From the NCBI GenBank assembly GCA_004195045.1, contig SGBC01000003.1, positions 62,001 to 126,000 of the forward strand: DNA of 64,000 bases, in the 5' to 3' direction. This DNA is from Candidatus Acididesulfobacter guangdongensis. GTDB lineage: Bacteria; SZUA-79; Acidulodesulfobacterales; Acidulodesulfobacteraceae. The position numbers and the translations under genes are program-made. Every line of letters starts with the position of its first letter. Position 1 is the stretch's first letter. Positions 1-64,000 of this stretch are shown piece by piece. The notes beneath the pieces are model-generated. The model saw only the letters and a program-made list of their open reading frames with translations, was not told the DNA's origin and searched no databases.

Positions 1-1
1 A

Positions 2-2974
2 GAAATAGACGTAATAAAAAAGTCTAAGTTTGCAGGATATTTCTTAATAGTTTCCGATTTTATCAAATATTCAAAAGAACACGATATTCCTGTCGGACCC
101 GGAAGAGGTTCTGCAGCCGGAAGTTTAGTCGCATATTGTTTAAAAATTACAGATATTGACCCGATAAAATACGACTTGCTGTTTGAAAGGTTTTTAAATC
201 CGGAAAGAATAAGTATGCCTGATATAGACAGCGATTTTTGCATTAACGGAAGAGACGAAGTTATAAAATATGTTGCTGCAAAATATGGAGAAAGCAATGT
301 TTCGCAAATAATTACTTTCGGAACAATGCTTGCAAAAGGCGTCATCAGGGATACCGGACGAGCCTTAAATATGCCGTACAGCGACGTGGACAAAATTGCA
401 AAACTAATACCTAATACGCTTAAGATAACTCTTGACGAAGCTATAAAAGAGGAGCCTAAGCTGAGGGAGATGATACAGAACGACGATAAAGTAAAAAAGT
501 TGATTGAAATAGCAAAAAAACTTGAAGGTCTTACCAGGCATGCTTCGACCCATGCCGCAGGCGTTGTTATAGCAAATAAACCGCTTAATGAATATCTGCC
601 TCTGTATAAAGGCTCTAAAGACGGCGATGTTGTTACAACCCAGTATACTATGGAAGGCGTTGAAAAAATAGGTCTTATAAAATTCGACTTCCTAGGTCTT
701 AAAACTTTAACCGTCATGAAAGAAGCTATAAATCTTATTAATGAAGCAAATAAAAATAACGGCATAAAAGAAGAATTTGATATTTATAATATAGATTTAG
801 CAGATTTAAAAACATCTAAACTTCTTTCAAGCGGTGATACGACAGGTGTTTTTCAGCTTGAAAGTTCTGGAATGAAAGAATTGCTTTTAAAGCTGGCTCC
901 AAAATCGCTTGAAGATATTATCCCTCTTGTGGCGTTATACAGACCTGGTCCTCTCGGCAGCGGCATGGTTGATGATTTTATTAAAGCTAAAAACGGCGTT
1001 AAAAAAATTAAATATCTGCATCCGCTATTAGAGGATATTCTTAAAGAAACATACGGCGTAATATTATATCAGGAACAGATAATGAAGATTGCTATTAAAT
1101 TAGCTAACTTTTCCATGGGCGACGCCGATGTTTTAAGAAAAGGCGTAGGTAAGAAAAATGCAGAACTTATTGAAAAAATGAGGAACAAATTTATAGAAGG
1201 ATGCAAAAATAATAATATCGACAATAGCATTTCCGAAAAAATATTTTCGCTTATAACAAAATTCGGAGAATACGGTTTCAATAAATCCCATTCTGCCGCA
1301 TATGCTCTTGTAGCTTATATGACTGCATATCTTAAGGCTAATTATCCAGATTATTTTATTGCCGCATTGCTTTCAAGCGAAATGTCAAATACGGATAAAC
1401 TTGCAAAAATAATTAATGAATCTAATCAATCAATAATAATTGCGCCTTCCGTAAATTATTCTACAAAACATTTTACCGTTTTACCGCTGAAGAATCATCC
1501 CGATATTAAAGAAAATTTAATTAAAAATGCGTCAAAATATGCCGCAGATATTGTCTCTGCAGCAGTTGATCTAAACGAAAAAAATGTTATACAGATAGGA
1601 CTGGGAGCAATAAAAAATGTCGGAGACGCGGCTATCGAATCCATTTTATCTGAAAGAGAAAACGGTAACTATAAGGATTTACTTGATTTTTGTTCAAGGG
1701 TAGATACCAGAAAAGTTAATAAAAGAACTATAGAAAATCTAATTAAAAGCGGAGCCTTAGATATTAACGGCTATGAAACAAGAAGAAGCATGCTTAAAAA
1801 ATTGGAACAGGTAATGCAGGAAGCCGCTTCTATTAGACAAAAGAAATCATCTGATCAGTTTGAATTGCCGCTGCTGTTTAATATGGAATCGGATGACGGA
1901 CATTTTTCTTCTTCATTTAATAAGTTTAATAGCGGTTGGAGCAAAGGGTTTAATGAGGATATCCTATCTGCTGAAGATGCAGCAGCAATTCAGTATGACA
2001 AGAAAGAGATTTTAGCTTATGAAAAAGAAGCGATAGGCTTTTATATTTCAGGACATCCTTTAGACGGTTATGAAGAAAAAATAAGTCTTATTACTGATTA
2101 TTCCATTTCATCTTTTATAAAAGAATGTGTATTAAATGCAAGCGCGGGCGATGATAAAAATAATGACGGCAGCGGGTCTAATCGGGACGTCGTGAAAAAT
2201 CTGAATTATAAACAAAAATATAATCGAAATGATAAAAAAAAGTATGTTTTATGCGGGATTGTCAATCAGCTGAAGGTGCATAATACTAGAAATAATGAAA
2301 AAATGGCGTCATTTGTTTTAAGCGATGCGGATGTATCGGTTGAAGTTGTTTTTTTTCCTAAAAATTATATAAAATATGAAAATATATTCAACACTTCGGA
2401 ACCGGTGGTTATTTCAGGCAGGGTTGACGAGTCGTCTGACCAGATAAGTTCGGCTGCATCAAAAAAAGATTCTGCCGTGCAAAAAAATAATAGTTCTTAT
2501 GAAGATAGTGAAAATAGCGAAAATGAATATAAAGATAGCAAAAATTTTACTGACGATGCAGATTTTGACGCGCGCGATTATAATATTAAAATTATCGGGG
2601 ATACAATCGATTTATTAGACAGTTATATTATTAAAAACAATAAAAGCTTAAAGAATGCGCAAAATGACAATAGTATTAATAAAAATAATAATAGCATTAA
2701 CGATAGTAAAAATAACAATAATAAAAACATTAATAATATTGACAGCAATAAGCTATGTGTTATTGAAATTTCACCGCAAAATATATATGATAAAAACAAA
2801 GAAGAATTTAAAAATTTCATAAATCGGCTAAAAATCGGATTTATAAATTGCAGCGGCACATCAAAGGTTTTAATAAAGGCAAAAAATATCGAGATAAAAC
2901 TAAATGATGATATATTAGTTGATATAGAAGCTTTGAGAAAAACAGATATTGCGCAAAGCATAAGAATAATCTAA
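2..2974 (+). CDS. dnaE: DNA polymerase III alpha subunit (5'-partial)
   Basis: This is the catalytic subunit of the replicative DNA polymerase. The frame is open from base 2, so the PHP domain and true start lie upstream of the window. The GPGRGSAAGSLVAY palm motif lies near nt 95-135, followed by MPDIDSDF, which holds the paired catalytic aspartates. Finger-domain motifs such as LTRHASTHAAGVVI follow. An OB-fold-like region near nt 2250-2420 (CGIVNQLKVH) is interrupted and followed by Ser/Asp-rich and then Asn-rich low-complexity stretches, about nt 2430-2560 and 2630-2750, before a conserved-looking C-terminus. The insertion is unusual for DnaE and resembles those in other enzymes of this window. 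accA lies 54 bases downstream, a dnaE-accA adjacency also known from E. coli. The identity is secure. Confidence 0.97.
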   Translation, partial: EIDVIKKSKFAGYFLIVSDFIKYSKEHDIPVGPGRGSAAGSLVAYCLKITDIDPIKYDLLFERFLNPERISMPDIDSDFCINGRDEVIKYVAAKYGESNVSQIITFGTMLAKGVIRDTGRALNMPYSDVDKIAKLIPNTLKITLDEAIKEEPKLREMIQNDDKVKKLIEIAKKLEGLTRHASTHAAGVVIANKPLNEYLPLYKGSKDGDVVTTQYTMEGVEKIGLIKFDFLGLKTLTVMKEAINLINEANKNNGIKEEFDIYNIDLADLKTSKLLSSGDTTGVFQLESSGMKELLLKLAPKSLEDIIPLVALYRPGPLGSGMVDDFIKAKNGVKKIKYLHPLLEDILKETYGVILYQEQIMKIAIKLANFSMGDADVLRKGVGKKNAELIEKMRNKFIEGCKNNNIDNSISEKIFSLITKFGEYGFNKSHSAAYALVAYMTAYLKANYPDYFIAALLSSEMSNTDKLAKIINESNQSIIIAPSVNYSTKHFTVLPLKNHPDIKENLIKNASKYAADIVSAAVDLNEKNVIQIGLGAIKNVGDAAIESILSERENGNYKDLLDFCSRVDTRKVNKRTIENLIKSGALDINGYETRRSMLKKLEQVMQEAASIRQKKSSDQFELPLLFNMESDDGHFSSSFNKFNSGWSKGFNEDILSAEDAAAIQYDKKEILAYEKEAIGFYISGHPLDGYEEKISLITDYSISSFIKECVLNASAGDDKNNDGSGSNRDVVKNLNYKQKYNRNDKKKYVLCGIVNQLKVHNTRNNEKMASFVLSDADVSVEVVFFPKNYIKYENIFNTSEPVVISGRVDESSDQISSAASKKDSAVQKNNSSYEDSENSENEYKDSKNFTDDADFDARDYNIKIIGDTIDLLDSYIIKNNKSLKNAQNDNSINKNNNSINDSKNNNNKNINNIDSNKLCVIEISPQNIYDKNKEEFKNFINRLKIGFINCSGTSKVLIKAKNIEIKLNDDILVDIEALRKTDIAQSIRII

Positions 2975-3028
2975 TATAAAATATCTTATTAATAATTTAT
3001 AAATTAAAATAAATATACTGTAAAAATT

Positions 3029-4009
3029 ATGGCAGCATACTTGTTAGATTTTGAAAAACCGATAGGCGAAATTGAAAATAAGATAGAAGAACTGAAAACA
3101 TTTAATATCAACAGTACGGCGAATGCGGACGAAGAAATAAAAAACCTTGAACTTAAAAGAGACAAGCTTATAAATGAAATATTTAAAAATTTAAATAGCT
3201 GGCAGATTGCTCAGCTTTCTAGGCATCCTTCCAGACCCCACACTTTAGACTATATAGATATTATTACCGATAATTTTATAGAAATGCATGGAGACAGGGC
3301 GTTTATGGATGACAGAGCCGTTGTCGGAGGATTCGGATTTATCAAAAAAGACAATGCTGCGTCAAAACCGCAAAGAGTTCTTGTAGTCGGGCATCAAAAA
3401 GGAAGAACGACTAAAGATAAAATGCAGAGGAATTTCGGTATGCCTAACCCTGAAGGTTACAGAAAAGCTCAAAGACTTTTTAAACTCGCTGAAAAATATT
3501 TAATTCCAGTCGTAACCTTCATAGATACTCCAGGTGCGTACCCGGGACTCGGAGCTGAAGAAAGAGGACAATCTGAAGCTATTGCCCGTTCAATTTACAC
3601 GCTGCTTAATATAAAAGTGCCCGTCATAGCTATAATAATAGGCGAAGGAGGAAGCGGAGGAGCGCTTGCTTTCGGAGCTGCAGATAAAGTTTTTATGCTC
3701 GAATATTCTATGTATTCCGTAATATCTCCCGAGGGATGCGCCTCTATTTTATATAAAGACATATCTAAAACCGAAGACGCCGCAAATGCGCTTAAACTTA
3801 CCTCTAAAGACTTACTCGGTTTGGGTATTATAGACGGAATAATACAGGAACCTCCGGGCGGAGCGCATAGAAATAAACTTGATGCGGCTGCCGGTTTAAA
3901 AAATATAATAATAGAAACTATAAACGATTTAAAAAATAAAAAACCGGATATTATAAGGGAAGAAAGAATTAAAAAATGGATAAACATAGATAGGGTAAAT
4001 AAAGGCTGA
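3029..4009 (+). CDS. accA: Acetyl-CoA carboxylase carboxyltransferase subunit alpha
   Basis: The alpha half of the carboxyltransferase moves the carboxyl group from biotin to acetyl-CoA, giving malonyl-CoA for fatty acid synthesis; AccD is not in the window. The 326-residue length is normal for the family. Typical features are an N-terminal helical region (LLDFEKPIGEIENKIEEL), the RHPSRPHTLDYI segment, and the crotonase-like core with TFIDTPGAYPG and GEGGSGGALA. The ATG at 3029 matches the family start but has no clear Shine-Dalgarno sequence. A TATACT hexamer at 3014-3019 would put a transcript start only about 3 bases before the ATG, though no convincing -35 box is visible. The next gene begins 2 bases after the stop. 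Confidence 0.97.
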   Translation: MAAYLLDFEKPIGEIENKIEELKTFNINSTANADEEIKNLELKRDKLINEIFKNLNSWQIAQLSRHPSRPHTLDYIDIITDNFIEMHGDRAFMDDRAVVGGFGFIKKDNAASKPQRVLVVGHQKGRTTKDKMQRNFGMPNPEGYRKAQRLFKLAEKYLIPVVTFIDTPGAYPGLGAEERGQSEAIARSIYTLLNIKVPVIAIIIGEGGSGGALAFGAADKVFMLEYSMYSVISPEGCASILYKDISKTEDAANALKLTSKDLLGLGIIDGIIQEPPGGAHRNKLDAAAGLKNIIIETINDLKNKKPDIIREERIKKWINIDRVNKG

Positions 4010-4011
4010 TT

Positions 4012-6168
4012 ATGGTAGAATTTCCTGAAATTGCATATTTTATGTCCAAAGATTTATTGTCAAAAAATTCAAAGGAAGATGTTTATGAAAAAATTGCCAT
4101 AACTGCTTCAAAATTTATAAAAAGCGATTTAATTACAATATTTGTTGTTAATGATGAACTCACTAAACCGGGAGGTCCGGAATTATCGGATAAAATAGAT
4201 TGCGTAAAATACTATAAAAAAAATCAATTTATAAAAGAAGATTTTACGCTAAATATTGGAGAAAGCATAATCGGTTCCGTTATTGAAAACGGCGAACCCA
4301 TTGTTATTAAAGATTTTAAAGAAAATTTAACCGATGCTTACTATGAAGTTGAGAAACAGTTTTCAGGAATGACGTCTCTTCTGAGCATACCTATTTTTGC
4401 CGGACCGCTTGTGCTGGGAGCTCTTAATATTTATTCTGAAAATATTTACGAATTTTCCGAACAGGATGAAGAAATCGGTAATTTTATCGCCTTGATAGGC
4501 GGAATATTTATCTATAATTCTACGTTATTTGAAAATGCAAATTTTTTATATCTTAATCAAAAACAGCAGAATGAAAAAATAGGCACTCTTCTTTCAGTAT
4601 CCAACTTAGTATCGTCCTCGCTGGATTTATCGAACATTTTAAGCTTAAGCGCAGATAAATTAATAGAATTTACCGGCGTAAGCGCAGCCGCAGTATATTT
4701 TGTGGATAAAGAAGAGAATAAATTTTGCTATGAATTTTTTAATTGCAGTAAACCGGAATGCGAATTATATAACAGCACACTGCAATGTTACACGTCCCCA
4801 AATTTTCAATGCGCGCATATTAACGAAATTTCAAACCTTTGCAAATGCGAAAAATCAGATATAATTCTCTCTAAATGCACTGAATGTCCTTATTTTAGAA
4901 GTTTGCGCCTCAAATTATTAAAATTGTATATAAGAGAACAAGGTAAAACACGCGAAGCGGAAAGCATAGTAGATAATAGAAATTTCAGCCGCAATGACGT
5001 TGAAGAAGCTACGACGTATGCTTTCGGCAAAACCGAAAATGTTGACGGCAAACCGGCGCCGCCGCCACAATTTATTACTTTGCCGTCCTCATTCGTTGCG
5101 GGGGAAGAATTATGTTTAAACTGTCTAAAAATTTTTAAACCCGTCATCAGAAATCTTAATGAAAATATTTTTGAACGCGCAGGAATAATTTCCTCATTCG
5201 AAGTCGATAATTATGATAACAATTATAACAAGAACGGCGCAGCATCAGCATACTGCAATAAAAATAACGGCAGTAAAAATATATACAAAAAAGAAAGCAG
5301 AAAAGAAAAAAATGATAAATCTTTTAAGGATTTGTTTGAGCTGTGCGAGATAATAATTCCACTTAAAACGGAAAAAAATTTTATTGGATTTATTTTTCTT
5401 TTAAATGAGAATAGTCTTGAAAATGAAAACTTGCAAAAAGAAGATAATCACGGCGAGCATAAAAAGAAATATGCAAATAATAAGCCAAACAATGCTGCCG
5501 GTTTGATAGACTCCTTAGATTTTTTATCGGCTGTTTCAGACATCATTGCAGTGGCGCTGTCAAATGCCGAAAGTCTTAATGCGGTAGAAGAAGCGCATTT
5601 TGAAACTATTAATTCTATGTCCGAAGCGATAGAAGCAAGGGATGAATATACTAAAAACCATGGAGACAGGCTTGTAGAATATGCGACATTAATAGCCTCA
5701 AAATTGGGTTTAAGCGAAACTGCTATAAGGGATATAAAATATGGCGCAGTACTGCACGATGTCGGTAAAATCGGTATAAGAGATTCTGTTTTAAATAAAC
5801 AAGGCAAACTTACCGATGAAGAATATGAAGAAATAAAAAAACATCCTGAAATAGGTTTTAATTTATTAAAAAAGATAAAATTTTTAGCTCCTGTAGCAAA
5901 TATTGTTCTACATCATCAGGAAAGATACGACGGAAAAGGATACCCTGAGGGATTGCGAGGCAATTCGATACCGGTAGGCTCAAGAATTATAGCTGTTATA
6001 GATACTTTTGACGCTATGACCACTGACCGTCCTTATAGAAAAGCTATGCCTAAAGAAAAAGCGCTGCTTGAAATAAAAAAATGTTCAGGGACGCAATTTG
6101 ACCCGAATATAGTAGATATTTTTTTTAAGGTCGTTTCTGAAGAAGAAACGGCGTTAAAAGAACAATAA
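4012..6168 (+). CDS. GAF / HD-GYP domain protein with cysteine-rich GAF region
   Basis: This is a probable cytoplasmic cyclic-di-GMP phosphodiesterase with sensor domains. An N-terminal GAF domain covers roughly residues 15-170 and a second GAF-like region roughly 190-500. The second region contains eight cysteines between residues 245 and 292 (including CSKPEC, CKCEK, CTEC) and a further CLNC near residue 370, so metal or Fe-S binding is possible. A low-complexity Asn/Lys-rich loop lies around nt 5190-5330. The C-terminal HD-GYP domain has HDVGKIGI (His582-Asp583), HHQERYDGKGYPEG and DTFDAMTTDRPYR. No transmembrane segment is visible. It starts 2 bases after accA, so the two are probably co-transcribed. 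The ligand is unknown, and enzymatic activity is inferred from intact HD and GYP motifs. Confidence 0.9.
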   Translation: MVEFPEIAYFMSKDLLSKNSKEDVYEKIAITASKFIKSDLITIFVVNDELTKPGGPELSDKIDCVKYYKKNQFIKEDFTLNIGESIIGSVIENGEPIVIKDFKENLTDAYYEVEKQFSGMTSLLSIPIFAGPLVLGALNIYSENIYEFSEQDEEIGNFIALIGGIFIYNSTLFENANFLYLNQKQQNEKIGTLLSVSNLVSSSLDLSNILSLSADKLIEFTGVSAAAVYFVDKEENKFCYEFFNCSKPECELYNSTLQCYTSPNFQCAHINEISNLCKCEKSDIILSKCTECPYFRSLRLKLLKLYIREQGKTREAESIVDNRNFSRNDVEEATTYAFGKTENVDGKPAPPPQFITLPSSFVAGEELCLNCLKIFKPVIRNLNENIFERAGIISSFEVDNYDNNYNKNGAASAYCNKNNGSKNIYKKESRKEKNDKSFKDLFELCEIIIPLKTEKNFIGFIFLLNENSLENENLQKEDNHGEHKKKYANNKPNNAAGLIDSLDFLSAVSDIIAVALSNAESLNAVEEAHFETINSMSEAIEARDEYTKNHGDRLVEYATLIASKLGLSETAIRDIKYGAVLHDVGKIGIRDSVLNKQGKLTDEEYEEIKKHPEIGFNLLKKIKFLAPVANIVLHHQERYDGKGYPEGLRGNSIPVGSRIIAVIDTFDAMTTDRPYRKAMPKEKALLEIKKCSGTQFDPNIVDIFFKVVSEEETALKEQ

Positions 6169-6251
6169 AAAAATAGAGCGAAAAAAATAATAAAACAATA
6201 TGGTGTCAACCCCAATTATTTATAATTATAAAAATTGTAAAATAATAATTA

Positions 6252-7949
6252 ATGAGCGCTAAATATTTTATGATTCAGGGAACATCAAGTTCCGCCGGTA
6301 AAAGTTCTATAACGGCGGGTTTTTTGCGTTATTTTGCAAATAAAGGTTTGAACTGTTCGCCTTTTAAGCCTCAAAATATGTCTTTAAACAGCTATGTGAC
6401 GGATGACGGCTTTGAAATTGCGCGTTCTCAGTCTATGCAGGCTGAAGCAGCCGGCATAAAACCCACAAAGTTTATGAACCCTATCTTAATAAAACCTTCT
6501 GAAAATAACCTGATGCATTTGATTGTAAACGGAAAATTTTTCGGCAATATGACTTTTCAGGAGTATAATTCTAAAAAAGCTCAATTTGTCGAAATAATTA
6601 AAGAAAGTTTTGAATACCTGTCAGATAAAAATGATATTGTAATTATTGAAGGAGCAGGCAGTCCCGCAGAAATAAATCTTTATGACGCCGATGTCGCGAA
6701 TATGGGTTTTGCCGAGATTTATAATATCCCCGTGATACTCGTAGCGGATATAGAACGCGGAGGCGTATTCGCGTCTATTTACGGTACTATAATGCTTTTA
6801 CCGGATAAATGGAAAAAATTAATAAAAGGATTTGTTATTAATAAATTCAGAGGAGACGTATCAATTCTTAAACCGGGGATTGAAATAATAGAAAAAAAAA
6901 TAGGTATTTTATGTTTAGGAGTTGTGCCGTATATAGAGAATTTATATATAGAAGCTGAAGACAGCCTGAGTTTGGAATACTACGACGGAATTAAAAAAAT
7001 AATATCCGATAAGAATAATTTTACAGCTCACGGATTCAGACAATTTAAATCTGAAACTTGGAAAAATAAGAACGGCAGGTTTAAAATCGGAATAGTGTAT
7101 TTAGACAGTATTTCAAATTTTAATGAATTTGACCCTCTTTTTCTTGATGATAGATTTGACGCGTCTTTTATTAAAAATGTACCCGTGCAGGATGCCGATG
7201 TAGCAAGATATTTAAACGAATTTGATATAATTATTATCCCCGGAACAAAATCTACTATTCCAGATTTAAAAAAAATTAAAAAAAATGGGTTATTTAACTG
7301 CATTAAAAATTATCGTCATAACTCAGACAGTATTATAGTTGGTATATGCGGCGGCTTCCAAATGATGGGAAAGGACATAAATGACCCTATGCGGCTGGAA
7401 TCTCAAGAATCAAGTATCGAAGGCTTCGGCTTTTTTGATATGGAAACCGTAATAAAAAAAGAAAAAATACTTTTTAACCGGAAGTATAAAATAAATAATA
7501 AATTAGATTTTTTTACAGATAAACGCTATGAAGAGATAGTGCTTGACGGCTATGAAATACATAACGGGGTGTCGTCTTTCACCTTCAATACTGCCGGCGT
7601 AAAAGAAACGAATATCGTAACGGAAGAAATATTCAGTGATTTTACAGGAAAAGGAATTATATCTATATCTCGAGATAGCGGCAATATTTTAATAGGAACT
7701 TATGTGCATGGTTTGTTTGAAAATGATATATTCAGAAATATTATAGTTTCCGCTCTGGTAAAAAAGAAAATAAATGATAAAAATGATAAAAATTGCAGAA
7801 ATAAATGTGATAAAAATTTAATTATTAATGAAAATACCGTCCGGCACCATGATTTCCATTATAAAAAAGTTAAAAATTATAATTTTGAATTATTAGCAGA
7901 TGTCTTAGAAAAAAATATAAATATGACTTCGATTGAATCAATATTCTAA
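6252..7949 (+). CDS. cobQ: Cobyric acid synthase
   Basis: CobQ/CbiP amidates four carboxylates of adenosylcobyrinic acid a,c-diamide, using glutamine and ATP, in cobalamin synthesis. The N-terminal dethiobiotin-synthetase-like P-loop domain shows GTSSSAGKSS and FKPQNMSLNSYVT. Further on are EGAGSPAEINL and VADIERGGVFAS. The C-terminal class I amidotransferase domain has the nucleophile Cys366 in GICGGFQMMG and His486 in GTYVHGLFEN. At 565 residues it is longer than typical (about 490-510), mainly because of a Lys/Asn/Asp-rich insertion near nt 7765-7850. No other cobalamin genes and no recognisable B12 riboswitch are nearby. The start is the first ATG of the frame and the next residues match the family N-terminus. 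Confidence 0.95.
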   Translation: MSAKYFMIQGTSSSAGKSSITAGFLRYFANKGLNCSPFKPQNMSLNSYVTDDGFEIARSQSMQAEAAGIKPTKFMNPILIKPSENNLMHLIVNGKFFGNMTFQEYNSKKAQFVEIIKESFEYLSDKNDIVIIEGAGSPAEINLYDADVANMGFAEIYNIPVILVADIERGGVFASIYGTIMLLPDKWKKLIKGFVINKFRGDVSILKPGIEIIEKKIGILCLGVVPYIENLYIEAEDSLSLEYYDGIKKIISDKNNFTAHGFRQFKSETWKNKNGRFKIGIVYLDSISNFNEFDPLFLDDRFDASFIKNVPVQDADVARYLNEFDIIIIPGTKSTIPDLKKIKKNGLFNCIKNYRHNSDSIIVGICGGFQMMGKDINDPMRLESQESSIEGFGFFDMETVIKKEKILFNRKYKINNKLDFFTDKRYEEIVLDGYEIHNGVSSFTFNTAGVKETNIVTEEIFSDFTGKGIISISRDSGNILIGTYVHGLFENDIFRNIIVSALVKKKINDKNDKNCRNKCDKNLIINENTVRHHDFHYKKVKNYNFELLADVLEKNINMTSIESIF

Positions 7950-7988
7950 AAAAATGCCCATAACTTTTTTATGAAAAATTATGGGCAT
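7948..7988 (-). terminator. Rho-independent terminator of the lipoprotein gene
   Basis: A perfect 10-bp inverted repeat (7954-7963 with 7979-7988, core ATGCCCATAA) encloses a 15-base loop. On the - strand it is followed by a run of six T (complement of 7953-7948), as expected for an intrinsic terminator of the - strand lipoprotein gene. The + strand side has only a weak T tract, so termination of cobQ here is possible but less certain. Confidence 0.75.
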
Positions 7989-8024
7989 AAACTTTTAAAA
8001 ATAAATTAATAAAAATAAGTTAGC

Positions 8025-8258
8025 TTATTTCTTTTTAGCTGTTACTGTCTTTTTAGCTACCATAGCTGTCTTTTTAGCTGCTGTCTTTTTAGCTGTTTTC
8101 TTAACCACTTTTTTAGGTGCCATAGGTGCCTTTTTTACTACTTTAGGCGCAGCAGGCGCTTTTGGTGCGGGAGCAGCCGCTTTTTTGGCGCATCCGGAAA
8201 ATGCTAAAGTAGATAAAACCAAAAACATTCCTACGATTAACACTGTAAGCTTCTTCAA
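8025..8258 (-). CDS. Small Lys/Ala-rich lipoprotein
   Basis: This is a 77-residue predicted lipoprotein of unknown function. It begins with two lysines and a hydrophobic signal segment (residues 4-19), then a lipobox ending at Cys23 (FSGC). The mature part is almost only Lys, Ala, Pro, Val and Thr, with repeated KKVVKKTAKKTAAKK-like blocks that recall histone-H1-type or AlgP-type basic tails. The coding DNA is itself repetitive (repeats of a CTTTTTAGCTG-like unit on the + strand, 8030-8100). The start is a TTG at 8258, chosen because it sits just after a near-perfect Shine-Dalgarno sequence. It has its own promoter and terminator, suggesting strong single-gene expression. A role in binding anionic envelope polymers is only a guess. 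Confidence 0.8.
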   Translation of the reverse strand: MKKLTVLIVGMFLVLSTLAFSGCAKKAAAPAPKAPAAPKVVKKAPMAPKKVVKKTAKKTAAKKTAMVAKKTVTAKKK

Positions 8259-8262
8259 AATT

Positions 8263-8275
8263 AATCACCTCCTTT
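8263..8275 (-). promoter_or_regulatory. Strong Shine-Dalgarno for the lipoprotein
   Basis: On the - strand this reads AAAGGAGGTGATT, essentially the full complement of the 16S rRNA 3' end. It lies 4 bases before the TTG at 8258 and decides that start. Confidence 0.85.
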
Positions 8276-8285
8276 AATATATTTT

Positions 8286-8314
8286 ATTCTATTTTTAGCT
8301 ATGACTTTTGTCAA
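8286..8314 (-). promoter_or_regulatory. Sigma70-type promoter of the lipoprotein gene
   Basis: On the - strand a consensus TTGACA (8314-8309) is followed after 17 bases by TAGAAT (8291-8286). Transcription should start near 8279, giving a short leader of about 20 bases that contains the Shine-Dalgarno sequence. Another TTGACA on the same strand lies further upstream (near 8394-8399) with a weaker -10. Confidence 0.75.
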
Positions 8315-8414
8315 GGAAAATTTACAATAATTAAAAATAGTTTATATTGTAATATTGTATTGTTATAATATAAATAAGGTCAGTTTGTCAATTTTAAAAT
8401 AATCTGCCTGTTTC

Positions 8415-8561
8415 GGAAAAGGTGTCAGATTAATTTTTTTGCAAATATTTTCTTTGTTAATTGAACTATTCCATATGCAATAAAAATAAAATCTGACGCC
8501 TTTTCCTTATATTTTGCTTAACCGAGCAAAGAAATACATAAATATTTTCTATTGCAGGATT
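8415..8561. repeat. Dispersed palindromic repeat, copy 1 (inverted orientation, extended form)
   Basis: An imperfect inverted repeat pairs 8415-8430 (GGAAAAGGTGTCAGAT) with 8491-8506 (one mismatch) around about 60 bases of AT-rich sequence. Downstream, 8524-8561 is nearly identical, in reverse complement, to the block preceding the palindrome of the copy at 32753-32862. This is the same element in opposite orientation with its palindrome opened by an insertion. It occupies the middle of the 475-base gene-free stretch between the lipoprotein and thiE. Apart from the lipoprotein promoter, I see nothing else in that stretch. Confidence 0.8.
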
Positions 8562-8733
8562 GAGGTATATTTATATTATAGTAATATATTAATTTTTTAT
8601 ATATAATAATAGATTATACAATCGTATTGCCAAGAGGCATATTACCGATGTGTATTTTTTAAGATTATTTTTCAGTCTTGATTTTTCATTTTTATTATAC
8701 ACTAAATAAATATTTAAAAAAATAAAATTAATT

Positions 8734-9414
8734 ATGTCATTTTTAAAAGTGAATACTTTTAATAAACAATTCATATTGAACATTATAACCCCTGAATATA
8801 CCGGCAGCGCTGAAGATGTCGCCGATGAAATTATTAATCTGGGCAGTATTGCCGTTAAGAGCGAAACTTTTCTGTTTCAGCTCAGAAATAAAAATATAAA
8901 CGGTAAAGATTTGTATTGTATTGCGGTTAAATTGATAAAATTTTTTAGTTTATGCGGCTGCAAGGAAAACAAACCCCTCGTAATTATTAATGACCGTGCT
9001 GATATAGCAGCTCTTTCAGGAGCTGATGGCGTCCACGTCGGAGACGACGATTTGCCGCTGACCTATATTAAGAAAATATATCCTCAATTAATTGCAGGCG
9101 TCAGCGTTAAAAATCCTGACGAAGCCAAAAAAGCAGAAACTGAAGGTGCGGACTATGTCGGCGCAGGTTCTGTTTTTAATACATCGTCAAAATCGGATGC
9201 CGGTAAAGCGATAGGCGTTGACATGTTAGCAGAAATATGCCGTTCCGTAAAAATACCGGTTATAGCCATCGGCGGGATAAACTTAGACAACGTAGAAACA
9301 ATAATAAACACCGGTATTAAAGGCGTTGCGGTTATAAGCGCCGTTGCCGGAGCCGAAGACCCGCTGGATGCGGCTAGAAAGTTTAATAATATAAGACAAT
9401 ATAAGATAAGATAA
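8734..9414 (+). CDS. thiE: Thiamine-phosphate synthase
   Basis: ThiE joins the pyrimidine pyrophosphate and the thiazole phosphate to give thiamine phosphate. The 226-residue protein has the TIM-barrel signatures of the family: VIINDRADIAALSGADGVHV, the pyrophosphate-binding DADYVGAG-type segment (here ADYVGAGSVFNTSSK) and the C-terminal IPVIAIGGINLDNV. The ATG at 8734 has no obvious Shine-Dalgarno, and no TPP riboswitch is recognisable upstream. The stop codon lies inside a pentanucleotide repeat (9401-9425), so changes in repeat number would alter the last residues. It is followed closely by ftsE. Confidence 0.93.
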   Translation: MSFLKVNTFNKQFILNIITPEYTGSAEDVADEIINLGSIAVKSETFLFQLRNKNINGKDLYCIAVKLIKFFSLCGCKENKPLVIINDRADIAALSGADGVHVGDDDLPLTYIKKIYPQLIAGVSVKNPDEAKKAETEGADYVGAGSVFNTSSKSDAGKAIGVDMLAEICRSVKIPVIAIGGINLDNVETIINTGIKGVAVISAVAGAEDPLDAARKFNNIRQYKIR

Positions 9415-9425
9415 GATAAGATAAG
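9401..9425 (+). repeat. Pentanucleotide tandem repeat (ATAAG)5
   Basis: There are five perfect copies of ATAAG from 9401 to 9425. The repeat contains the thiE stop codon (9412-9414) and runs into the purine-rich AAGAGG that probably serves as the ftsE ribosome-binding site. Confidence 0.95.
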
Positions 9426-9438
9426 AGGTTTAACTATT

Positions 9439-10077
9439 TTGATAGAATTTATGCATGTTTATAAATCTTATGATAAAAATTATATTTTAAGGGATTTATC
9501 CTTCAATATATATAAAGGAGAATTTGTCTTTATAACCGGACCGTCAGGCGCAGGCAAAACTACCACTATGAAGATGGTAATTGCTATGGAAAAACCGACG
9601 CACGGTCAAATTAATGTTTTTAATGAGGATATTTCCGCCATTCATCCTAAACAAATTCCTTTTTTAAGGAGAAAAATCGGATTTGTTTTTCAGGATTTCA
9701 AACTTCTCATTAACAGAACCGTTTTTCAGAATGTGGCGCTTGGACTTGAAATTTCCGGAGTTTCAGGTTCTATTATTGCTAAAAACGTTACAGAAATTCT
9801 AAAAGCCGTTGAATTATACCAGAAGAAAGACGAATATCCGCTGAGTCTTTCAGGCGGCGAGCAGCAAAGGGTTGCTATAGCAAGAGCCCTTGTGCAGAAT
9901 CCGTCTGTGCTTATTGCGGATGAGCCTACCGGCAACCTTGACTTCGAGACGGCATCAATTATAATAGATATATTAAAATCGTTCAATAATAAAGGAACGA
10001 CAATGATAATAGCAACGCATGATAAAACTTTAATTGAATTAGGAAGGGCAAGGGTAATTGATATCACAAAAAATTAA
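9439..10077 (+). CDS. ftsE: Cell division ATP-binding protein FtsE
   Basis: FtsE is the ATPase of the FtsEX complex, which works at the division septum to control peptidoglycan hydrolases. The 212-residue ABC protein has Walker [10 protein letters not shown] near residues 34-43, a Q-loop in VFQDFKLL, the signature [15 protein letters not shown], Walker [13 protein letters not shown] and an H-loop ATHD. The start is TTG at 9439, supported by AAGAGG upstream and by the typical FtsE N-terminus ([11 protein letters not shown]). The ATG at 9451 would truncate the first beta strand. The 3' end overlaps ftsX by 20 bases, indicating translational coupling. Confidence 0.96.
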
Positions 10078-10987
10078 TTATTTAAATAATTATATCAAAA
10101 TAGCGTTTTTGAATATTAAATCAAATATCGCAGGGAATATCTTTGCCTTAAGCATAATGTCATTTTCTTTTTTTATTATGCTTTTTTTTATGCTCAGCTA
10201 TATTAATATTTATAATTATATGCTTTCATTCGAAAAAAATAATACCATGATAATTTTTTTAAAAAATTTAGAAAATACGCACAGTAATGGAGCAAATCTC
10301 ACTAATAGAATAACGGCAGCTAATATTATAAATAAAATAAAAAAATTTAAAGGCGTGAAAAAAGTTAAGTACTATTCCAATAAATTATCATACAAATTTA
10401 TGCTCAAACACACGCCTAATATAAAAACTATCTTAGCTAAGATTAAACCGTCGTATTTTCCCCGTATTATTAAAATATATTTTAAACCGAATTATATAAG
10501 CAAAATATATCTGTCTAATATATATCTGCGTTTAAAATCTATGAGGCATATAAAATTTGTTTATTACAGCAAACTTATGGAAGATAAAATAAATCAATTT
10601 GTTTTTTTCACTAAAATGATCGGATTTATTGTTTTGCTGTTTTTATTTATCTCGTCCGTTTTTGTTTCTTACAGCGCCATTAAACTTATTATATTAAGAA
10701 AACAAAACGATATTGAAATATTAAAACTGATAGGCGCTACGAATAATTATATAAAAATTCCGATGTATATAGAAAGCGCTATGGGTTCGGTGATAGCGTT
10801 TATTTTATCGCTGATTTTGCTATCCGCTATATTTAATATCTTTATATATTATAAATTTAATAAATTTCTTTCTTTCTTTAAAATTAATATTATATTTTTG
10901 AACGGCTTTGATGTTCTTATTATTTTTTTTATTGCCTTACTGTCCGGTTTTTTGGGAACTTATTTTTCATCAAGAAAATTTTTCTAA
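10058..10987 (+). CDS. ftsX: Cell division protein FtsX
   Basis: FtsX is the membrane subunit of FtsEX. It transmits FtsE ATP hydrolysis to a periplasmic hydrolase or its activator. The 309-residue protein has the expected four membrane segments (about residues 20-45, 180-205, 225-255 and 280-305), a large extracytoplasmic loop after the first segment, and the conserved cytoplasmic [19 protein letters not shown] motif. The start is a TTG inside ftsE, preceded by a purine-rich AGGAAGGGCAAGGG. The extracytoplasmic loop is unusually Lys/Ile/Tyr-rich, in line with the genome's base composition. Next comes the coiled-coil protein expected to be its periplasmic partner. Confidence 0.93.
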
Positions 10988-10998
10988 CTTATTAAAAA

Positions 10999-11733
10999 AT
11001 GCAATTAAAAAGACTCAAAAGAATTTTATTTATAGCCGTATTTTTTATACTGTTTACAGGGACGGCAAAATCTGCGGCGTTCGCATCTCCGTTTATTAAG
11101 CATAGGCATATATTTTATGAAAGTTCATCATCGATAATTAATAAATTAAAATTATATAAATTATCGTTAAATAGACTTTACAAAGATTTAGAAAAAAAGA
11201 AAAAAGAATCAAATAAATTAAATCATAAAATTAAATATACGGATATAATATTAAAAAAATTGAAAAAAAAAATTAAAAATTCAGGTTTTATCGTTACGCG
11301 GCTTTTGAAAGATATTTTTGTAATAAACGAAGAAAGAGATGCCGATATAATAAACTTATCCGATAAAAATAGCAATTATGTCATTTCTAATTATATTCTA
11401 AAAAATTTGCTTAACCATGAAGAATACAGATTGAAGAAATTGATAAACCGCGATAAAAAATTTGCTAAAATTAATAAAGAAATAGTTTTTGAAAGAAAGA
11501 AGCTTAAAAAAGAAATAGACGGTCTATCCGAATCAAAATTAAAATTAAAAAAAATTATTGCGGATTCGCAAAATTATATAAATAATATTAATAGAATGAA
11601 AACTGAAGAATCTCGCACAAATAATAAAAACAGTAGATTTTTGAGAAAGAAAGTTATAAAATTGATTCATAAAATCAAAAATAAGATAAAAAGCAAAAGC
11701 CATCATGATATAAAATTTATTGTTATAAAATAA
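10999..11733 (+). CDS. EnvC-like exported coiled-coil protein lacking a LytM/M23 domain
   Basis: A 244-residue exported protein with a signal peptide or anchor (residues 1-30, FIAVFFILFTGTAKSAAFA) and a very Lys-rich coiled coil. The helical pattern (LNRLYKDLEKKKKESNKLNHK, then a short regulatory-looking middle part, then a second long helix near residues 145-200) resembles the coiled-coil and regulatory part of EnvC-type murein hydrolase activators. Its place between ftsX and ctpA is where EnvC-like M23 proteins usually stand. No M23/LytM domain follows: the ORF ends after a basic tail and only about 124 bases remain before ctpA. It may signal to an amidase or peptidase encoded elsewhere. 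The assignment rests on context and helix pattern, not on a diagnostic motif. Confidence 0.65.
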   Translation: MQLKRLKRILFIAVFFILFTGTAKSAAFASPFIKHRHIFYESSSSIINKLKLYKLSLNRLYKDLEKKKKESNKLNHKIKYTDIILKKLKKKIKNSGFIVTRLLKDIFVINEERDADIINLSDKNSNYVISNYILKNLLNHEEYRLKKLINRDKKFAKINKEIVFERKKLKKEIDGLSESKLKLKKIIADSQNYINNINRMKTEESRTNNKNSRFLRKKVIKLIHKIKNKIKSKSHHDIKFIVIK

Positions 11734-11857
11734 ATTTATAGGGATAATGTTATAAAATAAATTCATAGAGATAAGAATAAAAATAAGAATCGTAAAATAA
11801 AAATAAAATTATAAATAAAAGTTGTAATTATCAGTATTGGTATATGGAGGAATTTAA

Positions 11858-13222
11858 TTGAAAAATAAAAATATTTTGCTGTTTTTCTTTCTTGCTGCGA
11901 TATTGCCGTTAATATTTCCTGTAAGTTCTGATGCGGCAGGCAATGTTAATACTATTAAAACAAAAACATATATAAAAAATGCCGCTTCAGCAAAAACACC
12001 GCAGCATTATCTGAAAAAAGCAGATATATCTGCAGATGCTTTAAAGAATATCAGACTGTTTTCTAAAGTCTATACCTTAATAGAAAAGAATTATGTTAAA
12101 AATGAAAATTCTAAAAAATTAATTTACGGTGCAATAGAAGGCATGGTGGCAACATTAGACCCGCACACCTATTTTTTAACTAAAAGCGAATTCAGACAAA
12201 TGAAAGAGGAAACTACCGGAGAATTTGTCGGAATAGGAATAAAAATTTCATCAAGAAATAATCATATAGTAATTATTTCTCCTATCGACGGTACGCCGGC
12301 TTACAAAGCAGGTATCAAGTCAGGGGATATTATAGAAAAAATTAACGGAATATCGACTTTCAAAATGGGTATTATGAAAGCGGTTAAACTGCTTCAGGGT
12401 AAGCCCGGCACTAAAGTCAACCTTTTAATCATGAGAAAAGGTTTTAAAAAACCTAAAACATTTATAATAGAAAGGAAACGTATTTTGTTAAAAAGCGTAA
12501 AATATATGGTTATGCCTGACCATATAGGTTATGTGAGGATTTCAAGTTTTCAGGCTCACACTAACAGTCAGCTGTTAAATGCGCTTAGCATATTAAATAA
12601 AAAAGAACACGGACTTAAAGGCTTAATAATTGATTTAAGGAATAACCCCGGAGGTTTATTAAATCAAGCTGTCAAAGTCTGCAGCGATTTTATTAGTAAA
12701 GGCGTAATAGTTTACACTAAAGGCAGAATTAAATCTCAGGATGAAACATATTATGCTCTGCAGCAGCATTTACAGCCGGATTATCCTATAGCGGTGCTTG
12801 TTAATGCTGGAACTGCAAGCGCTGCGGAGATTACATCCGGAAGTCTTCAGGCTCATAAAAGGGCTGTCGTCATAGGAACAAAAACATTCGGAAAGGGTTC
12901 CGTACAAACAGTTTATCACTTGCCTGAGGGTACCGGCATGGGTTTGACTACGGCTTTTTATTTTCTTCCGAATCATGTTTCTATTCAAAATACCGGAGTT
13001 ACTCCTAACTTTATCGTTCATTCATCTAAAGATTTTATATTTGTAAAACCTTTGCCAAAATTAAGGGAAATTGATTTAAGGCACCATTTTAAAAATCCGG
13101 AAAGTCTGAAAATCAAAAAGGAAATAAAGCAGAATGCATTGCCGGTGTATTTTAAAAAAGACAATCAGCTAAAGTTTGCTTATGAACTTTTAAAAAGCTG
13201 GAATACTTTAAAGAATTATTAA
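11858..13222 (+). CDS. ctpA: Carboxy-terminal processing protease (S41 family)
   Basis: A periplasmic serine protease that trims C-termini of exported proteins and can control cell-wall hydrolases. An N-terminal signal segment (residues 5-27) is followed by an S41 N-terminal helical region (LFSKVYTLIEKNYV), a PDZ domain (about residues 118-200) and the protease core. The catalytic dyad is visible as Ser321 in GTASAAEITSG and Lys346 in TFGKGSVQT. The 454-residue length is normal. The start is a TTG with a good GGAGG 8 bases upstream. The last gene of the ftsE-ftsX-coiled-coil-ctpA cluster, it is a candidate regulator of the division hydrolases. Confidence 0.94.
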   Translation: MKNKNILLFFFLAAILPLIFPVSSDAAGNVNTIKTKTYIKNAASAKTPQHYLKKADISADALKNIRLFSKVYTLIEKNYVKNENSKKLIYGAIEGMVATLDPHTYFLTKSEFRQMKEETTGEFVGIGIKISSRNNHIVIISPIDGTPAYKAGIKSGDIIEKINGISTFKMGIMKAVKLLQGKPGTKVNLLIMRKGFKKPKTFIIERKRILLKSVKYMVMPDHIGYVRISSFQAHTNSQLLNALSILNKKEHGLKGLIIDLRNNPGGLLNQAVKVCSDFISKGVIVYTKGRIKSQDETYYALQQHLQPDYPIAVLVNAGTASAAEITSGSLQAHKRAVVIGTKTFGKGSVQTVYHLPEGTGMGLTTAFYFLPNHVSIQNTGVTPNFIVHSSKDFIFVKPLPKLREIDLRHHFKNPESLKIKKEIKQNALPVYFKKDNQLKFAYELLKSWNTLKNY

Positions 13223-13381
13223 TCTTGATATAAGAATTTTAATGAGAGGGCTTATAATTTTTTTTATTAAACTCTACAGAAATATAATATTAGCCGAATG
13301 AAAAAATCTTGTTAAGCCAAGTTTTATCATTGCGGATAATATAACTTAGTCCAACTTAGTCCTCATAAATAACATTAATAT

Positions 13382-14182
13382 ATGTTCAACGATTATAAAA
13401 AAAAAGTAATAGTAGCCTTAGATTTTAATAATATTGAAGACGCCAAAACTTTAATAGGCAAACTTGAAGGAGAAGCTTATATTTACAAAATTGGACTGGA
13501 ACTTTTTTTAAATTGCGGCAATGAAATTCTGGTATTTCTAAAAAAATCAGGGTATAAAATTTTTTTGGATTTAAAATTTTACGATATTCCGAATACAGTA
13601 TATAATGCGGTAAAATCAGCCGGATTGTTAGGTGCGGATATAATAAACGTGCATGCTTCCGGCGGAATAGAAATGATGAAAGCGGCAAAAAAAGGTCTAT
13701 CTGAAGCTCAGGAAACGGCAGGCAAAAAAATTGAACTTTTTGCCGTTACTGTTCTGACCAGTTTTTCTTCAGAAGATATAAAAGAAGTTTTTGATTTTCA
13801 TGACAATTCTGCTCATAACGGATATCCGGAAAATATAGCCGAAAGTATTGCGCTGCATCTCGCAGGTCTTGCCGAAAAATCCGGTCTTGACGGCGTCGTC
13901 TGTTCTCCTCTTGAATCTCTGAGCATTAAAAAAATGTTTGGGGAAGATTTTAAAACAATAACCCCGGGCATCAGGCTAAAAGAAAATAATATAAAAAAAC
14001 AAAACGCTTTAGGAAAAGAAAATGCTGTAAAAAACCGGCATGATGACCAGAAAAGAATAATGACCCCGTCTGAAGCCTTTAGAAATAAAGCGGATTATAT
14101 TGTCGTCGGCAGACCGATTACTCATGCTCCTGAACCGCTCGCGTCGCTTAAGAATATTTACAGGGAAATTGAAATCGGCTGA
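13382..14182 (+). CDS. pyrF: Orotidine 5'-phosphate decarboxylase
   Basis: PyrF decarboxylates OMP to UMP, the last step of de novo pyrimidine synthesis. The N-terminal KVIVALDFNNIEDA and the catalytic FLDLKFYDIPNTV (the D-K-x-x-D signature) are present, as are the phosphate-binding TPGIRL and a C-terminal YIVVGRPIT. At 266 residues it is slightly longer than the usual 230-240, with an Asn/Lys-rich stretch (about nt 13975-14050) just after TPGIRL, another low-complexity loop. The ATG at 13382 has no clear Shine-Dalgarno. pyrK and pyrD lie 5-6 kb downstream. Confidence 0.95.
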   Translation: MFNDYKKKVIVALDFNNIEDAKTLIGKLEGEAYIYKIGLELFLNCGNEILVFLKKSGYKIFLDLKFYDIPNTVYNAVKSAGLLGADIINVHASGGIEMMKAAKKGLSEAQETAGKKIELFAVTVLTSFSSEDIKEVFDFHDNSAHNGYPENIAESIALHLAGLAEKSGLDGVVCSPLESLSIKKMFGEDFKTITPGIRLKENNIKKQNALGKENAVKNRHDDQKRIMTPSEAFRNKADYIVVGRPITHAPEPLASLKNIYREIEIG

Positions 14183-14252
14183 CATATTTTAGAAAAGCTA
14201 TCGCGTTATTTCTTTATATATATCATATCCGAGGATATTCAATGATATATTC

Positions 14253-14289
14253 AATAATATATTTAAACCGTTTGTTTAAATATATTATT
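14253..14289. repeat. Perfect 15-bp AT-only hairpin
   Basis: The arms 14253-14267 and 14275-14289 are exact reverse complements (AATAATATATTTAAA) around a 7-base loop, in the 264-base gap between pyrF and rlmB. It is too AT-rich and lacks a proper T run for a classical terminator, but could act as one or as an mRNA end-protecting structure. Confidence 0.6.
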
Positions 14290-14340
14290 ATTCTTAATTG
14301 TGAACATAAGCACAACAAACAACTCCTTGCCTTATATTTC

Positions 14341-14356
14341 CATTGCCAGGGCAATG
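14341..14356. promoter_or_regulatory. Operator-like palindrome upstream of rlmB
   Basis: CATTGCC-AG-GGCAATG is a perfect 7-bp dyad with a 2-base centre, GC-richer than its surroundings, about 90 bases before the rlmB start. The short centre suggests a protein-binding site more than an RNA hairpin. No regulator is identified. Confidence 0.35.
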
Positions 14357-14446
14357 TGTTCTACGACAATTTTCGATAAATTGAATAAATTTGATTAAAT
14401 TAAATAAATTAAATAAAATAAATAATGTTATTACTATAAGGATGAT

Positions 14447-15196
14447 ATGGAACTTAAAATATATGGGACGAACACAATAAAAGAAGCTATCAATTCAGGC
14501 AATTTAGTTTCAGATATTTTTATTAGTGAAAAAAAGCATAAAAATGGTCATATAGACAATGCTCTTTTTAGACTTATAAAAGAACACGAACTAAATATGA
14601 CCGTCAAAAATGAGCAGTTTTTTATGAAAGAATTTGGAAGCGAAGCATTAATAAAAGGAATTGCAGCAGTTGCAGATTATAATGAAATTTTTTTTGAAGA
14701 CGTAATCGCCAAAAATGCAGGAAAAGCTGATGTGTTTTATGTAATATTAGACGATATTAACGATCCGCAAAATTTAGGTTCAATAATCAGAACTGCAAAT
14801 TGTGTCGGGGCGGACTGTATTATTCTGCCTAAATCCAACTCTGTTTTTATAACCTCCGCCGTAGCCAATGTTTCTCAGGGCGCTGTTTTTTATTCAGATG
14901 TCGTAAGGGTTCCGAACATTGCCAGAACTATAGAAAATCTCAAAGATATGGGCATCTGGGTTATAGGACTTTCAGGCGAAGCGGAAGAAGATATATATTC
15001 TTTCAAATTTGATATTCCCGTTGCTATTGTTGTAGGTTCTGAAGGCAAAGGACTGAGAAGGCTTACTCAGGAAAGGTGCGAGAAAATATTAAGCATTCCG
15101 ATGGCGGGAAGCATAAATTCGCTTAATGCTTCAGTCAGTTTTGCCGTTTCTGCGTACGAAATTTTCAGACAGCGGAGTATATCAAAAAAAACTTGA
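14447..15196 (+). CDS. rlmB: TrmH/SpoU-family rRNA methyltransferase (RlmB-like)
   Basis: A SPOUT-class 2'-O-ribose methyltransferase. The 249-residue protein has the N-terminal substrate-binding domain (YGTNTIKEAINSGN) and the SpoU catalytic domain with motif 1 LDDINDPQNLGSIIRTANCVG, motif 2 IVVGSEGKGLR and motif 3 IPMAGSINSLNASVSFAV. These fit RlmB (Gm2251 of 23S rRNA), though other TrmH members cannot be excluded. AAGGATGAT precedes the ATG. The stop codon overlaps the -35 box of the cspA promoter. Confidence 0.9.
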   Translation: MELKIYGTNTIKEAINSGNLVSDIFISEKKHKNGHIDNALFRLIKEHELNMTVKNEQFFMKEFGSEALIKGIAAVADYNEIFFEDVIAKNAGKADVFYVILDDINDPQNLGSIIRTANCVGADCIILPKSNSVFITSAVANVSQGAVFYSDVVRVPNIARTIENLKDMGIWVIGLSGEAEEDIYSFKFDIPVAIVVGSEGKGLRRLTQERCEKILSIPMAGSINSLNASVSFAVSAYEIFRQRSISKKT

Positions 15197-15221
15197 CAAG
15201 AATAAATTAGTATTGTATGCT
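15193..15221 (+). promoter_or_regulatory. Promoter of cspA
   Basis: TTGACA (15193-15198) is followed after 17 bases by TATGCT (15216-15221). A second TATAAT occurs at 15225-15230. A start near 15228-15235 would give a leader of about 100-110 bases before cspA, in line with the long leaders of cold-shock genes. Confidence 0.65.
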
Positions 15222-15235
15222 TAGTATAATATTTA

Positions 15236-15257
15236 TTTATCTAAGTGTTTAGATAAA
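15236..15257 (+). promoter_or_regulatory. Hairpin at the 5' end of the cspA leader
   Basis: A perfect 9-bp stem (TTTATCTAA / TTAGATAAA) with a GTGT loop lies at the predicted 5' end of the cspA mRNA. It could influence stability or temperature response of the leader. That role is inference. Confidence 0.45.
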
Positions 15258-15337
15258 AATCTAATTTTAACGTATTACAGTTTGTATTGTAAATTGTATC
15301 AGAAACAAATTGTAAAAGAAGTAAGGAGAAGTGTATT

Positions 15338-15541
15338 ATGAAGTGCCAAGGAAAAGTTAAGTGGTTTAATGACAGCAAAGGATTTGGATTTATTGAACAA
15401 GAAAACGGACAGGATGTTTTTGTTCATTATTCCGCAATTACACAGGATGGTTTTAAAACCTTAACTGAAGGTCAGAGAGTGGAATTTGAAATCACTAATG
15501 GAGCAAAAGGACCTCAGGCTGTTAATGTTTCTAAGGTCTAA
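15338..15541 (+). CDS. cspA: Cold-shock protein (CspA family)
   Basis: A 67-residue single cold-shock domain that binds single-stranded RNA and DNA and acts as an RNA chaperone. Both RNA-binding motifs are intact: KGFGFIEQ (RNP1) and DVFVHYSAI (RNP2), after the typical [10 protein letters not shown] start. The strong AAGGAG Shine-Dalgarno, a dedicated promoter and a terminator about 180 bases downstream indicate a single-gene, highly expressed transcript. The exact paralogue name is uncertain. Confidence 0.95.
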
Positions 15542-15717
15542 GTTATTTATTGCCCTTAAGTTTCTTTTAAGTTACTCAAGAAGCCTTGTAAAAATTGATA
15601 AGCGATATTATTTATTTCATTCAATTCAAAAAATCATTGATTTAAAATTATATGCAATGAATGTAAATGTATAGTTTAATTTAAAGGCGAAATTTTAGTT
15701 GTCGGTCAATCCATTTT

Positions 15718-15749
15718 ACCCCAGTAAATTAAATTTATTGGGGTTTTTT
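15718..15749 (+). terminator. Rho-independent terminator downstream of cspA
   Basis: A 12-bp stem (ACCCCAGTAAAT with ATTTATTGGGGT, one G-T pair) with a 3-base loop is followed by TTTTTT at 15744-15749. It is the clearest terminator in the window. The 176 bases between the cspA stop and this stem hold no convincing gene. Confidence 0.88.
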
Positions 15750-15900
15750 ATTTTAAGCTATTTTTTTGATATATAAATAATTATATTATTATATTAAAAA
15801 TTTATGACAATAAAATAATAATTATGTTAACTATAATATAAATAGAAATAATTAGATAAAAATCTTATTATTCGGCAGTATCAAATCGGGAGGAGAATAA

Positions 15901-17745
15901 TTGCTATATCAAGAAAAGATGAGAAATATTGCGGTAGTAGCGCATGTTGATCACGGTAAAACAACTTTGATAGATAAAATGCTTAAGGAAAGTTCCACGA
16001 GCAGAGATTCGCAAATGATGCCGGAAAGGGCTATGGACAGCGATGACCTTGAAAAAGAACGCGGCATTACAATTTTATCTAAGTGCACAGGTTTAAATTA
16101 CAAAAATTATAAAATAAATATAGTAGATACGCCGGGACACGGTGACTTTGGAAGTGAAGTAGAGCGCGTTCTCGCAATGGTTGACGGGGTACTTCTTCTT
16201 GTAGATGCGTTTGACGGTCCCATGCCGCAGACAAGATTTATTTTAAAAAAATGTTTTGAATATAACTTAAAAGTAGTGCTTGTTATTAACAAAATTGACA
16301 GACCCGGCGCAAGACCTAAAGAAGTCCTCGATATGGTCTATGAGCTTTTTATGGAACTTGGAGGCGAAGACGTCAACTTAGATTTTCCGGTTATATATGC
16401 TTCCGCTAAAGAAGGTTATGCTACTGCAGACCTTGAAGAAAATATTGAAGAAGTCAGAAAAAACGGTCTTACGGCTTTATTTGAGGCTATCGTAAATTCT
16501 TTGCCGCATCCTGCTATATTAAATAAAACAGATTTAGAATTTCTTGTTACCAGCATAGGACACGACGATTTTTTAGGCGCTACGGCTATCGGAATAGTCA
16601 AATCCGGTAAATTAAAATCTAACGACCAGATTTATTTATATAATATAAATGAAGAGTTGGTGAAAACAAGACCAAATAAAATGTTTGTATTCGAGGGTCT
16701 TACAAAAATAGAAACGGACGAGATTCAGGAAGGAGACATCGCTCTGGTTGCCGGCGTTACCGGTGTGAAAGCCGGTGATTATTTAGTTAAAGAAAAGCCT
16801 GTTAATCCGCTGCAAAGAATAAAAATAGACGAGCCGGTTATACTTGTTAACTTTATTGTCAATAAAAGTCCTTTTGCCGGTAAAGAGGGCAAGATGGTTA
16901 CTACAAGACAATTGAGAGAGCGTCTTCATAAAGAAATTCTTAACAATGTAGGATTAAAAGTTGCCGATACAAGCGATGAAACCGTTTTTGACGTGTACGG
17001 AAGAGGGCTGCTGCATCTGTCTATTCTAATTGAAAAAATGAGGAGAGAAGGTTTTGAATTTGCTATTTCCAAACCGAGGGGAGTTATAAAAGAGATAGAC
17101 GGCAAAAAGATGGAACCTTATGAACTTTTATATATTACCATAAAGGATGAATTTACAGGTCCTATTCTGGAAAGATTGTCCGGAATGAAGGGGCAGCTGC
17201 TTGATATGACAAAAGATGATAAAGGTATGACCTACCTTGAGTTTAAAATACCTTCAAGAGGTATAATGGGTTTTCATAATGAATTCCTTACTATGACTAA
17301 GGGTACCGGTACGATGCATCATAATTTTTATAATTTTGAAGAATACGCTTTTGATATTTCGCCAAGGAAAAACGGGGTTATGATTTCAATGGAAACAGCG
17401 GAAGCTAATTCTTACGGTCTTTACAATCTGCAGGATAGAGGCAGTCTGTTTGTGAATCCGCAGGATGAAGTCTACGAAGGCATGATTATAGGACAGCATT
17501 CTAAACCGGGCGATATTACTGTTAATCCATGTAAGAAAAAACAGCTGACCAATATGCGTTCTAAGGCTTCCGATGAAATGATAGCTTTAACTCCGCCTAT
17601 TAAATTATCAATAGAATATGCGCTTGAGTTTATAGAAGACGACGAGTTGATTGAATTTACGCCAAAATCTATAAGATTGCGCAAAATACTGTTAACCGAA
17701 AGCGATAGAAAGAAAGGCAAAAGTTCGAAGTCCGGCGGCAAATAA
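15901..17745 (+). CDS. typA: Translational GTPase TypA/BipA
   Basis: A ribosome-associated GTPase needed for ribosome assembly and stress or cold adaptation. G1 AHVDHGKTTL is followed by switch II DTPGHGDFGSEV and NKID. Domain II, EF-G-like domains III and V, and the BipA-specific C-terminal domain complete a normal 614 residues. The start is TTG at 15901, chosen because GGGAGGAG ends 4 bases before it; the ATG at 15919 is too far from that site. It follows the cspA unit and has a cold-related role, so the two may both respond to low temperature. Confidence 0.96.
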   Translation: MLYQEKMRNIAVVAHVDHGKTTLIDKMLKESSTSRDSQMMPERAMDSDDLEKERGITILSKCTGLNYKNYKINIVDTPGHGDFGSEVERVLAMVDGVLLLVDAFDGPMPQTRFILKKCFEYNLKVVLVINKIDRPGARPKEVLDMVYELFMELGGEDVNLDFPVIYASAKEGYATADLEENIEEVRKNGLTALFEAIVNSLPHPAILNKTDLEFLVTSIGHDDFLGATAIGIVKSGKLKSNDQIYLYNINEELVKTRPNKMFVFEGLTKIETDEIQEGDIALVAGVTGVKAGDYLVKEKPVNPLQRIKIDEPVILVNFIVNKSPFAGKEGKMVTTRQLRERLHKEILNNVGLKVADTSDETVFDVYGRGLLHLSILIEKMRREGFEFAISKPRGVIKEIDGKKMEPYELLYITIKDEFTGPILERLSGMKGQLLDMTKDDKGMTYLEFKIPSRGIMGFHNEFLTMTKGTGTMHHNFYNFEEYAFDISPRKNGVMISMETAEANSYGLYNLQDRGSLFVNPQDEVYEGMIIGQHSKPGDITVNPCKKKQLTNMRSKASDEMIALTPPIKLSIEYALEFIEDDELIEFTPKSIRLRKILLTESDRKKGKSSKSGGK

Positions 17746-17778
17746 AATAAATATAATTTTATTATTAATTTAAATATT

Positions 17779-18597
17779 ATGAGAATAAAAGTTTGCGCAA
17801 TTCAGATGTCGCCATCACCAGATATTGATAAGTCTATGGATAAAGCTCTTTCTTTTTTGTCTATGGCTGCAAAAAATGGTGCGAACATCGTATGTTTTCC
17901 GGAGCTTTTTCTTAACACATGGTTTGTTCAATCTAAAGAAAACGGAAAAGCGGAAGAAAATTGTAAACTTGCAGAACAGCTTGACGGCAAAACAATAAAT
18001 ATTATGCGGGAATATGCCTGCAGGTATAGGATGGTTATAATAGTTCCTTTTTTTGAAACTCATAACGGTTTATATTTTAACAGCGCTGCCGTTATTGACG
18101 GCAGCGGTGAAATTTTAGGTGTTTATAGAAAGATATATTTACCCGAAATATCTAATTATTATGAAAAATCATATTTTTCTAACGGCACTGAAATACCGGT
18201 TTTCAAAACGGAGTTTGCTACAATCGGTATTCAGATGTGCTGGGACAATTTTTATCCGGAGATATCCAGAACGCTTGCTCTTAAAGGGGCAAATATAATT
18301 TTTGCTCCTACGGCATCGGCGTTTAACACAAACAGCAAATGGTTTTTGAGTATTTCTGCCAATGCTTTCGTAAATGGTGTTTACATAGTCAGGGTTAACA
18401 GGGTTGGAAAAGACGGCGGATTGGATTTTTACGGAAAGTCTTTCTGTTCCGCGCCGGACGGTTCCCTTGTTGACGATTTTGCAGGATTAAACGAATGTGT
18501 ACTTATTTATAATATTGATACATATGAGATTGAAAGGGCAAGAAAAGTGTGGCCTTTCCTTGAAAACAGAATAAGCGGAATTTACAATGTCCTGTAA
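17779..18597 (+). CDS. Carbon-nitrogen hydrolase, N-carbamoylputrescine amidase-like
   Basis: A nitrilase-superfamily amidase. The Glu-Lys-Cys triad is visible in FPELFL, YRKIYLPE and GIQMCWDNFYPE. The text around the lysine (AVIDGSGEILGVYRKIYLPE followed by YYEKSYF) and the CWDNFYPE cysteine region resemble N-carbamoylputrescine amidase (AguB), which releases putrescine in the arginine decarboxylase route. No agmatine deiminase or speA is in the window, so the substrate is uncertain. At 272 residues it is slightly short for AguB. The gene starts 33 bases after typA with no clear Shine-Dalgarno. Confidence 0.8.
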   Translation: MRIKVCAIQMSPSPDIDKSMDKALSFLSMAAKNGANIVCFPELFLNTWFVQSKENGKAEENCKLAEQLDGKTINIMREYACRYRMVIIVPFFETHNGLYFNSAAVIDGSGEILGVYRKIYLPEISNYYEKSYFSNGTEIPVFKTEFATIGIQMCWDNFYPEISRTLALKGANIIFAPTASAFNTNSKWFLSISANAFVNGVYIVRVNRVGKDGGLDFYGKSFCSAPDGSLVDDFAGLNECVLIYNIDTYEIERARKVWPFLENRISGIYNVL

Positions 18598-18677
18598 GGA
18601 ATAAATAAATGTATTTTTTTCTATAAAATAAATTTGAGCGGTGCAGTTGTATTTATTATACTTATTGCATTATTTAT

Positions 18678-19214
18678 ATGAATGTTATAAATATTATCAA
18701 TTTAAAAGATATATATTATAAGAAAAATGATATTGATGAGATAAAAAATAGGGATTTATTTAATTATATTATAGACGAAGTGTTCAGCATTCATCTTGAA
18801 GCATCTAAAACAAATTGGAACAGAAAATTATTTGAAGATGAATTAAAAAAAGAAAATTCTGATTTTCTGCTATCCTATTTTAACAACAACGGTTTAAAAG
18901 AATTTAATATAAATTCGCAGATAACAGGTTTTATAATTTTTTATACCGTATTAGACGAAATGCATATTTTGGATATAACGGTATCTAAGACAATGCAGTC
19001 CCGAGGCATAGGAAGCTATCTGCTAAATTACGCTATTTATAAATTTGCCGATAAAAATATTAAATTTATATTCTTAGAAGTTAGAATTTCTAATTTAAGA
19101 GCCGCAAATTTATATAAAAAACTGGGTTTTAAAACATTTATGGTCAGAAAAAATTATTATGACGGCGATCAAAAAGAAGATGCTTTATGTATGGTCAAAG
19201 AATTGAACGGCTAA
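18678..19214 (+). CDS. GNAT acetyltransferase (RimI-like)
   Basis: The 178-residue protein has the GNAT fold with acetyl-CoA-binding VSKTMQSRGIGSYLLNYA and the RimI-type C-terminal motif EVRISNLRAANLYKKLGF followed by a Tyr-rich stretch (KNYYDG). It most resembles the ribosomal-protein alanine N-acetyltransferase family, but the N-terminal 50 residues are divergent and Asn/Lys/Ile-rich. It ends 1 base before pyrK, so it is part of that transcript. Confidence 0.82.
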   Translation: MNVINIINLKDIYYKKNDIDEIKNRDLFNYIIDEVFSIHLEASKTNWNRKLFEDELKKENSDFLLSYFNNNGLKEFNINSQITGFIIFYTVLDEMHILDITVSKTMQSRGIGSYLLNYAIYKFADKNIKFIFLEVRISNLRAANLYKKLGFKTFMVRKNYYDGDQKEDALCMVKELNG

Positions 19215-19215
19215 A

Positions 19216-20202
19216 ATGTTTATGAAAACAAAAAAAATAATAAACGGAAATTGTGAGGTAACCGTAAATTTAAAAATTAAAGATACGGAAAATACATACC
19301 TTTTAAGAATTAAAAATAATTTCATACCGCAAAATTTTATTCCCGGACAATTTGCAATGGTCAAACATAATCCCGGGTATTCCGACCCTTTGCTGGCGCG
19401 ACCGTTTTCAATTTTCAGGAGATTCAATGAAAATGAATTCGAAATTTTATACAGGGTTTGCGGCAAGGGCACGGATTTATTAAGCAATATTAAAAAAGGA
19501 GATTATGTTTCCGTAACAGGACCGTTAGGTAACGGATTCAATACGTTGTCTGATTTTCAAGGATTGCAGAACGATAGCGGCGCAAAAATTGTTAAAAATA
19601 TACATGTTCTAATAGCCGGCGGTATAGGAATAGCGCCATTATTTTCTTTGCCCGATTTTATAAAAAATAAAGAAAGAAAAGTCAATGAGTCAACGCTAAA
19701 TCCTTTAGTTATAGATGGTGCGGACGATGATGAATTTATTTTATATTACGGCAGCAAAACTGAAAAAGAATTGTATTTCAGATACAGTATTCATTCGGAT
19801 TACGATGAGGTTTATTTTGCGACGGACGACGGTTCTTTTGGATATAAAGGCAACATAGTTGACCTTTTGTTCAGGAATATAAATGATTACCGTAAGCAAA
19901 ATGAAAAATCTGCAGAGCAGTTAAATGTAAATTTTTACGCTTGCGGACCAAAACCTATGCTTTCGTATTTAATTAATAAATTTGAAGTGTATAACAAGTT
20001 AAATATGCCAAACTCAAACAAGGATATGTTAAATAAATATGCTATTCAAGTTTCGCTTGAAGAACATTTTGCATGCGGGATAGGGGTGTGCCTTGGATGT
20101 GTCGTCAAAATAAATTCTGATAATTCCGATAATTTTGTTTTTAAAAGGGTATGCAAAGACGGACCTGTTTTCAATGCGTCTGAACTGCATAATTATTGTT
20201 AA
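19216..20202 (+). CDS. pyrK: Dihydroorotate dehydrogenase B, electron-transfer subunit
   Basis: PyrK carries FAD and a [2Fe-2S] cluster and passes electrons between PyrD and NAD. The FAD-binding RPFSIF and nucleotide-binding AGGIGIAPLFSLPDF are present. The C-terminal cluster loop has ACGIGVCLGCVVK plus the distal Cys in RVCKDGP. At 328 residues it is about 60 longer than usual. Extra residues lie in a Lys/Asp-rich loop near nt 19670-19735 and in the segment before the cluster (nt 19980-20035). pyrD follows after a 174-base spacer, so the pair forms the type 1B enzyme. Confidence 0.92.
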   Translation: MFMKTKKIINGNCEVTVNLKIKDTENTYLLRIKNNFIPQNFIPGQFAMVKHNPGYSDPLLARPFSIFRRFNENEFEILYRVCGKGTDLLSNIKKGDYVSVTGPLGNGFNTLSDFQGLQNDSGAKIVKNIHVLIAGGIGIAPLFSLPDFIKNKERKVNESTLNPLVIDGADDDEFILYYGSKTEKELYFRYSIHSDYDEVYFATDDGSFGYKGNIVDLLFRNINDYRKQNEKSAEQLNVNFYACGPKPMLSYLINKFEVYNKLNMPNSNKDMLNKYAIQVSLEEHFACGIGVCLGCVVKINSDNSDNFVFKRVCKDGPVFNASELHNYC

Positions 20203-20230
20203 GCGTTAATTATTCTGAGTTATTATATAG

Positions 20231-20268
20231 TACGCGCGTAGTGTGTGTGCGTAGTGTGCGCGTGTGCG
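20231..20268. repeat. Alternating purine-pyrimidine GC-rich tract
   Basis: Three runs of strict purine-pyrimidine alternation (20231-20240, 20241-20253, 20254-20268) rich in CG and TG steps lie between pyrK and pyrD. This is the kind of sequence that can adopt Z-DNA, and its composition contrasts sharply with the AT-rich surroundings. Function unknown. Confidence 0.75.
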
Positions 20269-20376
20269 GTTGCGGTGTATGACGCGAAACATTTATTTCG
20301 CTTGTTAATTGTTGCTTGCCAATTGCCAGTTAGAACGATTTTTGCAATTTTAGTATTTATTAATATTCGGTAGACA

Positions 20377-21309
20377 ATGGAAGAAAAAAATTCAAAAGAT
20401 ATCAGCATGTCCGTTAAATTAGGCAGATTGTTTCTTAAATATCCGGTAATGCCGGCATCGGGAACATTCGGGTACGGAGAGGAATTTAGTGAAATTACCG
20501 ATTATTCTCTTTTCGGAGCTTTAGTTACTAAGGGTATATCTTTAGAGCCGTCCAAAGGCAATGAAATGCCGCGCATATGCGAAACTCCGTGCGGATTAAT
20601 CAATTCAATCGGTCTTGAAAATGTCGGTTTTGAAAAATTCAAAGATGAAAAAATTGATTTTTTGAAAAAATTTAATATGCCGGTAATTGTAAATTTTTTT
20701 GGCAGAAGCATTGAAGATTACGCTGTTATGGCTGAAAAACTGTCATGCATTGACGGGATATCGGCGATAGAAGCCAATATATCCTGTCCCAACGTAAAAG
20801 AAGGAGGCAGGGCTTTCGGAACCGACCCTGAAATTGTTTATGAAATTGTAGCATCAATAAAAAATTATTCAGACCTCCCCCTAATAGTTAAACTAACCCC
20901 GTTAGTCAGCGATATTGCATTGATTGCGGAGGTTGCCGAAAAAGCCGGAGCGGACGTTATTTCATTAGTAAATACTTTTCCCGCTGCAAGCATAGATATA
21001 AATAAAAGAAAATTTAAATTAAGCAGAGGATACGGAGGACTTTCCGGACCGGCAATTAAACCGATAGCGGTTAAATTAGTCAACGATGTTTACAAAGCTG
21101 TCAGAATTCCGGTAATAGGCATGGGCGGCATAAGCTCGTGGGAAGATGCCGTAGAGTTTTTTATGGCAGGGGCTACATCGGTTGCCGTAGGAACGGGTGC
21201 GTTTAACAATCCTTATCTTATCCCCCAAATAACTTCCGGTATTAAAAAATTTCTGCAGGAAAATAATTTTAGCAGTATTTATGATATAATAGGCATAGTT
21301 AATAATTAA
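20377..21309 (+). CDS. pyrD: Dihydroorotate dehydrogenase B, catalytic subunit
   Basis: PyrD (FMN) oxidises dihydroorotate to orotate. It is the class 1B form: the active-site base is a cysteine in EANISCPNVKEGG. FMN-binding motifs include PASGTFGYG near the N-terminus, INSIGLEN, SLVNTFPAASID and the C-terminal GMGGISSWEDAVEF. The 310-residue length fits. The pairing with pyrK upstream supports an NAD-linked enzyme. The ATG at 20377 lacks a clear Shine-Dalgarno. Confidence 0.96.
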   Translation: MEEKNSKDISMSVKLGRLFLKYPVMPASGTFGYGEEFSEITDYSLFGALVTKGISLEPSKGNEMPRICETPCGLINSIGLENVGFEKFKDEKIDFLKKFNMPVIVNFFGRSIEDYAVMAEKLSCIDGISAIEANISCPNVKEGGRAFGTDPEIVYEIVASIKNYSDLPLIVKLTPLVSDIALIAEVAEKAGADVISLVNTFPAASIDINKRKFKLSRGYGGLSGPAIKPIAVKLVNDVYKAVRIPVIGMGGISSWEDAVEFFMAGATSVAVGTGAFNNPYLIPQITSGIKKFLQENNFSSIYDIIGIVNN

Positions 21310-21411
21310 TTGATAATTAATTAATAATTGTATAAATTTTATCTGACAAATTTAATGCTATAAATTCAGTTTTAAGAAGCGCTGAGAATCTTCGCCTTTT
21401 TATCGGGAGAG

Positions 21412-21504
21412 ATGTGCATTTCAACATTCTGCGCAACGTGCAGCGCAGACATCACTGGCAGCGCAAAAATAGATATATTAATAAAATTATCGGTTTATTT
21501 ATGA
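21412..21504 (+). other. GC-rich patch with a possible 30-codon ORF
   Basis: After a GGGAGAG ribosome-site-like sequence, an ATG at 21412 opens a 30-codon frame (beginning MCISTFCATCSADI) that ends in TGA at 21502-21504. This overlaps the ATG of the next gene as ATGA. Bases 21418-21465 are clearly GC-richer than the surroundings, with repeated CAGCGC and GCGC words. It could be a coupled leader peptide, a gene remnant or a structured RNA. I cannot recognise it. Confidence 0.25.
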
Positions 21505-21884
21505 ATATTCTATATATAATAAAAGAAAATTTGCCTGATACATTGCAAGATATTATAAATTCTCACGTTGAAGACGGCAATCAAATATATATTGCATTAT
21601 TAAATTATAAAAAATATAATCTAACTAATAGGCATAGTAATCCTCGAAATATAAATATAAATAAAAACATAAATAAAAATAATATAGATACAGCAGGCAT
21701 AAAAAATGAGAATAATACCGATGCAAGAGGTCGCGATAAAGAAATAGACAGTGACGCCGGCTGCTCGGTAGATAGCAGTATTTTATTGTTCAATATTATT
21801 AAAACATCTAAAACAGCTAAGTTTATAACTTACGACGGGCTTGTTGAACTTATTTTTATTAGCGATAAAATTATAAGCTGGTAA
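21501..21884 (+). CDS. DsrH/TusB-like protein with Asn-rich insertion
   Basis: A 127-residue protein whose two ends fit the DsrH/TusB family. The start (MNILYIIKENLPDTLQDII) matches the beta-alpha opening and the end (ITYDGLVELIFISDKIISW) matches the family C-terminus, including the final Trp. TusB takes part in sulfur relay for tRNA 2-thiouridine, and DsrH in sulfur transfer in Dsr-type sulfur metabolism. Between the ends lies an Asn/Lys/Asp-rich insertion (about nt 21620-21785) where the family has a short helix. I chose the ATG at 21501 because it gives the family N-terminus; the frame extends upstream to a GTG at 21414. No DsrE/F or TusC/D partner is in the window. Confidence 0.6.
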   Translation: MNILYIIKENLPDTLQDIINSHVEDGNQIYIALLNYKKYNLTNRHSNPRNININKNINKNNIDTAGIKNENNTDARGRDKEIDSDAGCSVDSSILLFNIIKTSKTAKFITYDGLVELIFISDKIISW

Positions 21885-22003
21885 AAAATACTGATTAGTT
21901 CAAAGTTTTAAGTTCAAAGTGCTGAATTTTTGCTCTAAATTCTAAATTCTAAATCTAATCTGCTTTAGTTTTTCTTTTTAATTAAAATCGGAGGTGCAAA
22001 AAT

Positions 22004-22777
22004 ATGGATTACGGAATGAAAAACAGGCTTAGCCGCATTATCAGTCCAAAAGATAATAAAACGGTTATGCTTGCCATTGACCATGGTTATTTTATGGGAC
22101 CGACCGGAGGACTTGAAGAACCTGATAAGACAATTTCGCCCCTTATACCTTTTGCCGATTCTCTCATGCTTACAAGGGGTATTTTAAGAACGAAAATTAG
22201 CCCTGAGTTTAATACTCCGATTGTTTTAAGAGTTAGCGGCGGTACCAGTATTTTAAAAGAAGATTTATCCGATGAAGATATTTCAGTATCTATGGAGGAT
22301 GCCGTAAGGCTCAATGTCAGCGCAGTTGCGCTGTCTATTTTTGTTGGTTCGGCGCATGAAAAACAGTCTATAATAAATCTTTCTAAATTAGTAGATAAAG
22401 GCTATAAATACGGTATTCCAGTTCTTGCCGTAACGGCGGTAGGAAGAGATATGAATAGAGATTCCCGCTATCTGTCGCTGGCATGCAGGATTGCTGCCGA
22501 AACAGGCGCTAATATCGTTAAAACCTATTATTGCGATAATTTTGAAGAAGTTATACGAACTTGTCCTGTACCTGTCGTTGTTGCAGGCGGCAAGAAAACA
22601 ACGGAACAGGAAGCTTTACAGCTTGCTTATAATGCCGTTAGCAAAGGAGCTTCAGGCGTCGATATGGGCAGAAATATATTTCAATCTGAAAAGCCTTTGT
22701 CTATGATAAAAGCCGTAAAAAGCGTTGTTCATGACGGCTCAGATCCAAAAAACGCTTTTATCGGATATTCTAAATAA
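22004..22777 (+). CDS. LsrF/DhnA-family class I aldolase
   Basis: A 257-residue TIM-barrel protein very similar along its length to E. coli LsrF, which cleaves an autoinducer-2-derived phosphate. Matching segments include the start (DYGMKNRLSRI), AIDHGYFMGPT, IVKTYYC (candidate Schiff-base Lys) and GASGVDMGRNIFQS. No other lsr genes are present. Relatives in anaerobes act as class I fructose-bisphosphate aldolase or in an alternative aromatic pathway. Since a normal DAHP synthase (aroF) is encoded here, an aldolase role seems likelier than ADH synthase, but this is inference. A strong GGAGGTG precedes the ATG, suggesting high expression. Confidence 0.85.
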   Translation: MDYGMKNRLSRIISPKDNKTVMLAIDHGYFMGPTGGLEEPDKTISPLIPFADSLMLTRGILRTKISPEFNTPIVLRVSGGTSILKEDLSDEDISVSMEDAVRLNVSAVALSIFVGSAHEKQSIINLSKLVDKGYKYGIPVLAVTAVGRDMNRDSRYLSLACRIAAETGANIVKTYYCDNFEEVIRTCPVPVVVAGGKKTTEQEALQLAYNAVSKGASGVDMGRNIFQSEKPLSMIKAVKSVVHDGSDPKNAFIGYSK

Positions 22778-22961
22778 ATTAATATAAATTAATCGGCAGA
22801 AAGATATTTTAAATATCCGATGCATAATCTTATAACTATATAAATAATAAGTTTAAAAAAGAAACCGGCAATGATATTATAACTGCTGTATAAACTTAAA
22901 AAGAAACGAATAATACAAGAAGATGTTATAACTATCCGTACTATATAATTTATAAAAATAT

Positions 22962-24983
22962 ATGAATAAATTAAAAAGCGAAAAAAGCGCATATCTGCAG
23001 TCTGCGGTAAGTCAGCCGGTAAACTGGTATCCCTGGTGCAATGAAGCGTTTGAAACAGCAAGGGAAAAAAATCTTCCGATTCTAATGGATATCGGTGCCG
23101 TATGGTGTCACTGGTGCCATGTAATCGATGAAGAATCCTACGAAGATAAAGAAACTGCCGCTATCATAAATGATAAATTTATTGCAATAAAAGTAGATAA
23201 AGACGAGCGTCCGGACATAGACAGCCGGTATCAGAAAGCCGTTACGGCTTTTGCAGGTCAGGGCGGATGGCCTTTGACGGCGTTTCTGACATACGAAGGT
23301 TATTTTTTTTATGGAGGCACGTACTTTCCGAAAGAATCAAAATTTGGATTGCCGGCTTTCAAAACAGTATTATTGCAGATTTCAAAATATTATGCTGAAA
23401 ATGAAAAATCTGTTATTGAACAGAGCAAAGATTTTTATCATGAACTTTTCGATGAAACAAAAGGTTTTGCGGTAAAAAATGTAAATTTGCTTAATCAGGC
23501 TAACGATTTAAAGCATATTTTTGCAGGCAATTATAATTTTAGCTTAAAAGATGCGGAAAAAAAGGTTAAAAAACTTGCATCGGACAGCGCTAAAGAATTC
23601 TTACTCCATTTTGACAATGAAAACGGCGGACTTGATGAAGCGCCTAAATTTTATTATTTCCCTGTTCTTGAAATGCTGTATTATGATTATTTACTAAATT
23701 CTAATAAGGAATCTCTGAGAGCAGGTTTTTTTACTTTGGCTAAAATAGCGCTGGGCGGTGTTTTTGACCAGGTTGAGGGAGGCTTTCACAGATATTCCAC
23801 CGACAAGAAATGGCTCATTCCGCATTTTGAAAAGTTGGCTTCCGATAATGCTTCAGGTTTAAGAGTTTATATGAAATATTACAGTCTTGTAAAAATATAT
23901 TCGGGTCTAAGATTAAATTTAAATTTAGATACAGATGAATTTCAATCGCTGCTGCTAAATGTTATAAACAAAACTTTAAACTTTTTAACAGAAAGATTAT
24001 ACGACCGCAGAAACGGAGGGTTTTATTCAAGTATGAGCGCAGATGTTTCAGGAGAGCTTATAACCGATGACGGAAGTTTTTATACATGGACGGAGGAAGA
24101 ACTTAAAAATACAGTTTATTCAAACGATGCGACTTTAAGTCATAACGAATCAAACATTAACGAAGCAAAGTTTTTTTTAAATTTTAACAAAAATGACGGC
24201 ATAATGCCTGATGGAAGAAAAGTACTTTATTTTGAGGAAAATGTTTTCAAAAAAGAAAATTACGGTAAAGTAATTTCTTTGATTAATAAATTAAAAGAAT
24301 CAAGGGATAACAGAAAATTACCGCTTATAGACAAATTAAAATACGCCTCTGTTAACGGCAATATAATATATGCGCTGACGGAAGTCTACAAAATATTTAA
24401 AAAAGACAGAGTTGCTAATGCCGACAAGAATAATAATGTTCGGCTAAATGATAACGAAGAAATATCAATGAATAAATTAAAGGAAATAACTGAAAAAAGT
24501 ATTGCGCCTTTCATTGAATCTTTTGATAAGAACGGCGACATAGGAAGATTTTTAGGCGAATATACCGAATCAAATCTCGAAGATAACAGTTATATGCTGT
24601 CGGCTTTAACAGGATTGTATGAAATTACGCTAAAGGAAGAATATTTGACATATGCTAAAAAAATAGGAAATTACATAATAATTAATTTTTACGACGGATA
24701 TAACGGCGGTTTTTATGACATAAGAAAAACTTCAAAAACTCCGCCGATAGGATTTCTGAATTTTAAAGAAAAATCAATATTGGATTACGGAAGCTATTCT
24801 TCTAATGCTTTGGCGCTGCGAGGAATTGCAAAATTATTTCAGTTAACCGGAGATGATGTTTTTGAAAGGGTAGTGTCTGCTTCTGCGGGGTATTTTATTA
24901 ATTATGCTTCAGTTTATAAACATAATATTGCAGGGTTTATTTCAGGCATTATGGAATATTCCGTTTATAAGAAAAATAATTAA
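22962..24983 (+). CDS. YyaL/SSP411-family thioredoxin-domain protein (DUF255)
   Basis: The N-terminal thioredoxin-like DUF255 domain (residues 1-160) has the hallmark WCHWCHV near residues 48-54, then IKVDKDERPDID and GQGGWPLTAFLT. A six-hairpin-glycosidase-like alpha/alpha barrel follows, with APKFYYFP, GGVFDQVEGGFHRYSTD and WLIPHFEKL. At 673 residues the length is normal for the family, whose biochemical role is not established. An Asn-rich loop lies near nt 24405-24470. It is preceded by a 184-base spacer with no recognisable signal. Confidence 0.92.
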   Translation: MNKLKSEKSAYLQSAVSQPVNWYPWCNEAFETAREKNLPILMDIGAVWCHWCHVIDEESYEDKETAAIINDKFIAIKVDKDERPDIDSRYQKAVTAFAGQGGWPLTAFLTYEGYFFYGGTYFPKESKFGLPAFKTVLLQISKYYAENEKSVIEQSKDFYHELFDETKGFAVKNVNLLNQANDLKHIFAGNYNFSLKDAEKKVKKLASDSAKEFLLHFDNENGGLDEAPKFYYFPVLEMLYYDYLLNSNKESLRAGFFTLAKIALGGVFDQVEGGFHRYSTDKKWLIPHFEKLASDNASGLRVYMKYYSLVKIYSGLRLNLNLDTDEFQSLLLNVINKTLNFLTERLYDRRNGGFYSSMSADVSGELITDDGSFYTWTEEELKNTVYSNDATLSHNESNINEAKFFLNFNKNDGIMPDGRKVLYFEENVFKKENYGKVISLINKLKESRDNRKLPLIDKLKYASVNGNIIYALTEVYKIFKKDRVANADKNNNVRLNDNEEISMNKLKEITEKSIAPFIESFDKNGDIGRFLGEYTESNLEDNSYMLSALTGLYEITLKEEYLTYAKKIGNYIIINFYDGYNGGFYDIRKTSKTPPIGFLNFKEKSILDYGSYSSNALALRGIAKLFQLTGDDVFERVVSASAGYFINYASVYKHNIAGFISGIMEYSVYKKNN

Positions 24984-25102
24984 ACATAAGTTTTGTTATT
25001 TATTTTGTTGTTTTTATTTAAAAGATGCGGTATATGGTATATGCAAATATAACAATGCTAATAAAGCTAATAAAAAAGATATTATCGTAGCAACATTAAA
25101 TT

Positions 25103-27538
25103 ATGCCAGATATAATATATTCTCCCGGTCCGCGTCCTAAAATGAGCATAAAGAAGAAATTCCTAATTTCTTTTCTTTCCGCTACCGTTATACCTCTGAT
25201 TATTCTTGCTATTGCCAATACCGTTATATTTAAAACTCAGGCAAAAAAAGATGCTTTATCAAAAGTAAGAATCACTCTGCAAGGCGCCGAAAGAATTTAT
25301 TATGCTCAGGCAAATCAGCTTAAAAATGCATTTCTTATAAGCAATTATAATCCGTATTTTACAAAATCTTTAATAACTAAAAACAGCCGGTTTCTTAACA
25401 GTTTAGTTTATTCTTACAAAACAGCTTTTAATTACGCCGATTTAATTTGCGTGCTTAGCCGGTCAAAGATGATATTAGCTTCAAGCAGGGGCAAAAGCAA
25501 TATAAAATTAATTTTAAACGGTTTAATAGATAAATCATTCAGCAGAGATACTCCTATTGTAAAAACAGTGTATATTAAAAACTACACACAGAAAAAACTT
25601 GGATTAAATTATAATAACATCGGCAGTTCTATAAATAATCTTTTTTTGGTGACGGTTGTTCCTATTACATATAAAGCAAAAGTAGTAGGGGGCATTTTAG
25701 GATTTATTAATTTGTATAAAGACGGTTATATTCCCAGAACTATTTATAACGATTATCATATGAATCCGGCAATATTCAGTTCTATTTTTCAGACTCAGAC
25801 GGCTATTTCTACTATGAATATCCCCGGTAACGTATTTGGCGTCGGTTCTAAACTTCCTTTTTCGATATATAAAAAAATATCTTTCGGTAAAAATTTTATA
25901 AATGAAATGAATTATGACGGTAAAAATGTTTTTGTAGCATTTCATCCGATTAAAGATATAAATAATAAAGTCGTAGGTTCCTTAGGTGTTTTGATTTCAA
26001 ATCATGAATATGCGACTTTATTAAAAAAATCTGCCGTCTATTCAATTTTAATTATTATCTTCGGGCTGCTTATATCTTTAATTATTACCTATTTTGCATC
26101 TAAAGATACTTTAAATCCGATATATATGACGCTGGAAGCTATTAAAAAATTTTCATCCGGCGAACTTGACACAAGATTAATAATTAAAACAAATGACGAA
26201 TTTGAAAAGATAGGTGAAGGTTTTACCGAAATGGCGGTAAACGTTCACGATAGAGAAGAAAGGATGCTTAAATATAATGAGTTTTCCGATTTTTTAACTA
26301 AATCGTTGGATTTTAACCATATTTTATCGGGAACATTAGATAAACTTGAAGAACTGACCGATTCAGTTTCAGGAATTATTTACGAGGCTGTGGAAATAGC
26401 CGGCAAACCTCGGTTGCTTCCAAAAAAATATTACGGCATAAGAAAATTTGTTGCTAAAGAATTTGATACAGATGAAGGTATTGTGGGAGAATGTCTTACT
26501 AAAAAGAAAATTATATGGTTTCACGATATACCGGAAAATGCGATTCTGCTTAAAGAACAGCTTTTGAGCGACGGAGCAAACGGAAAAACTATAGATTACG
26601 GTTTTTGCGAGGTTTTTCCAAAGGATATAGTATGGCTTCCGTTATATATAGAATCTTCATCTAAAATTTCAATACCTTTAGGTGTCATTATGCTATCAAG
26701 TCTCAAGGGATTTAAAAAGGAAGATATAAGTTTCTTGGAGCATGCCGCAAAAGAGCTTTCTATTACGTTAGATAACGCAAGAATGCATCAGAAATTGGCT
26801 AAATTAAGTATCACCGATGAATTGACGGGATTATACAATAGAAGATACTTAAATGAATTTCTGGAAAGGGAGTTTAGTTTAGCTAAAAGACATAACACCA
26901 GACTGTCATTATTAATGATGGATATTGACGATTTTAAACATCTGAATGATTTTTACGGTCATCAGCTCGGAGACGAGGTTTTGAGGACGGTAGGGCAGAT
27001 AATTAATAATAATATAAGGGCAACAGATTTAGGCGCCCGCTACGGCGGAGAAGAATTTACAATAGTGCTTCCGCAAACAGGTTTCGGAGGCAGTTTTGAA
27101 GTTGCAAAAAAGATTAAAGAACAATTGTCGCAGCATCAATTTAAAGGGTTAGTTGAAAACATCACTATCTCTATCGGTATTGCTAATTATCCAGAATGCG
27201 AAGAGTTTAATCATTTAAATTATGCAAATCATATAAATTATACAGATAAAAGCATTGCCGAAACCGAAACTGATGCGGTGGACAATAATGCTTTAAAAAC
27301 CGGTAAAACCGATATTCTGATTAACGATGATAGTGCTTTAAGAAGCGGCAGCTTTAGTACTTCGGATAATAGCGCTTTAAGGAGCGCTGATGCTGCGGGC
27401 TCTGCAGATAATATTGCAGAAATAAATACAATCGATAAGTTAATCAACATAGCCGATGATTATTTATATGAAGCAAAATCTAACGGAAAAAACAGAATAG
27501 CAGGTTCAGATTGCGGAAAAAAAATTATTTTTAAATAA
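25103..27538 (+). CDS. Membrane-bound diguanylate cyclase (Cache-like sensor, HAMP, GAF, GGDEF)
   Basis: A probable c-di-GMP synthase. A first membrane segment (residues 18-40) and a second (about 310-335) bracket an extracytoplasmic sensor of Cache type. HAMP (about 335-390) and a GAF-like region (400-560) follow. The GGDEF domain begins with SITDELTGLYNRRYL and has GGEEF at residues 648-652. It carries an RATD inhibitory site five residues earlier, so product inhibition is likely. Between the strand ending in ISIGIANYPE and the terminal DDYLYEAKSNGKNRI helix there is an extra, low-complexity segment of about 80 residues (about 698-778), rich in Asn, Ser and Asp. GGEEF is a permitted active variant. 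Confidence 0.93.
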   Translation: MPDIIYSPGPRPKMSIKKKFLISFLSATVIPLIILAIANTVIFKTQAKKDALSKVRITLQGAERIYYAQANQLKNAFLISNYNPYFTKSLITKNSRFLNSLVYSYKTAFNYADLICVLSRSKMILASSRGKSNIKLILNGLIDKSFSRDTPIVKTVYIKNYTQKKLGLNYNNIGSSINNLFLVTVVPITYKAKVVGGILGFINLYKDGYIPRTIYNDYHMNPAIFSSIFQTQTAISTMNIPGNVFGVGSKLPFSIYKKISFGKNFINEMNYDGKNVFVAFHPIKDINNKVVGSLGVLISNHEYATLLKKSAVYSILIIIFGLLISLIITYFASKDTLNPIYMTLEAIKKFSSGELDTRLIIKTNDEFEKIGEGFTEMAVNVHDREERMLKYNEFSDFLTKSLDFNHILSGTLDKLEELTDSVSGIIYEAVEIAGKPRLLPKKYYGIRKFVAKEFDTDEGIVGECLTKKKIIWFHDIPENAILLKEQLLSDGANGKTIDYGFCEVFPKDIVWLPLYIESSSKISIPLGVIMLSSLKGFKKEDISFLEHAAKELSITLDNARMHQKLAKLSITDELTGLYNRRYLNEFLEREFSLAKRHNTRLSLLMMDIDDFKHLNDFYGHQLGDEVLRTVGQIINNNIRATDLGARYGGEEFTIVLPQTGFGGSFEVAKKIKEQLSQHQFKGLVENITISIGIANYPECEEFNHLNYANHINYTDKSIAETETDAVDNNALKTGKTDILINDDSALRSGSFSTSDNSALRSADAAGSADNIAEINTIDKLINIADDYLYEAKSNGKNRIAGSDCGKKIIFK

Positions 27539-27566
27539 TTTTCTTAATAGTTTTTAATTTTATTTA

Positions 27567-27595
27567 TTTAACTTTATATTTATATTTGGTATAAT
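27567..27595 (+). promoter_or_regulatory. Extended -10 promoter immediately upstream of gcvT
   Basis: TGGTATAAT (27587-27595) is a perfect extended -10 element. A weak -35, TTTAAC (27567-27572), lies 17 bases before the hexamer. The predicted transcript start, seven bases after the -10, is the A of the gcvT ATG at 27602. No Shine-Dalgarno is present, so the mRNA is probably leaderless. Confidence 0.7.
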
Positions 27596-27601
27596 AAAAA
27601 C

Positions 27602-28840
27602 ATGAATGATAAAAATGCAGATAATAACGAAAACGAAGATAAAAAGACCCCGCTTTACGATAAACACCGTAATCTCGGCGCCAAGATTGTTTCTTTTGCC
27701 GGTTTTTCGATGCCCTTATATTATAAAAGTATTATAGATGAACACCTTAACGTCAGAAATAATTCAGGACTTTTTGATATATCGCATATGGGAGAGATTA
27801 TCGTAAAAGGAAAAGATGCAGGTATATTCTTGGATTATGTTCTTACGGCTGATATATCTTCTATTTTTCCAAATACGATAACGTATTCTCTTATCCTTAA
27901 TGAAAACGGCGGCGTTATTGATGATTTGACTATTTATAAATTCTCTAATGAAAGTTATATGATTGTGGCTAATGCCGCTAATACCGAAAAGGATTTTGCA
28001 TGGATTCACACACAAATGCTCAATTTGCAAAAAACAAAAACTGATAACGGTCAGTATATGTTTCAAAATGTAACGGTTGACAATTATAGCGAGAAAATCG
28101 GTCTGCTTTCAGTCCAAGGACCGAAATCGCGCAATATAATATATCCGCTGGTTGAAGACGTTTCAGATAATTACGGCAGGAGTGAAAATAATTTTTGCAA
28201 TATATTTAATTTTCAATATAATATTAAATCTCTAAAAGAACTTAATCATTTTGAATTTAGCTGCGTCAGATTTAAAGAAATAGAAATTGAAGCCGTTATA
28301 TCGAGAAGCGGATATACAGGCGAATTCGGTTTTGAAATTTTTACCGATGCGGATGACGTCGGCAAATTATGGGATTATATTATTGAGCATAAGGAGCTTT
28401 CAAATCTTTTGCCTGTCGGACTTGGAGCGCGGGATACATTAAGATTTGAAGCGGCTTTACCCCTATATGGTCACGAGCTTGACGAGACTATAACCCCATA
28501 CGATGCTGGATTAGAAAAATATTTATCAAAAAATAAAGATTTTATCGGTAAAGAAGCTCTTGAAAAAATTAAAAATAAAGAAAAAAAACTAATATTTTTT
28601 AAACTGGCAGGGAAACAGATTCCAAGACATCTGCAGAGGATACTTGATGAAAATCTTAAACCGATAGGGTGCGTCGCCAGCGGAACGTACAGCCCGTTAA
28701 ACAAAATGCCGATAGGCAGCGCTTACATTTCAGATTCTAATGTAACCCCTTCGATGTTAAAGAATTTCTATATAGATATAAGGGGTAATTTTGAAAAAGC
28801 GGAAGTAGTCATGCCCCCTTTTCATAGAACAAAAAAGTAA
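27602..28840 (+). CDS. gcvT: Glycine cleavage system T protein (aminomethyltransferase)
   Basis: GcvT transfers the aminomethyl group carried by lipoyl-GcvH to tetrahydrofolate, giving methylene-THF and ammonia. Family motifs are visible: FAGFSMPLYYKSI near the start, GLFDISHMGEI, RSGYTGEFGFEI and GLGARDTLRFEAALPLYGHEL. The C-terminal barrel follows (ASGTYSPLNKMPIGSAYI). The length is 412 residues, longer than the usual 360-370, through an N-terminal Asn/Asp-rich leader (15-20 residues) and extra loops (near nt 28160-28260). It is first in the gcvT-H-PA-PB series, with a probably leaderless start. Confidence 0.96.
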   Translation: MNDKNADNNENEDKKTPLYDKHRNLGAKIVSFAGFSMPLYYKSIIDEHLNVRNNSGLFDISHMGEIIVKGKDAGIFLDYVLTADISSIFPNTITYSLILNENGGVIDDLTIYKFSNESYMIVANAANTEKDFAWIHTQMLNLQKTKTDNGQYMFQNVTVDNYSEKIGLLSVQGPKSRNIIYPLVEDVSDNYGRSENNFCNIFNFQYNIKSLKELNHFEFSCVRFKEIEIEAVISRSGYTGEFGFEIFTDADDVGKLWDYIIEHKELSNLLPVGLGARDTLRFEAALPLYGHELDETITPYDAGLEKYLSKNKDFIGKEALEKIKNKEKKLIFFKLAGKQIPRHLQRILDENLKPIGCVASGTYSPLNKMPIGSAYISDSNVTPSMLKNFYIDIRGNFEKAEVVMPPFHRTKK

Positions 28841-29036
28841 ATAGCAATAGGAATAAACAAATCAAACAATTAGATTTATAATACAGGATAAAATAAAATA
28901 ATATTAGAGAAGTTGTGCTGCGGTTGGTACTATCTGCAGGCTATTATATAGATAAGCAAAGTAAAAATTAAAATAATATTAAGGTAACATTTAGATAATA
29001 TTAAAAAATAATAAATTTTGAAGGAGCTGCAAAAAT

Positions 29037-29429
29037 ATGGCGGATAATAGTAAGTTTTATTTTGCAAAATCTCATGAATGGATTAGTCTTGATTCAAACA
29101 ATGTTTATAATCTCGGCATCTCGGATTTTGCGCAATCAGAATTAGGCGATGTAGTTTATGTTCAGCTTCCCGAAGTAGGAAAGCAATATAAAAAAGATGA
29201 AAAAATAGGCGAAATAGAATCCGTCAAGTCTGTTTCGGAAATTTATGCTCCTGCGGATTTAACGATAAAAGGCGTAAATTCCAAACTAAATGAGACTCCG
29301 GAATTAATTAACAATGAACCTTTAGGAGAGGGATTTATTGCCCAAATAGAATTAAATAATCCTTCGGATTTGTCGTCTTTAATGGATAAAAATTCCTACG
29401 AATCTTTTGTAAAATCAAACCATGAATAG
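29037..29429 (+). CDS. gcvH: Glycine cleavage system H protein
   Basis: The 130-residue lipoyl carrier shuttles the aminomethyl group between the P, T and L proteins. The lipoylated lysine lies in IESVKSVSEIYAP. The typical KSHEWI start region and LGDVVYVQLPEVG are present. A GAAGGAG Shine-Dalgarno precedes the ATG. It is separated from gcvT by 196 bases with no clear terminator, and overlaps gcvPA by 8 bases. Confidence 0.97.
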   Translation: MADNSKFYFAKSHEWISLDSNNVYNLGISDFAQSELGDVVYVQLPEVGKQYKKDEKIGEIESVKSVSEIYAPADLTIKGVNSKLNETPELINNEPLGEGFIAQIELNNPSDLSSLMDKNSYESFVKSNHE

Positions 29430-30852
29430 TTTTCGCTATATTCCCGCTTCGAATGAAGAAATAAAAAAAATATATAAATTTATCGGCATTAAAGATAAAA
29501 AAGAATTATTTCATAAAATTATAGGCGATATTTCTTTAATCGAGGGAAAAGAACTTGATTTTATGCCTGACCAAATGGATGAATTATCGCTTTATAAGTA
29601 TTTTTCCGATATAAACGATAAGTTGCGCGGCAGCGGCAGCATACCGGTTTTTGCAGGCGGAGGCATATACGATCATTATGTTCCGTCCGCAGTTGATGCG
29701 ATAATGTCGAGAGCGGAATTTTATACCCCTTATACACCGTATCAACCTGAAGTCAGCCAGGGAACCTTAATGGCGCTCTTTGAATTTCAATCTATGCTTG
29801 CATCAATTTTAGGAATGGATGCCGTTAATGCTTCAATGTATGACGGCGCAGAAAGTTTGGCTGAGGCAGTGCTCATGTCTCTGCGGATTTATCGCCAGAA
29901 CCGCCAAACCGATTCCGATACCGGCAATAACAAAAAAATTAAGATACTTGTTTCTAAAAGTGTTAATCCGACTTATATAGAAGTTGTTAAAACTTTTATC
30001 AAAGATTTAGATATTGTTATAGAATTTATAGATATTGATTCTGAAAAAGGCTATACCGACGCTGCTCTTTTGGCGGAAAAATTACAAGAAAATAAAAATA
30101 TTTGCGCTTTTATAGTTCAGCAGCCGAATTATTTCGGAATCATAGAAGATTTAGAATTTATTGAAAAGATAGTCCACAGTGAAGAATCAGACTCATCTTT
30201 AAAGCCGCATTTGATCGTCTGCTCGTCAGAACCTTTCAGTTTCGGAACGATTGCGCCCCCCGGATTTTATAATGCCGATATTTTTGCAGGGGAAGGAAAC
30301 AGTTTTGGCAATTATATGAATTTTGGAGGACCGCTGTTAGGTCTTTTTGCCGCAAAGAAAGAATTTATAAGACAAATGCCGGGGAGAATTACAGGCAAGT
30401 CTAAAGATAGCAAAAATCAGGACGCATACCTGTTTATTCTTGCAACCAGGGAACAGCACATAAGGAGGCAGGCTGCAACATCTAACATTTGCACAAACAA
30501 TTCATTGAATGCTTTAAGAGCGGCAGTTTATCTATCTCTGTGCTCTAAAGAAGGGTTTAAAGAAATCTCGCTTCTAAATCTTAAGTTATCTCATATTTTA
30601 TGCGAAAAACTGATAGATACCGGTTTGTTTTCTCTCAAATATGCAGGAAATTTTTATAATGAATTTGTTATAGAAATAAATAATAAAAAAATGAATGCAT
30701 CGGTATTTATAAACGAAATGATGAAAAAGGGCATATTAGCCGGTATTTCCTTAGAAGACGGCGGCAATGAAGTTTTAATAGCGGTAACTGAAAAAACAGG
30801 TATTAAAGATATAGACAATTACGTTAAGCGTGCAGTTGAAATATTCTCTTGA
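29422..30852 (+). CDS. gcvPA: Glycine dehydrogenase (decarboxylating) subunit 1
   Basis: The N-terminal half of the two-subunit P protein. It forms the decarboxylating, PLP-dependent enzyme with GcvPB, as in many anaerobes and Gram-positives. Diagnostic motifs are GGGIYDHYVPSAVDAIMSR, YTPYTPYQPEVSQGTL and MYDGAESLAEAVLM. The 476-residue length fits (usual about 450). Start and gcvH end overlap, implying translational coupling. A hairpin lies in the following 213-base spacer. Confidence 0.96.
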   Translation: MNSFRYIPASNEEIKKIYKFIGIKDKKELFHKIIGDISLIEGKELDFMPDQMDELSLYKYFSDINDKLRGSGSIPVFAGGGIYDHYVPSAVDAIMSRAEFYTPYTPYQPEVSQGTLMALFEFQSMLASILGMDAVNASMYDGAESLAEAVLMSLRIYRQNRQTDSDTGNNKKIKILVSKSVNPTYIEVVKTFIKDLDIVIEFIDIDSEKGYTDAALLAEKLQENKNICAFIVQQPNYFGIIEDLEFIEKIVHSEESDSSLKPHLIVCSSEPFSFGTIAPPGFYNADIFAGEGNSFGNYMNFGGPLLGLFAAKKEFIRQMPGRITGKSKDSKNQDAYLFILATREQHIRRQAATSNICTNNSLNALRAAVYLSLCSKEGFKEISLLNLKLSHILCEKLIDTGLFSLKYAGNFYNEFVIEINNKKMNASVFINEMMKKGILAGISLEDGGNEVLIAVTEKTGIKDIDNYVKRAVEIFS

Positions 30853-30929
30853 GCTACTATATAAAATTTTGGAATATTAAAAAAAATAAGGATATACGGT
30901 TGTTTATTTTTTGAAGAACAGGTGTTTGC

Positions 30930-30950
30930 AGCCGATTAACTTTATCGGCT
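30930..30950 (+). terminator. Possible terminator or processing hairpin between gcvPA and gcvPB
   Basis: AGCCGAT and ATCGGCT form a perfect 7-bp stem around a 7-base loop, followed by ATTTTAT. The T run is weak, so partial termination or mRNA processing is as likely as a full stop. The rest of the spacer contains several AATTGATA repeats (about 31015-31055). Confidence 0.4.
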
Positions 30951-31065
30951 ATTTTATAAAATATTTTATATAAATATAAATAGGTGTCTATTCTTAATTT
31001 AAAATAATTGAGCTAATTGATAATTGATAATTTGTTTTTAATTGATAATTTAAATAATTAAAATT

Positions 31066-32682
31066 ATGAAAAAATTTCCAGGGTCGAAAGGTCTCGTTTT
31101 TAACGAAGATTTATTAATTAATCAAAGTTCAAAAGGACTGAGCGGCATAAGTATGCCTTCAAATAATTTAAGCGGAGCTCATATCGGTAAAACTGCTAAA
31201 GATTACATTGACGCAAAATTTTTAAGAAATGAAAAAAAATCTCCGTTACTGCTTCCTGAAGTGTCTGAATCCACGGCTGTAAGACATTTTACGCGTCTTT
31301 CAAGCTGGAATATCTGCGTAGATACAGCTTTTTATCCGTTAGGGTCATGTACAATGAAATACAATCCAAAAATTAACGAAACTATAGCCTCTTTAAATAA
31401 TATAAAAAATTTGCACCCGATGCTGCCGGCAGGCTATATTCAGCCCATTTTGAAAATAATCTATGAATTTAACAGGTTGTTGTGCGGATTAACAGGTTTG
31501 GATGAATTTACGTTTAGTCCGCAGGCAGGCGCAGCCGGTGAATTTACAGGCATGAAGATTATTAAAAAATATTTTGAAGTTAAAAATGAGAAAAGAAATA
31601 TTGTTTTAATTCCTGACAGTTCCCATGGAACTAATCCTGCGAGCAGCTATATAGCAGGCTTTACACCGGTTGAAATTAAAACATTCCTCGCTGATAAACA
31701 TGACAGCCATGGTACTCGGGAAGAGGCGCAAAGCGCTAAAGACAATGAGTTTGCTAATATAAAAAATAAGCCTAAAGGATATATTAATATAAACGAACTT
31801 AAGAAATATATTAACAAAGATGTTGCAGCAATAATGATTACAAATCCGAACACATTCGGATTATTTGAAAAAAATATCAGAGAAGCTGCTGAACTAATGC
31901 ATAAAAACGGTTCCCTGGTTTACATGGACGGCGCTAATTTTAATGCTTTCATAGGTAATTGCAGAGTTTCAGATTTTGGCGTGGACATACTGCATTTGAA
32001 TCTGCATAAAACATTTTCTACACCGCATGGCGGAGGAGGTCCTGGAAGCGGACCCGTCGGAGTTAAAGATTTTTTGAAAGAGTTTTTGCCTATTCCATAT
32101 ATCAGCGTTAAGAGACAGGAACCAAACAATAAACAGGCGGCGAATGACGAACAGAGTTATTATTACGAATTAAAAAATGAAAGAAAATATTCAATCGGCA
32201 GAATTTCTTCGTTTTACGGAAATTTTGCTGTAATTTTAAGAGCATATTCTTATCTATTGTCACTTGGAAGACAGAATATATCTAAAATTAGCGAGATAGC
32301 AATTTTAAACGCAAATTATATGAAAAAGAAACTTAAAGACACTTTTATTGAAAGCGACCCTTTTCCTGAAGAATTATGTATGCATGAGTGTGTTCTGAAC
32401 GATAATGTTTTTCAATCGGAAGGAATTTCAACTTTAGATTTTGCAAAATCCATTATAGATTACGGTTTTCATCCTCCTACAATATATTTTCCTAAAAATA
32501 TTCACGGTGCAATTATGATTGAACCAACGGAAACAGAATCAATGAAAACTATGGATAGTTTTATTAACGCTATGAAAGAAATAAAGAAAAAAGGTAATAA
32601 ATATACTTCAAAATCGCCTAAAAACACTAAGACAGGAAGGCTTAACGAAGTTTTAGCCAATAAAAATCCAATTTTTAAGTAG
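31066..32682 (+). CDS. gcvPB: Glycine dehydrogenase (decarboxylating) subunit 2
   Basis: The PLP-bearing half of the P protein. PLP binds Lys315 in NLHKTFSTPHGGGGPG. Other family motifs are TRLSSWNICVDTAFYPLGSC, NPASSYIAGF and DGANFNAFIG. At 538 residues it is longer than the usual 480-490, with an Asp/Lys/Asn-rich insertion near nt 31690-31790 and a Lys-rich C-terminal tail. The gene is followed by a dispersed palindromic repeat that may end the gcv transcript. Confidence 0.96.
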   Translation: MKKFPGSKGLVFNEDLLINQSSKGLSGISMPSNNLSGAHIGKTAKDYIDAKFLRNEKKSPLLLPEVSESTAVRHFTRLSSWNICVDTAFYPLGSCTMKYNPKINETIASLNNIKNLHPMLPAGYIQPILKIIYEFNRLLCGLTGLDEFTFSPQAGAAGEFTGMKIIKKYFEVKNEKRNIVLIPDSSHGTNPASSYIAGFTPVEIKTFLADKHDSHGTREEAQSAKDNEFANIKNKPKGYININELKKYINKDVAAIMITNPNTFGLFEKNIREAAELMHKNGSLVYMDGANFNAFIGNCRVSDFGVDILHLNLHKTFSTPHGGGGPGSGPVGVKDFLKEFLPIPYISVKRQEPNNKQAANDEQSYYYELKNERKYSIGRISSFYGNFAVILRAYSYLLSLGRQNISKISEIAILNANYMKKKLKDTFIESDPFPEELCMHECVLNDNVFQSEGISTLDFAKSIIDYGFHPPTIYFPKNIHGAIMIEPTETESMKTMDSFINAMKEIKKKGNKYTSKSPKNTKTGRLNEVLANKNPIFK

Positions 32683-32752
32683 TGAATTAATGTAGTGTAA
32701 CTATTTATATTGCAGCGATATAATATAAAAGCAATAAAGTCAATAAAAAATA

Positions 32753-32862
32753 CTGCATTTAATCCTGCAATAGAAAATATTTATGCATTTCTTTGCTCAG
32801 GAAAAGGTGTCAGACACCTTTTCCGAATAAATAAAATTATATAACAGGATTAAGTATTGCAG
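32753..32862. repeat. Dispersed palindromic repeat, copy 2 (most complete)
   Basis: The element is bounded by imperfect inverted repeats (32753-32767 and 32845-32862, CTGCATTTAATCCTG against CAGGATTAAGTATTGCAG). It contains a conserved block (32762-32798) and a perfect 12-bp palindrome with one central base (32800-32824, core GGTGTCAGACACC). The conserved block recurs reversed at 8524-8561. The palindrome could fold in RNA and serve as terminator for gcvPB. It occupies the middle of the 272-base gap before the hydrolase gene. Confidence 0.85.
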
Positions 32863-32954
32863 CTCCTGTTGAAAAAAACTGCGGTTTGTGATACAATTAA
32901 ATACATAATTAATAAACTAACCGACAGATAACTTATTGCAAAAGGAGTATAAAT

Positions 32955-33554
32955 ATGGATTTTAAAGAAATTCAGTTTGAAGCCGCCGACGGCGGGGAAA
33001 TACACGGGTCATTGTTCGGCACATACTCTGATTCAGTTATATTGGCTCACGGTAAAGTTTTCAATAAAGAAAGTTTTTATGATCTTAGCGAAATCCTTCT
33101 GAAAAATAAAATTACATCATTGGCATTCGACTTTAGAGGCTATGGATTATCAAAAGCCGGCAGCAGCGGTTTATCCGGTTTAGGAGAAGATGTTATAGGC
33201 GCAATAAATTTTATGAAAGCCCAGGATTTTGTTAAAAATATAACATTGCTTGGCGCAAGCATGGGCGGCAATGCGGTGTTAAACGCAGCTAAACTGTACA
33301 AACCTGAAGAGATAAAATCTGTTATAGCGCTTTCTTCTACATTTGTGGATGGCGTTAATTTTATAGATATTCCGGTGCATTATCTGGGCTCCGAAGACGA
33401 AAAATTTGCCGAAGGAATTAAAAATATGTATGCCAGCACAAAGTCTAAAAAATCTTTGCATCTGTTTAAAGGCGGCACTCACGGTCAAAATATTTTTGCT
33501 ACGGAATTTAAAGACGAACTAACGGCGACGATTATTTCTTATATTAAAGAATAA
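32955..33554 (+). CDS. Small alpha/beta hydrolase
   Basis: A 199-residue cytoplasmic alpha/beta hydrolase of unknown substrate. The nucleophile is the Ser in LGASMGGNAV, with the oxyanion-region LAHGK motif and a FDFRGYGLSK segment. The acid is probably an Asp/Glu in YLGSEDEK, and the catalytic His is in KGGTHGQNIF. No signal peptide or lid domain is visible. An AAAGGAG site 6 bases before the ATG supports the start. It ends 7 bases before the MFS gene. Confidence 0.82.
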   Translation: MDFKEIQFEAADGGEIHGSLFGTYSDSVILAHGKVFNKESFYDLSEILLKNKITSLAFDFRGYGLSKAGSSGLSGLGEDVIGAINFMKAQDFVKNITLLGASMGGNAVLNAAKLYKPEEIKSVIALSSTFVDGVNFIDIPVHYLGSEDEKFAEGIKNMYASTKSKKSLHLFKGGTHGQNIFATEFKDELTATIISYIKE

Positions 33555-33561
33555 TATAAGA

Positions 33562-34818
33562 ATGCCCGCTATATTTTTTGTATTTATAGTAATACTTTTT
33601 CAAAGAGCAAATACTATGATGGTGCAATCCATCAATCCGCTCTTTGTAAAGTATATATTGCATACTAATCTTGTCTATGTCGGAATAGCTACCGCCGTTT
33701 ATGCCGCAAGCACTCTTTCTGTCCGCTATATCGTAAGTATTAGAGTAAAGCCCGTCCATATAACAAAATTTATAATTGTCGGAATGATTTTATTTTCTAT
33801 GACAATGTTGGGATATTTTTTTTCAGATTCGCTTCTCGAATTTTTACTGTTTGTTGTTATTTCAGGGTTTGCTACTGCCATAATAATGCCTTTTCTGCTT
33901 TCGTTAGTTAATTTTGTTTCAGATAAAAAAGATATAGAAAAAAATCTAACCATATATTCCTTAATGTTAAGTCTTGCCCTTGTAATAGGACCTGTTCTCG
34001 GCACGCTTTTGCTTGCTGTTTTAAATATAAGATATATTTATTTGCTTTTATTTGTATTTGCCGCCGCAGGTGTTTTTTTTGCAATAAAAATCAATAAGAC
34101 TGCAAAAAATAAAATTAAAGCAAAAATGTGTCAGGACAACAATATAATCTACGGTGAATCTAAACAAAATAATAATGATGATAATATAAATATAGCGCAA
34201 AAAATAAAGCAAAAAAAGGATAAGTTAATTTTTAGACTTTTTAAAAATAAAAAATTTCTTGAGGTGATTTTTTATAATACTGTTTTCAGTATATGTTTTG
34301 CTTCTATAGTAGCGTTTGGAGGTGTTTACGCACGAAACAATTTTAATGCGCCCTATTTTTTGATAACGTTGTTATTCGCAATATTTTTCATATCTTCGCT
34401 GCTAACGCGCATTGCTCTTTTATTTCTTACTAAAAAGGGTAAAATAAAACAAAAAATGAATATAATGAATATTTCAATTTTATTATCTTCGTTATCCTTT
34501 GCTGCTATGTTCCTGTCGAATAATATTATTTTTTATGCACTGGCGCTTGTTTTGCTCGGTATACCCCATGCTTTAATTTTTCCAATCGGAACCATGCGAA
34601 TTTCTGAAGTTGTCGAGGTAAAACAGATTGTAGCCGCTAATACTATATATCAGTCCAATTTTGATATAGGCGGTATTATAGGTCCTTTTTTTCTTGCTTA
34701 TATAGGAGAGGCATATTCAATAAAATTAGTATTTTTATCGCTTGCCGTTTTTTTAATGCTGGCTTTTATATTAGGACGTATTTTTATGAAATTCATTGAC
34801 TATGTTCCCAATAATTAA
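33562..34818 (+). CDS. MFS transporter
   Basis: A 418-residue membrane protein with about twelve hydrophobic segments in two halves. The halves are joined by a basic and Asn-rich cytoplasmic loop (about nt 34110-34240). The pattern fits the major facilitator superfamily drug/metabolite efflux type (second-half GGVYARNNF and PHALIFPIGTMRISE regions), but no substrate can be assigned. The start at 33562 is the first ATG; the N-terminal tail is very short. It is probably co-transcribed with the hydrolase. The 206 bases after it hold nothing recognisable. Confidence 0.82.
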   Translation: MPAIFFVFIVILFQRANTMMVQSINPLFVKYILHTNLVYVGIATAVYAASTLSVRYIVSIRVKPVHITKFIIVGMILFSMTMLGYFFSDSLLEFLLFVVISGFATAIIMPFLLSLVNFVSDKKDIEKNLTIYSLMLSLALVIGPVLGTLLLAVLNIRYIYLLLFVFAAAGVFFAIKINKTAKNKIKAKMCQDNNIIYGESKQNNNDDNINIAQKIKQKKDKLIFRLFKNKKFLEVIFYNTVFSICFASIVAFGGVYARNNFNAPYFLITLLFAIFFISSLLTRIALLFLTKKGKIKQKMNIMNISILLSSLSFAAMFLSNNIIFYALALVLLGIPHALIFPIGTMRISEVVEVKQIVAANTIYQSNFDIGGIIGPFFLAYIGEAYSIKLVFLSLAVFLMLAFILGRIFMKFIDYVPNN

Positions 34819-35024
34819 CCAAATTGATTAAATTCATCGGTATAAAAATTTTGCTTTTTAATATAATTTAATGTAAAATATTATAGTTTAAATTTATTTT
34901 TGTTTTAATTTTTCTTTCAATTTTATTGTCGTTCTAAAGAAAAAAATAAAAGCGGATTATATATTTACTAATAGACTATTCTTTATTTCACTGTTTTATA
35001 GCAGGATAAATTTTAAACTAAATT

Positions 35025-36098
35025 ATGAAAGAACTTGACAATTTAAGAAATCAAATAGACGAAATAGATAGGGATATAGTCAATATTCTTAATAAGCGCG
35101 GAGAAATAGCCGTTAAAATCGGAGAAATAAAGTCTATACACAATAAAACCTATTACAATCCGTCCAGAGAAAATGAAGTATATGAAAATGTCAGATTATT
35201 AAATAAAGGACCTTTGAAAAACGAACACATCGTAAATATTTTCAGGGAAATAATATCGGCATGTATATCTATTGAAGCAAGCATCAAGATAAGCTATTTC
35301 GGACCGGAGGGTACGTTTACCCATCTTGCGGCTATCAAACGTTTTGGACAGTCGAGAACACTCATTCCGGTCAAAACAATCGGAAATGTATTTGATAATG
35401 TTGTTAAAGGATTATCGGAATACGGAGTCGTACCGGTTGAAAATACGACGGAAGGAATGGTTAACGCGACTCTGGATATGTTTGTGAATTCTAACGTGAC
35501 AATAATAGGGGAAGAGCTGATTCCTATCAGCCATTTTCTGTATTCTGAAGAAACGGATAAAGAAAAAATTAAAAAAATATACTCACACCCGCAAGCGTTA
35601 GCACAATGCAGAAATTTTCTTGAAGAAAATTTTAAAAATGCTGAATTAATAGATTCGTTTTCAACCGCGGATGCCTGTAAAATAGCTGTCAATGAAACCG
35701 GTACGGCAGCAATAGCTTCAGAGGCGGCAGGGCGCATATTCGGTCTTAATGCGCTTTTTTCCCACATTGAAGATTTTACCAACAATTATACAAGATTTTT
35801 GATAATATCTAAGGGGGAGAGGACCGTTAAAACAAATAACGATAAAACTTCCATATTATTTTCCATAAAAAATTCAGTGGGAGCTTTATATAAGATATTA
35901 AAACCTTTCTACGACAATGAAATTAATATTACGAAAATAATTTCCAGACCGTCAAAGAAAACGAACTGGGATTATTTATTTTTTATAGATGTTGATTGCC
36001 ATGAATCTGAAGAAAGTATAAAAAAAGCAATTGAAAATATTAAGGAATACACTATTTTTGTTAAAATACTCGGTTCTTACGAATACGCAACTATATAA
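35025..36098 (+). CDS. pheA: Bifunctional chorismate mutase / prephenate dehydratase
   Basis: Converts chorismate to prephenate and then phenylpyruvate. An AroQ-type chorismate mutase (residues 1-85, LRNQIDEIDRDIVNILNKRG) is followed by the dehydratase domain (YFGPEGTFTHLAA, VPVENTTEGMVNATLD, and the catalytic TRF in NNYTRFLIIS). A C-terminal ACT domain (NSVGALYKILKPF ... IISRPSKKTNWDYLFFID) allows phenylalanine feedback. The 357-residue length is typical of the deltaproteobacterial form. It opens the region that later contains hisC, aroF, tyrA and aroA. Confidence 0.96.
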   Translation: MKELDNLRNQIDEIDRDIVNILNKRGEIAVKIGEIKSIHNKTYYNPSRENEVYENVRLLNKGPLKNEHIVNIFREIISACISIEASIKISYFGPEGTFTHLAAIKRFGQSRTLIPVKTIGNVFDNVVKGLSEYGVVPVENTTEGMVNATLDMFVNSNVTIIGEELIPISHFLYSEETDKEKIKKIYSHPQALAQCRNFLEENFKNAELIDSFSTADACKIAVNETGTAAIASEAAGRIFGLNALFSHIEDFTNNYTRFLIISKGERTVKTNNDKTSILFSIKNSVGALYKILKPFYDNEINITKIISRPSKKTNWDYLFFIDVDCHESEESIKKAIENIKEYTIFVKILGSYEYATI

Positions 36099-36126
36099 AT
36101 ATAAATGAAACATAGCTAAAAATAAT

Positions 36127-37005
36127 ATGACTAAAAATAGATTTAAAGATAAGTTGGAAAATAACGAGTTTGTTTATACATCCGAAGTTTCTCCCGAAAG
36201 AGGTACTGATTTATCCAAGATTAAAATTATTCTAAAATCGTTAGAAGACAAAATAACGGCTTTTAATGTCACGGATAATCAGGGAGCTAATATGAAGATG
36301 TCTTCTTTAGCCGCTTCCGTATTTATTAAAAGTATCGGAGGAGAACCTATTTTTCAGCAGACGTGCAGAGACAGGAACAGGATGGCTCTTGAATCCGATC
36401 TTCTCGGCGCTTCGGCACTTGGAATAAATAATGTTCTTACGCTGACCGGAGACTATATAACTTTTGGAGACCATAAACATGCCAAACCTGTTTACGATAT
36501 AGATTCCGTTAATTTAATAGAAATTATCAAAGGACTGAACAGCGGACATGATATGAACGGGAATATTTTAAACGGCAAAACCGATTTTTATATAGGTGCG
36601 GCTGTTAATCCGGAATCAAACCCTTTAGAACCGCAGCTTATGAAGTTTGAAAAGAAAATCAAAGCAGGATGTAATTTTTTTCAGACGCAGGCAGTTTTTT
36701 CCGTTGAAAATTTTGAGAAATTTTATGATTATTATAAAAATTATAACGATATAAAAATTATAGCAGGTATATTTATATTAAAATCGGCAAAAGTGGCAAG
36801 ATTTATGAATAAGAATATTCCCGGAATATATATACCGCAATCGATTATTGACGAATTAGAAAATTCAAGCAGCCCATTACAGACCGGCATTGAAATATCT
36901 GCAAGAATTGCAAAAGGTTTAAAAAATAAAGTAAACGGATTACATATAATGGCTTTTGGAGTAGAAGATTCTATACCTGATTTTTTAAAAAGTTTTAAAG
37001 AATAA
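36127..37005 (+). CDS. metF: Methylenetetrahydrofolate reductase (MetF)
   Basis: Reduces methylene-THF to methyl-THF, for methionine or for the methyl branch of the Wood-Ljungdahl pathway. The 292-residue TIM-barrel protein has the family SEVSPERGTDLSKI start, FNVTDNQGA, QQTCRDRNR, NVLTLTGDY (flavin site) and FFQTQAVFSVENF. A MetV-type partner (PF12225) is encoded 4.3 kb downstream, separated by por and folD. That arrangement resembles the MetVF complex of acetogens. It follows pheA by 28 bases. Confidence 0.94.
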   Translation: MTKNRFKDKLENNEFVYTSEVSPERGTDLSKIKIILKSLEDKITAFNVTDNQGANMKMSSLAASVFIKSIGGEPIFQQTCRDRNRMALESDLLGASALGINNVLTLTGDYITFGDHKHAKPVYDIDSVNLIEIIKGLNSGHDMNGNILNGKTDFYIGAAVNPESNPLEPQLMKFEKKIKAGCNFFQTQAVFSVENFEKFYDYYKNYNDIKIIAGIFILKSAKVARFMNKNIPGIYIPQSIIDELENSSSPLQTGIEISARIAKGLKNKVNGLHIMAFGVEDSIPDFLKSFKE

Positions 37006-37075
37006 TGTTTTAAAAATTTGATTAAAATTAATTTATAAAAAAAATAATTTCTGCTGAATAATTTACATATTAGCA

Positions 37076-37104
37076 TTGACATTGGATTTTAAATAGGTTA
37101 TAAT
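37076..37104 (+). promoter_or_regulatory. Consensus sigma70 promoter for the por cluster
   Basis: TTGACA (37076-37081) and TATAAT (37099-37104) are both perfect and separated by exactly 17 bases. The predicted start near 37111 gives a leader of about 58 bases before porC. It is the strongest promoter seen in the window. Confidence 0.85.
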
Positions 37105-37168
37105 TTTTATAACGGTGATGTAAAAATAGAATAAAATAATTATAAATTATAAAATAAGGATATAAATT

Positions 37169-37741
37169 ATGAAAGAAGTCAGAATACACGGAAGAGGCGG
37201 GCAAGGTTCTGTAACTATGGCATCTATTCTTGCATTAAGTTTTTTTGATGACGGAAAGTATTGTCAGGCTTTTCCGTCCTTCGGCTCCGAAAGAACCGGC
37301 GCGCCGGTTCAGGCTTTTGCGAGAGTGTCCGATAATCCGATTAGGACAAGGCATCAAATTTACGACCCTGACTATGTTGTAGTTCAGGATGTTACTTTGA
37401 TAGCTTCTGTGCCGGTCGCCAAAGGACTTAAGGACAGCGGAAAATTGATAATAAATACTGAAACAGATTTAAAAGAAATTATTAAAAATTTTGGCGATAA
37501 TAAAATAAACGAGTCAAGTATTATATTGTTTCCGGCTTTAAAAATAGCAATGAAAATATTGGGCAAACCGATAGTCAATACCACTCTTCTCGGTGCTTTT
37601 TCTGCTATTACCGGTGAAGTTTCTATTGATTCTGTCAAAAAAGAAATAGAAGCAAGATTTGGTTCAAAGTTAGGGAAAATTAACGCCGATGCTGCTCAGG
37701 CTGCGTACGATTACATTAAAGGAGAGAAAATTGGACTTTAA
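37169..37741 (+). CDS. porC: Pyruvate/2-oxoacid:ferredoxin oxidoreductase, gamma subunit
   Basis: Gamma subunit of a four-subunit 2-oxoacid:ferredoxin oxidoreductase, which interconverts pyruvate and acetyl-CoA plus CO2 with ferredoxin. The 190-residue protein shows the family start VRIHGRGGQGSVTMA and FPSFGSERTGAPVQAF. Preceded by AAGGA and a strong promoter. It overlaps the delta-subunit gene by 11 bases; gamma, delta, alpha and beta follow in order, the usual arrangement for pyruvate oxidoreductases. Confidence 0.95.
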   Translation: MKEVRIHGRGGQGSVTMASILALSFFDDGKYCQAFPSFGSERTGAPVQAFARVSDNPIRTRHQIYDPDYVVVQDVTLIASVPVAKGLKDSGKLIINTETDLKEIIKNFGDNKINESSIILFPALKIAMKILGKPIVNTTLLGAFSAITGEVSIDSVKKEIEARFGSKLGKINADAAQAAYDYIKGEKIGL

Positions 37742-37994
37742 ATTAGGCATTATAGCCAGACCGGGGTCTGCACTTTCAAATAAAACAGGGTCGTTCAGGA
37801 GTGAAATTCCTGTTTTTAAACATGAAAAATGTACAGGATGCGATCTATGTATATATTATTGTCCGGAGGGTGTAGTTTTTGGCGATAAAAAGACAAAAAC
37901 CTATAGTTTTGATGATGATTATTGCAAAGGATGCGGAATTTGCGCTGAGGAATGCCCTGTTGACGATATTGAGATGTTCCTTGTAGAAAAATAA
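37731..37994 (+). CDS. porD: Pyruvate/2-oxoacid:ferredoxin oxidoreductase, delta (ferredoxin) subunit
   Basis: An 87-residue 2x[4Fe-4S] subunit. Two clusters are encoded by CTGCDLCIYYCPEG and CKGCGICAEECPVDD. I chose TTG at 37731 (MDFKLGIIARPGS) because AAAGGAG lies 6 bases before it; an earlier in-frame start would sit inside porC without a ribosome site. It is followed by a 180-base spacer before porA containing a small hairpin (AGTTAGT ... ACTAACT around 38090-38120). Confidence 0.93.
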   Translation: MDFKLGIIARPGSALSNKTGSFRSEIPVFKHEKCTGCDLCIYYCPEGVVFGDKKTKTYSFDDDYCKGCGICAEECPVDDIEMFLVEK

Positions 37995-38174
37995 TTATAT
38001 ACTTAATTATATACTTATCATAATAAAAGCTTAATATTGTTTCTTGCTCATTATAAACTAATCATCGGTTAATTACTTATTTGTATATGCAGTTAGTTAA
38101 TTGGCTAACCGACTAACTAAATTGTTAATTGACCGTTACTATATTATTTAAAATTTAAAAATGGTGAAATAATT

Positions 38175-39359
38175 ATGAAAAAAGTTCTGGAAGGTTCGAT
38201 GGCAATTTCAGATAGCATTAGAATGACCGAACCAAAAGTAATTTCTGCCTATCCGATTACTCCGCAAACTCATATAGTCGAGCATCTTTCTCAAATGGTT
38301 GCAGACGGAGATTTAAAAGCCGATTATGTTATGGTAGAGAGCGAACATTCGGCTGCTTCCGTTGTTTTAGGCGCCAGCGCATGCGGCGTAAGAACTTATA
38401 CTGCCACGGCATCGCAAGGTTTGCTATATATGGGAGAGGTTATTTATAACATTGCAGGTATGCGCCTGCCTGTTGTTTTAACCGTTGCCAATAGAGCCGT
38501 ATCGGCTCCTATCAGTATATGGAACGATATGCAGGATTCTATGGCATTGCGTGACTCTGGAGCAATTCAGTTAGTTGCGGAAAACAATCAAGAAGCCTAT
38601 GATATGCATATTCAAGCGTATAAAATTGCTGAAAATCCTAATGTCATGCTTCCCGTTATGGTGTGCGTTGACGGTTTCGTATTGACTCATACCTTTGAAG
38701 TTGTCGAAACTATTGACCATATTGAAAAAGTTAGGGAATATTTGCCGCCGTTAAATATGAAGTACACGCTTGACGTGAATAATCCATTTTCTTTCGGCAC
38801 TGTCGGAGAGCCTTCGGTATATCTTGAAACAAGGTACAGGCTTTCAAACGCTATAAATAATTCTAAAAGCGTTATAGTTGATGCTGCAAATGATTATAAA
38901 GAAATGTTTGGAAAATATGAAGGTGCGCTTATAGACCCCTATAAAATGGATGATGCCGACACGGTCATCGTTGCTATGGGTTCGGTTCTCGGCACTATAA
39001 AAGATGTTGTGGATGAATTAAGAGAGTCCGGCAAAAAAATAGGCGTTCTTAAAATAAGGTCGTTCAGACCTTTTCCCACAGATGAAATTGTTAATGCATT
39101 AAAAAATATTAAAAATGCTATTGTTATCGAAAAAGCGGTATCCCTCGGAAAAGGCGGAATATTGTCCTGTGAAATCAGGGACGCTTTATACCAGCACAGA
39201 ATTAATTCAGTTAATGTGAATGGTTACGTAATGGGACTTGGAGGAAGGGATATAACGCCAAAAAACATATACGACCTCATAATTAAAGCTGAAAAAGAAG
39301 AAGATGTAGATGGTGAGTTTTTTGGCTTAAATAATGAATTATTAAACAAAGTTTTTTAA
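38175..39359 (+). CDS. porA: Pyruvate/2-oxoacid:ferredoxin oxidoreductase, alpha subunit
   Basis: The 394-residue alpha subunit (thiamin diphosphate pyrimidine-side domain and domain II). Family motifs are ISAYPITPQTHIVEHL, ESEHSAASVVLGASACG, TATASQGLLYMGEV and RLPVVLTVANRA. The second domain has VIVAMGSVLGTIKDVVDELRESGKK-type sequence and the GLGGRDI end. These features favour pyruvate or a closely related 2-oxoacid; the substrate cannot be proven from sequence. Confidence 0.95.
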   Translation: MKKVLEGSMAISDSIRMTEPKVISAYPITPQTHIVEHLSQMVADGDLKADYVMVESEHSAASVVLGASACGVRTYTATASQGLLYMGEVIYNIAGMRLPVVLTVANRAVSAPISIWNDMQDSMALRDSGAIQLVAENNQEAYDMHIQAYKIAENPNVMLPVMVCVDGFVLTHTFEVVETIDHIEKVREYLPPLNMKYTLDVNNPFSFGTVGEPSVYLETRYRLSNAINNSKSVIVDAANDYKEMFGKYEGALIDPYKMDDADTVIVAMGSVLGTIKDVVDELRESGKKIGVLKIRSFRPFPTDEIVNALKNIKNAIVIEKAVSLGKGGILSCEIRDALYQHRINSVNVNGYVMGLGGRDITPKNIYDLIIKAEKEEDVDGEFFGLNNELLNKVF

Positions 39360-39470
39360 ATTTAAATAAATTTTAAACTGTTTGCGGCAAAATTCATAAA
39401 AAATGGTTAACGATGTGTTTTTGTATTATATCTTTGCTGAAATTAAAATTAATAATGAGGTATATAAATT

Positions 39471-40379
39471 ATGCTAACAAATATTCTAACAAAAGAAGAT
39501 ACGCATAAACAGCTGTTTACAATGGGTCATACGGGATGTTCCGGATGCGCACAGTCAATGGCTGTAAAACTTATTATGCAGGTTCTTGGAAAAAATACTA
39601 TTGCAACATCGGCTACAGGCTGTTTAGAAGTTTTTTCTACAAAGTTTCCCGAATCGTCGTGGAATATTCCATGGATTCACTCTTTGTTCGAAAATTCAGC
39701 CGCCGTTGCTTCAGGAATTGAAGCTGCATTGCAGATTACCGGTAAAAAAGAAGGCACAACCGTATTGTCGCAAGCCGGCGACGGCGGTACTGCAGATATT
39801 GGTCTTCAAGCTCTTAGCGGAATGTTTGAAAGAGGACATGATGTACTTTATGTCTGTTATGATAATGGGGCATATATGAATACCGGATATCAGAGAAGCG
39901 GTTTAACGCCATATGACTCTTTTACTACAACAAGCCCTTCAGGCAAAATATCTTTTGGCAATAACAGACCTAAAAAATATATGCCGGAAATAGCTATGGC
40001 ACATAAAATACCGTATACCGCCGTTGCTTCGGCCGGATATCCTATAGATTTGCAAAAAAAAGTAAAAAAAACCTTATCTATAAAAGGTCCTAAATATTTA
40101 CAGGTAGATGTTCCTTGTGTTCCGGGTTGGAAATATGAACCCAGATATTCGATTAAAATAGCTCAGCTTGCAGTTCAAAGCGGTCTTTATCCGTTATTTG
40201 AAGCTGAATACGGTAAAATTACTTCCGTAAAAAAAATCAGCAAGAGAGTCCCTGTTGAAGAATATCTTAAGCTTCAGGGAAGGTTTAAACATTTATTTAA
40301 AAATGAAGCAGGCAAGGCTGAAATTGAAAAAATCCAAAAAATTGCCGATGAAAATATCGAACAGTACGGTTTGCTTTGA
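39471..40379 (+). CDS. porB: Pyruvate/2-oxoacid:ferredoxin oxidoreductase, beta subunit
   Basis: The 302-residue TPP-binding beta subunit. It starts with the cluster-binding GHTGCSGCAQ, then TGCLEVF, and the TPP/Mg2+ motif GDGGTADIGLQALSG with YDNGAYMNTGYQRSG. A distal Cys is present in VDVPCVPGW. The TGA stop overlaps the folD ATG (TGATG), linking this subunit to folate metabolism in one transcript. Confidence 0.95.
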   Translation: MLTNILTKEDTHKQLFTMGHTGCSGCAQSMAVKLIMQVLGKNTIATSATGCLEVFSTKFPESSWNIPWIHSLFENSAAVASGIEAALQITGKKEGTTVLSQAGDGGTADIGLQALSGMFERGHDVLYVCYDNGAYMNTGYQRSGLTPYDSFTTTSPSGKISFGNNRPKKYMPEIAMAHKIPYTAVASAGYPIDLQKKVKKTLSIKGPKYLQVDVPCVPGWKYEPRYSIKIAQLAVQSGLYPLFEAEYGKITSVKKISKRVPVEEYLKLQGRFKHLFKNEAGKAEIEKIQKIADENIEQYGLL

Positions 40380-41263
40380 TGTCCGACAAAGATAGCTGTA
40401 TTGCAGACTTTGAAGATAAAATTATTGACGGCAGAAAAATTGCTGCCCATATAGAGTCATCTTTAAAGGAAAAAGTTGATTGTTTAAAAAATAACGGGAT
40501 TATCCCCTGTATATACGTTATACTTATAGGGGATGACCCCGCTTCCGTTATATATGTCAGGAATAAAGAAAACGCTGCAAATAGATGCGGCATAATGTCA
40601 AAAAAGATTATTCTTCCCGTTAATATTTCAGAAAGCGAATTATTAAATAGAATAAATGAATTAAACGACGATTCGCTGGTTCATGGAATACTGGTCCAAC
40701 TTCCTATCCCTTTACACATAGACGAAAATAAAATAATGGAAGCAATTTCCCCTAATAAAGATGTTGATGGATTTCATCCGTTTAACGAGGGGAAAATATT
40801 TACCGGAGATTCAAGTTTTTACCCGTGCACGCCTTTCGGTATTATAAAAATGCTTGATTATTCAAATATAGAATTAAAAGGCAAAAATGTTGTCATAATA
40901 GGTCAAAGTATTATTGTGGGAAAGCCGCTGTCTATTATGCTTATGAACAGAAATGCGACGGTTAGCGTTCTTAATATTCATACAAATAATATAAAATGCT
41001 GGACTAAAATGGCTGATGTTCTAATTTCCGCTACTGGCAAGGCGCATCTCATAGACGAAAGTTTTGTGAAAGACGGCTGCGTGGTTGTCGACGTCGGTAT
41101 CTCCAAACTGAACGGTAAAATATGCGGCGATGTTAATTTTAACAGTGTTATCAAGAAGGTATCAAAAATAACGCCGGTTCCCGGCGGAGTAGGACCCGTG
41201 ACAGTAGCGGTACTTATGGAAAATACCGTTAATGCCGCTTTGCAATTTTTATCAAATAATTAA
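40379..41263 (+). CDS. folD: Methylenetetrahydrofolate dehydrogenase / methenyl-THF cyclohydrolase
   Basis: Bifunctional enzyme interconverting methylene-, methenyl- and formyl-THF. The 294-residue protein has the catalytic lysine in YVRNKENAANRCGI, GILVQLPIPLHI, DVDGFHP, VVIIGQSIIVGKP (normally GxSxxVGxP) and the terminal TPVPGGVGPVTVAVLMENT. The ATG at 40379 overlaps the porB stop. An in-frame TTG just upstream gives no better ribosome site. It sits between por and metV in a C1 block. Confidence 0.95.
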   Translation: MSDKDSCIADFEDKIIDGRKIAAHIESSLKEKVDCLKNNGIIPCIYVILIGDDPASVIYVRNKENAANRCGIMSKKIILPVNISESELLNRINELNDDSLVHGILVQLPIPLHIDENKIMEAISPNKDVDGFHPFNEGKIFTGDSSFYPCTPFGIIKMLDYSNIELKGKNVVIIGQSIIVGKPLSIMLMNRNATVSVLNIHTNNIKCWTKMADVLISATGKAHLIDESFVKDGCVVVDVGISKLNGKICGDVNFNSVIKKVSKITPVPGGVGPVTVAVLMENTVNAALQFLSNN

Positions 41264-41333
41264 AGTTAAATAGTAAAATGATTTAGCGCCTCAAGCAAAA
41301 CTGTTTTATATTTAAGTATAAAGCCAATTACAT

Positions 41334-41996
41334 ATGATAGTAACAAAACAGAAAACATTAGAAAATATTATTAAAAAAATTAAAGGCTCTACTTTTATAT
41401 TCGGTTGCGGAATATGTTCCGATACGTCAAGAACGGGCGGACCCAAAGAAGTTGAAGCTATGAGAAAAATTTTAGAAGATAATAATATTAAAGTCACCGG
41501 TACCTATATTATTGACGCAATGTGCCACCTGCAAAAAGTTAAAAAAGCGGTGAGAGATAACGAAGAAAGTATAAAATTGTCGGAATCTGTTCTGGTTCTG
41601 TCATGCGGCAGCGGGGTTCAGTCCGCAGTCAGTTCGCTTAGTTCAATAGATAAGACTAAGAAAGTTATTTCAGGCGTAGATACGATGTTTATCGGAAATA
41701 TAGAATCATTGTCGTCGCTGAAAGAGATGTGTTCTTTATGCGGAGAATGCGTTTTAAATGAAACAGCCGGAATCTGTCCCGTTACATTATGCCCTAAAGG
41801 ACTTTTAAACGGTCCTTGCGGAGGGATGAAAAATTATAAGTGCGAAGTTGATGAAAATTTGGATTGCGCCTGGGTTAAAATTTATGAAAGGTCAATAATT
41901 CAAAATTCTTTAGAAGATATAAAAAAAATTGCTTCTCCAAAAGACTATTCTGTGAAACAGCCTGTCGGAGCGATTAAGTTTAAGGGTTCGCATTAA
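41334..41996 (+). CDS. metV: MetV-type zinc/Fe-S protein (methylene-THF reductase C-terminal family)
   Basis: A 220-residue protein matching the methylene-THF reductase C-terminal family (PF12225), the small subunit MetV that partners MetF in acetogens and some sulfate reducers. An N-terminal FIFGCGICSDTSRTGG-type segment and a Cys-rich C-terminal segment (CSLCGECVLNETAGICPVTL followed by CPKGLLNGPCGG) could bind metal or Fe-S clusters. The electron donor may be ferredoxin or an NADH module encoded elsewhere. The gene is 70 bases after folD. Confidence 0.88.
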   Translation: MIVTKQKTLENIIKKIKGSTFIFGCGICSDTSRTGGPKEVEAMRKILEDNNIKVTGTYIIDAMCHLQKVKKAVRDNEESIKLSESVLVLSCGSGVQSAVSSLSSIDKTKKVISGVDTMFIGNIESLSSLKEMCSLCGECVLNETAGICPVTLCPKGLLNGPCGGMKNYKCEVDENLDCAWVKIYERSIIQNSLEDIKKIASPKDYSVKQPVGAIKFKGSH

Positions 41997-42053
41997 TTCG
42001 TTATGTATTATAAATAATTTTAATTTTTGTCAAAAAAAAGGATATTTATTAAT

Positions 42054-43154
42054 ATGTCTTTTGACATTAAAGCCCCGGACTATATATATAAAATTGAGCC
42101 CTACATTCCCGGAAAGCCGATAGAAGAAGTAGAACGGGAAAGAGGCATTAAGGATATTGTCAAACTTGCATCCAATGAAAATCCGCTCGGACCTTCTCCG
42201 TCTGCAGTTAAAGCTATCAGGAAACATTTGAAAAATTTAAATAGATACCCTGACGGTTCGGGATTTTATTTAAAAACAGACTTAAGCGAATATTTTAACT
42301 TAGAACAGGATAATTTTATACTCGGAAACGGTTCAAACGAACTTATAGATATTGCGGTAAGAACATTTTGCTTTAACGACGAAAATGTCGTTGCGCCTTT
42401 TCCGTCGTTTGTCGCTTATTATCTCGCGGCGGAGCAGCTCGGTATAAAATTAAAAATTTCAAAGTTATCAGCTGACTATAAACTTGATTTAAATTCAATG
42501 CTGACATTAGTTGACGATAAAACAAAAATAATCTTTGTGTCTAACCCTAATAATCCTACAGGTACATTTTATAAAGCAAAAGAAATATTAAAATTCATTA
42601 ATAATATAAGAAAGGATATATTGGTTATCATTGACGAGGCTTATATAGAATATATCGCCGGCGAATCTGTATTAGATTTGATTTCTATTAAAGAATATAG
42701 CAATATTCTTGTATTGAGAACATTTTCAAAGGCATATGGTCTTGCAGGATTAAGAATAGGCTACGGTATTGCATGCAATGAGCTGCTGTCGCTTATGGAT
42801 AGAGTCAGAGAGCCTTTTAACGTAAATTCTTTAGGATTGGAAGCGGGACGGGCAGCCTTAAAAGATAAAGAATTTATTAAAAAAGTTATAGAATCCAATG
42901 AAACTGAAAAAAAATATCTTTACAATGCTTTTAAAATACTAAATATAAATTATATTGAAACCGGCGCCAATTTTATTCTTATTGATTTAAAAGATAAAAA
43001 AGCCGTTGATATTAATGAAAAATTATTGAATAAAGGCGTAATCGTCAGACCAATGAACAGATTCGGCTATGAAAATATGCTAAGAATAACGGTAGGCAGA
43101 CATAATGAAAACTTGAAATTGATAAATGCCCTGAAAGAAGTTATAATAAAATAA
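42054..43154 (+). CDS. hisC: Histidinol-phosphate / aromatic aminotransferase (HisC family)
   Basis: A PLP-dependent class I/II aminotransferase. Typical HisC motifs: IEPYIPGKPIEEVERERG, KLASNENPLGPSP, LGNGSNELID, VSNPNNPTGTF, DEAYIEY and the PLP lysine in TFSKAYGLAGLRIGYG (Lys226 from this start). Located between the aromatic genes pheA and aroF rather than among his genes, it may transaminate phenylpyruvate or hydroxyphenylpyruvate as well as, or instead of, histidinol phosphate. Start: the ATG at 42054 with AAAGGA upstream, in preference to the TTG at 42027. The protein is 366 residues. Confidence 0.93.
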   Translation: MSFDIKAPDYIYKIEPYIPGKPIEEVERERGIKDIVKLASNENPLGPSPSAVKAIRKHLKNLNRYPDGSGFYLKTDLSEYFNLEQDNFILGNGSNELIDIAVRTFCFNDENVVAPFPSFVAYYLAAEQLGIKLKISKLSADYKLDLNSMLTLVDDKTKIIFVSNPNNPTGTFYKAKEILKFINNIRKDILVIIDEAYIEYIAGESVLDLISIKEYSNILVLRTFSKAYGLAGLRIGYGIACNELLSLMDRVREPFNVNSLGLEAGRAALKDKEFIKKVIESNETEKKYLYNAFKILNINYIETGANFILIDLKDKKAVDINEKLLNKGVIVRPMNRFGYENMLRITVGRHNENLKLINALKEVIIK

Positions 43155-43340
43155 TTTATTGAAGTTTATCTCAATATGTAATATGATAAATAGAGCGCAA
43201 GTTGTTTGTTTGATATACAATGTATATTAATTAGCTGCAGTTTGATATTTATAATTTTATATAATTGTATATATAAAATAATTTGACAGATAATATACGG
43301 AAGAGAATAAATAAAATCTTAAATATATTAAGGAGATAAC

Positions 43341-44363
43341 GTGATTTTAGTGCTTAAAAAAAATACAACGGAAAATGAATTTAATTATATATTAAAAAAG
43401 ATTGAATCAGCAGGGTTAAAACCGCACATTTCAAAGGGGGAAGAGGTTACTATAATAGGCTGCATAGGTGTTGAAGATGCCGTTAAAGATTTTTTCAGTG
43501 AGGCGAAGGCTTTACCAGGTGTTGACAAAGCTATACGAATTACAAAACCCTATAAATTAGCTTCTAAAGAAATAGGCAAAGAAAAAACAGTTATTAAGGT
43601 AGGCGATAATGTAGCTTTCGGTTCTGAAAAAATAGTTCTCATAGCAGGTCCTTGCGCTATTGAATCACTTGAAGGTCTTATAGGAATAGCCGAACACGTC
43701 AAAGAAGCCGGCGCTGCAGTATTAAGGGGGGGCGCTTTTAAACCGAGGACCAGCCCTTACAGCTTTCAGGGATTAGGCGAAGAAGGACTTAAGTATATGC
43801 AGAAAGCTAAAGAAAAGACAGGTATGCTGATTGCAACCGAAGTTATGGACCCTAGAGACTTGGATCTTATATGTTCTTACGCTGATATATTGCAGATAGG
43901 CGCAAGGAATATGCAAAATTTCAGACTTCTTCAAGAAGTAGGAAAAGTCAAAAAGCCGGTTATATTAAAACGAGGGTTGTGTTCTACTATTCAGGAATTT
44001 TTAATGTCTGCAGAATATATCATGTCCAACGGCAATGAAGAGGTTATACTCTGTGAAAGAGGCATAAGAACCTATGAAACCGCAACGAGAAATACTTTAG
44101 ACCTAAGCGCTATTCCGGTATTAAAACAACTTTCGCATTTACCGGTTATAGTTGACCCATCGCACGCGGCAGGAACTTGGCAGTATGTCGGACCTCTTTC
44201 TTTAGCCGCAATTGCCGTAGGCGCCGACGGTCTCATGATTGAAGTACATCCTGTTCCTGAAGAAGCTTTTTCCGACGGAGCTCAATCTTTAAAATATGAC
44301 ACTTTTCAGGATATTATAACTAAAGGCAGAAAAGTTGCAGCGGCTGTTGGAAGAAGTATATAA
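43341..44363 (+). CDS. aroF: 3-deoxy-7-phosphoheptulonate synthase (DAHP synthase)
   Basis: First step of the shikimate pathway. The 340-residue enzyme is the type I-beta form with an N-terminal ferredoxin-like regulatory domain (VLKKNTTENEFNYILKKIES) and the KDO8P-synthase-like barrel: AGPCAIESLEG, LRGGAFKPRTSPYSFQGLG, LQIGARNMQNF and VDPSHAAGTWQYV. The GTG start is supported by a strong AAGGAG 7 bases upstream. A TTGACA at 43283 marks a possible promoter with a weak -10. Confidence 0.96.
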   Translation: MILVLKKNTTENEFNYILKKIESAGLKPHISKGEEVTIIGCIGVEDAVKDFFSEAKALPGVDKAIRITKPYKLASKEIGKEKTVIKVGDNVAFGSEKIVLIAGPCAIESLEGLIGIAEHVKEAGAAVLRGGAFKPRTSPYSFQGLGEEGLKYMQKAKEKTGMLIATEVMDPRDLDLICSYADILQIGARNMQNFRLLQEVGKVKKPVILKRGLCSTIQEFLMSAEYIMSNGNEEVILCERGIRTYETATRNTLDLSAIPVLKQLSHLPVIVDPSHAAGTWQYVGPLSLAAIAVGADGLMIEVHPVPEEAFSDGAQSLKYDTFQDIITKGRKVAAAVGRSI

Positions 44364-44510
44364 TATACAATATTATACAATATTTCGCATATAGCATAAA
44401 ACAATAATATATAAAATATTACAATATCTGGCATATAAATATAAATATGTAAGCAATGATTCATGGCGGCGATATTGTCTTAGAAATTAAAGCGGCTAAA
44501 CTAATCATTA

Positions 44511-45470
44511 ATGTTTAAAGAAATTACTATAATCGGTTTGGGATTTATGGGCGCTTCCTTGGCAGGCGCTTTAAAATCTCTGAAACCCGATATCTTTATT
44601 AACGGTCTCGATGTAAATCAAAAAAATATTGATTTTTGTTTTAAAAATAACTTTATTGATAGAGCAGTATTGCTTAATAACATACCTTCCGCATATAATC
44701 CGAAACAGTCAGACATTACAGTTTTATGCATTCCGCCTAAAATAATTTTAAATTTTTTGTCCGTTCATAAAAATTTTCTTTCTCAATTTCAATTGATTAC
44801 GGATATAGGAAGTATAAAAAAAGAAATTGTTTCTACCGCAAAAAGCATAGGATTAAATAATTTTGCAGGTTCGCATCCTATGTGCGGTTCTGATAAAAGC
44901 GGAGCGGAAAATGCAGATATAAATATGTTTCATGGCAAAACATGCATTGTAATCAGAGAAAATAATTTAAATAAAAATTCTAATGACGATGATATTCGTA
45001 ATAATAACGCATCAAATAATTTTTCTGATTTAGAAACAAAAATAAATAATTACAATTATTGTGATTTAAATTTTATAGAAAAGATTACTTTATTCTGGGA
45101 AGCGTTAGGAATGGAAATTGTATATGCCGATGCGTGTTTTCATGACTATATGGTAGGGTATTCCAGTCATTTACCGCATATTGTTTCTTTCTGTCTCAGT
45201 AAAACAGTGCTGGATGCCGCAGATGCAAACCAAACTTTAAATTCTTTAAAATATATAGCTTCCGGTTTTAAAGATACGACGAGGATTGCCGCATCTTCAG
45301 AAAATATCTGGACTGATATTTTTTTATTAAACGCAGATAATTTAATCTCATCATTAGATAATTATATAAATAATCTTAATAAATTTAGAGTCTTGCTGAA
45401 AAATAGCGATGAAAATGCTCTCAGCACGCTAATTGCCGAAATATCTAAGCAAAGAAAAATGCTGAACTGA
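44511..45470 (+). CDS. tyrA: Prephenate dehydrogenase
   Basis: NAD(P)-dependent conversion of prephenate to hydroxyphenylpyruvate for tyrosine. The Rossmann motif GLGFMGASLAGALK is at the N-terminus, followed by TDIGSIKKEI and the prephenate-binding GSHPMCGSDKSGAENA. The C-terminal helical domain contains the SHLPHIVSFCL motif. At 319 residues it is longer than the usual 280-290: an Asn/Asp-rich insertion of about 32 residues (nt 44965-45060) interrupts the segment before FFEALG-type sequence (here FWEALG). No ACT domain is visible. Confidence 0.94.
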   Translation: MFKEITIIGLGFMGASLAGALKSLKPDIFINGLDVNQKNIDFCFKNNFIDRAVLLNNIPSAYNPKQSDITVLCIPPKIILNFLSVHKNFLSQFQLITDIGSIKKEIVSTAKSIGLNNFAGSHPMCGSDKSGAENADINMFHGKTCIVIRENNLNKNSNDDDIRNNNASNNFSDLETKINNYNYCDLNFIEKITLFWEALGMEIVYADACFHDYMVGYSSHLPHIVSFCLSKTVLDAADANQTLNSLKYIASGFKDTTRIAASSENIWTDIFLLNADNLISSLDNYINNLNKFRVLLKNSDENALSTLIAEISKQRKMLN

Positions 45471-45486
45471 CTATTTAAAAAAAATT

Positions 45487-46932
45487 ATGTCTGGAGGAAA
45501 TTTGATTAAATTATCTACCGATGCAAATAGTGTATTAGTTAAAGGATTAGATAAACCGCTAAAATCGGAAATAACCGTTCCTGCAGATAAATCAATTTCG
45601 CATAGAGCAGTAATGCTTGGTTCGATTGCAAACGGAAATTCGATTGTCGGCAGGCTTTCAGTATCGCGTGACAATCTCGCTACCGTTGCAGCATTCAGAA
45701 AACTCGGCATAAGAATAGAAACGACTAAGGAAAATAAAATAAAAGTTCACGGCAACGGTCTGTTTGGACTGAAAGAGCCGCAAAGCGTAATAAACACATA
45801 TAACTCAGGTACGCTGACAAGGCTTATCGCAGGTATTTTAGCGGGAAACGATTTTTTTTCTGTGCTGTCCGGCGACAAATATTTGAATTCGCGTCCTATG
45901 GCAAGGATAATAGACCCTTTGTCGCTTATGGGCGCTAAAATTTTCGGCAGAAAAAATAATTATCCGCCATTATCTATAATAGGTTCAAAATTAAATCCTA
46001 TTTACTATGATGTGCCGATTCCCAGCGCGCAGGTCAAATCATGTCTAATTTTTGCAGGATTATATGCGGACGGAAACACCGTCATTTATGAAAAAAATAA
46101 AACAAGAGACCACACTGAAAAATTTTTATCGCTTCAAGATTATCCGTTTACGGAAGAAGATACGGCTGACGGCGGAAATATAATAAATGTAAAAGGCGGC
46201 GGAGAGTTAAAGCCTTTTAATATCGAAATTCCGGGAGATTTCAGCAGCGCTGCTTTTTTTATTGCCCTTGGACTTCTATTGAAAGATTCTGAAATAACTA
46301 TAAAAGATGTGCTTTTAAACGATAGAAGGGTTGGACTTATTAATATCCTGAAAAGAATGCATGCAAATGTTGAAATAATTGATTATAAGGAAGATTTTGA
46401 GAAAGTCGGAACAATTAAAGCGTCATATTCTAAGCTTTCGGCAATAAGTATAACCGAGGAAGACGTTCCGGATATGATTGATGAATTTCCTATATTTGCG
46501 GTAATAGCGTCTTTTGCCGAAGGCATCACCGCTGTTCGCGGCGCTAAAGAATTGCGTGTAAAAGAAACGGACAGAATAAAAGCTATAGCGGCTAATTTAA
46601 ATAAATTCGGCATTAAATCCAAAGAATATGATGACGGGTTTGAAATAGAAGGCAATCCTGATTATTCAGGACAACTATATAAGTTCAATAATTCCGAGCG
46701 AAAGCCTGCCCTTATAAATAAGTCAAATAATTTTGCGGGGTTAGACAATTTGACCGAAAAAGAAGACGCCGCCGGCTTTTATATTAAATCTTACGGCGAC
46801 CATAGAATAGCCATGTCTATGATAATCTTGGCTCTTTTATTAAAAAACAAAGAAACGGAAGTTAAGGATGTTAGATGTATAAATACGTCATTTCCTAATT
46901 TTTTTAATATATTAAACAATATTATTGATTAA
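45487..46932 (+). CDS. aroA: 3-phosphoshikimate 1-carboxyvinyltransferase (EPSP synthase)
   Basis: Adds the enolpyruvyl group to shikimate-3-phosphate. Motifs are VPADKSISHRAVMLGSIA, the PEP-binding NSGTLTRLIAG, SRPMARIIDPL, FSSAAFFIALG, and the late KETDRIKA and GDHRIAMSM. The length of 481 residues exceeds the usual 420-445 because of an Asn/Lys/Glu-rich loop near residues 391-428, just before GDHRIAM. The start is ambiguous: ATG at 45487 has no upstream ribosome site, but GGAGG within the first codons would serve an in-frame TTG at 45502. Confidence 0.95.
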   Translation: MSGGNLIKLSTDANSVLVKGLDKPLKSEITVPADKSISHRAVMLGSIANGNSIVGRLSVSRDNLATVAAFRKLGIRIETTKENKIKVHGNGLFGLKEPQSVINTYNSGTLTRLIAGILAGNDFFSVLSGDKYLNSRPMARIIDPLSLMGAKIFGRKNNYPPLSIIGSKLNPIYYDVPIPSAQVKSCLIFAGLYADGNTVIYEKNKTRDHTEKFLSLQDYPFTEEDTADGGNIINVKGGGELKPFNIEIPGDFSSAAFFIALGLLLKDSEITIKDVLLNDRRVGLINILKRMHANVEIIDYKEDFEKVGTIKASYSKLSAISITEEDVPDMIDEFPIFAVIASFAEGITAVRGAKELRVKETDRIKAIAANLNKFGIKSKEYDDGFEIEGNPDYSGQLYKFNNSERKPALINKSNNFAGLDNLTEKEDAAGFYIKSYGDHRIAMSMIILALLLKNKETEVKDVRCINTSFPNFFNILNNIID

Positions 46933-46941
46933 TTTTTAATA

Positions 46942-47790
46942 ATGAAAATAACGGTAGCTCCGAGCGCAGGTTTTTGTTTCGGCGTAAAAAGAGCAATAAA
47001 TCTTGCAATAGACAGCGCATCAAAGTTCGATTCCGAATTAAATACGCTTGGACCTATTATACATAACCCTCAAGTCGTCAGCCAGTTAAAAGACAAAAAA
47101 ATATTTCCGGTAGATACCGTAGATGAAATTAAATCAGATAAAGTTATAATAAGGTCTCACGGCATTAAATCTGACGTCGAAGATAAAATTTTACAAAAAA
47201 ATATTACTATAATCGACGCAACATGCCCATTTGTAAAAAGGTCACAGGAATATATAAAAAAAGCCTTTCAGGAAGGTTATTTTATAATAATGGTCGGGGA
47301 CGACAAGCATCCCGAAGTTCAAAGCGTTATAAGTTTTGCAGATTCTGCAAGGTATAAAGTCGTAAACAGAATAGAAGAGCTTGAGCAGATAAAATTTAAT
47401 GAAAAGATAGCGCTTATTTCACAAACAACGCAGGATATTAATTTTTATCTGTCTATAATTTGCGAGGTATTTAAAAAAACAAGTAAAGAGATTATAGTTT
47501 TTAATACTATTTGCGATGCTACAAAACTTAAACAGGAAGAAGCTGCCCTGCTTTCTTCAGAATCCGACATAATGATAGTAGTAGGAGGATATAATAGCGC
47601 TAACACGAATAAACTTAAAAATATCTGCAAGAAAATTCAAAATAATACATATCATATTGAAACTGAAGCGGAGCTTGAATCTAAATGGTTTAAGAACGCT
47701 GAAAATATCGGAATTACAGCAGGAGCTTCCACTCCGGATTGGATTATAGAAAAGGTTGTTGAAAAAATACGAAGTTTTGATGTATTATAA
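46942..47790 (+). CDS. ispH: 4-hydroxy-3-methylbut-2-enyl diphosphate reductase
   Basis: Last step of the MEP isoprenoid pathway; reduces HMBPP to IPP and DMAPP. The three cluster-binding cysteines are visible in AGFCFGVKRA, DATCPFVKRSQ and NTICDATKLKQ. IRSHGI, VGDDKHPE and AGASTPDWII are also conserved. The 282-residue length is normal. The gene starts only 9 bases after aroA; cytidylate kinase (cmk), often found at this spot in related clusters, is absent. rpsA follows. Confidence 0.96.
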   Translation: MKITVAPSAGFCFGVKRAINLAIDSASKFDSELNTLGPIIHNPQVVSQLKDKKIFPVDTVDEIKSDKVIIRSHGIKSDVEDKILQKNITIIDATCPFVKRSQEYIKKAFQEGYFIIMVGDDKHPEVQSVISFADSARYKVVNRIEELEQIKFNEKIALISQTTQDINFYLSIICEVFKKTSKEIIVFNTICDATKLKQEEAALLSSESDIMIVVGGYNSANTNKLKNICKKIQNNTYHIETEAELESKWFKNAENIGITAGASTPDWIIEKVVEKIRSFDVL

Positions 47791-47868
47791 TTAAAAATAA
47801 AATATTTGCTAAATTATTAAAGGTGTGATAGATTAGATTTATTAATTTTAGGAGGTTACAACTACTAT

Positions 47869-49476
47869 ATGGCTCAAAAAAATTTTAAAGAGAGAATTAA
47901 CGCAGGCGGTGAACTTTCAGAGTTTGAACTTTTATTAGAATCTTATGATAATTTATCTAATCCCGGATTAATCAGAAAAGGGCAGATTATCAACATCGAC
48001 GACAAGTATATATATGTCAATGTAGGCGATAAGTCCGACGGAATTATTTCTATAGAAGAGTTTGTTTCTGAAGAAGGTCAACCAGATATTACGGTCACCG
48101 TTGGAGAAACAATTGATGTGTTTGTGGGTCAATACGACGATAAAATAGGCTACTTGAGACTATCTAAAGAAAAAGCGAAAAGTTTATCTATTCTTGATGA
48201 TATAGAGGAAATGTATACCTCAGGCGGTATTATTAAGGGAACTATCGTATCTAAAACTAAAGGCGGATTAATAGTTGACCTTAACGGGGTTACCGCTTTT
48301 TTACCGGGCTCTCAAATTGATATTAAACTTACAAAAGATTTCGATAGCTATTTAGGTAAAACGCTTGATTTTGTAATAATAAATTTTAATAAGAAAACAT
48401 GTAACATTATTCTTTCCAGACGTAAGATTATTGAAGACGATCTTAAAAAAATAAGAGAGAATGTCGTTACGGAAGTAAACGAAGGCGATATAATAGAAGG
48501 TATAGTCAAAAATATAACCGATTACGGAGTTTTTGTCGATCTTGGCGGTATGGACGGTTTAATCTATATAACAGATGTTTCATGGAAAAGAATTTCGCAT
48601 CCGTCTGAAATTCTTTATCTGGGTGAAAAGATAAAAGTCAAGGTAATTAAATACGATAAAGAGAAAAATAGAGTATCGCTTGGCTATAAACAGCTTTTCC
48701 CTGACCCGTGGGAAAATGTTACCGAAAGACATAAAGTAGGCGATGTTGTGGACGGAGTAATAATAAATATCACTGATTACGGCGCTTTTGTAGAATTAGA
48801 AGACGATGTTGAAGGTTTAATCCATATTTCCGAAATGGCTTGGGATAAGAAACAATCCGACCCCAAACTGTTTGTTGCTAAAGGAGAAAAAATTAAAGTC
48901 GCTATTATCAGCATTGAACCTGAAAACAGAAAAATGTCTTTGAGCATGAAACAGCTAACGGAAAATCCATGGGACAGCATTAAAAACAAATATCCTGTGG
49001 GGACAATCGTAGATACAAAAGTTAAAAATATATTTGAATTTGGCGTATCTGTCGAGTTAGAAGACAACTTTGACGGATTTATTAAACAGAGCGACATCTC
49101 ATGGACTAAAAGACCTAAGCATCCGCAGGAAATATATAAAAAAAATGATGCCGTTAAAGCTGTTATTATCAGTATTGACGATGAGCGCCAGAGGATATAT
49201 CTGGGTATTAAGCAGTTAACGGAAAATCCGTGGAAAACTGTCAATGAACGGTATTCTATCGGCGCAAAAGTTGAAGGAAAAATCTCTAATATTACGGAAT
49301 TCGGTGTTTTTGTATGTCTCGAGGAAGGTATAGAGGGATTAATACATAATTCAAAAATTCCTGAAAATTTTATTAAAGATAATAATATTGAAATTGGTTC
49401 CAATATAGTTTCTGAAGTAATTTCAATAGAATCTGACGATCAGAAAATCGGCCTTTCGCTTGTCAATGCCGGTTAA
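47869..49476 (+). CDS. rpsA: 30S ribosomal protein S1
   Basis: The 535-residue protein has six S1 RNA-binding domains, beginning near residues 36, 118, 202, 287, 374 and 461. Domains 3-6 carry the repeated DYGVFVDLGG / DYGAFVELEDDVEGLIHISE pattern. It binds mRNA on the 30S subunit and aids initiation. The strong AGGAGGT before the ATG fits high expression. The position after ispH is usual for deltaproteobacteria. It contrasts with the many Shine-Dalgarno-poor genes here, for which S1 may be important (inference). Confidence 0.96.
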   Translation: MAQKNFKERINAGGELSEFELLLESYDNLSNPGLIRKGQIINIDDKYIYVNVGDKSDGIISIEEFVSEEGQPDITVTVGETIDVFVGQYDDKIGYLRLSKEKAKSLSILDDIEEMYTSGGIIKGTIVSKTKGGLIVDLNGVTAFLPGSQIDIKLTKDFDSYLGKTLDFVIINFNKKTCNIILSRRKIIEDDLKKIRENVVTEVNEGDIIEGIVKNITDYGVFVDLGGMDGLIYITDVSWKRISHPSEILYLGEKIKVKVIKYDKEKNRVSLGYKQLFPDPWENVTERHKVGDVVDGVIINITDYGAFVELEDDVEGLIHISEMAWDKKQSDPKLFVAKGEKIKVAIISIEPENRKMSLSMKQLTENPWDSIKNKYPVGTIVDTKVKNIFEFGVSVELEDNFDGFIKQSDISWTKRPKHPQEIYKKNDAVKAVIISIDDERQRIYLGIKQLTENPWKTVNERYSIGAKVEGKISNITEFGVFVCLEEGIEGLIHNSKIPENFIKDNNIEIGSNIVSEVISIESDDQKIGLSLVNAG

Positions 49477-49586
49477 AATATCATTAATAACAATATAAAA
49501 TTATTATATTTAACTAACTTGATTAAATAAATATTTTGTTACTGTTATTATGGGAAGAATAGTATTATTATTTATAATGTAAATAT

Positions 49587-49661
49587 AATGGAATATATTA
49601 TATATGTAATATTTAATATAAGAAAATTGTTATAAGATATTATTGTAAAATATATTCCATT
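49587..49661 (+). repeat. Long-range inverted repeat upstream of sppA
   Basis: AATGGAATATATT (49587-49599) and its exact reverse complement (49649-49661) enclose 49 AT-rich bases. The right arm ends 23 bases before the sppA ATG, so it could fold in the mRNA leader. The remainder of the 208-base rpsA-sppA gap shows nothing clear. Confidence 0.5.
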
Positions 49662-49684
49662 TTTAATATGCAGGTGTTCATAAT

Positions 49685-50608
49685 ATGAGTAATTCGAAGC
49701 ATCCGTTTATTACGGGATTTGTCTTTTTGATTGTTTTTGTCGCTGTTTTCGGTTTAGGAATATATTTTATTTTGTTTAATTTTCAATCTAAGTCCGCAGA
49801 ATATAATGTAGTACGCGGCACTTCCGCTTATGCTATAGGCGTAATAAATTTAGACGGTCCTATAACATCTTCTTCTAATTTTATATCCCTATTAAATCAT
49901 TATAAACACGATTCATACGTTAAAGCAATTGTTATAAAAGTGGATTCTCCGGGAGGAGAAGTCGCACCGTCGCAGGCTATGTACGAACAGCTTATGAAGT
50001 TCAAAAAATATAAGAAAGTGGTTGTATCTATGGGTTCGGTTGCTGCATCTGGCGCATATTATATATCGTCTGCCGCAAATAAAATTGTTGCAGAACCAGG
50101 AACCCTGACCGGCTCAATAGGTGTGATTATGGAAATGCCTAATGTTTATAAACTGTTTAAAAAGGTAGGTATTTCTTATAATTATATTGTCAGCGGACCT
50201 TATAAAGATATAGGCACTCCGTTTAAAAAAATGACGCCTGCTCAAAGAAAAAAAATGCAGGGAGTAGTTATGAACGTTTACGGTCAGTTTGTTCACGCCG
50301 TTGCGAAAGCGAGGCATCTAAAAGTTTCTTATGTTAAAAAGTATGCCAACGGCATGGTTTATTCCGGAGAACAGGCTTTAAAGCTGCATCTTATAGATAA
50401 GCTCGGAGATTTTCAGGATGCTGTTAAATTGGCTGCAAAATTATCCAATATTAAAGGTAAACCGACGGTTATTTATCCGATTAAGAAACAATCGCCTATT
50501 TTTCAATCATTTATTAAAAAAGCTATTGAAACCTTTATTCATAAAATTGGAACGGAAAGCAGTTTTCAGGGATTAGATGCTATAACCTCTTTAAGATTAA
50601 ATTTGTAG
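49685..50608 (+). CDS. sppA: Signal peptide peptidase SppA (36 kDa type)
   Basis: A membrane-anchored S49 serine protease that degrades signal peptides after release. One N-terminal transmembrane segment (residues 9-33) anchors the periplasmic protease domain. The Ser-Lys dyad is visible as Ser122 in GSVAASGAYYISS and Lys174 in SGPYKDIGTP. The substrate groove motif KVDSPGGEV is also present. At 307 residues it is the short, single-domain form. An AGGTG precedes the ATG. Confidence 0.94.
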   Translation: MSNSKHPFITGFVFLIVFVAVFGLGIYFILFNFQSKSAEYNVVRGTSAYAIGVINLDGPITSSSNFISLLNHYKHDSYVKAIVIKVDSPGGEVAPSQAMYEQLMKFKKYKKVVVSMGSVAASGAYYISSAANKIVAEPGTLTGSIGVIMEMPNVYKLFKKVGISYNYIVSGPYKDIGTPFKKMTPAQRKKMQGVVMNVYGQFVHAVAKARHLKVSYVKKYANGMVYSGEQALKLHLIDKLGDFQDAVKLAAKLSNIKGKPTVIYPIKKQSPIFQSFIKKAIETFIHKIGTESSFQGLDAITSLRLNL

Positions 50609-50647
50609 TATAATTTTATAATTTGGCAAAAATTAAATAATTAGATT

Positions 50648-51136
50648 ATGAAAATTATATATGCTCCATGGCGTATGGATTATCTTATGCAGGATAAATC
50701 TAAAATAAATGAATGCGTGTTTTGTGTTGACGACGAGTCATTTGACAATAAGTATATGCTTTACAGAGGCAAATATTCTTTCGTAAAGCTAAATATGTTT
50801 CCGTACAATTGCGGACATTTGCTTGTTATACCGTATGTTCACAGTAAAGAAATGAGTGAGCTGACGTATGAAGCAGGCGCTGAAGTTATGCGGCTCATCT
50901 CTAAATCATGCGATATATTAACGAAAGCGTATAAATGCGACGGTATCAATGTCGGACTAAATATCGGCAAGGCTGCCGGCGCAGGCATTGAAAAGCATTT
51001 GCATTTTCATATTATTCCAAGGTGGGAAGGAGACGTCAGTTTTTATTCCGCGTGCTCCGATCTAAGAGTCGTCTCTGAACTTCTCGATGATACATATGCA
51101 AAATTAATTGACTATTTTAAAAAGATGGAAATTTAA
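50648..51136 (+). CDS. HIT family protein (Ap4A hydrolase/phosphorylase-like)
   Basis: A 162-residue histidine-triad protein. The start IYAPWRMDYLM and ECVFCVDDES resemble HIT proteins of the Ap4A phosphorylase-like (Rv2613c/Aph-like) subfamily. NCGHLLVIPYVH and the catalytic triad HLHFHIIPRWEGD are intact. The likely substrates are dinucleoside polyphosphates or nucleotide phosphoramidates. The gene starts 40 bases after sppA and is followed at 5 bases by lapA. Confidence 0.88.
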   Translation: MKIIYAPWRMDYLMQDKSKINECVFCVDDESFDNKYMLYRGKYSFVKLNMFPYNCGHLLVIPYVHSKEMSELTYEAGAEVMRLISKSCDILTKAYKCDGINVGLNIGKAAGAGIEKHLHFHIIPRWEGDVSFYSACSDLRVVSELLDDTYAKLIDYFKKMEI

Positions 51137-51141
51137 TTTAT

Positions 51142-51405
51142 ATGATAAAAATTATTAATTTTATATTATTAGTTATATTTGTAATATTTGTTCTTGTTTT
51201 TACTATATATAATCATGCTCTTGTCAGGGTCACGCTATTTAATTACGAATCTATTAAGATGCCGCTGTCTGTTGTCGTATTTGCTTCGATTATACTCGGA
51301 ATAGCTATAGCCTTGGTTTACCATTTCTTTATTTTATTTAAAATAAAGAAAGAAAATAAAAAAGAGGCAGATAAAAATAAAAGTCAAAAACCAAAAATAG
51401 ATTAG
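51142..51405 (+). CDS. lapA: LapA family membrane protein (DUF1049)
   Basis: An 87-residue membrane protein with two transmembrane segments (about residues 5-22 and 42-64) and a basic C-terminal tail. The NHALVRVTLF motif between them is typical of LapA, which works with LapB in controlling LPS synthesis in enterobacteria. Here lapB does not follow. The stop codon is embedded in a TAGATTAA-type repeat. Confidence 0.75.
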   Translation: MIKIINFILLVIFVIFVLVFTIYNHALVRVTLFNYESIKMPLSVVVFASIILGIAIALVYHFFILFKIKKENKKEADKNKSQKPKID

Positions 51406-51443
51406 TAGATTAATTAATAGATTAATAGATTAATAGATTAATT
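51399..51443 (+). repeat. Octanucleotide tandem repeat after lapA
   Basis: Imperfect repeats of ATAGATTA / TAGATTAA, with three exact copies from 51417, run from the last codons of lapA into the short spacer before glnD. The unit is AT-only and its number could vary by slippage. Confidence 0.8.
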
Positions 51444-51475
51444 AACAGAACAATATGCATAGGACATAATTTGCT

Positions 51476-54247
51476 TTGCTAACTTCCTCTATTGTCAAAT
51501 CTAAGATTTCATCCGAGTTCAAATTTTTAAAACAAGACCTGCTCGATTTATCGTCATTCGATATTGCCGCAAAAATTTCCGCAGTTATAGATAATATAAT
51601 AATAGATGCGTTTAATGAAAATATTTTTTCAGACGATGTATGCATAATTGCGGCAGGAAGCTATTCAAACAACGAACTATGCCCTTTTTCCGATATAGAT
51701 TTAATGATTCTTATAGAAAATGAGGCTGACCATGAAATTCTGACAAAAAAATTAAAAAATTTTTTCTATCTGTTCTGGGATGCTGCGGTGGATCTTTCTC
51801 AAAGCGTGAGGACGGTAAAAGAAGCTGTTGATTTAATGGAGACAGATTTAAATACCTATACTTCTTTTATAAATGCCAGATACATTACCGGCAATATCAA
51901 ACTGTATAATGATTTTAAATTTAAATTCAAAAAAATTAAAGCAAAAGATATTTTTTTAACTGAAATAATGAAGAGTCTCAGAAAAAAAAGACTTATTAAC
52001 GTGCTGGTAGATAACGATATTTTTCTTTTAGAACCTGACGTAAAAGACGGCATAGGCGGTTTGAGGGATTATTCATGGTGCGAATGGATTTATTACATTT
52101 TAGATAAACCTGTTGAATCACTAAAATTCCTGCATTATCATAATATCTACAGCAGTATTCTTAACAACGAAAATTTATACGGCGATGCAGATTTAAACTT
52201 TAAAGATATAAAATATTTTATAAAATCTAAGGAGTTTATTTTAAAAACTAGAATAATGATGCATTTGTTATCAGGTAAAAAAATTGACCGATTAACTTTT
52301 GATATACAGGAAAAGGTTGCATCTGCTTTTTTTTACAGAGATATTAAATTTTTAAATAAGATAGAATTATTTATGCATGATTATTATTTAAATTCTAAAA
52401 ATTTGCATATAAATTCAAAAATTATTCTAAATAAATTGATAAAAAAACCATTGTTATTAAATTACAGATTAGATATTACTAATGATAAAAGCGGCAGCAG
52501 TAAGAATATAATAATAAAAAAAATAAATAACGGATTAAGCGTTGTTAACGCACAAGATAATATAATAATACAAAATGGATATATATATATCAAAAATAAA
52601 GAAAAGTTTTTGTCTGTTCCGGAAAACTCTTTTCTGCTGCTTGAAATATTTTTAAAAACCGGACGCAGACTTGATATGGAATCTGTTAATCTCTTAAAAA
52701 AAGCTTATTTTTTACATAAAAATAATATAGTCAATAATAAAACTGCAATAGTTTTTTTCACTGAATTATTAAAAAGCAAAAAAAGAGTGTACGAAACTCT
52801 TTTACTGATGCACGAAACTAATCTGCTAAGCGCATTATTACCGGAGTTTGAAAAGATTAATTCCCTCTCAACCAATGATGTATATCATATTTACACTGTT
52901 GATGCCCACTCTCTTAACGGCATTCATATTCTGGAAGAATTTGTAAATTTTAAGATGCATAAAGATTTAAAAAATATAGTTTCCGATATTAATGAAGAAG
53001 ATATGCTGATATTAAATTTATCTATGCTGCTGCATGATATAGGCAAAGGATACGCTCCGCATCATGAAAAGATAGGTTCTAAAATTGCGGTAAAAATCTC
53101 AAAAAGACTCGGTATTAAAGAAAAGTCTTATGAAATGATGTATTTTCTTATTTTAAACCATTTTTTAATGCCTCTCACATCAGAAAGAAGGGATTTGCAT
53201 GACCCGATAACTATCAAAATGATTGCAGATGTTTGCAAAGATATAAAGCATTTAAAATTTTTATTCGTTATAAGCCTGTGCGATTCTATGGCAGTTGCGC
53301 CAGGGAGGTTTAATTCATGGAGAAAAATGCTCCTTGTGGAATTGTACAATAAAACATATTCTTATATCGAAGACAGTATGAATTATTATAATCACAATCA
53401 GGATTTTTCATTTTACGTAGATGAAATCTATAACGATACGGTTTCAGAGATAAACAAAAATCAAGCGGTTAATTTCGATATTAAATCGTTAAACGGCGAA
53501 AATAGTTTTAATCCTGAAAAAGTAAAGGAATACATAAAGAATTATTTAAATTCTTTTTATTATCCGGTAAAATATATTCAGAGAAATTCTTCGAAAAAAA
53601 TTGTATCGCATATTAAACTATTGTCTGGAATTAATGATGAACGTATATTTGATTATGCGGTGTCGCCTAACAAAGAAGCAAATTATTTTGAATTTACTAT
53701 TTGCGGCAGGGAACGAAAAAATATTTTTTCCGATATAACCGGAACATTATCATATTATGATTTTAATATTATGAGCGCCGATATCAATACAAGAAAAGAC
53801 GGAAATTTTATAGATACATTTTTTATTAACCATATATATAAAGATATTAATTCTGATATAGAATGGGACAGAATAGCAAACGTTATCGGTCAAATTTTCA
53901 ATGGCGCTCTAACATCAATGTCTATATCAGATATGTTTAATAAAAAGATTGAGAGTTATAAAATTTATAAAAAATCCACGCCCCATGTTTCTTCTGCATG
54001 CGATTTTTACAATAATTTAAGCGAAGAATTCACTGTTATTGAGATTACGGCATTAGACAGGAAAGGTCTGCTCTATGATATTTCAAAAGTTTTTAATGAT
54101 TTCAGGATTGATATATTTGAATCGAAGATAACGACTATGGGCAACAAAGCCTTAGATACTTTTTATGTAAAAGATGAAAAAGGCAGGAAGATTAAAAGTA
54201 TTTTAAAAATTAAAAAAATAAAATCTACTTTTATTAATGTATTATAA
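51476..54247 (+). CDS. glnD: [Protein-PII] uridylyltransferase / uridylyl-removing enzyme
   Basis: Bifunctional glutamine sensor that adds or removes UMP on PII to regulate nitrogen assimilation. The nucleotidyltransferase motif AAGSYSNNELCPFSDIDLMI lies near residues 58-77. The central domains include KDGIGGLRDY, then an HD domain with LLHDIGKGYAPHH (His520-Asp521). Two C-terminal ACT domains end the protein (ERKNIFSDITGTLS and DRKGLLYDISKVFNDF). At 923 residues it has a normal length, with Asn/Lys/Ile-rich loops in the middle (nt 52400-52600). Start is TTG at 51476, weakly supported by AGGACA; an earlier in-frame ATG is closed off by a stop. Confidence 0.93.
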   Translation: MLTSSIVKSKISSEFKFLKQDLLDLSSFDIAAKISAVIDNIIIDAFNENIFSDDVCIIAAGSYSNNELCPFSDIDLMILIENEADHEILTKKLKNFFYLFWDAAVDLSQSVRTVKEAVDLMETDLNTYTSFINARYITGNIKLYNDFKFKFKKIKAKDIFLTEIMKSLRKKRLINVLVDNDIFLLEPDVKDGIGGLRDYSWCEWIYYILDKPVESLKFLHYHNIYSSILNNENLYGDADLNFKDIKYFIKSKEFILKTRIMMHLLSGKKIDRLTFDIQEKVASAFFYRDIKFLNKIELFMHDYYLNSKNLHINSKIILNKLIKKPLLLNYRLDITNDKSGSSKNIIIKKINNGLSVVNAQDNIIIQNGYIYIKNKEKFLSVPENSFLLLEIFLKTGRRLDMESVNLLKKAYFLHKNNIVNNKTAIVFFTELLKSKKRVYETLLLMHETNLLSALLPEFEKINSLSTNDVYHIYTVDAHSLNGIHILEEFVNFKMHKDLKNIVSDINEEDMLILNLSMLLHDIGKGYAPHHEKIGSKIAVKISKRLGIKEKSYEMMYFLILNHFLMPLTSERRDLHDPITIKMIADVCKDIKHLKFLFVISLCDSMAVAPGRFNSWRKMLLVELYNKTYSYIEDSMNYYNHNQDFSFYVDEIYNDTVSEINKNQAVNFDIKSLNGENSFNPEKVKEYIKNYLNSFYYPVKYIQRNSSKKIVSHIKLLSGINDERIFDYAVSPNKEANYFEFTICGRERKNIFSDITGTLSYYDFNIMSADINTRKDGNFIDTFFINHIYKDINSDIEWDRIANVIGQIFNGALTSMSISDMFNKKIESYKIYKKSTPHVSSACDFYNNLSEEFTVIEITALDRKGLLYDISKVFNDFRIDIFESKITTMGNKALDTFYVKDEKGRKIKSILKIKKIKSTFINVL

Positions 54248-54276
54248 TATATAATTGCGATATTACTGCGATATAC

Positions 54277-54330
54277 CTTAATCCCGCAATAGAAAGTTAT
54301 CTACTCGGAAAAGGTGTCAGACACCTTTTA
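54277..54330. repeat. Dispersed palindromic repeat, copy 3 (short)
   Basis: The palindrome 54307-54329 (core GGTGTCAGACACC, arms GGAAAAGG / CCTTTT) is preceded by AATCCCGCAATAGAAA. This corresponds to the block found before the palindrome in the copy at 32753, with a shortened interval. It sits 60 bases after glnD and could terminate its transcript. The right half of the outer inverted repeat is missing. Confidence 0.75.
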
Positions 54331-54408
54331 ATTATACATATTTATATTTTTTTTGTTCTAATATAAAATAAAGAAAAGGTATAGTATAAGAGGTTTTATC
54401 ATATCAAC

Positions 54409-55407
54409 ATGGCTGAAAATACAGAAGTAATACAGCAGGAAGTATCACAAAAAGAAGGGTTGGGCAAAATAAAAATGCAAGAGGCAGAAGCGTTAATTGA
54501 CAAATATATAACATATTTGAAGATTGAAAAAGGTTACAGTCAGAATACTTTTTCTGCGTATTATAAAGATTTAAATTTTTTTCTTAATTATTTGCATAAA
54601 CAGAATGAAGATTTTTTATCAGTAGCGCCTTTATCGGTTCAGAATTTCCTTTCTTCTCTATCCGCCTTAAATCTATCCGCTAAAACAAGAGCAAGATTTT
54701 ACTCGTCTATAAAAGGTTTTTATAAATTTTTATACAGAAATTCCGAAATAGACGAATTCCCTTTCAAAGATATTGAATATCCATTTGTCAGAAGGAAATT
54801 GCCGGAATTTCTCACTAAAGATGAAATTAATAAAATGCTGGAGGTTAAATTTCAAAATAATTTCGAGGGATTAAGGAATAAAGCTTTTATAGAGCTTTTA
54901 TACGCCAGCGGGCTGCGTATATCGGAAATTGCTTCCGTAAAACTCGAAAATTTTAACTTTGAAATGAATTTTGTTAAAGTGATAGGAAAAGGCTCAAAGG
55001 AAAGAATTATTCCGTTTAATATTTCGGCGGCAAAATATATTAAAGAGTATCTTAAAGAACGGGGTAAAATAGAAAGAGGCGCCGGTAATTATCTTTTTGT
55101 CACAAAAAAAAGCAAACCGCTTACAAGGCAAGGTCTATGGAAGATAATAAAAAAAATGGCGCTTAAATCCGGTATCGACAAAAATATAACCCCGCATACT
55201 ATAAGACATACTTTTGCCACGCATCTTCTTGAAGGAGGGGCAGATTTACGTTCCATACAACAAATGCTAGGTCATTCTAATATTTCAACTACCGAGATTT
55301 ATACACATACCGATATAACACATTTGAAAGAGCAGCATCAAAAATATCATCCGAGAAATACAGATACGGATGCGGCAGATGCGGCGGAAGAAAATATAAA
55401 AAAGTAA
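54409..55407 (+). CDS. xerD: Tyrosine recombinase XerC/XerD
   Basis: Site-specific recombinase, probably for chromosome dimer resolution at dif. An N-terminal SAM-like core-binding domain (YITYLKIEKGYSQNTFSAYY) is followed by the catalytic domain. It has the active residues Arg in ASGLRISE, Lys in KGSKERIIP, HxxR in PHTIRHTFATHL, His in LGHSNI and Tyr in TTEIYTH. A 26-residue N-terminal extension and an Ala/Asp-rich tail are not typical. XerC versus XerD cannot be decided from this gene alone. No attachment or mobile-element signs surround it, so it is the housekeeping type. Confidence 0.92.
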   Translation: MAENTEVIQQEVSQKEGLGKIKMQEAEALIDKYITYLKIEKGYSQNTFSAYYKDLNFFLNYLHKQNEDFLSVAPLSVQNFLSSLSALNLSAKTRARFYSSIKGFYKFLYRNSEIDEFPFKDIEYPFVRRKLPEFLTKDEINKMLEVKFQNNFEGLRNKAFIELLYASGLRISEIASVKLENFNFEMNFVKVIGKGSKERIIPFNISAAKYIKEYLKERGKIERGAGNYLFVTKKSKPLTRQGLWKIIKKMALKSGIDKNITPHTIRHTFATHLLEGGADLRSIQQMLGHSNISTTEIYTHTDITHLKEQHQKYHPRNTDTDAADAAEENIKK

Positions 55408-55408
55408 G

Positions 55409-57073
55409 ATGTTAAACGCAAATTTAAATTTTAATATAAATATAGCAGACGATATACATTTAAGCAGCCGCACAGCTATGCATTTGTACGCAACTTTCGG
55501 TAAAATTGCGGAAGAGCACGGGTTTAAAATTTATATTGTAGGCGGCTTTGTCCGTGATTTACTGATTTATAAAATTCATAACCGTCATAAGACTTGCGAT
55601 TTATTAGAAAAACCGGTTGATATTGATATATGCGTGGAAGGGGATGCGATTATTTTTGCGGGAATATTGAAGCAGGAATTATATAAATTTGAAAATAATA
55701 TTTATATTTGCAATATAAAAAAGCACGAACGATTTAAAACGGTAAGCATGGTTTTTTCTATTGTTCATGAAAATATTATTAATATAGATTTTGCTTCAGC
55801 CCGCAGGGAGTTTTATGCTAAATCAGGGGTGCTTCCTTCGGTAAAATTTTCAGACTTGGAACATGATTTAATAAGGAGAGATTTTTCGATAAATGCTTTA
55901 GCGTTTAATTTAGGACCGGATAATTTTTTTAAAATAATAGATTATTATAATGGCGTAAAAGATATTTTAAATAAAAAAATCAGGGTACTGCACGATTTAA
56001 GTTTTATAGACGACCCTACAAGAATATTCAGAGCTGTAAGATTTGAAAAAAGATTAGGATTCAGGATTGAAGAAAACACCAAAAAATTATTAATAGATGC
56101 CCTATCAAAAGGGGTAATGGATAATATCTCAGGAAAGAGGATAAGCAATGAACTTAATTTAATTTTTCATGAAAGCCGTCCCGAAGTTTATTTTTTAAGG
56201 CTTGAAAAGCTTGGCGCACTGAAAAGCATTGATGAAGACTTAAAATTTACATCATGCAATAAAAGAAATTTTGAAAAGATACGCAATTTTTATCAGTCAA
56301 ATAAAGAAAAAATTAGCACAATTAAAATAAATGAGACGAAGATTAAAAATGCGAACGCAACAAAAATAAATATTGAATTATTGTATTTAATGGAGCTCTT
56401 AATCAGATTAAAAGATGAAAAAATAGTTTCTATTCTTGAAAGACTAAACTTTGGCGAAAATATAAAAAAATTATTTTTATCAATAAAAGCGGAAATCAAA
56501 TCTATTAAAAAGATTGTCCGCAATATTAATAAGATAGGAATAAATAACATATCTGATATAAATATAAATAAGATAGATATAAATAATAAAAATAATATAA
56601 ATATTAATATAAATAAAATAGATATAAACAATAAAGAAAATATAAATCTATCTATAAATACGGCGGATACAAATAATACAGGCGCAAAAAATATCGGCAA
56701 CAAATATATCGGCAATGCTAATATTATGATGAATATTACCGCAGAAAGCAGCGCAAATTTCAAAAGCAGACTATATTCGGTTCTGAAACCTTTTAATTTA
56801 TATTCGATTATTTTTTTTATAATGAGATATAATAATAATAGCGGCAGCGATATTAATAGAATTGATAAATATTTAAAGATTTATCTTTTTGAAATTATTA
56901 ATGTCAAATCAGACGTTTCAGGAGAAGATCTAAAAAAGCTGGGCTTTAAAGAAGGACCTGAAATTGGCAAAATTTTGAATATGTTAAAGCTATTAAAGAT
57001 TGACGGCGCAATCAAAAGCAGGAAAGAAGAAATTGAATATATAAAAACCGAATATAATATAAAACATGATTAA
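55409..57073 (+). CDS. CCA-adding / poly(A) polymerase-family nucleotidyltransferase
   Basis: A class II tRNA nucleotidyltransferase-family protein, probably adding or repairing CCA on tRNA. The catalytic head has the GGFVRDLL motif and VDIDICVEGDA (carboxylates), then RRDFSINALAF, DDPTRIFRAVRFEKRLGFRI. The helical neck and body follow. Unusually, an Ile/Asn/Asp/Lys-rich low-complexity segment of about 75 residues (residues 371-447, nt 56520-56750) separates body and tail. It contains repeats of ININKIDINNK-like units. It begins one base after the xer stop codon. Whether it is CCA-adding, A-adding or poly(A) polymerase cannot be told from motifs alone. Confidence 0.88.
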   Translation: MLNANLNFNINIADDIHLSSRTAMHLYATFGKIAEEHGFKIYIVGGFVRDLLIYKIHNRHKTCDLLEKPVDIDICVEGDAIIFAGILKQELYKFENNIYICNIKKHERFKTVSMVFSIVHENIINIDFASARREFYAKSGVLPSVKFSDLEHDLIRRDFSINALAFNLGPDNFFKIIDYYNGVKDILNKKIRVLHDLSFIDDPTRIFRAVRFEKRLGFRIEENTKKLLIDALSKGVMDNISGKRISNELNLIFHESRPEVYFLRLEKLGALKSIDEDLKFTSCNKRNFEKIRNFYQSNKEKISTIKINETKIKNANATKINIELLYLMELLIRLKDEKIVSILERLNFGENIKKLFLSIKAEIKSIKKIVRNINKIGINNISDININKIDINNKNNINININKIDINNKENINLSINTADTNNTGAKNIGNKYIGNANIMMNITAESSANFKSRLYSVLKPFNLYSIIFFIMRYNNNSGSDINRIDKYLKIYLFEIINVKSDVSGEDLKKLGFKEGPEIGKILNMLKLLKIDGAIKSRKEEIEYIKTEYNIKHD

Positions 57074-57150
57074 ACTATAGTGTATTTATTAACTTTATTT
57101 GCATCTAATAATCAATTAAATTAATTTTATTTATAAGGAGGGGGGTTTAC

Positions 57151-58509
57151 ATGGTTGAATTTAATTTCAAGTTTGCTTTGTCACCTGCTATAGGAGATGG
57201 CGGTATTTCATATGACGATATTAAATTATTGAAAGGTAAATTGACTGATGCTAAAAAGAATTTGGCAACATTGAGGAAAGACGGTGCAATCGGTCTATAC
57301 GATGTTCCTGAAGACAAGCAGATGGTTAAAGACATTAAAAATATGGCAGAAAAATTTTTCTCAAATAATATAAAAACGTTATTTGTGTTCGGTATGGGCG
57401 GATCTTCCCTCGGGGCTATTTTTCTTCAGAATGCTTTGAAACAGACAATAGATAAAACCGTAAATAAAAAAATGAAGGTATTGTTTTCTGAAAATATTGA
57501 TCCTGCCTATCTAAGTAATAGTATTGAAAAATTAAATCTTGATGAAACTTTATTCTGTTTTGTTTCAAAGTCCGGTAGCACTATAGAAGTAGTATCCCAA
57601 TTTTTTATTATAAAAGAAAAGTTAGAAAATAAATTTAAAGATGCTTATAAAGAGCATATGATTTTTATAACCGATAAAAAAAGCGGTTTTTTAAGAAATT
57701 TTGCCGATGAAAATAATATTTCAGTTCTGGATATTGCTGCTAATGTCGGCGGAAGATATTCTATAATTACCGCAGGAAGTTTATTTCCTGCTTACTGTAT
57801 GGGTTTAGACATCGATGAATTTTTAAACGGCGTAATTTCCGCCAGAAACGATATACTGGCTAAAGAACCTTTAGATGCTAATCCTGTTTACACCGCCGCA
57901 TCTATAATATATCTTTACTATACCCAAAAAAAACGCAACATGTTTCTTATCGATACTTACGGCGATTATCTTAATGAATTTGGAAGATGGTTTAGACAAT
58001 TATTTGCTGAAAGTCTAGGCAAAGATTTAAAATCGCCCACGCCGGTAAAAGCGACGGGAGCAACAGACCAGCACTCGCAATTACAGCTTTACATGGACGG
58101 ACCGCAAGATAAACTGTCATGTTTTATATGTCTTAAAGATTATGGATTTGATTATAATATTAATTCAAAAGGTTTTGAAAAGTATGCTTATTTAAACGGT
58201 AAAAAACTTTCGGAATTATTATTGAATGAACTGAGCGGCGTCGAGTTGGCGCTTGCAATGAAGGGCAGACCGTCTTTCCGGATTACGGTAGACAAAATCA
58301 ATGAATTTACAATGGGTGAACTCTCTTTTATCTGTATGGAGATGGTACCTGTGCTCGGAAATCTGCTTGAAATTAATCCTTTTGACCAGCCGGGCGTCGA
58401 AAAAGGCAAAAAATTTGCCTATCTTCTTATGGGCAGAACCGACAGTTCTTTCGCATCGGAAATGGAAGAGCTTAAAAGATTGCAAAAAATTGAAGATGTT
58501 GCATTTTAA
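57151..58509 (+). CDS. pgi: Glucose-6-phosphate isomerase
   Basis: Interconverts glucose-6-phosphate and fructose-6-phosphate. The sugar-phosphate isomerase core shows FGMGGSSLGAIFLQNAL, SKSGSTIEVVSQF, GGRYSIITAGSLFPA, ESLGKDLKSPTP, GATDQHSQLQLYMDGP and the C-terminal FDQPGVEKGKKFAY. The 452-residue length matches the short bacterial form. A very strong AAGGAGGGGGG-like ribosome site precedes the ATG. miaA starts 6 bases after the stop. Confidence 0.95.
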   Translation: MVEFNFKFALSPAIGDGGISYDDIKLLKGKLTDAKKNLATLRKDGAIGLYDVPEDKQMVKDIKNMAEKFFSNNIKTLFVFGMGGSSLGAIFLQNALKQTIDKTVNKKMKVLFSENIDPAYLSNSIEKLNLDETLFCFVSKSGSTIEVVSQFFIIKEKLENKFKDAYKEHMIFITDKKSGFLRNFADENNISVLDIAANVGGRYSIITAGSLFPAYCMGLDIDEFLNGVISARNDILAKEPLDANPVYTAASIIYLYYTQKKRNMFLIDTYGDYLNEFGRWFRQLFAESLGKDLKSPTPVKATGATDQHSQLQLYMDGPQDKLSCFICLKDYGFDYNINSKGFEKYAYLNGKKLSELLLNELSGVELALAMKGRPSFRITVDKINEFTMGELSFICMEMVPVLGNLLEINPFDQPGVEKGKKFAYLLMGRTDSSFASEMEELKRLQKIEDVAF

Positions 58510-58515
58510 TTTTTA

Positions 58516-59460
58516 ATGGATAATAATAAAAAACAGAAAATAGTTATTTTAGGCGGTCCGACATGTTCCGGCAAGACGGGTTCCTCTCTCCGCTTAGCGC
58601 AAATTTATCCTTTGGAGGTTGTAAATTATGATTCGCTGTGTTTTTATAAATATTTTGACATAGGCAGCGCTAAACCTGAGAAGTCAGAGATGTTAGCGGT
58701 AAAGCACCATCTTATTGATATAAAATTTCCGGATGAAAGTTATAATGCTTTTGATTTTTCAAACGACGCTTCATCAGTGATTTTAAACATTATAAATAAC
58801 GGCAACCTGCCGTTATTTGCGGGCGGGACTGGATTATATACAAGGGCTTTAATTTATGGATTATCGCCTATCCCTGCGATATCCGGCGATGAAATCAGAA
58901 AAAAGCTATCCGAGTCAATTAAAGAAGAAGGCGCGGAAAAGTTTTATGAAAAATTAAGAGAAGTTGACCCTGAATATGCCATGAGAATTTCTTCTAACGA
59001 TAAGAGCAGAATAATTAGGGCGATGGAAGTTTTTTACCATACAGGCAGACCGCTGTCGTATTTTATTAATTTAAATCCTTTTAAAGAACCGGCTTATGAT
59101 TTTATAAATATTATTTTTATACCGAACAGAGAAATTTTAAAAAAAAGGATTGAAGAGCGGACAAAAGATATAATACATAACGGTTTAATAGAAGAAACGG
59201 AAAAAATTCTTAACATGGGTTACAGTTCTGATTTAAAACCGTTTAATTCTATAGGATATAAAGAAACGCTGATGTATTTAAACGGCGTTATACCGTCTAA
59301 AAACGAACTTTTTTCGGAAATAGTTAAAGCAACAATGCAATATGCAAAAAGACAGATAACGTGGTTTAGAAAATCAGTAAATGCCGTTTTTATTGAAACT
59401 ATAAATGAAGATGAAAGATTAAGTATTATTAAGAAAAATATAGATATTTTTTTGGCATAA
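58516..59460 (+). CDS. miaA: tRNA dimethylallyltransferase
   Basis: Adds the isopentenyl group to A37 of tRNAs reading UNN codons. The P-loop is GGPTCSGKTGSSLRLA. NYDSLCFYKYFDIGSAKP is a variant of the usual DSMQVYRGMDIGTAKP. HHLIDIKFPDE, FAGGTGLYTRALIYGL, DKSRIIRAMEV and the C-terminal IGYKETLMYLNG and YAKRQITWFRK complete the family set. The 314-residue length is normal. hflX follows, an order (miaA, then hflX) also seen in enterobacteria, there with hfq between; no hfq is present here. Confidence 0.95.
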   Translation: MDNNKKQKIVILGGPTCSGKTGSSLRLAQIYPLEVVNYDSLCFYKYFDIGSAKPEKSEMLAVKHHLIDIKFPDESYNAFDFSNDASSVILNIINNGNLPLFAGGTGLYTRALIYGLSPIPAISGDEIRKKLSESIKEEGAEKFYEKLREVDPEYAMRISSNDKSRIIRAMEVFYHTGRPLSYFINLNPFKEPAYDFINIIFIPNREILKKRIEERTKDIIHNGLIEETEKILNMGYSSDLKPFNSIGYKETLMYLNGVIPSKNELFSEIVKATMQYAKRQITWFRKSVNAVFIETINEDERLSIIKKNIDIFLA

Positions 59461-59538
59461 CTTAACTTAGTAAAACTGTACGTGATTTAACTTTGTCGTT
59501 TAAAACCTAACTAATGCAAACTTAATAAAAACTATCAT

Positions 59539-60621
59539 ATGGAAAAAGCGTTTTTGGTCGGAATTAACCGGGGAAAAAAAGAATTAAGTTTAGATTCGCT
59601 GGAAGAACTCGGCATGCTTTCAAAAACTGCCGGAGCGGTAAATATAGGGCAGGTTTTAAAAAATGTTAAAACGATTAGTCCTGCTTATTACATAACAAAA
59701 GGCATGGCTGATGAATTAAAAGAGATAATACAGTCTAACGGCGCAGACATAGTTTTATTTGATGCCGATCTTTCGCCTGCCCAGGAAAGAAATCTATCCG
59801 ATTTTTTTGAAGTAAATGTTTTAGACAGAACGAGGATTATTCTTGATATCTTTGCAACCAGAGCCAAAACGGCTGAAGGCAAACTGCAGGTTGAGCTGGC
59901 CCTGCTGCAATATATTTTGCCCAGACTTAAGGGAAGCGCCGATATGCTTTCAAGAACAGGGGCTGGCATAGGAACGCGAGGACCTGGAGAAACTAAATTA
60001 GAAACGGATAGAAGAAAAGTCAGACTTAAAATAAAACATATTAAAGATAAACTTGAGCTTGCCAAAAAAACACGCTCTTTGCAGAGATTGAACAGAGGAA
60101 AACAGAGGTTGGATACCGTTACGCTTGCAGGTTATACCAATTCAGGAAAAACTACGCTATTGCAAGCGCTGACCCACTCTAAAGAACATGGCGAAGATAA
60201 ACTTTTTGCTACCCTTGGCACTAAGATGGAGGCTATGCATAATAAAAACGGAAACAAAAAAGTTATTATATCCGATACGGTAGGTTTTATACAAAATTTA
60301 CCGCTATTGTTGATAGAATCGTTCAAATCTACGCTGGAAGAAGCCGTGTTTTCCTCGCTTTTAGTTCACGTTGTCGATCCTACGCAAAATGGAGCGGTTG
60401 CAAAAGCCGAAGAGGTTATTAAGATTTTAGAAAAAATAGGCGCCGGAGAGAATAAAATTATAACAGCATTAAATAAAATAGACCTTATTCCGCAGGAACA
60501 GGCGGATTATCTGAAAAATAAATTTGAACAAATTACGGGAGGCGTGGTTGTACCGGTATCGGCTAAAAACAATATTAATTTGAATCTGCTCAAGGATTCA
60601 ATTTTTCAAACTCTGCGGTAA
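59539..60621 (+). CDS. hflX: GTPase HflX
   Basis: Ribosome-splitting GTPase. The N-terminal nucleotide-binding domain (residues 1-170) contains the family markers FDADLSPAQERNL, DRTRIILDIFATRAKTAEGKLQVEL and GPGETKLETDRR. The G domain follows with G1 GYTNSGKTTLLQAL, G3 DTVGFIQNLP and G4 NKIDLIP. At 360 residues it is short but complete. The ATG at 59539 has no clear Shine-Dalgarno. It converges with the - strand gene at 60711. Confidence 0.95.
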   Translation: MEKAFLVGINRGKKELSLDSLEELGMLSKTAGAVNIGQVLKNVKTISPAYYITKGMADELKEIIQSNGADIVLFDADLSPAQERNLSDFFEVNVLDRTRIILDIFATRAKTAEGKLQVELALLQYILPRLKGSADMLSRTGAGIGTRGPGETKLETDRRKVRLKIKHIKDKLELAKKTRSLQRLNRGKQRLDTVTLAGYTNSGKTTLLQALTHSKEHGEDKLFATLGTKMEAMHNKNGNKKVIISDTVGFIQNLPLLLIESFKSTLEEAVFSSLLVHVVDPTQNGAVAKAEEVIKILEKIGAGENKIITALNKIDLIPQEQADYLKNKFEQITGGVVVPVSAKNNINLNLLKDSIFQTLR

Positions 60622-60710
60622 TGGCGGAAATGCGATTAATATTTATCTGTCAGAATAGCTGAATATAGGGCATTGCGTTGAGCAAACTGAAACCGGTGTC
60701 CGTCCTTAAT

Positions 60711-61502
60711 TTATTTGATTTGGCGTTTTGCCTTTTTAATGTTAATATAGATAATATTATTTTTATTTATATATTCTTTATATTTAAGAAATGTAGAGAG
60801 TTTTAATTTTATATTTTTTAAAAGATTTAAAATGCCGCCGGCATACTTGATTTTCACGCCTACATAATCATTGGAAAATGAAGATATATATATATTTTTT
60901 AAATCCGGTGAAGATTTTATCATCATCTGCATAAATTTGTCGGCGTATGCATATTTAAAGTGACCCGTAAATCTTAATCTGTAGATATTGTATATAATTT
61001 TATTTTTATTATTAATTTTTTGTAATTTAAAACCTAATTTTGCGAGCTCTTTTTTTAAATAACCTATATTAATATTACATATAAGATTTATATAAAAAAG
61101 ATTCAAATAAATTTTTGATTTTACAATTTTAAAAGAATAAATAAATTTATTAGATCTGGAATATATAGCTTTATCCAGAATTATTTTATTTTTTTTATTA
61201 TCGGAAGTATTTTTGCCGATAAGCAGAGCGACGGTTTTTTTAAGTGCGACGGTTAAATCTTTTTTTATACCTATAGTCTGTATAAGCTGATAATTTTTTT
61301 TTGGAACAACGACGAACGTATTAGCTTTAACGCTGAATGCATAAATATTTTTTATAAACAGTCCCGATAAAAATAAAAAAGTAAATAAAAAAATAGTCAT
61401 AATAATTAAATTTCGGAGAATATTGATGTTATATATATTAAAAAAATCACGATTTAAGCAAGATACAACATATGAAAATCTGTTAACATTTTTACTCTGC
61501 AT
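60711..61502 (-). CDS. Exported/membrane-anchored hypothetical protein
   Basis: A 263-residue protein with one hydrophobic segment near residues 30-55 (signal anchor) and a basic, Ile/Asn/Lys-rich remainder. I do not recognise the family. A stretch from about residue 78 (DLTVALKKTVALLIGKN, then a helix and a strand-rich YSFKIVKSKIYLNLFYINLI) recalls the helix-plus-strands layout of FlgT/DUF2066-like periplasmic proteins. This is only a pattern impression. Its start at 61502 is an ATG. It is one of only two - strand genes and is convergent with hflX and divergent from hsp20. Confidence 0.55.
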   Translation of the reverse strand: MQSKNVNRFSYVVSCLNRDFFNIYNINILRNLIIMTIFLFTFLFLSGLFIKNIYAFSVKANTFVVVPKKNYQLIQTIGIKKDLTVALKKTVALLIGKNTSDNKKNKIILDKAIYSRSNKFIYSFKIVKSKIYLNLFYINLICNINIGYLKKELAKLGFKLQKINNKNKIIYNIYRLRFTGHFKYAYADKFMQMMIKSSPDLKNIYISSFSNDYVGVKIKYAGGILNLLKNIKLKLSTFLKYKEYINKNNIIYINIKKAKRQIK

Positions 61503-61540
61503 TCTAGACCTGTCCTTTTAATATTTATATTTGTATTTGT

Positions 61541-61656
61541 ATTTGTATATATTTTACGATGATTGAAATAAATTTAAATCAGTTACGATATTTTTAATAT
61601 TTGTATATATTTTATAATCATTGCATATAGATTTAAATATTTCCTGATATTTTAAT
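61541..61656. repeat. Imperfect 58-bp direct duplication
   Basis: Two units (61541-61598 and 61599-61656) share ATTTGTATATATTTTA, an ATTG(A/C)A(A/T)ATA-like middle and GATATTTTAATA-type ends. They lie in the 343-base region between the divergent genes 60711-61502 and hsp20. That region otherwise shows only AT-rich sequence and a TATAAT at 61780-61785 that may belong to an hsp20 promoter with a weak -35. Confidence 0.6.
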
Positions 61657-61845
61657 ACTTTTATAATACTTTTTAACAATTTCAATATTTGTTTTTTAAT
61701 TTTTTTTATAATTTTAAAATATTATACCACAATCATTAAAATTTAAAGATAAAAATTTGGTTTTTCAGCTTTTATTTGTTATAATAAGATATGTTAAACG
61801 AGCGGACATTACATGCAAATCATTTGAACTAAGGGGCATTTTAAA

Positions 61846-62250
61846 ATGAACTTCGAAAAACAAAAAAATAACGATTTAAGATTTATTATTAATGGCAAAA
61901 ATAAAAAATACGACGACGATTCTTATTGTTTTAAACCGTTTGCCGATATGTACGAGTCTGCAAAAACAATAGTTATTCAGGTGGAATTATCAGGCGTAAA
62001 AAAAGAGAATCTCAATATAGAATTGGGCGACGGTATTATTCAAATTAACGGGATAAGAACTAAATGCAGGTCTCAAGAAGAAGAAAATTATCAAAGAATG
62101 GAGCGTTCGTACGGTTTTTTTAAGCGTTCGTTTTATTTGCCTAAAAATATAAATGCGGAGGGTATAACTGCCTCTTTTAAAGATGGAGTGCTGGAAATAG
62201 TTATTCCCAAAAATATTGATATCAATTCGAAAAAAATAAAAATTTATTAA
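61846..62250 (+). CDS. Small heat-shock protein (Hsp20/alpha-crystallin)
   Basis: A 134-residue ATP-independent holdase. The alpha-crystallin domain runs from about residue 35 (ESAKTIVIQVELSGVKKENL) to the end. It includes the ERSYGFFKRSFYLP segment and GVLEIVIPK; the usual A-x-x-x-n-G-V-L motif is present as SFKDGVLEI. AAGGGG lies 9 bases before the ATG. It is followed by an Hsp100/Clp ATPase, a functional pairing in protein disaggregation. The first residues are Asn/Lys-rich. Confidence 0.92.
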   Translation: MNFEKQKNNDLRFIINGKNKKYDDDSYCFKPFADMYESAKTIVIQVELSGVKKENLNIELGDGIIQINGIRTKCRSQEEENYQRMERSYGFFKRSFYLPKNINAEGITASFKDGVLEIVIPKNIDINSKKIKIY

Positions 62251-62326
62251 TATAATTTTATACCGGAATAAGTTATATCGTAATACAGGCAATATGAATT
62301 ATGCAACTTAAACTTTATAAACACAA

Positions 62327-62413
62327 GCCGTATAAACTAAAGTTATGCGAAATAAATCATATAAACTAAGTTATGTAAATTAGACCATATAAATTAAATT
62401 ATATAAATTAAAA
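62327..62413 (+). repeat. Three imperfect ~29-bp tandem repeats between hsp20 and clp
   Basis: Units at 62327-62357, 62358-62385 and 62386-62413 share CATATAAACTAAGTTATGTAAAT-like sequence with progressive decay. They lie in the 238-base spacer between hsp20 and the Clp ATPase gene. They could be a protein-binding array or neutral slippage products. Confidence 0.6.
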
Positions 62414-62488
62414 AATTTAATAAATTAATATTTTTTATTAAAATTTAATACAAAATACTAAAACTTTAAAATAGGCGGTACAAATATT

Positions 62489-64000
62489 ATGTTTAGCATT
62501 GACAATTATGAAGACAAACTCTCGGAAAGCGGATTCAGAGTTCTTACTATCTCCATAGAAGAATCAAAAAAAAGAAAGCATTACTATCTTGGTTTAGAAC
62601 ATATATTTTATGCTCTTACGATAGTCGACGAAGATTTGATGAACGATATATTCGAAGACCTTAAAATAGATAAAAAAAAGCTTTTGAAATTATTAAACGA
62701 TTACATGATGTCTCAAGAGCAGTATATAGGAGAAGGTCTTAAAATACCGCTTCAGACCAGAAATATTTTCAAAAGCGCCTACGATTACGCTCAGAGTTCC
62801 GGAAGAAATATGATAGATTCTACTGATTTTCTTATGGTAATGTTTCAGGAATCGAATTCAGTAATTGCGAAAGTTTTCAGCAGCATAGGCATTGACTCGG
62901 TTGTTATAGCCGATAAAGTATTTCAAAAAATAAGGGAAAGAAAAAATAGAAGCGATGAAAATAGAAGAAAATACGACCTTCCTTACACTTTAAGGCAGCA
63001 TGCTACTAATTTAAGCAAGCTGGCTGTTATGGATAAACTGCCGTTAGTTTTTGACAGAGATGCCGAAATTACTAAAGTTATGGAGATATTATGCCATATA
63101 GACAGGTCCAATTCAGTCATGATAGTAGGCGAACCCGGTGTCGGTAAAACAGCCATAGTAGAAGGATTAGCAAGGAAGATAGAGCTGGAACCGTATAATG
63201 TTCCGCCCAGACTCAGGAATAAAGTGATTGTCAACCTTCAAATGAACTCTCTTATAGCAGGCACTGTTTTCAGAGGTATGTTTGAAGACAGGATGGAAAA
63301 AATAATAAATGAGATAAAATCAAGAAAAAATATTATTCTTTTTGTAGACGAGGTTCATTCAATTATAGGAGCCGGTTCTGCAATCGGCGTTCCCAGCGAT
63401 GCAGCTAATATTCTAAAATCTTCGCTTGCCCGCGGCGATGTTCAGATGATAGGCGCTACGACTTTATCCGAATACAAAGAAGTTATTGCCGAAGACGAAG
63501 CCCTTGCAAGGAGGTTCAGATTAGTTCACGTTAAAGAACCGTCTCTCGAAAGCGCGAAAAGAATTATGTATGGATTAAAAAGAAGATTTGAAGATACCTA
63601 TAACGTTGAAATATCAAAAGAAGCAATCGACGAATCGCTTAATCTTTCTTCAAGATACAGCAGGTCTTTAAGGCTTCCGGATAAGGTAATCGGCTGGTTA
63701 GATACCGGATGCGTCAAGGCGGAAATATATTCCGAAGATAAAATAGTAAGAAAAGAAAATATTTATCAGGTCGTGTCGCAAGAGACGAATATACCTGTTG
63801 ATTTAATTAAACGAGACGTTCTTGAAAGATTTCAGGATATGGAAGATTTTTTCTCTAAAAGAGTAGTCGGACAAACCGAAGGGATTAAATCTCTTGCCAA
63901 ACATATAAGGCTTAATAAAGGACCTCTGAAGAGCAATTATGATAAACCTGATGCAGTGCTGCTTTTTTTAGGCCCGACCGGAGTGGGCAAAACTGAAACT
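62489..64000 (+). CDS. Clp/Hsp100-family AAA+ ATPase (3'-partial)
   Basis: An unfoldase/disaggregase. The N-terminal Clp repeat domain (residues 1-140) is followed by the first AAA module with Walker A GEPGVGKTA, NLQMNSLIAGTVFRGMFEDR, Walker B ILFVDEVHSIIGAG and sensor-like IGATTLSEYK. A junction without a long ClpB-type coiled middle domain leads to the second module with Walker A GPTGVGKTE at the window edge. The segment usually reading DKAIDLIDEA is DKVIGWLDTGC here. This recalls ClpV-like or uncharacterised deltaproteobacterial Clp proteins. Whether a ClpP-binding loop exists cannot be seen. The start is ATG at 62489, after GGCGG. Confidence 0.88.
   Translation, partial: MFSIDNYEDKLSESGFRVLTISIEESKKRKHYYLGLEHIFYALTIVDEDLMNDIFEDLKIDKKKLLKLLNDYMMSQEQYIGEGLKIPLQTRNIFKSAYDYAQSSGRNMIDSTDFLMVMFQESNSVIAKVFSSIGIDSVVIADKVFQKIRERKNRSDENRRKYDLPYTLRQHATNLSKLAVMDKLPLVFDRDAEITKVMEILCHIDRSNSVMIVGEPGVGKTAIVEGLARKIELEPYNVPPRLRNKVIVNLQMNSLIAGTVFRGMFEDRMEKIINEIKSRKNIILFVDEVHSIIGAGSAIGVPSDAANILKSSLARGDVQMIGATTLSEYKEVIAEDEALARRFRLVHVKEPSLESAKRIMYGLKRRFEDTYNVEISKEAIDESLNLSSRYSRSLRLPDKVIGWLDTGCVKAEIYSEDKIVRKENIYQVVSQETNIPVDLIKRDVLERFQDMEDFFSKRVVGQTEGIKSLAKHIRLNKGPLKSNYDKPDAVLLFLGPTGVGKTET

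Follow-up and report, generated by a model that had tools for sequence, protein, structure and literature searches.

Genes and features at the ftsEX-ctpA locus

The window, a stretch of 64,000 nucleotides from Candidatus Acididesulfobacter guangdongensis (genome of 2.2 Mb, 5 contigs, 99% complete), carries a cell-division cluster in which ftsE and ftsX are followed by a gene that we call x (product, X) and then by ctpA. The features, in window coordinates, are as follows.

8025..8258, minus strand: small Lys/Ala/Pro-rich putative lipoprotein with a lipobox-like LAFSGC (read from the sequence); homologues lie beside x in most loci
9439..10077, plus strand: ftsE, cell-division ABC ATPase, 212 aa (NCBIfam TIGR02673 FtsE, an equivalog model, passed with 277.2 bits against a cut-off of 264.85)
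10058..10987, plus strand: ftsX, permease-like division protein, 309 aa (Pfam FtsX, E = 4e-9)
10379..10462, plus strand: X-lobe segment of FtsX, residues ~108-135, including the conserved Phe114
10999..11733, plus strand: x, encoding a probably exported, LytM-less, EnvC-type coiled-coil protein of 244 aa (open reading frame, orthologues upstream of ctpA, dN/dS)
10999..11088, plus strand: probable signal peptide of X (basic n-region, hydrophobic core, AxA-like end)
11104..11691, plus strand: predicted antiparallel two-helix coiled-coil hairpin of X, residues 36-112 and 121-231 (AlphaFold2, hhalign)
11620..11730, plus strand: conserved C-terminal motif of X, NKxxRxLxxKVIKLI ... DIKFIxxK/R, in place of LytM (KVIKL invariance, dN/dS)
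11734..11857, no strand: AT-rich spacer of 124 bases, too short for a separate LytM gene
11858..13222, plus strand: ctpA, S41 C-terminal processing protease with PDZ domain, 454 aa (Pfam S41, E = 1e-53; NCBIfam prc, 327 bits, above cut-off)

Eleven bases separate the ftsX stop codon from the start of x. The Pfam match, the best NCBIfam hits, and the solved homologues identify FtsX as an ABC3-type permease with an extracytoplasmic porter domain and an X-lobe; its profile matches five solved FtsX sequences (E = 7e-10 to 7e-6), and its score against TIGR00439 falls below that model's equivalog cut-off. An extracytoplasmic β-α-β domain is predicted, with two helices (residues 108-127) at the X-lobe position, in an AlphaFold model of low confidence. 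The protein is 87% identical to FtsX of Candidatus Acididesulfobacter diazotrophicus, whose lineage was described from acid mine drainage (PMC6776010). X itself gave no match of substance among Pfam, NCBIfam, or PDB sequences, with coiled-coil noise at best, and an Rfam search over the whole window returned no match. The putative lipoprotein gene is a constant neighbor, and in other genera it lies directly upstream of x.

The phylum lacks LytM/M23 proteins

In outgroup genomes, the gene that comes after ftsE-ftsX encodes a coiled coil plus a LytM domain, and the six such proteins lying beside recognized ftsE and ftsX genes are 345-409 aa long, compared with 220-258 aa for intact copies of X. 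The initial annotation proposed that x occupies the EnvC position without encoding a LytM domain and that no LytM fragment could fit before ctpA. Both proposals are confirmed: the 244-residue open reading frame contains no C-terminal LytM/M23-fold domain of the kind that characterizes the EnvC family, and the spacer to ctpA is the short one listed above. Moreover, a Peptidase_M23 search of the entire genome, covering all six frames and reading past stop codons, gave no match.

We extended this search to 61 genomes, comprising the 30 of the family to which the window belongs and 31 outgroup genomes; in the genome collection used, the family is equivalent to the phylum, as a phylum-level search gave the identical 30 genomes. 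At E ≤ 0.001, M23 is present in none of the 30 phylum genomes vs all 31 outgroup genomes. Relaxing the search to E = 10 yielded only weak matches in the phylum, none of them over the cut-off; these sub-threshold matches (E = 0.003 to 10) fall mostly within long open reading frames of ~1390-1410 and 630-660 aa, which we take, by size and spacing only, to be RNA polymerase large subunits and biotin-carrier-type proteins. Archaeal controls likewise give weak M23 matches. We also considered that a frameshift or split gene might conceal a LytM domain, and this is ruled out because the six-frame, stop-tolerant search of the genome and the phylum finds no M23. The LytM-lacking X is thus neither a frameshift nor a sequencing artifact, and homologues do not carry the domain either: no X-bearing genome of the phylum has LytM, on X or elsewhere.

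X is probably related to the EnvC coiled coil

A comparison of the X alignment with seven outgroup EnvC proteins (the six above and that of locus L162, where ftsX was recognized beside the gene) using hhalign gave a score of 31.6, with 106 columns in register across the hairpin. Controls scored lower, with a maximum of 21.7 for 30 heptad-block shuffles of X, and 18.8 and 19.9 for reversed sequences; the hhalign probability ranges from 20 to 82% depending on the setting, and coiled coils are apt to mislead such estimates. In a full-length alignment with outgroup EnvC, X ends just before the LytM domain. The AlphaFold2 model has two long helices (36-112 and 121-231) at a pLDDT of 59, and the low confidence of this and the FtsX model is explained by the input, which contained only near relatives. 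The earlier suggestion of an EnvC-like, two-helix layout is compatible with a low-confidence model and with weak profile similarity that exceeds the shuffled controls.

One alternative is that X is an unrelated coiled-coil protein that sits at the EnvC position by chance. The similarity to EnvC is indeed weak: the X profile matches solved EnvC structures in the PDB at E = 0.25 or worse, Foldseek with the X model gives no significant match (Vibrio cholerae EnvC ranks tenth, E = 0.085), and matches of both kinds are mostly to generic coiled coils. Nonetheless, the in-register hhalign similarity above that of the shuffles, a gene order shared with outgroup ftsE-ftsX-envC-ctpA, an sddA/yibQ gene downstream of ctpA in several genera (PMC12440217), and changes shared with the FtsX X-lobe (see below) argue against chance, which we regard as improbable. 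Homology of X with the EnvC coiled coil is not proven, and we consider it probable. X would then work like EnvC up to the point at which the LytM domain begins.

X is conserved and under purifying selection

Profile searches identified X in 24 of the 30 phylum genomes, counting one genome in which the gene is split over two contigs (G005) and one in which it is frameshifted (G023). In the latter, the apparent frameshift interrupts x (L099:6638-7237, 199 aa) and reflects either mutation or assembly error. A further genome, G014, has a broken remnant of x and lies outside the 24.

The best-conserved part of X across the phylum is its C-terminus, NKxxRxLxxKVIKLI...F, in which KVIKL is invariant in all 21 orthologues that reach that far, across five genera. 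Comparisons of the window's genome with three congeners give dN/dS values of 0.19-0.29 for X and 0.09-0.17 for the last 40 codons; the G002/G006 pair gives 0.44, although these two are very close and their differences are too few to judge. X is under purifying selection, and the invariance of KVIKL together with the low dN/dS of the last 40 codons identifies the C-terminus as a selected element. What the initial annotation described as a Lys-rich tail is thus the most conserved stretch of the protein.

These values bear on the idea that X is what remains of an EnvC in decay, its function lost together with LytM. Its variable length, its Lys/Asn/Ile-biased composition, its loss from three genomes, and the frameshift in a fourth could be read in that way. 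Against this stand the dN/dS values, the KVIKL motif shared across five genera, and the coincidence of x losses with loss of ftsEX or alteration of the X-lobe, and we consider decay very improbable.

X and FtsX change together

Escherichia coli FtsX grips the EnvC coil through its X-lobe, with Phe152 and Phe158 being prominent (PMC7668044). Phe114 of the window's FtsX lies within ~2 alignment columns of the E. coli residue that we read as Phe152, using an inferred numbering, and all X-bearing genomes whose FtsX could be read keep it. Two genomes of different genera, G008 and G025, keep FtsX and have no intact X, and both have Ser at position 114. In G008, which is 99% complete, there is no x between the lipoprotein gene and ctpA, and the X-lobe of its FtsX (L169:1596-2714) has a low-complexity insertion of ~70 residues; in G025, there is a short open reading frame with the C-terminal motif only and no match to the X profile. 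In G014 (0.9 Mb, 85% complete), where the x remnant is found, there is no FtsX match and no ftsEX between thiE and cobQ.

X and FtsX thus change together, in two or three events that are few but point the same way. The loss of Phe114 from both X-less genomes that keep FtsX is an indirect indication, at the level of sequence, that X may bind the FtsX X-lobe.

Gene order and the association with ctpA

Across the phylum, x orthologues immediately precede ctpA. Two genera (g1 and g5) have thiE-ftsE-ftsX-x-ctpA on a single strand, and in three others (g2, g4, and g6), a block of ftsX-ftsE-thiE plus the small lipoprotein gene is inverted, such that ftsEX is divergent from lipoprotein-x-ctpA. The gene neighborhood is therefore not uniform among genera, and the majority of them encode x and ftsEX on different strands and hence not in one operon. 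The order in the outgroups suggests that the g1/g5 arrangement is ancestral.

A deacetylase gene of the PF04748 family lies downstream of ctpA in g2, g4, g5, and part of g6 (for example, L098:6551-7804). E. coli SddA/YibQ, a member of this family whose gene accompanies envC, modulates amidases of the septum (PMC12440217), and the presence of a PF04748 gene near x-ctpA supports the EnvC identity of the locus, as do the adjacent ftsX in g1 and g5 and the ctpA directly downstream. The family is found in 15 of the 30 genomes and is absent from the window's genome and genus, and we rejected sddA as an obligate partner.

The initial annotation also raised the possibility that FtsEX controls the adjacent S41 protease. 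The synteny search that it called for shows a gene for a 220-258-aa protein lacking LytM ahead of ctpA across the phylum, but the linkage is not peculiar to x: ctpA also lies 3' of LytM-bearing EnvC genes in outgroups (L156, L160, L161, L162, and L167), and so its position next to x is nothing special and lends the protease no specific support as an effector. A related idea is that X serves CtpA as a scaffold or substrate, with its conserved C-terminus being cut by the protease or guiding it. Proteases of the S41 family attack C-termini, and almost every locus has x immediately before ctpA, including those with ftsEX on the opposite strand. However, Prc-type PDZ domains prefer nonpolar C-terminal residues and X ends in Lys/Arg, the linkage in outgroups implies that it predates the loss of LytM, and ctpA persists in genomes that have lost x. 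We think a role of this kind quite unlikely.

The phylum amidase lacks the LytM-binding insert and a zinc-site histidine

The window's genome encodes a single Amidase_3 protein, and one is present in 29 of the 30 phylum genomes, including all 24 that bear X. The gene (L031:922-2034, contig C1) is preceded by a HisB-like open reading frame and followed by a HisH-like one, by our reading of the sequence.

The phylum amidase and the helix-less CwlV align over their whole length, but the alignment with E. coli AmiA is in two pieces. The distance from the TYY to the VLIE motif is 47-48 residues in all 28 full-length phylum amidases, compared with 86-98 in 17 of 19 outgroup amidases, a comparison in which six outgroup loci were unparsed and uncounted and the outgroups are distant, related only at the rank of taxonomic domain. 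In AmiA, this stretch is the regulatory domain, with a blocking helix and an interaction helix that docks in the groove of the EnvC LytM domain (PMC10268282). The phylum amidase thus lacks a regulatory insert of ~45 residues, and the blocking helix that an EnvC-family protein would relieve is not there. Because two defining features of the family, LytM and an amidase with a blocking helix, are lacking, X is not a full member of it. The two absences are coherent with each other because the EnvC-AmiB structure shows LytM bound to the interaction helix of the amidase (PMC10268282): the phylum has neither LytM nor the amidase element that LytM grips.

The active site is also altered. At the position of the second zinc-ligand histidine (AmiA His133), all 28 phylum amidases have Tyr and all 19 from the outgroups have His; the other two zinc ligands (the first His and the Glu) and the catalytic Glu are kept in all 28. 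The enzyme therefore departs at the second His from the AmiA/B/C type, which has a His-Glu-His zinc site with a catalytic Glu, and it may be dead.

Other peptidoglycan hydrolases

If FtsEX acts on a separate hydrolase, as the initial annotation also suggested, it is not of the M23 family, since the genome-wide search shows that no M23 protein exists, and it would belong to another family. X carries no CHAP or NlpC/P60 catalytic domain in Pfam or NCBIfam searches, and so does not belong with PcsB, CwlO, or RipC.

NlpC/P60 proteins are present in 25 of the 30 phylum genomes; in the window's genome, the protein contains four LysM domains and lacks a coiled coil. Its gene (L168:582-1865, contig C4) contains a long segment with a pair of LysM domains that is repeated nearly identically. 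X could be an FtsEX adaptor whose receiver is this LysM-NlpC/P60 endopeptidase rather than the amidase: an enzyme that has no coil of its own could use an external one, and in CwlO and RipC it is an NlpC/P60 domain that FtsX drives (PMC7668044, PMC11627006). The family was not found, however, in four X-bearing genomes (G003, G005, G020, and G028, each only 65-90% complete), whereas the amidase is present in every X-bearing genome, and we rate the endopeptidase an unlikely receiver. Neither the amidase nor NlpC/P60 was found in G014, where incompleteness (85% complete) could explain both. Peptidoglycan transpeptidases are present in all 30 phylum genomes, and three transpeptidase matches remain in the reduced genome of G014 (L116).

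A probable LytM-less adaptor for FtsEX

We conclude that X is likely the FtsX-binding coiled-coil part of an EnvC-type adaptor that has lost LytM and has a short, conserved peptide at its end. The initial proposal of an EnvC-type coil without LytM is supported, as this protein is real and conserved, so FtsEX cannot act through LytM in this organism. The role of X as a LytM-less adaptor is fairly well supported; its target we can only infer. ATP-driven movement of FtsX would be transmitted to the X hairpin, as happens with EnvC, and the signal would be passed on by the conserved peptide at the C-terminus. The most likely receiver would be the remodeled amidase, reached by a LytM-independent contact that might, for example, promote metal binding, an assignment that we offer tentatively as somewhat short of probable; the LysM-NlpC/P60 endopeptidase would be the second choice. 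Alternatively, the amidase may be constitutive or dead, and X may only position other enzymes.

Several known systems provide context. EnvC of E. coli, Pseudomonas aeruginosa, and V. cholerae, which acts with FtsEX and AmiA/AmiB, shares with X the exported antiparallel hairpin (predicted in X), the gene position after ftsX and before ctpA (in several outgroups), and weak in-register profile similarity over the hairpin; it differs in that X lacks LytM, has a short conserved C-terminal motif instead, and accompanies an amidase without the LytM-binding insert. PcsB (CHAP) and CwlO/RipC (NlpC/P60) also have coiled coils driven by the FtsX extracytoplasmic loop, but carry their own hydrolase domains, whereas X has none. 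The model of a non-LytM activator comes from Clostridioides difficile, where GerS promotes zinc binding by CwlD (PMC8496864), an amidase of the helix-less CwlV/CwlD type like that of the phylum. GerS, however, is a spore-formation lipoprotein rather than an FtsEX-driven coil, and CwlD keeps both His ligands.

The absence of LytM is not in itself unprecedented, because Chlamydiae also lack LytM proteins. Chlamydia trachomatis has no LytM-domain protein and an AmiA without the blocking-helix glutamate E167, and how that amidase is regulated is unsettled (PMC13104611). Chlamydial AmiA keeps its zinc-binding histidines, though, and pathogenic Chlamydia lack a full sacculus, whereas the Acididesulfobacter phylum is an FtsEX lineage that keeps a coiled-coil adaptor and whose amidase has Tyr at a zinc ligand. 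We found no description in the open-license literature of FtsEX with a bare coil and a selected C-terminus.

In its broadest form, our proposal is that septal control in this phylum has moved entirely away from LytM: FtsEX would move a bare coil, and the C-terminal peptide of that coil would control an amidase with a His-Glu-Tyr metal site. The change could be an adaptation to low periplasmic pH, at which His would be a poor zinc ligand; we view the proposal as speculative and rather doubtful. If true, it would add a further class of output to FtsEX and a novel active site to the amidases. Judging from gene content, cells of the phylum must rely on some other control when they cleave the wall at division. 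In FtsEX systems of the cited literature, output runs through a domain, catalytic or LytM, that terminates the coiled coil. The phylum is without that domain, the M23 fold as a whole, and the corresponding insert of the amidase, yet it has retained FtsEX and the coil under selection, and it is thus a natural deletion experiment for how the force of FtsEX reaches a hydrolase. The lineage makes testable both the role of the coil alone and whether an amidase is active when Tyr replaces one of its zinc-binding histidines.
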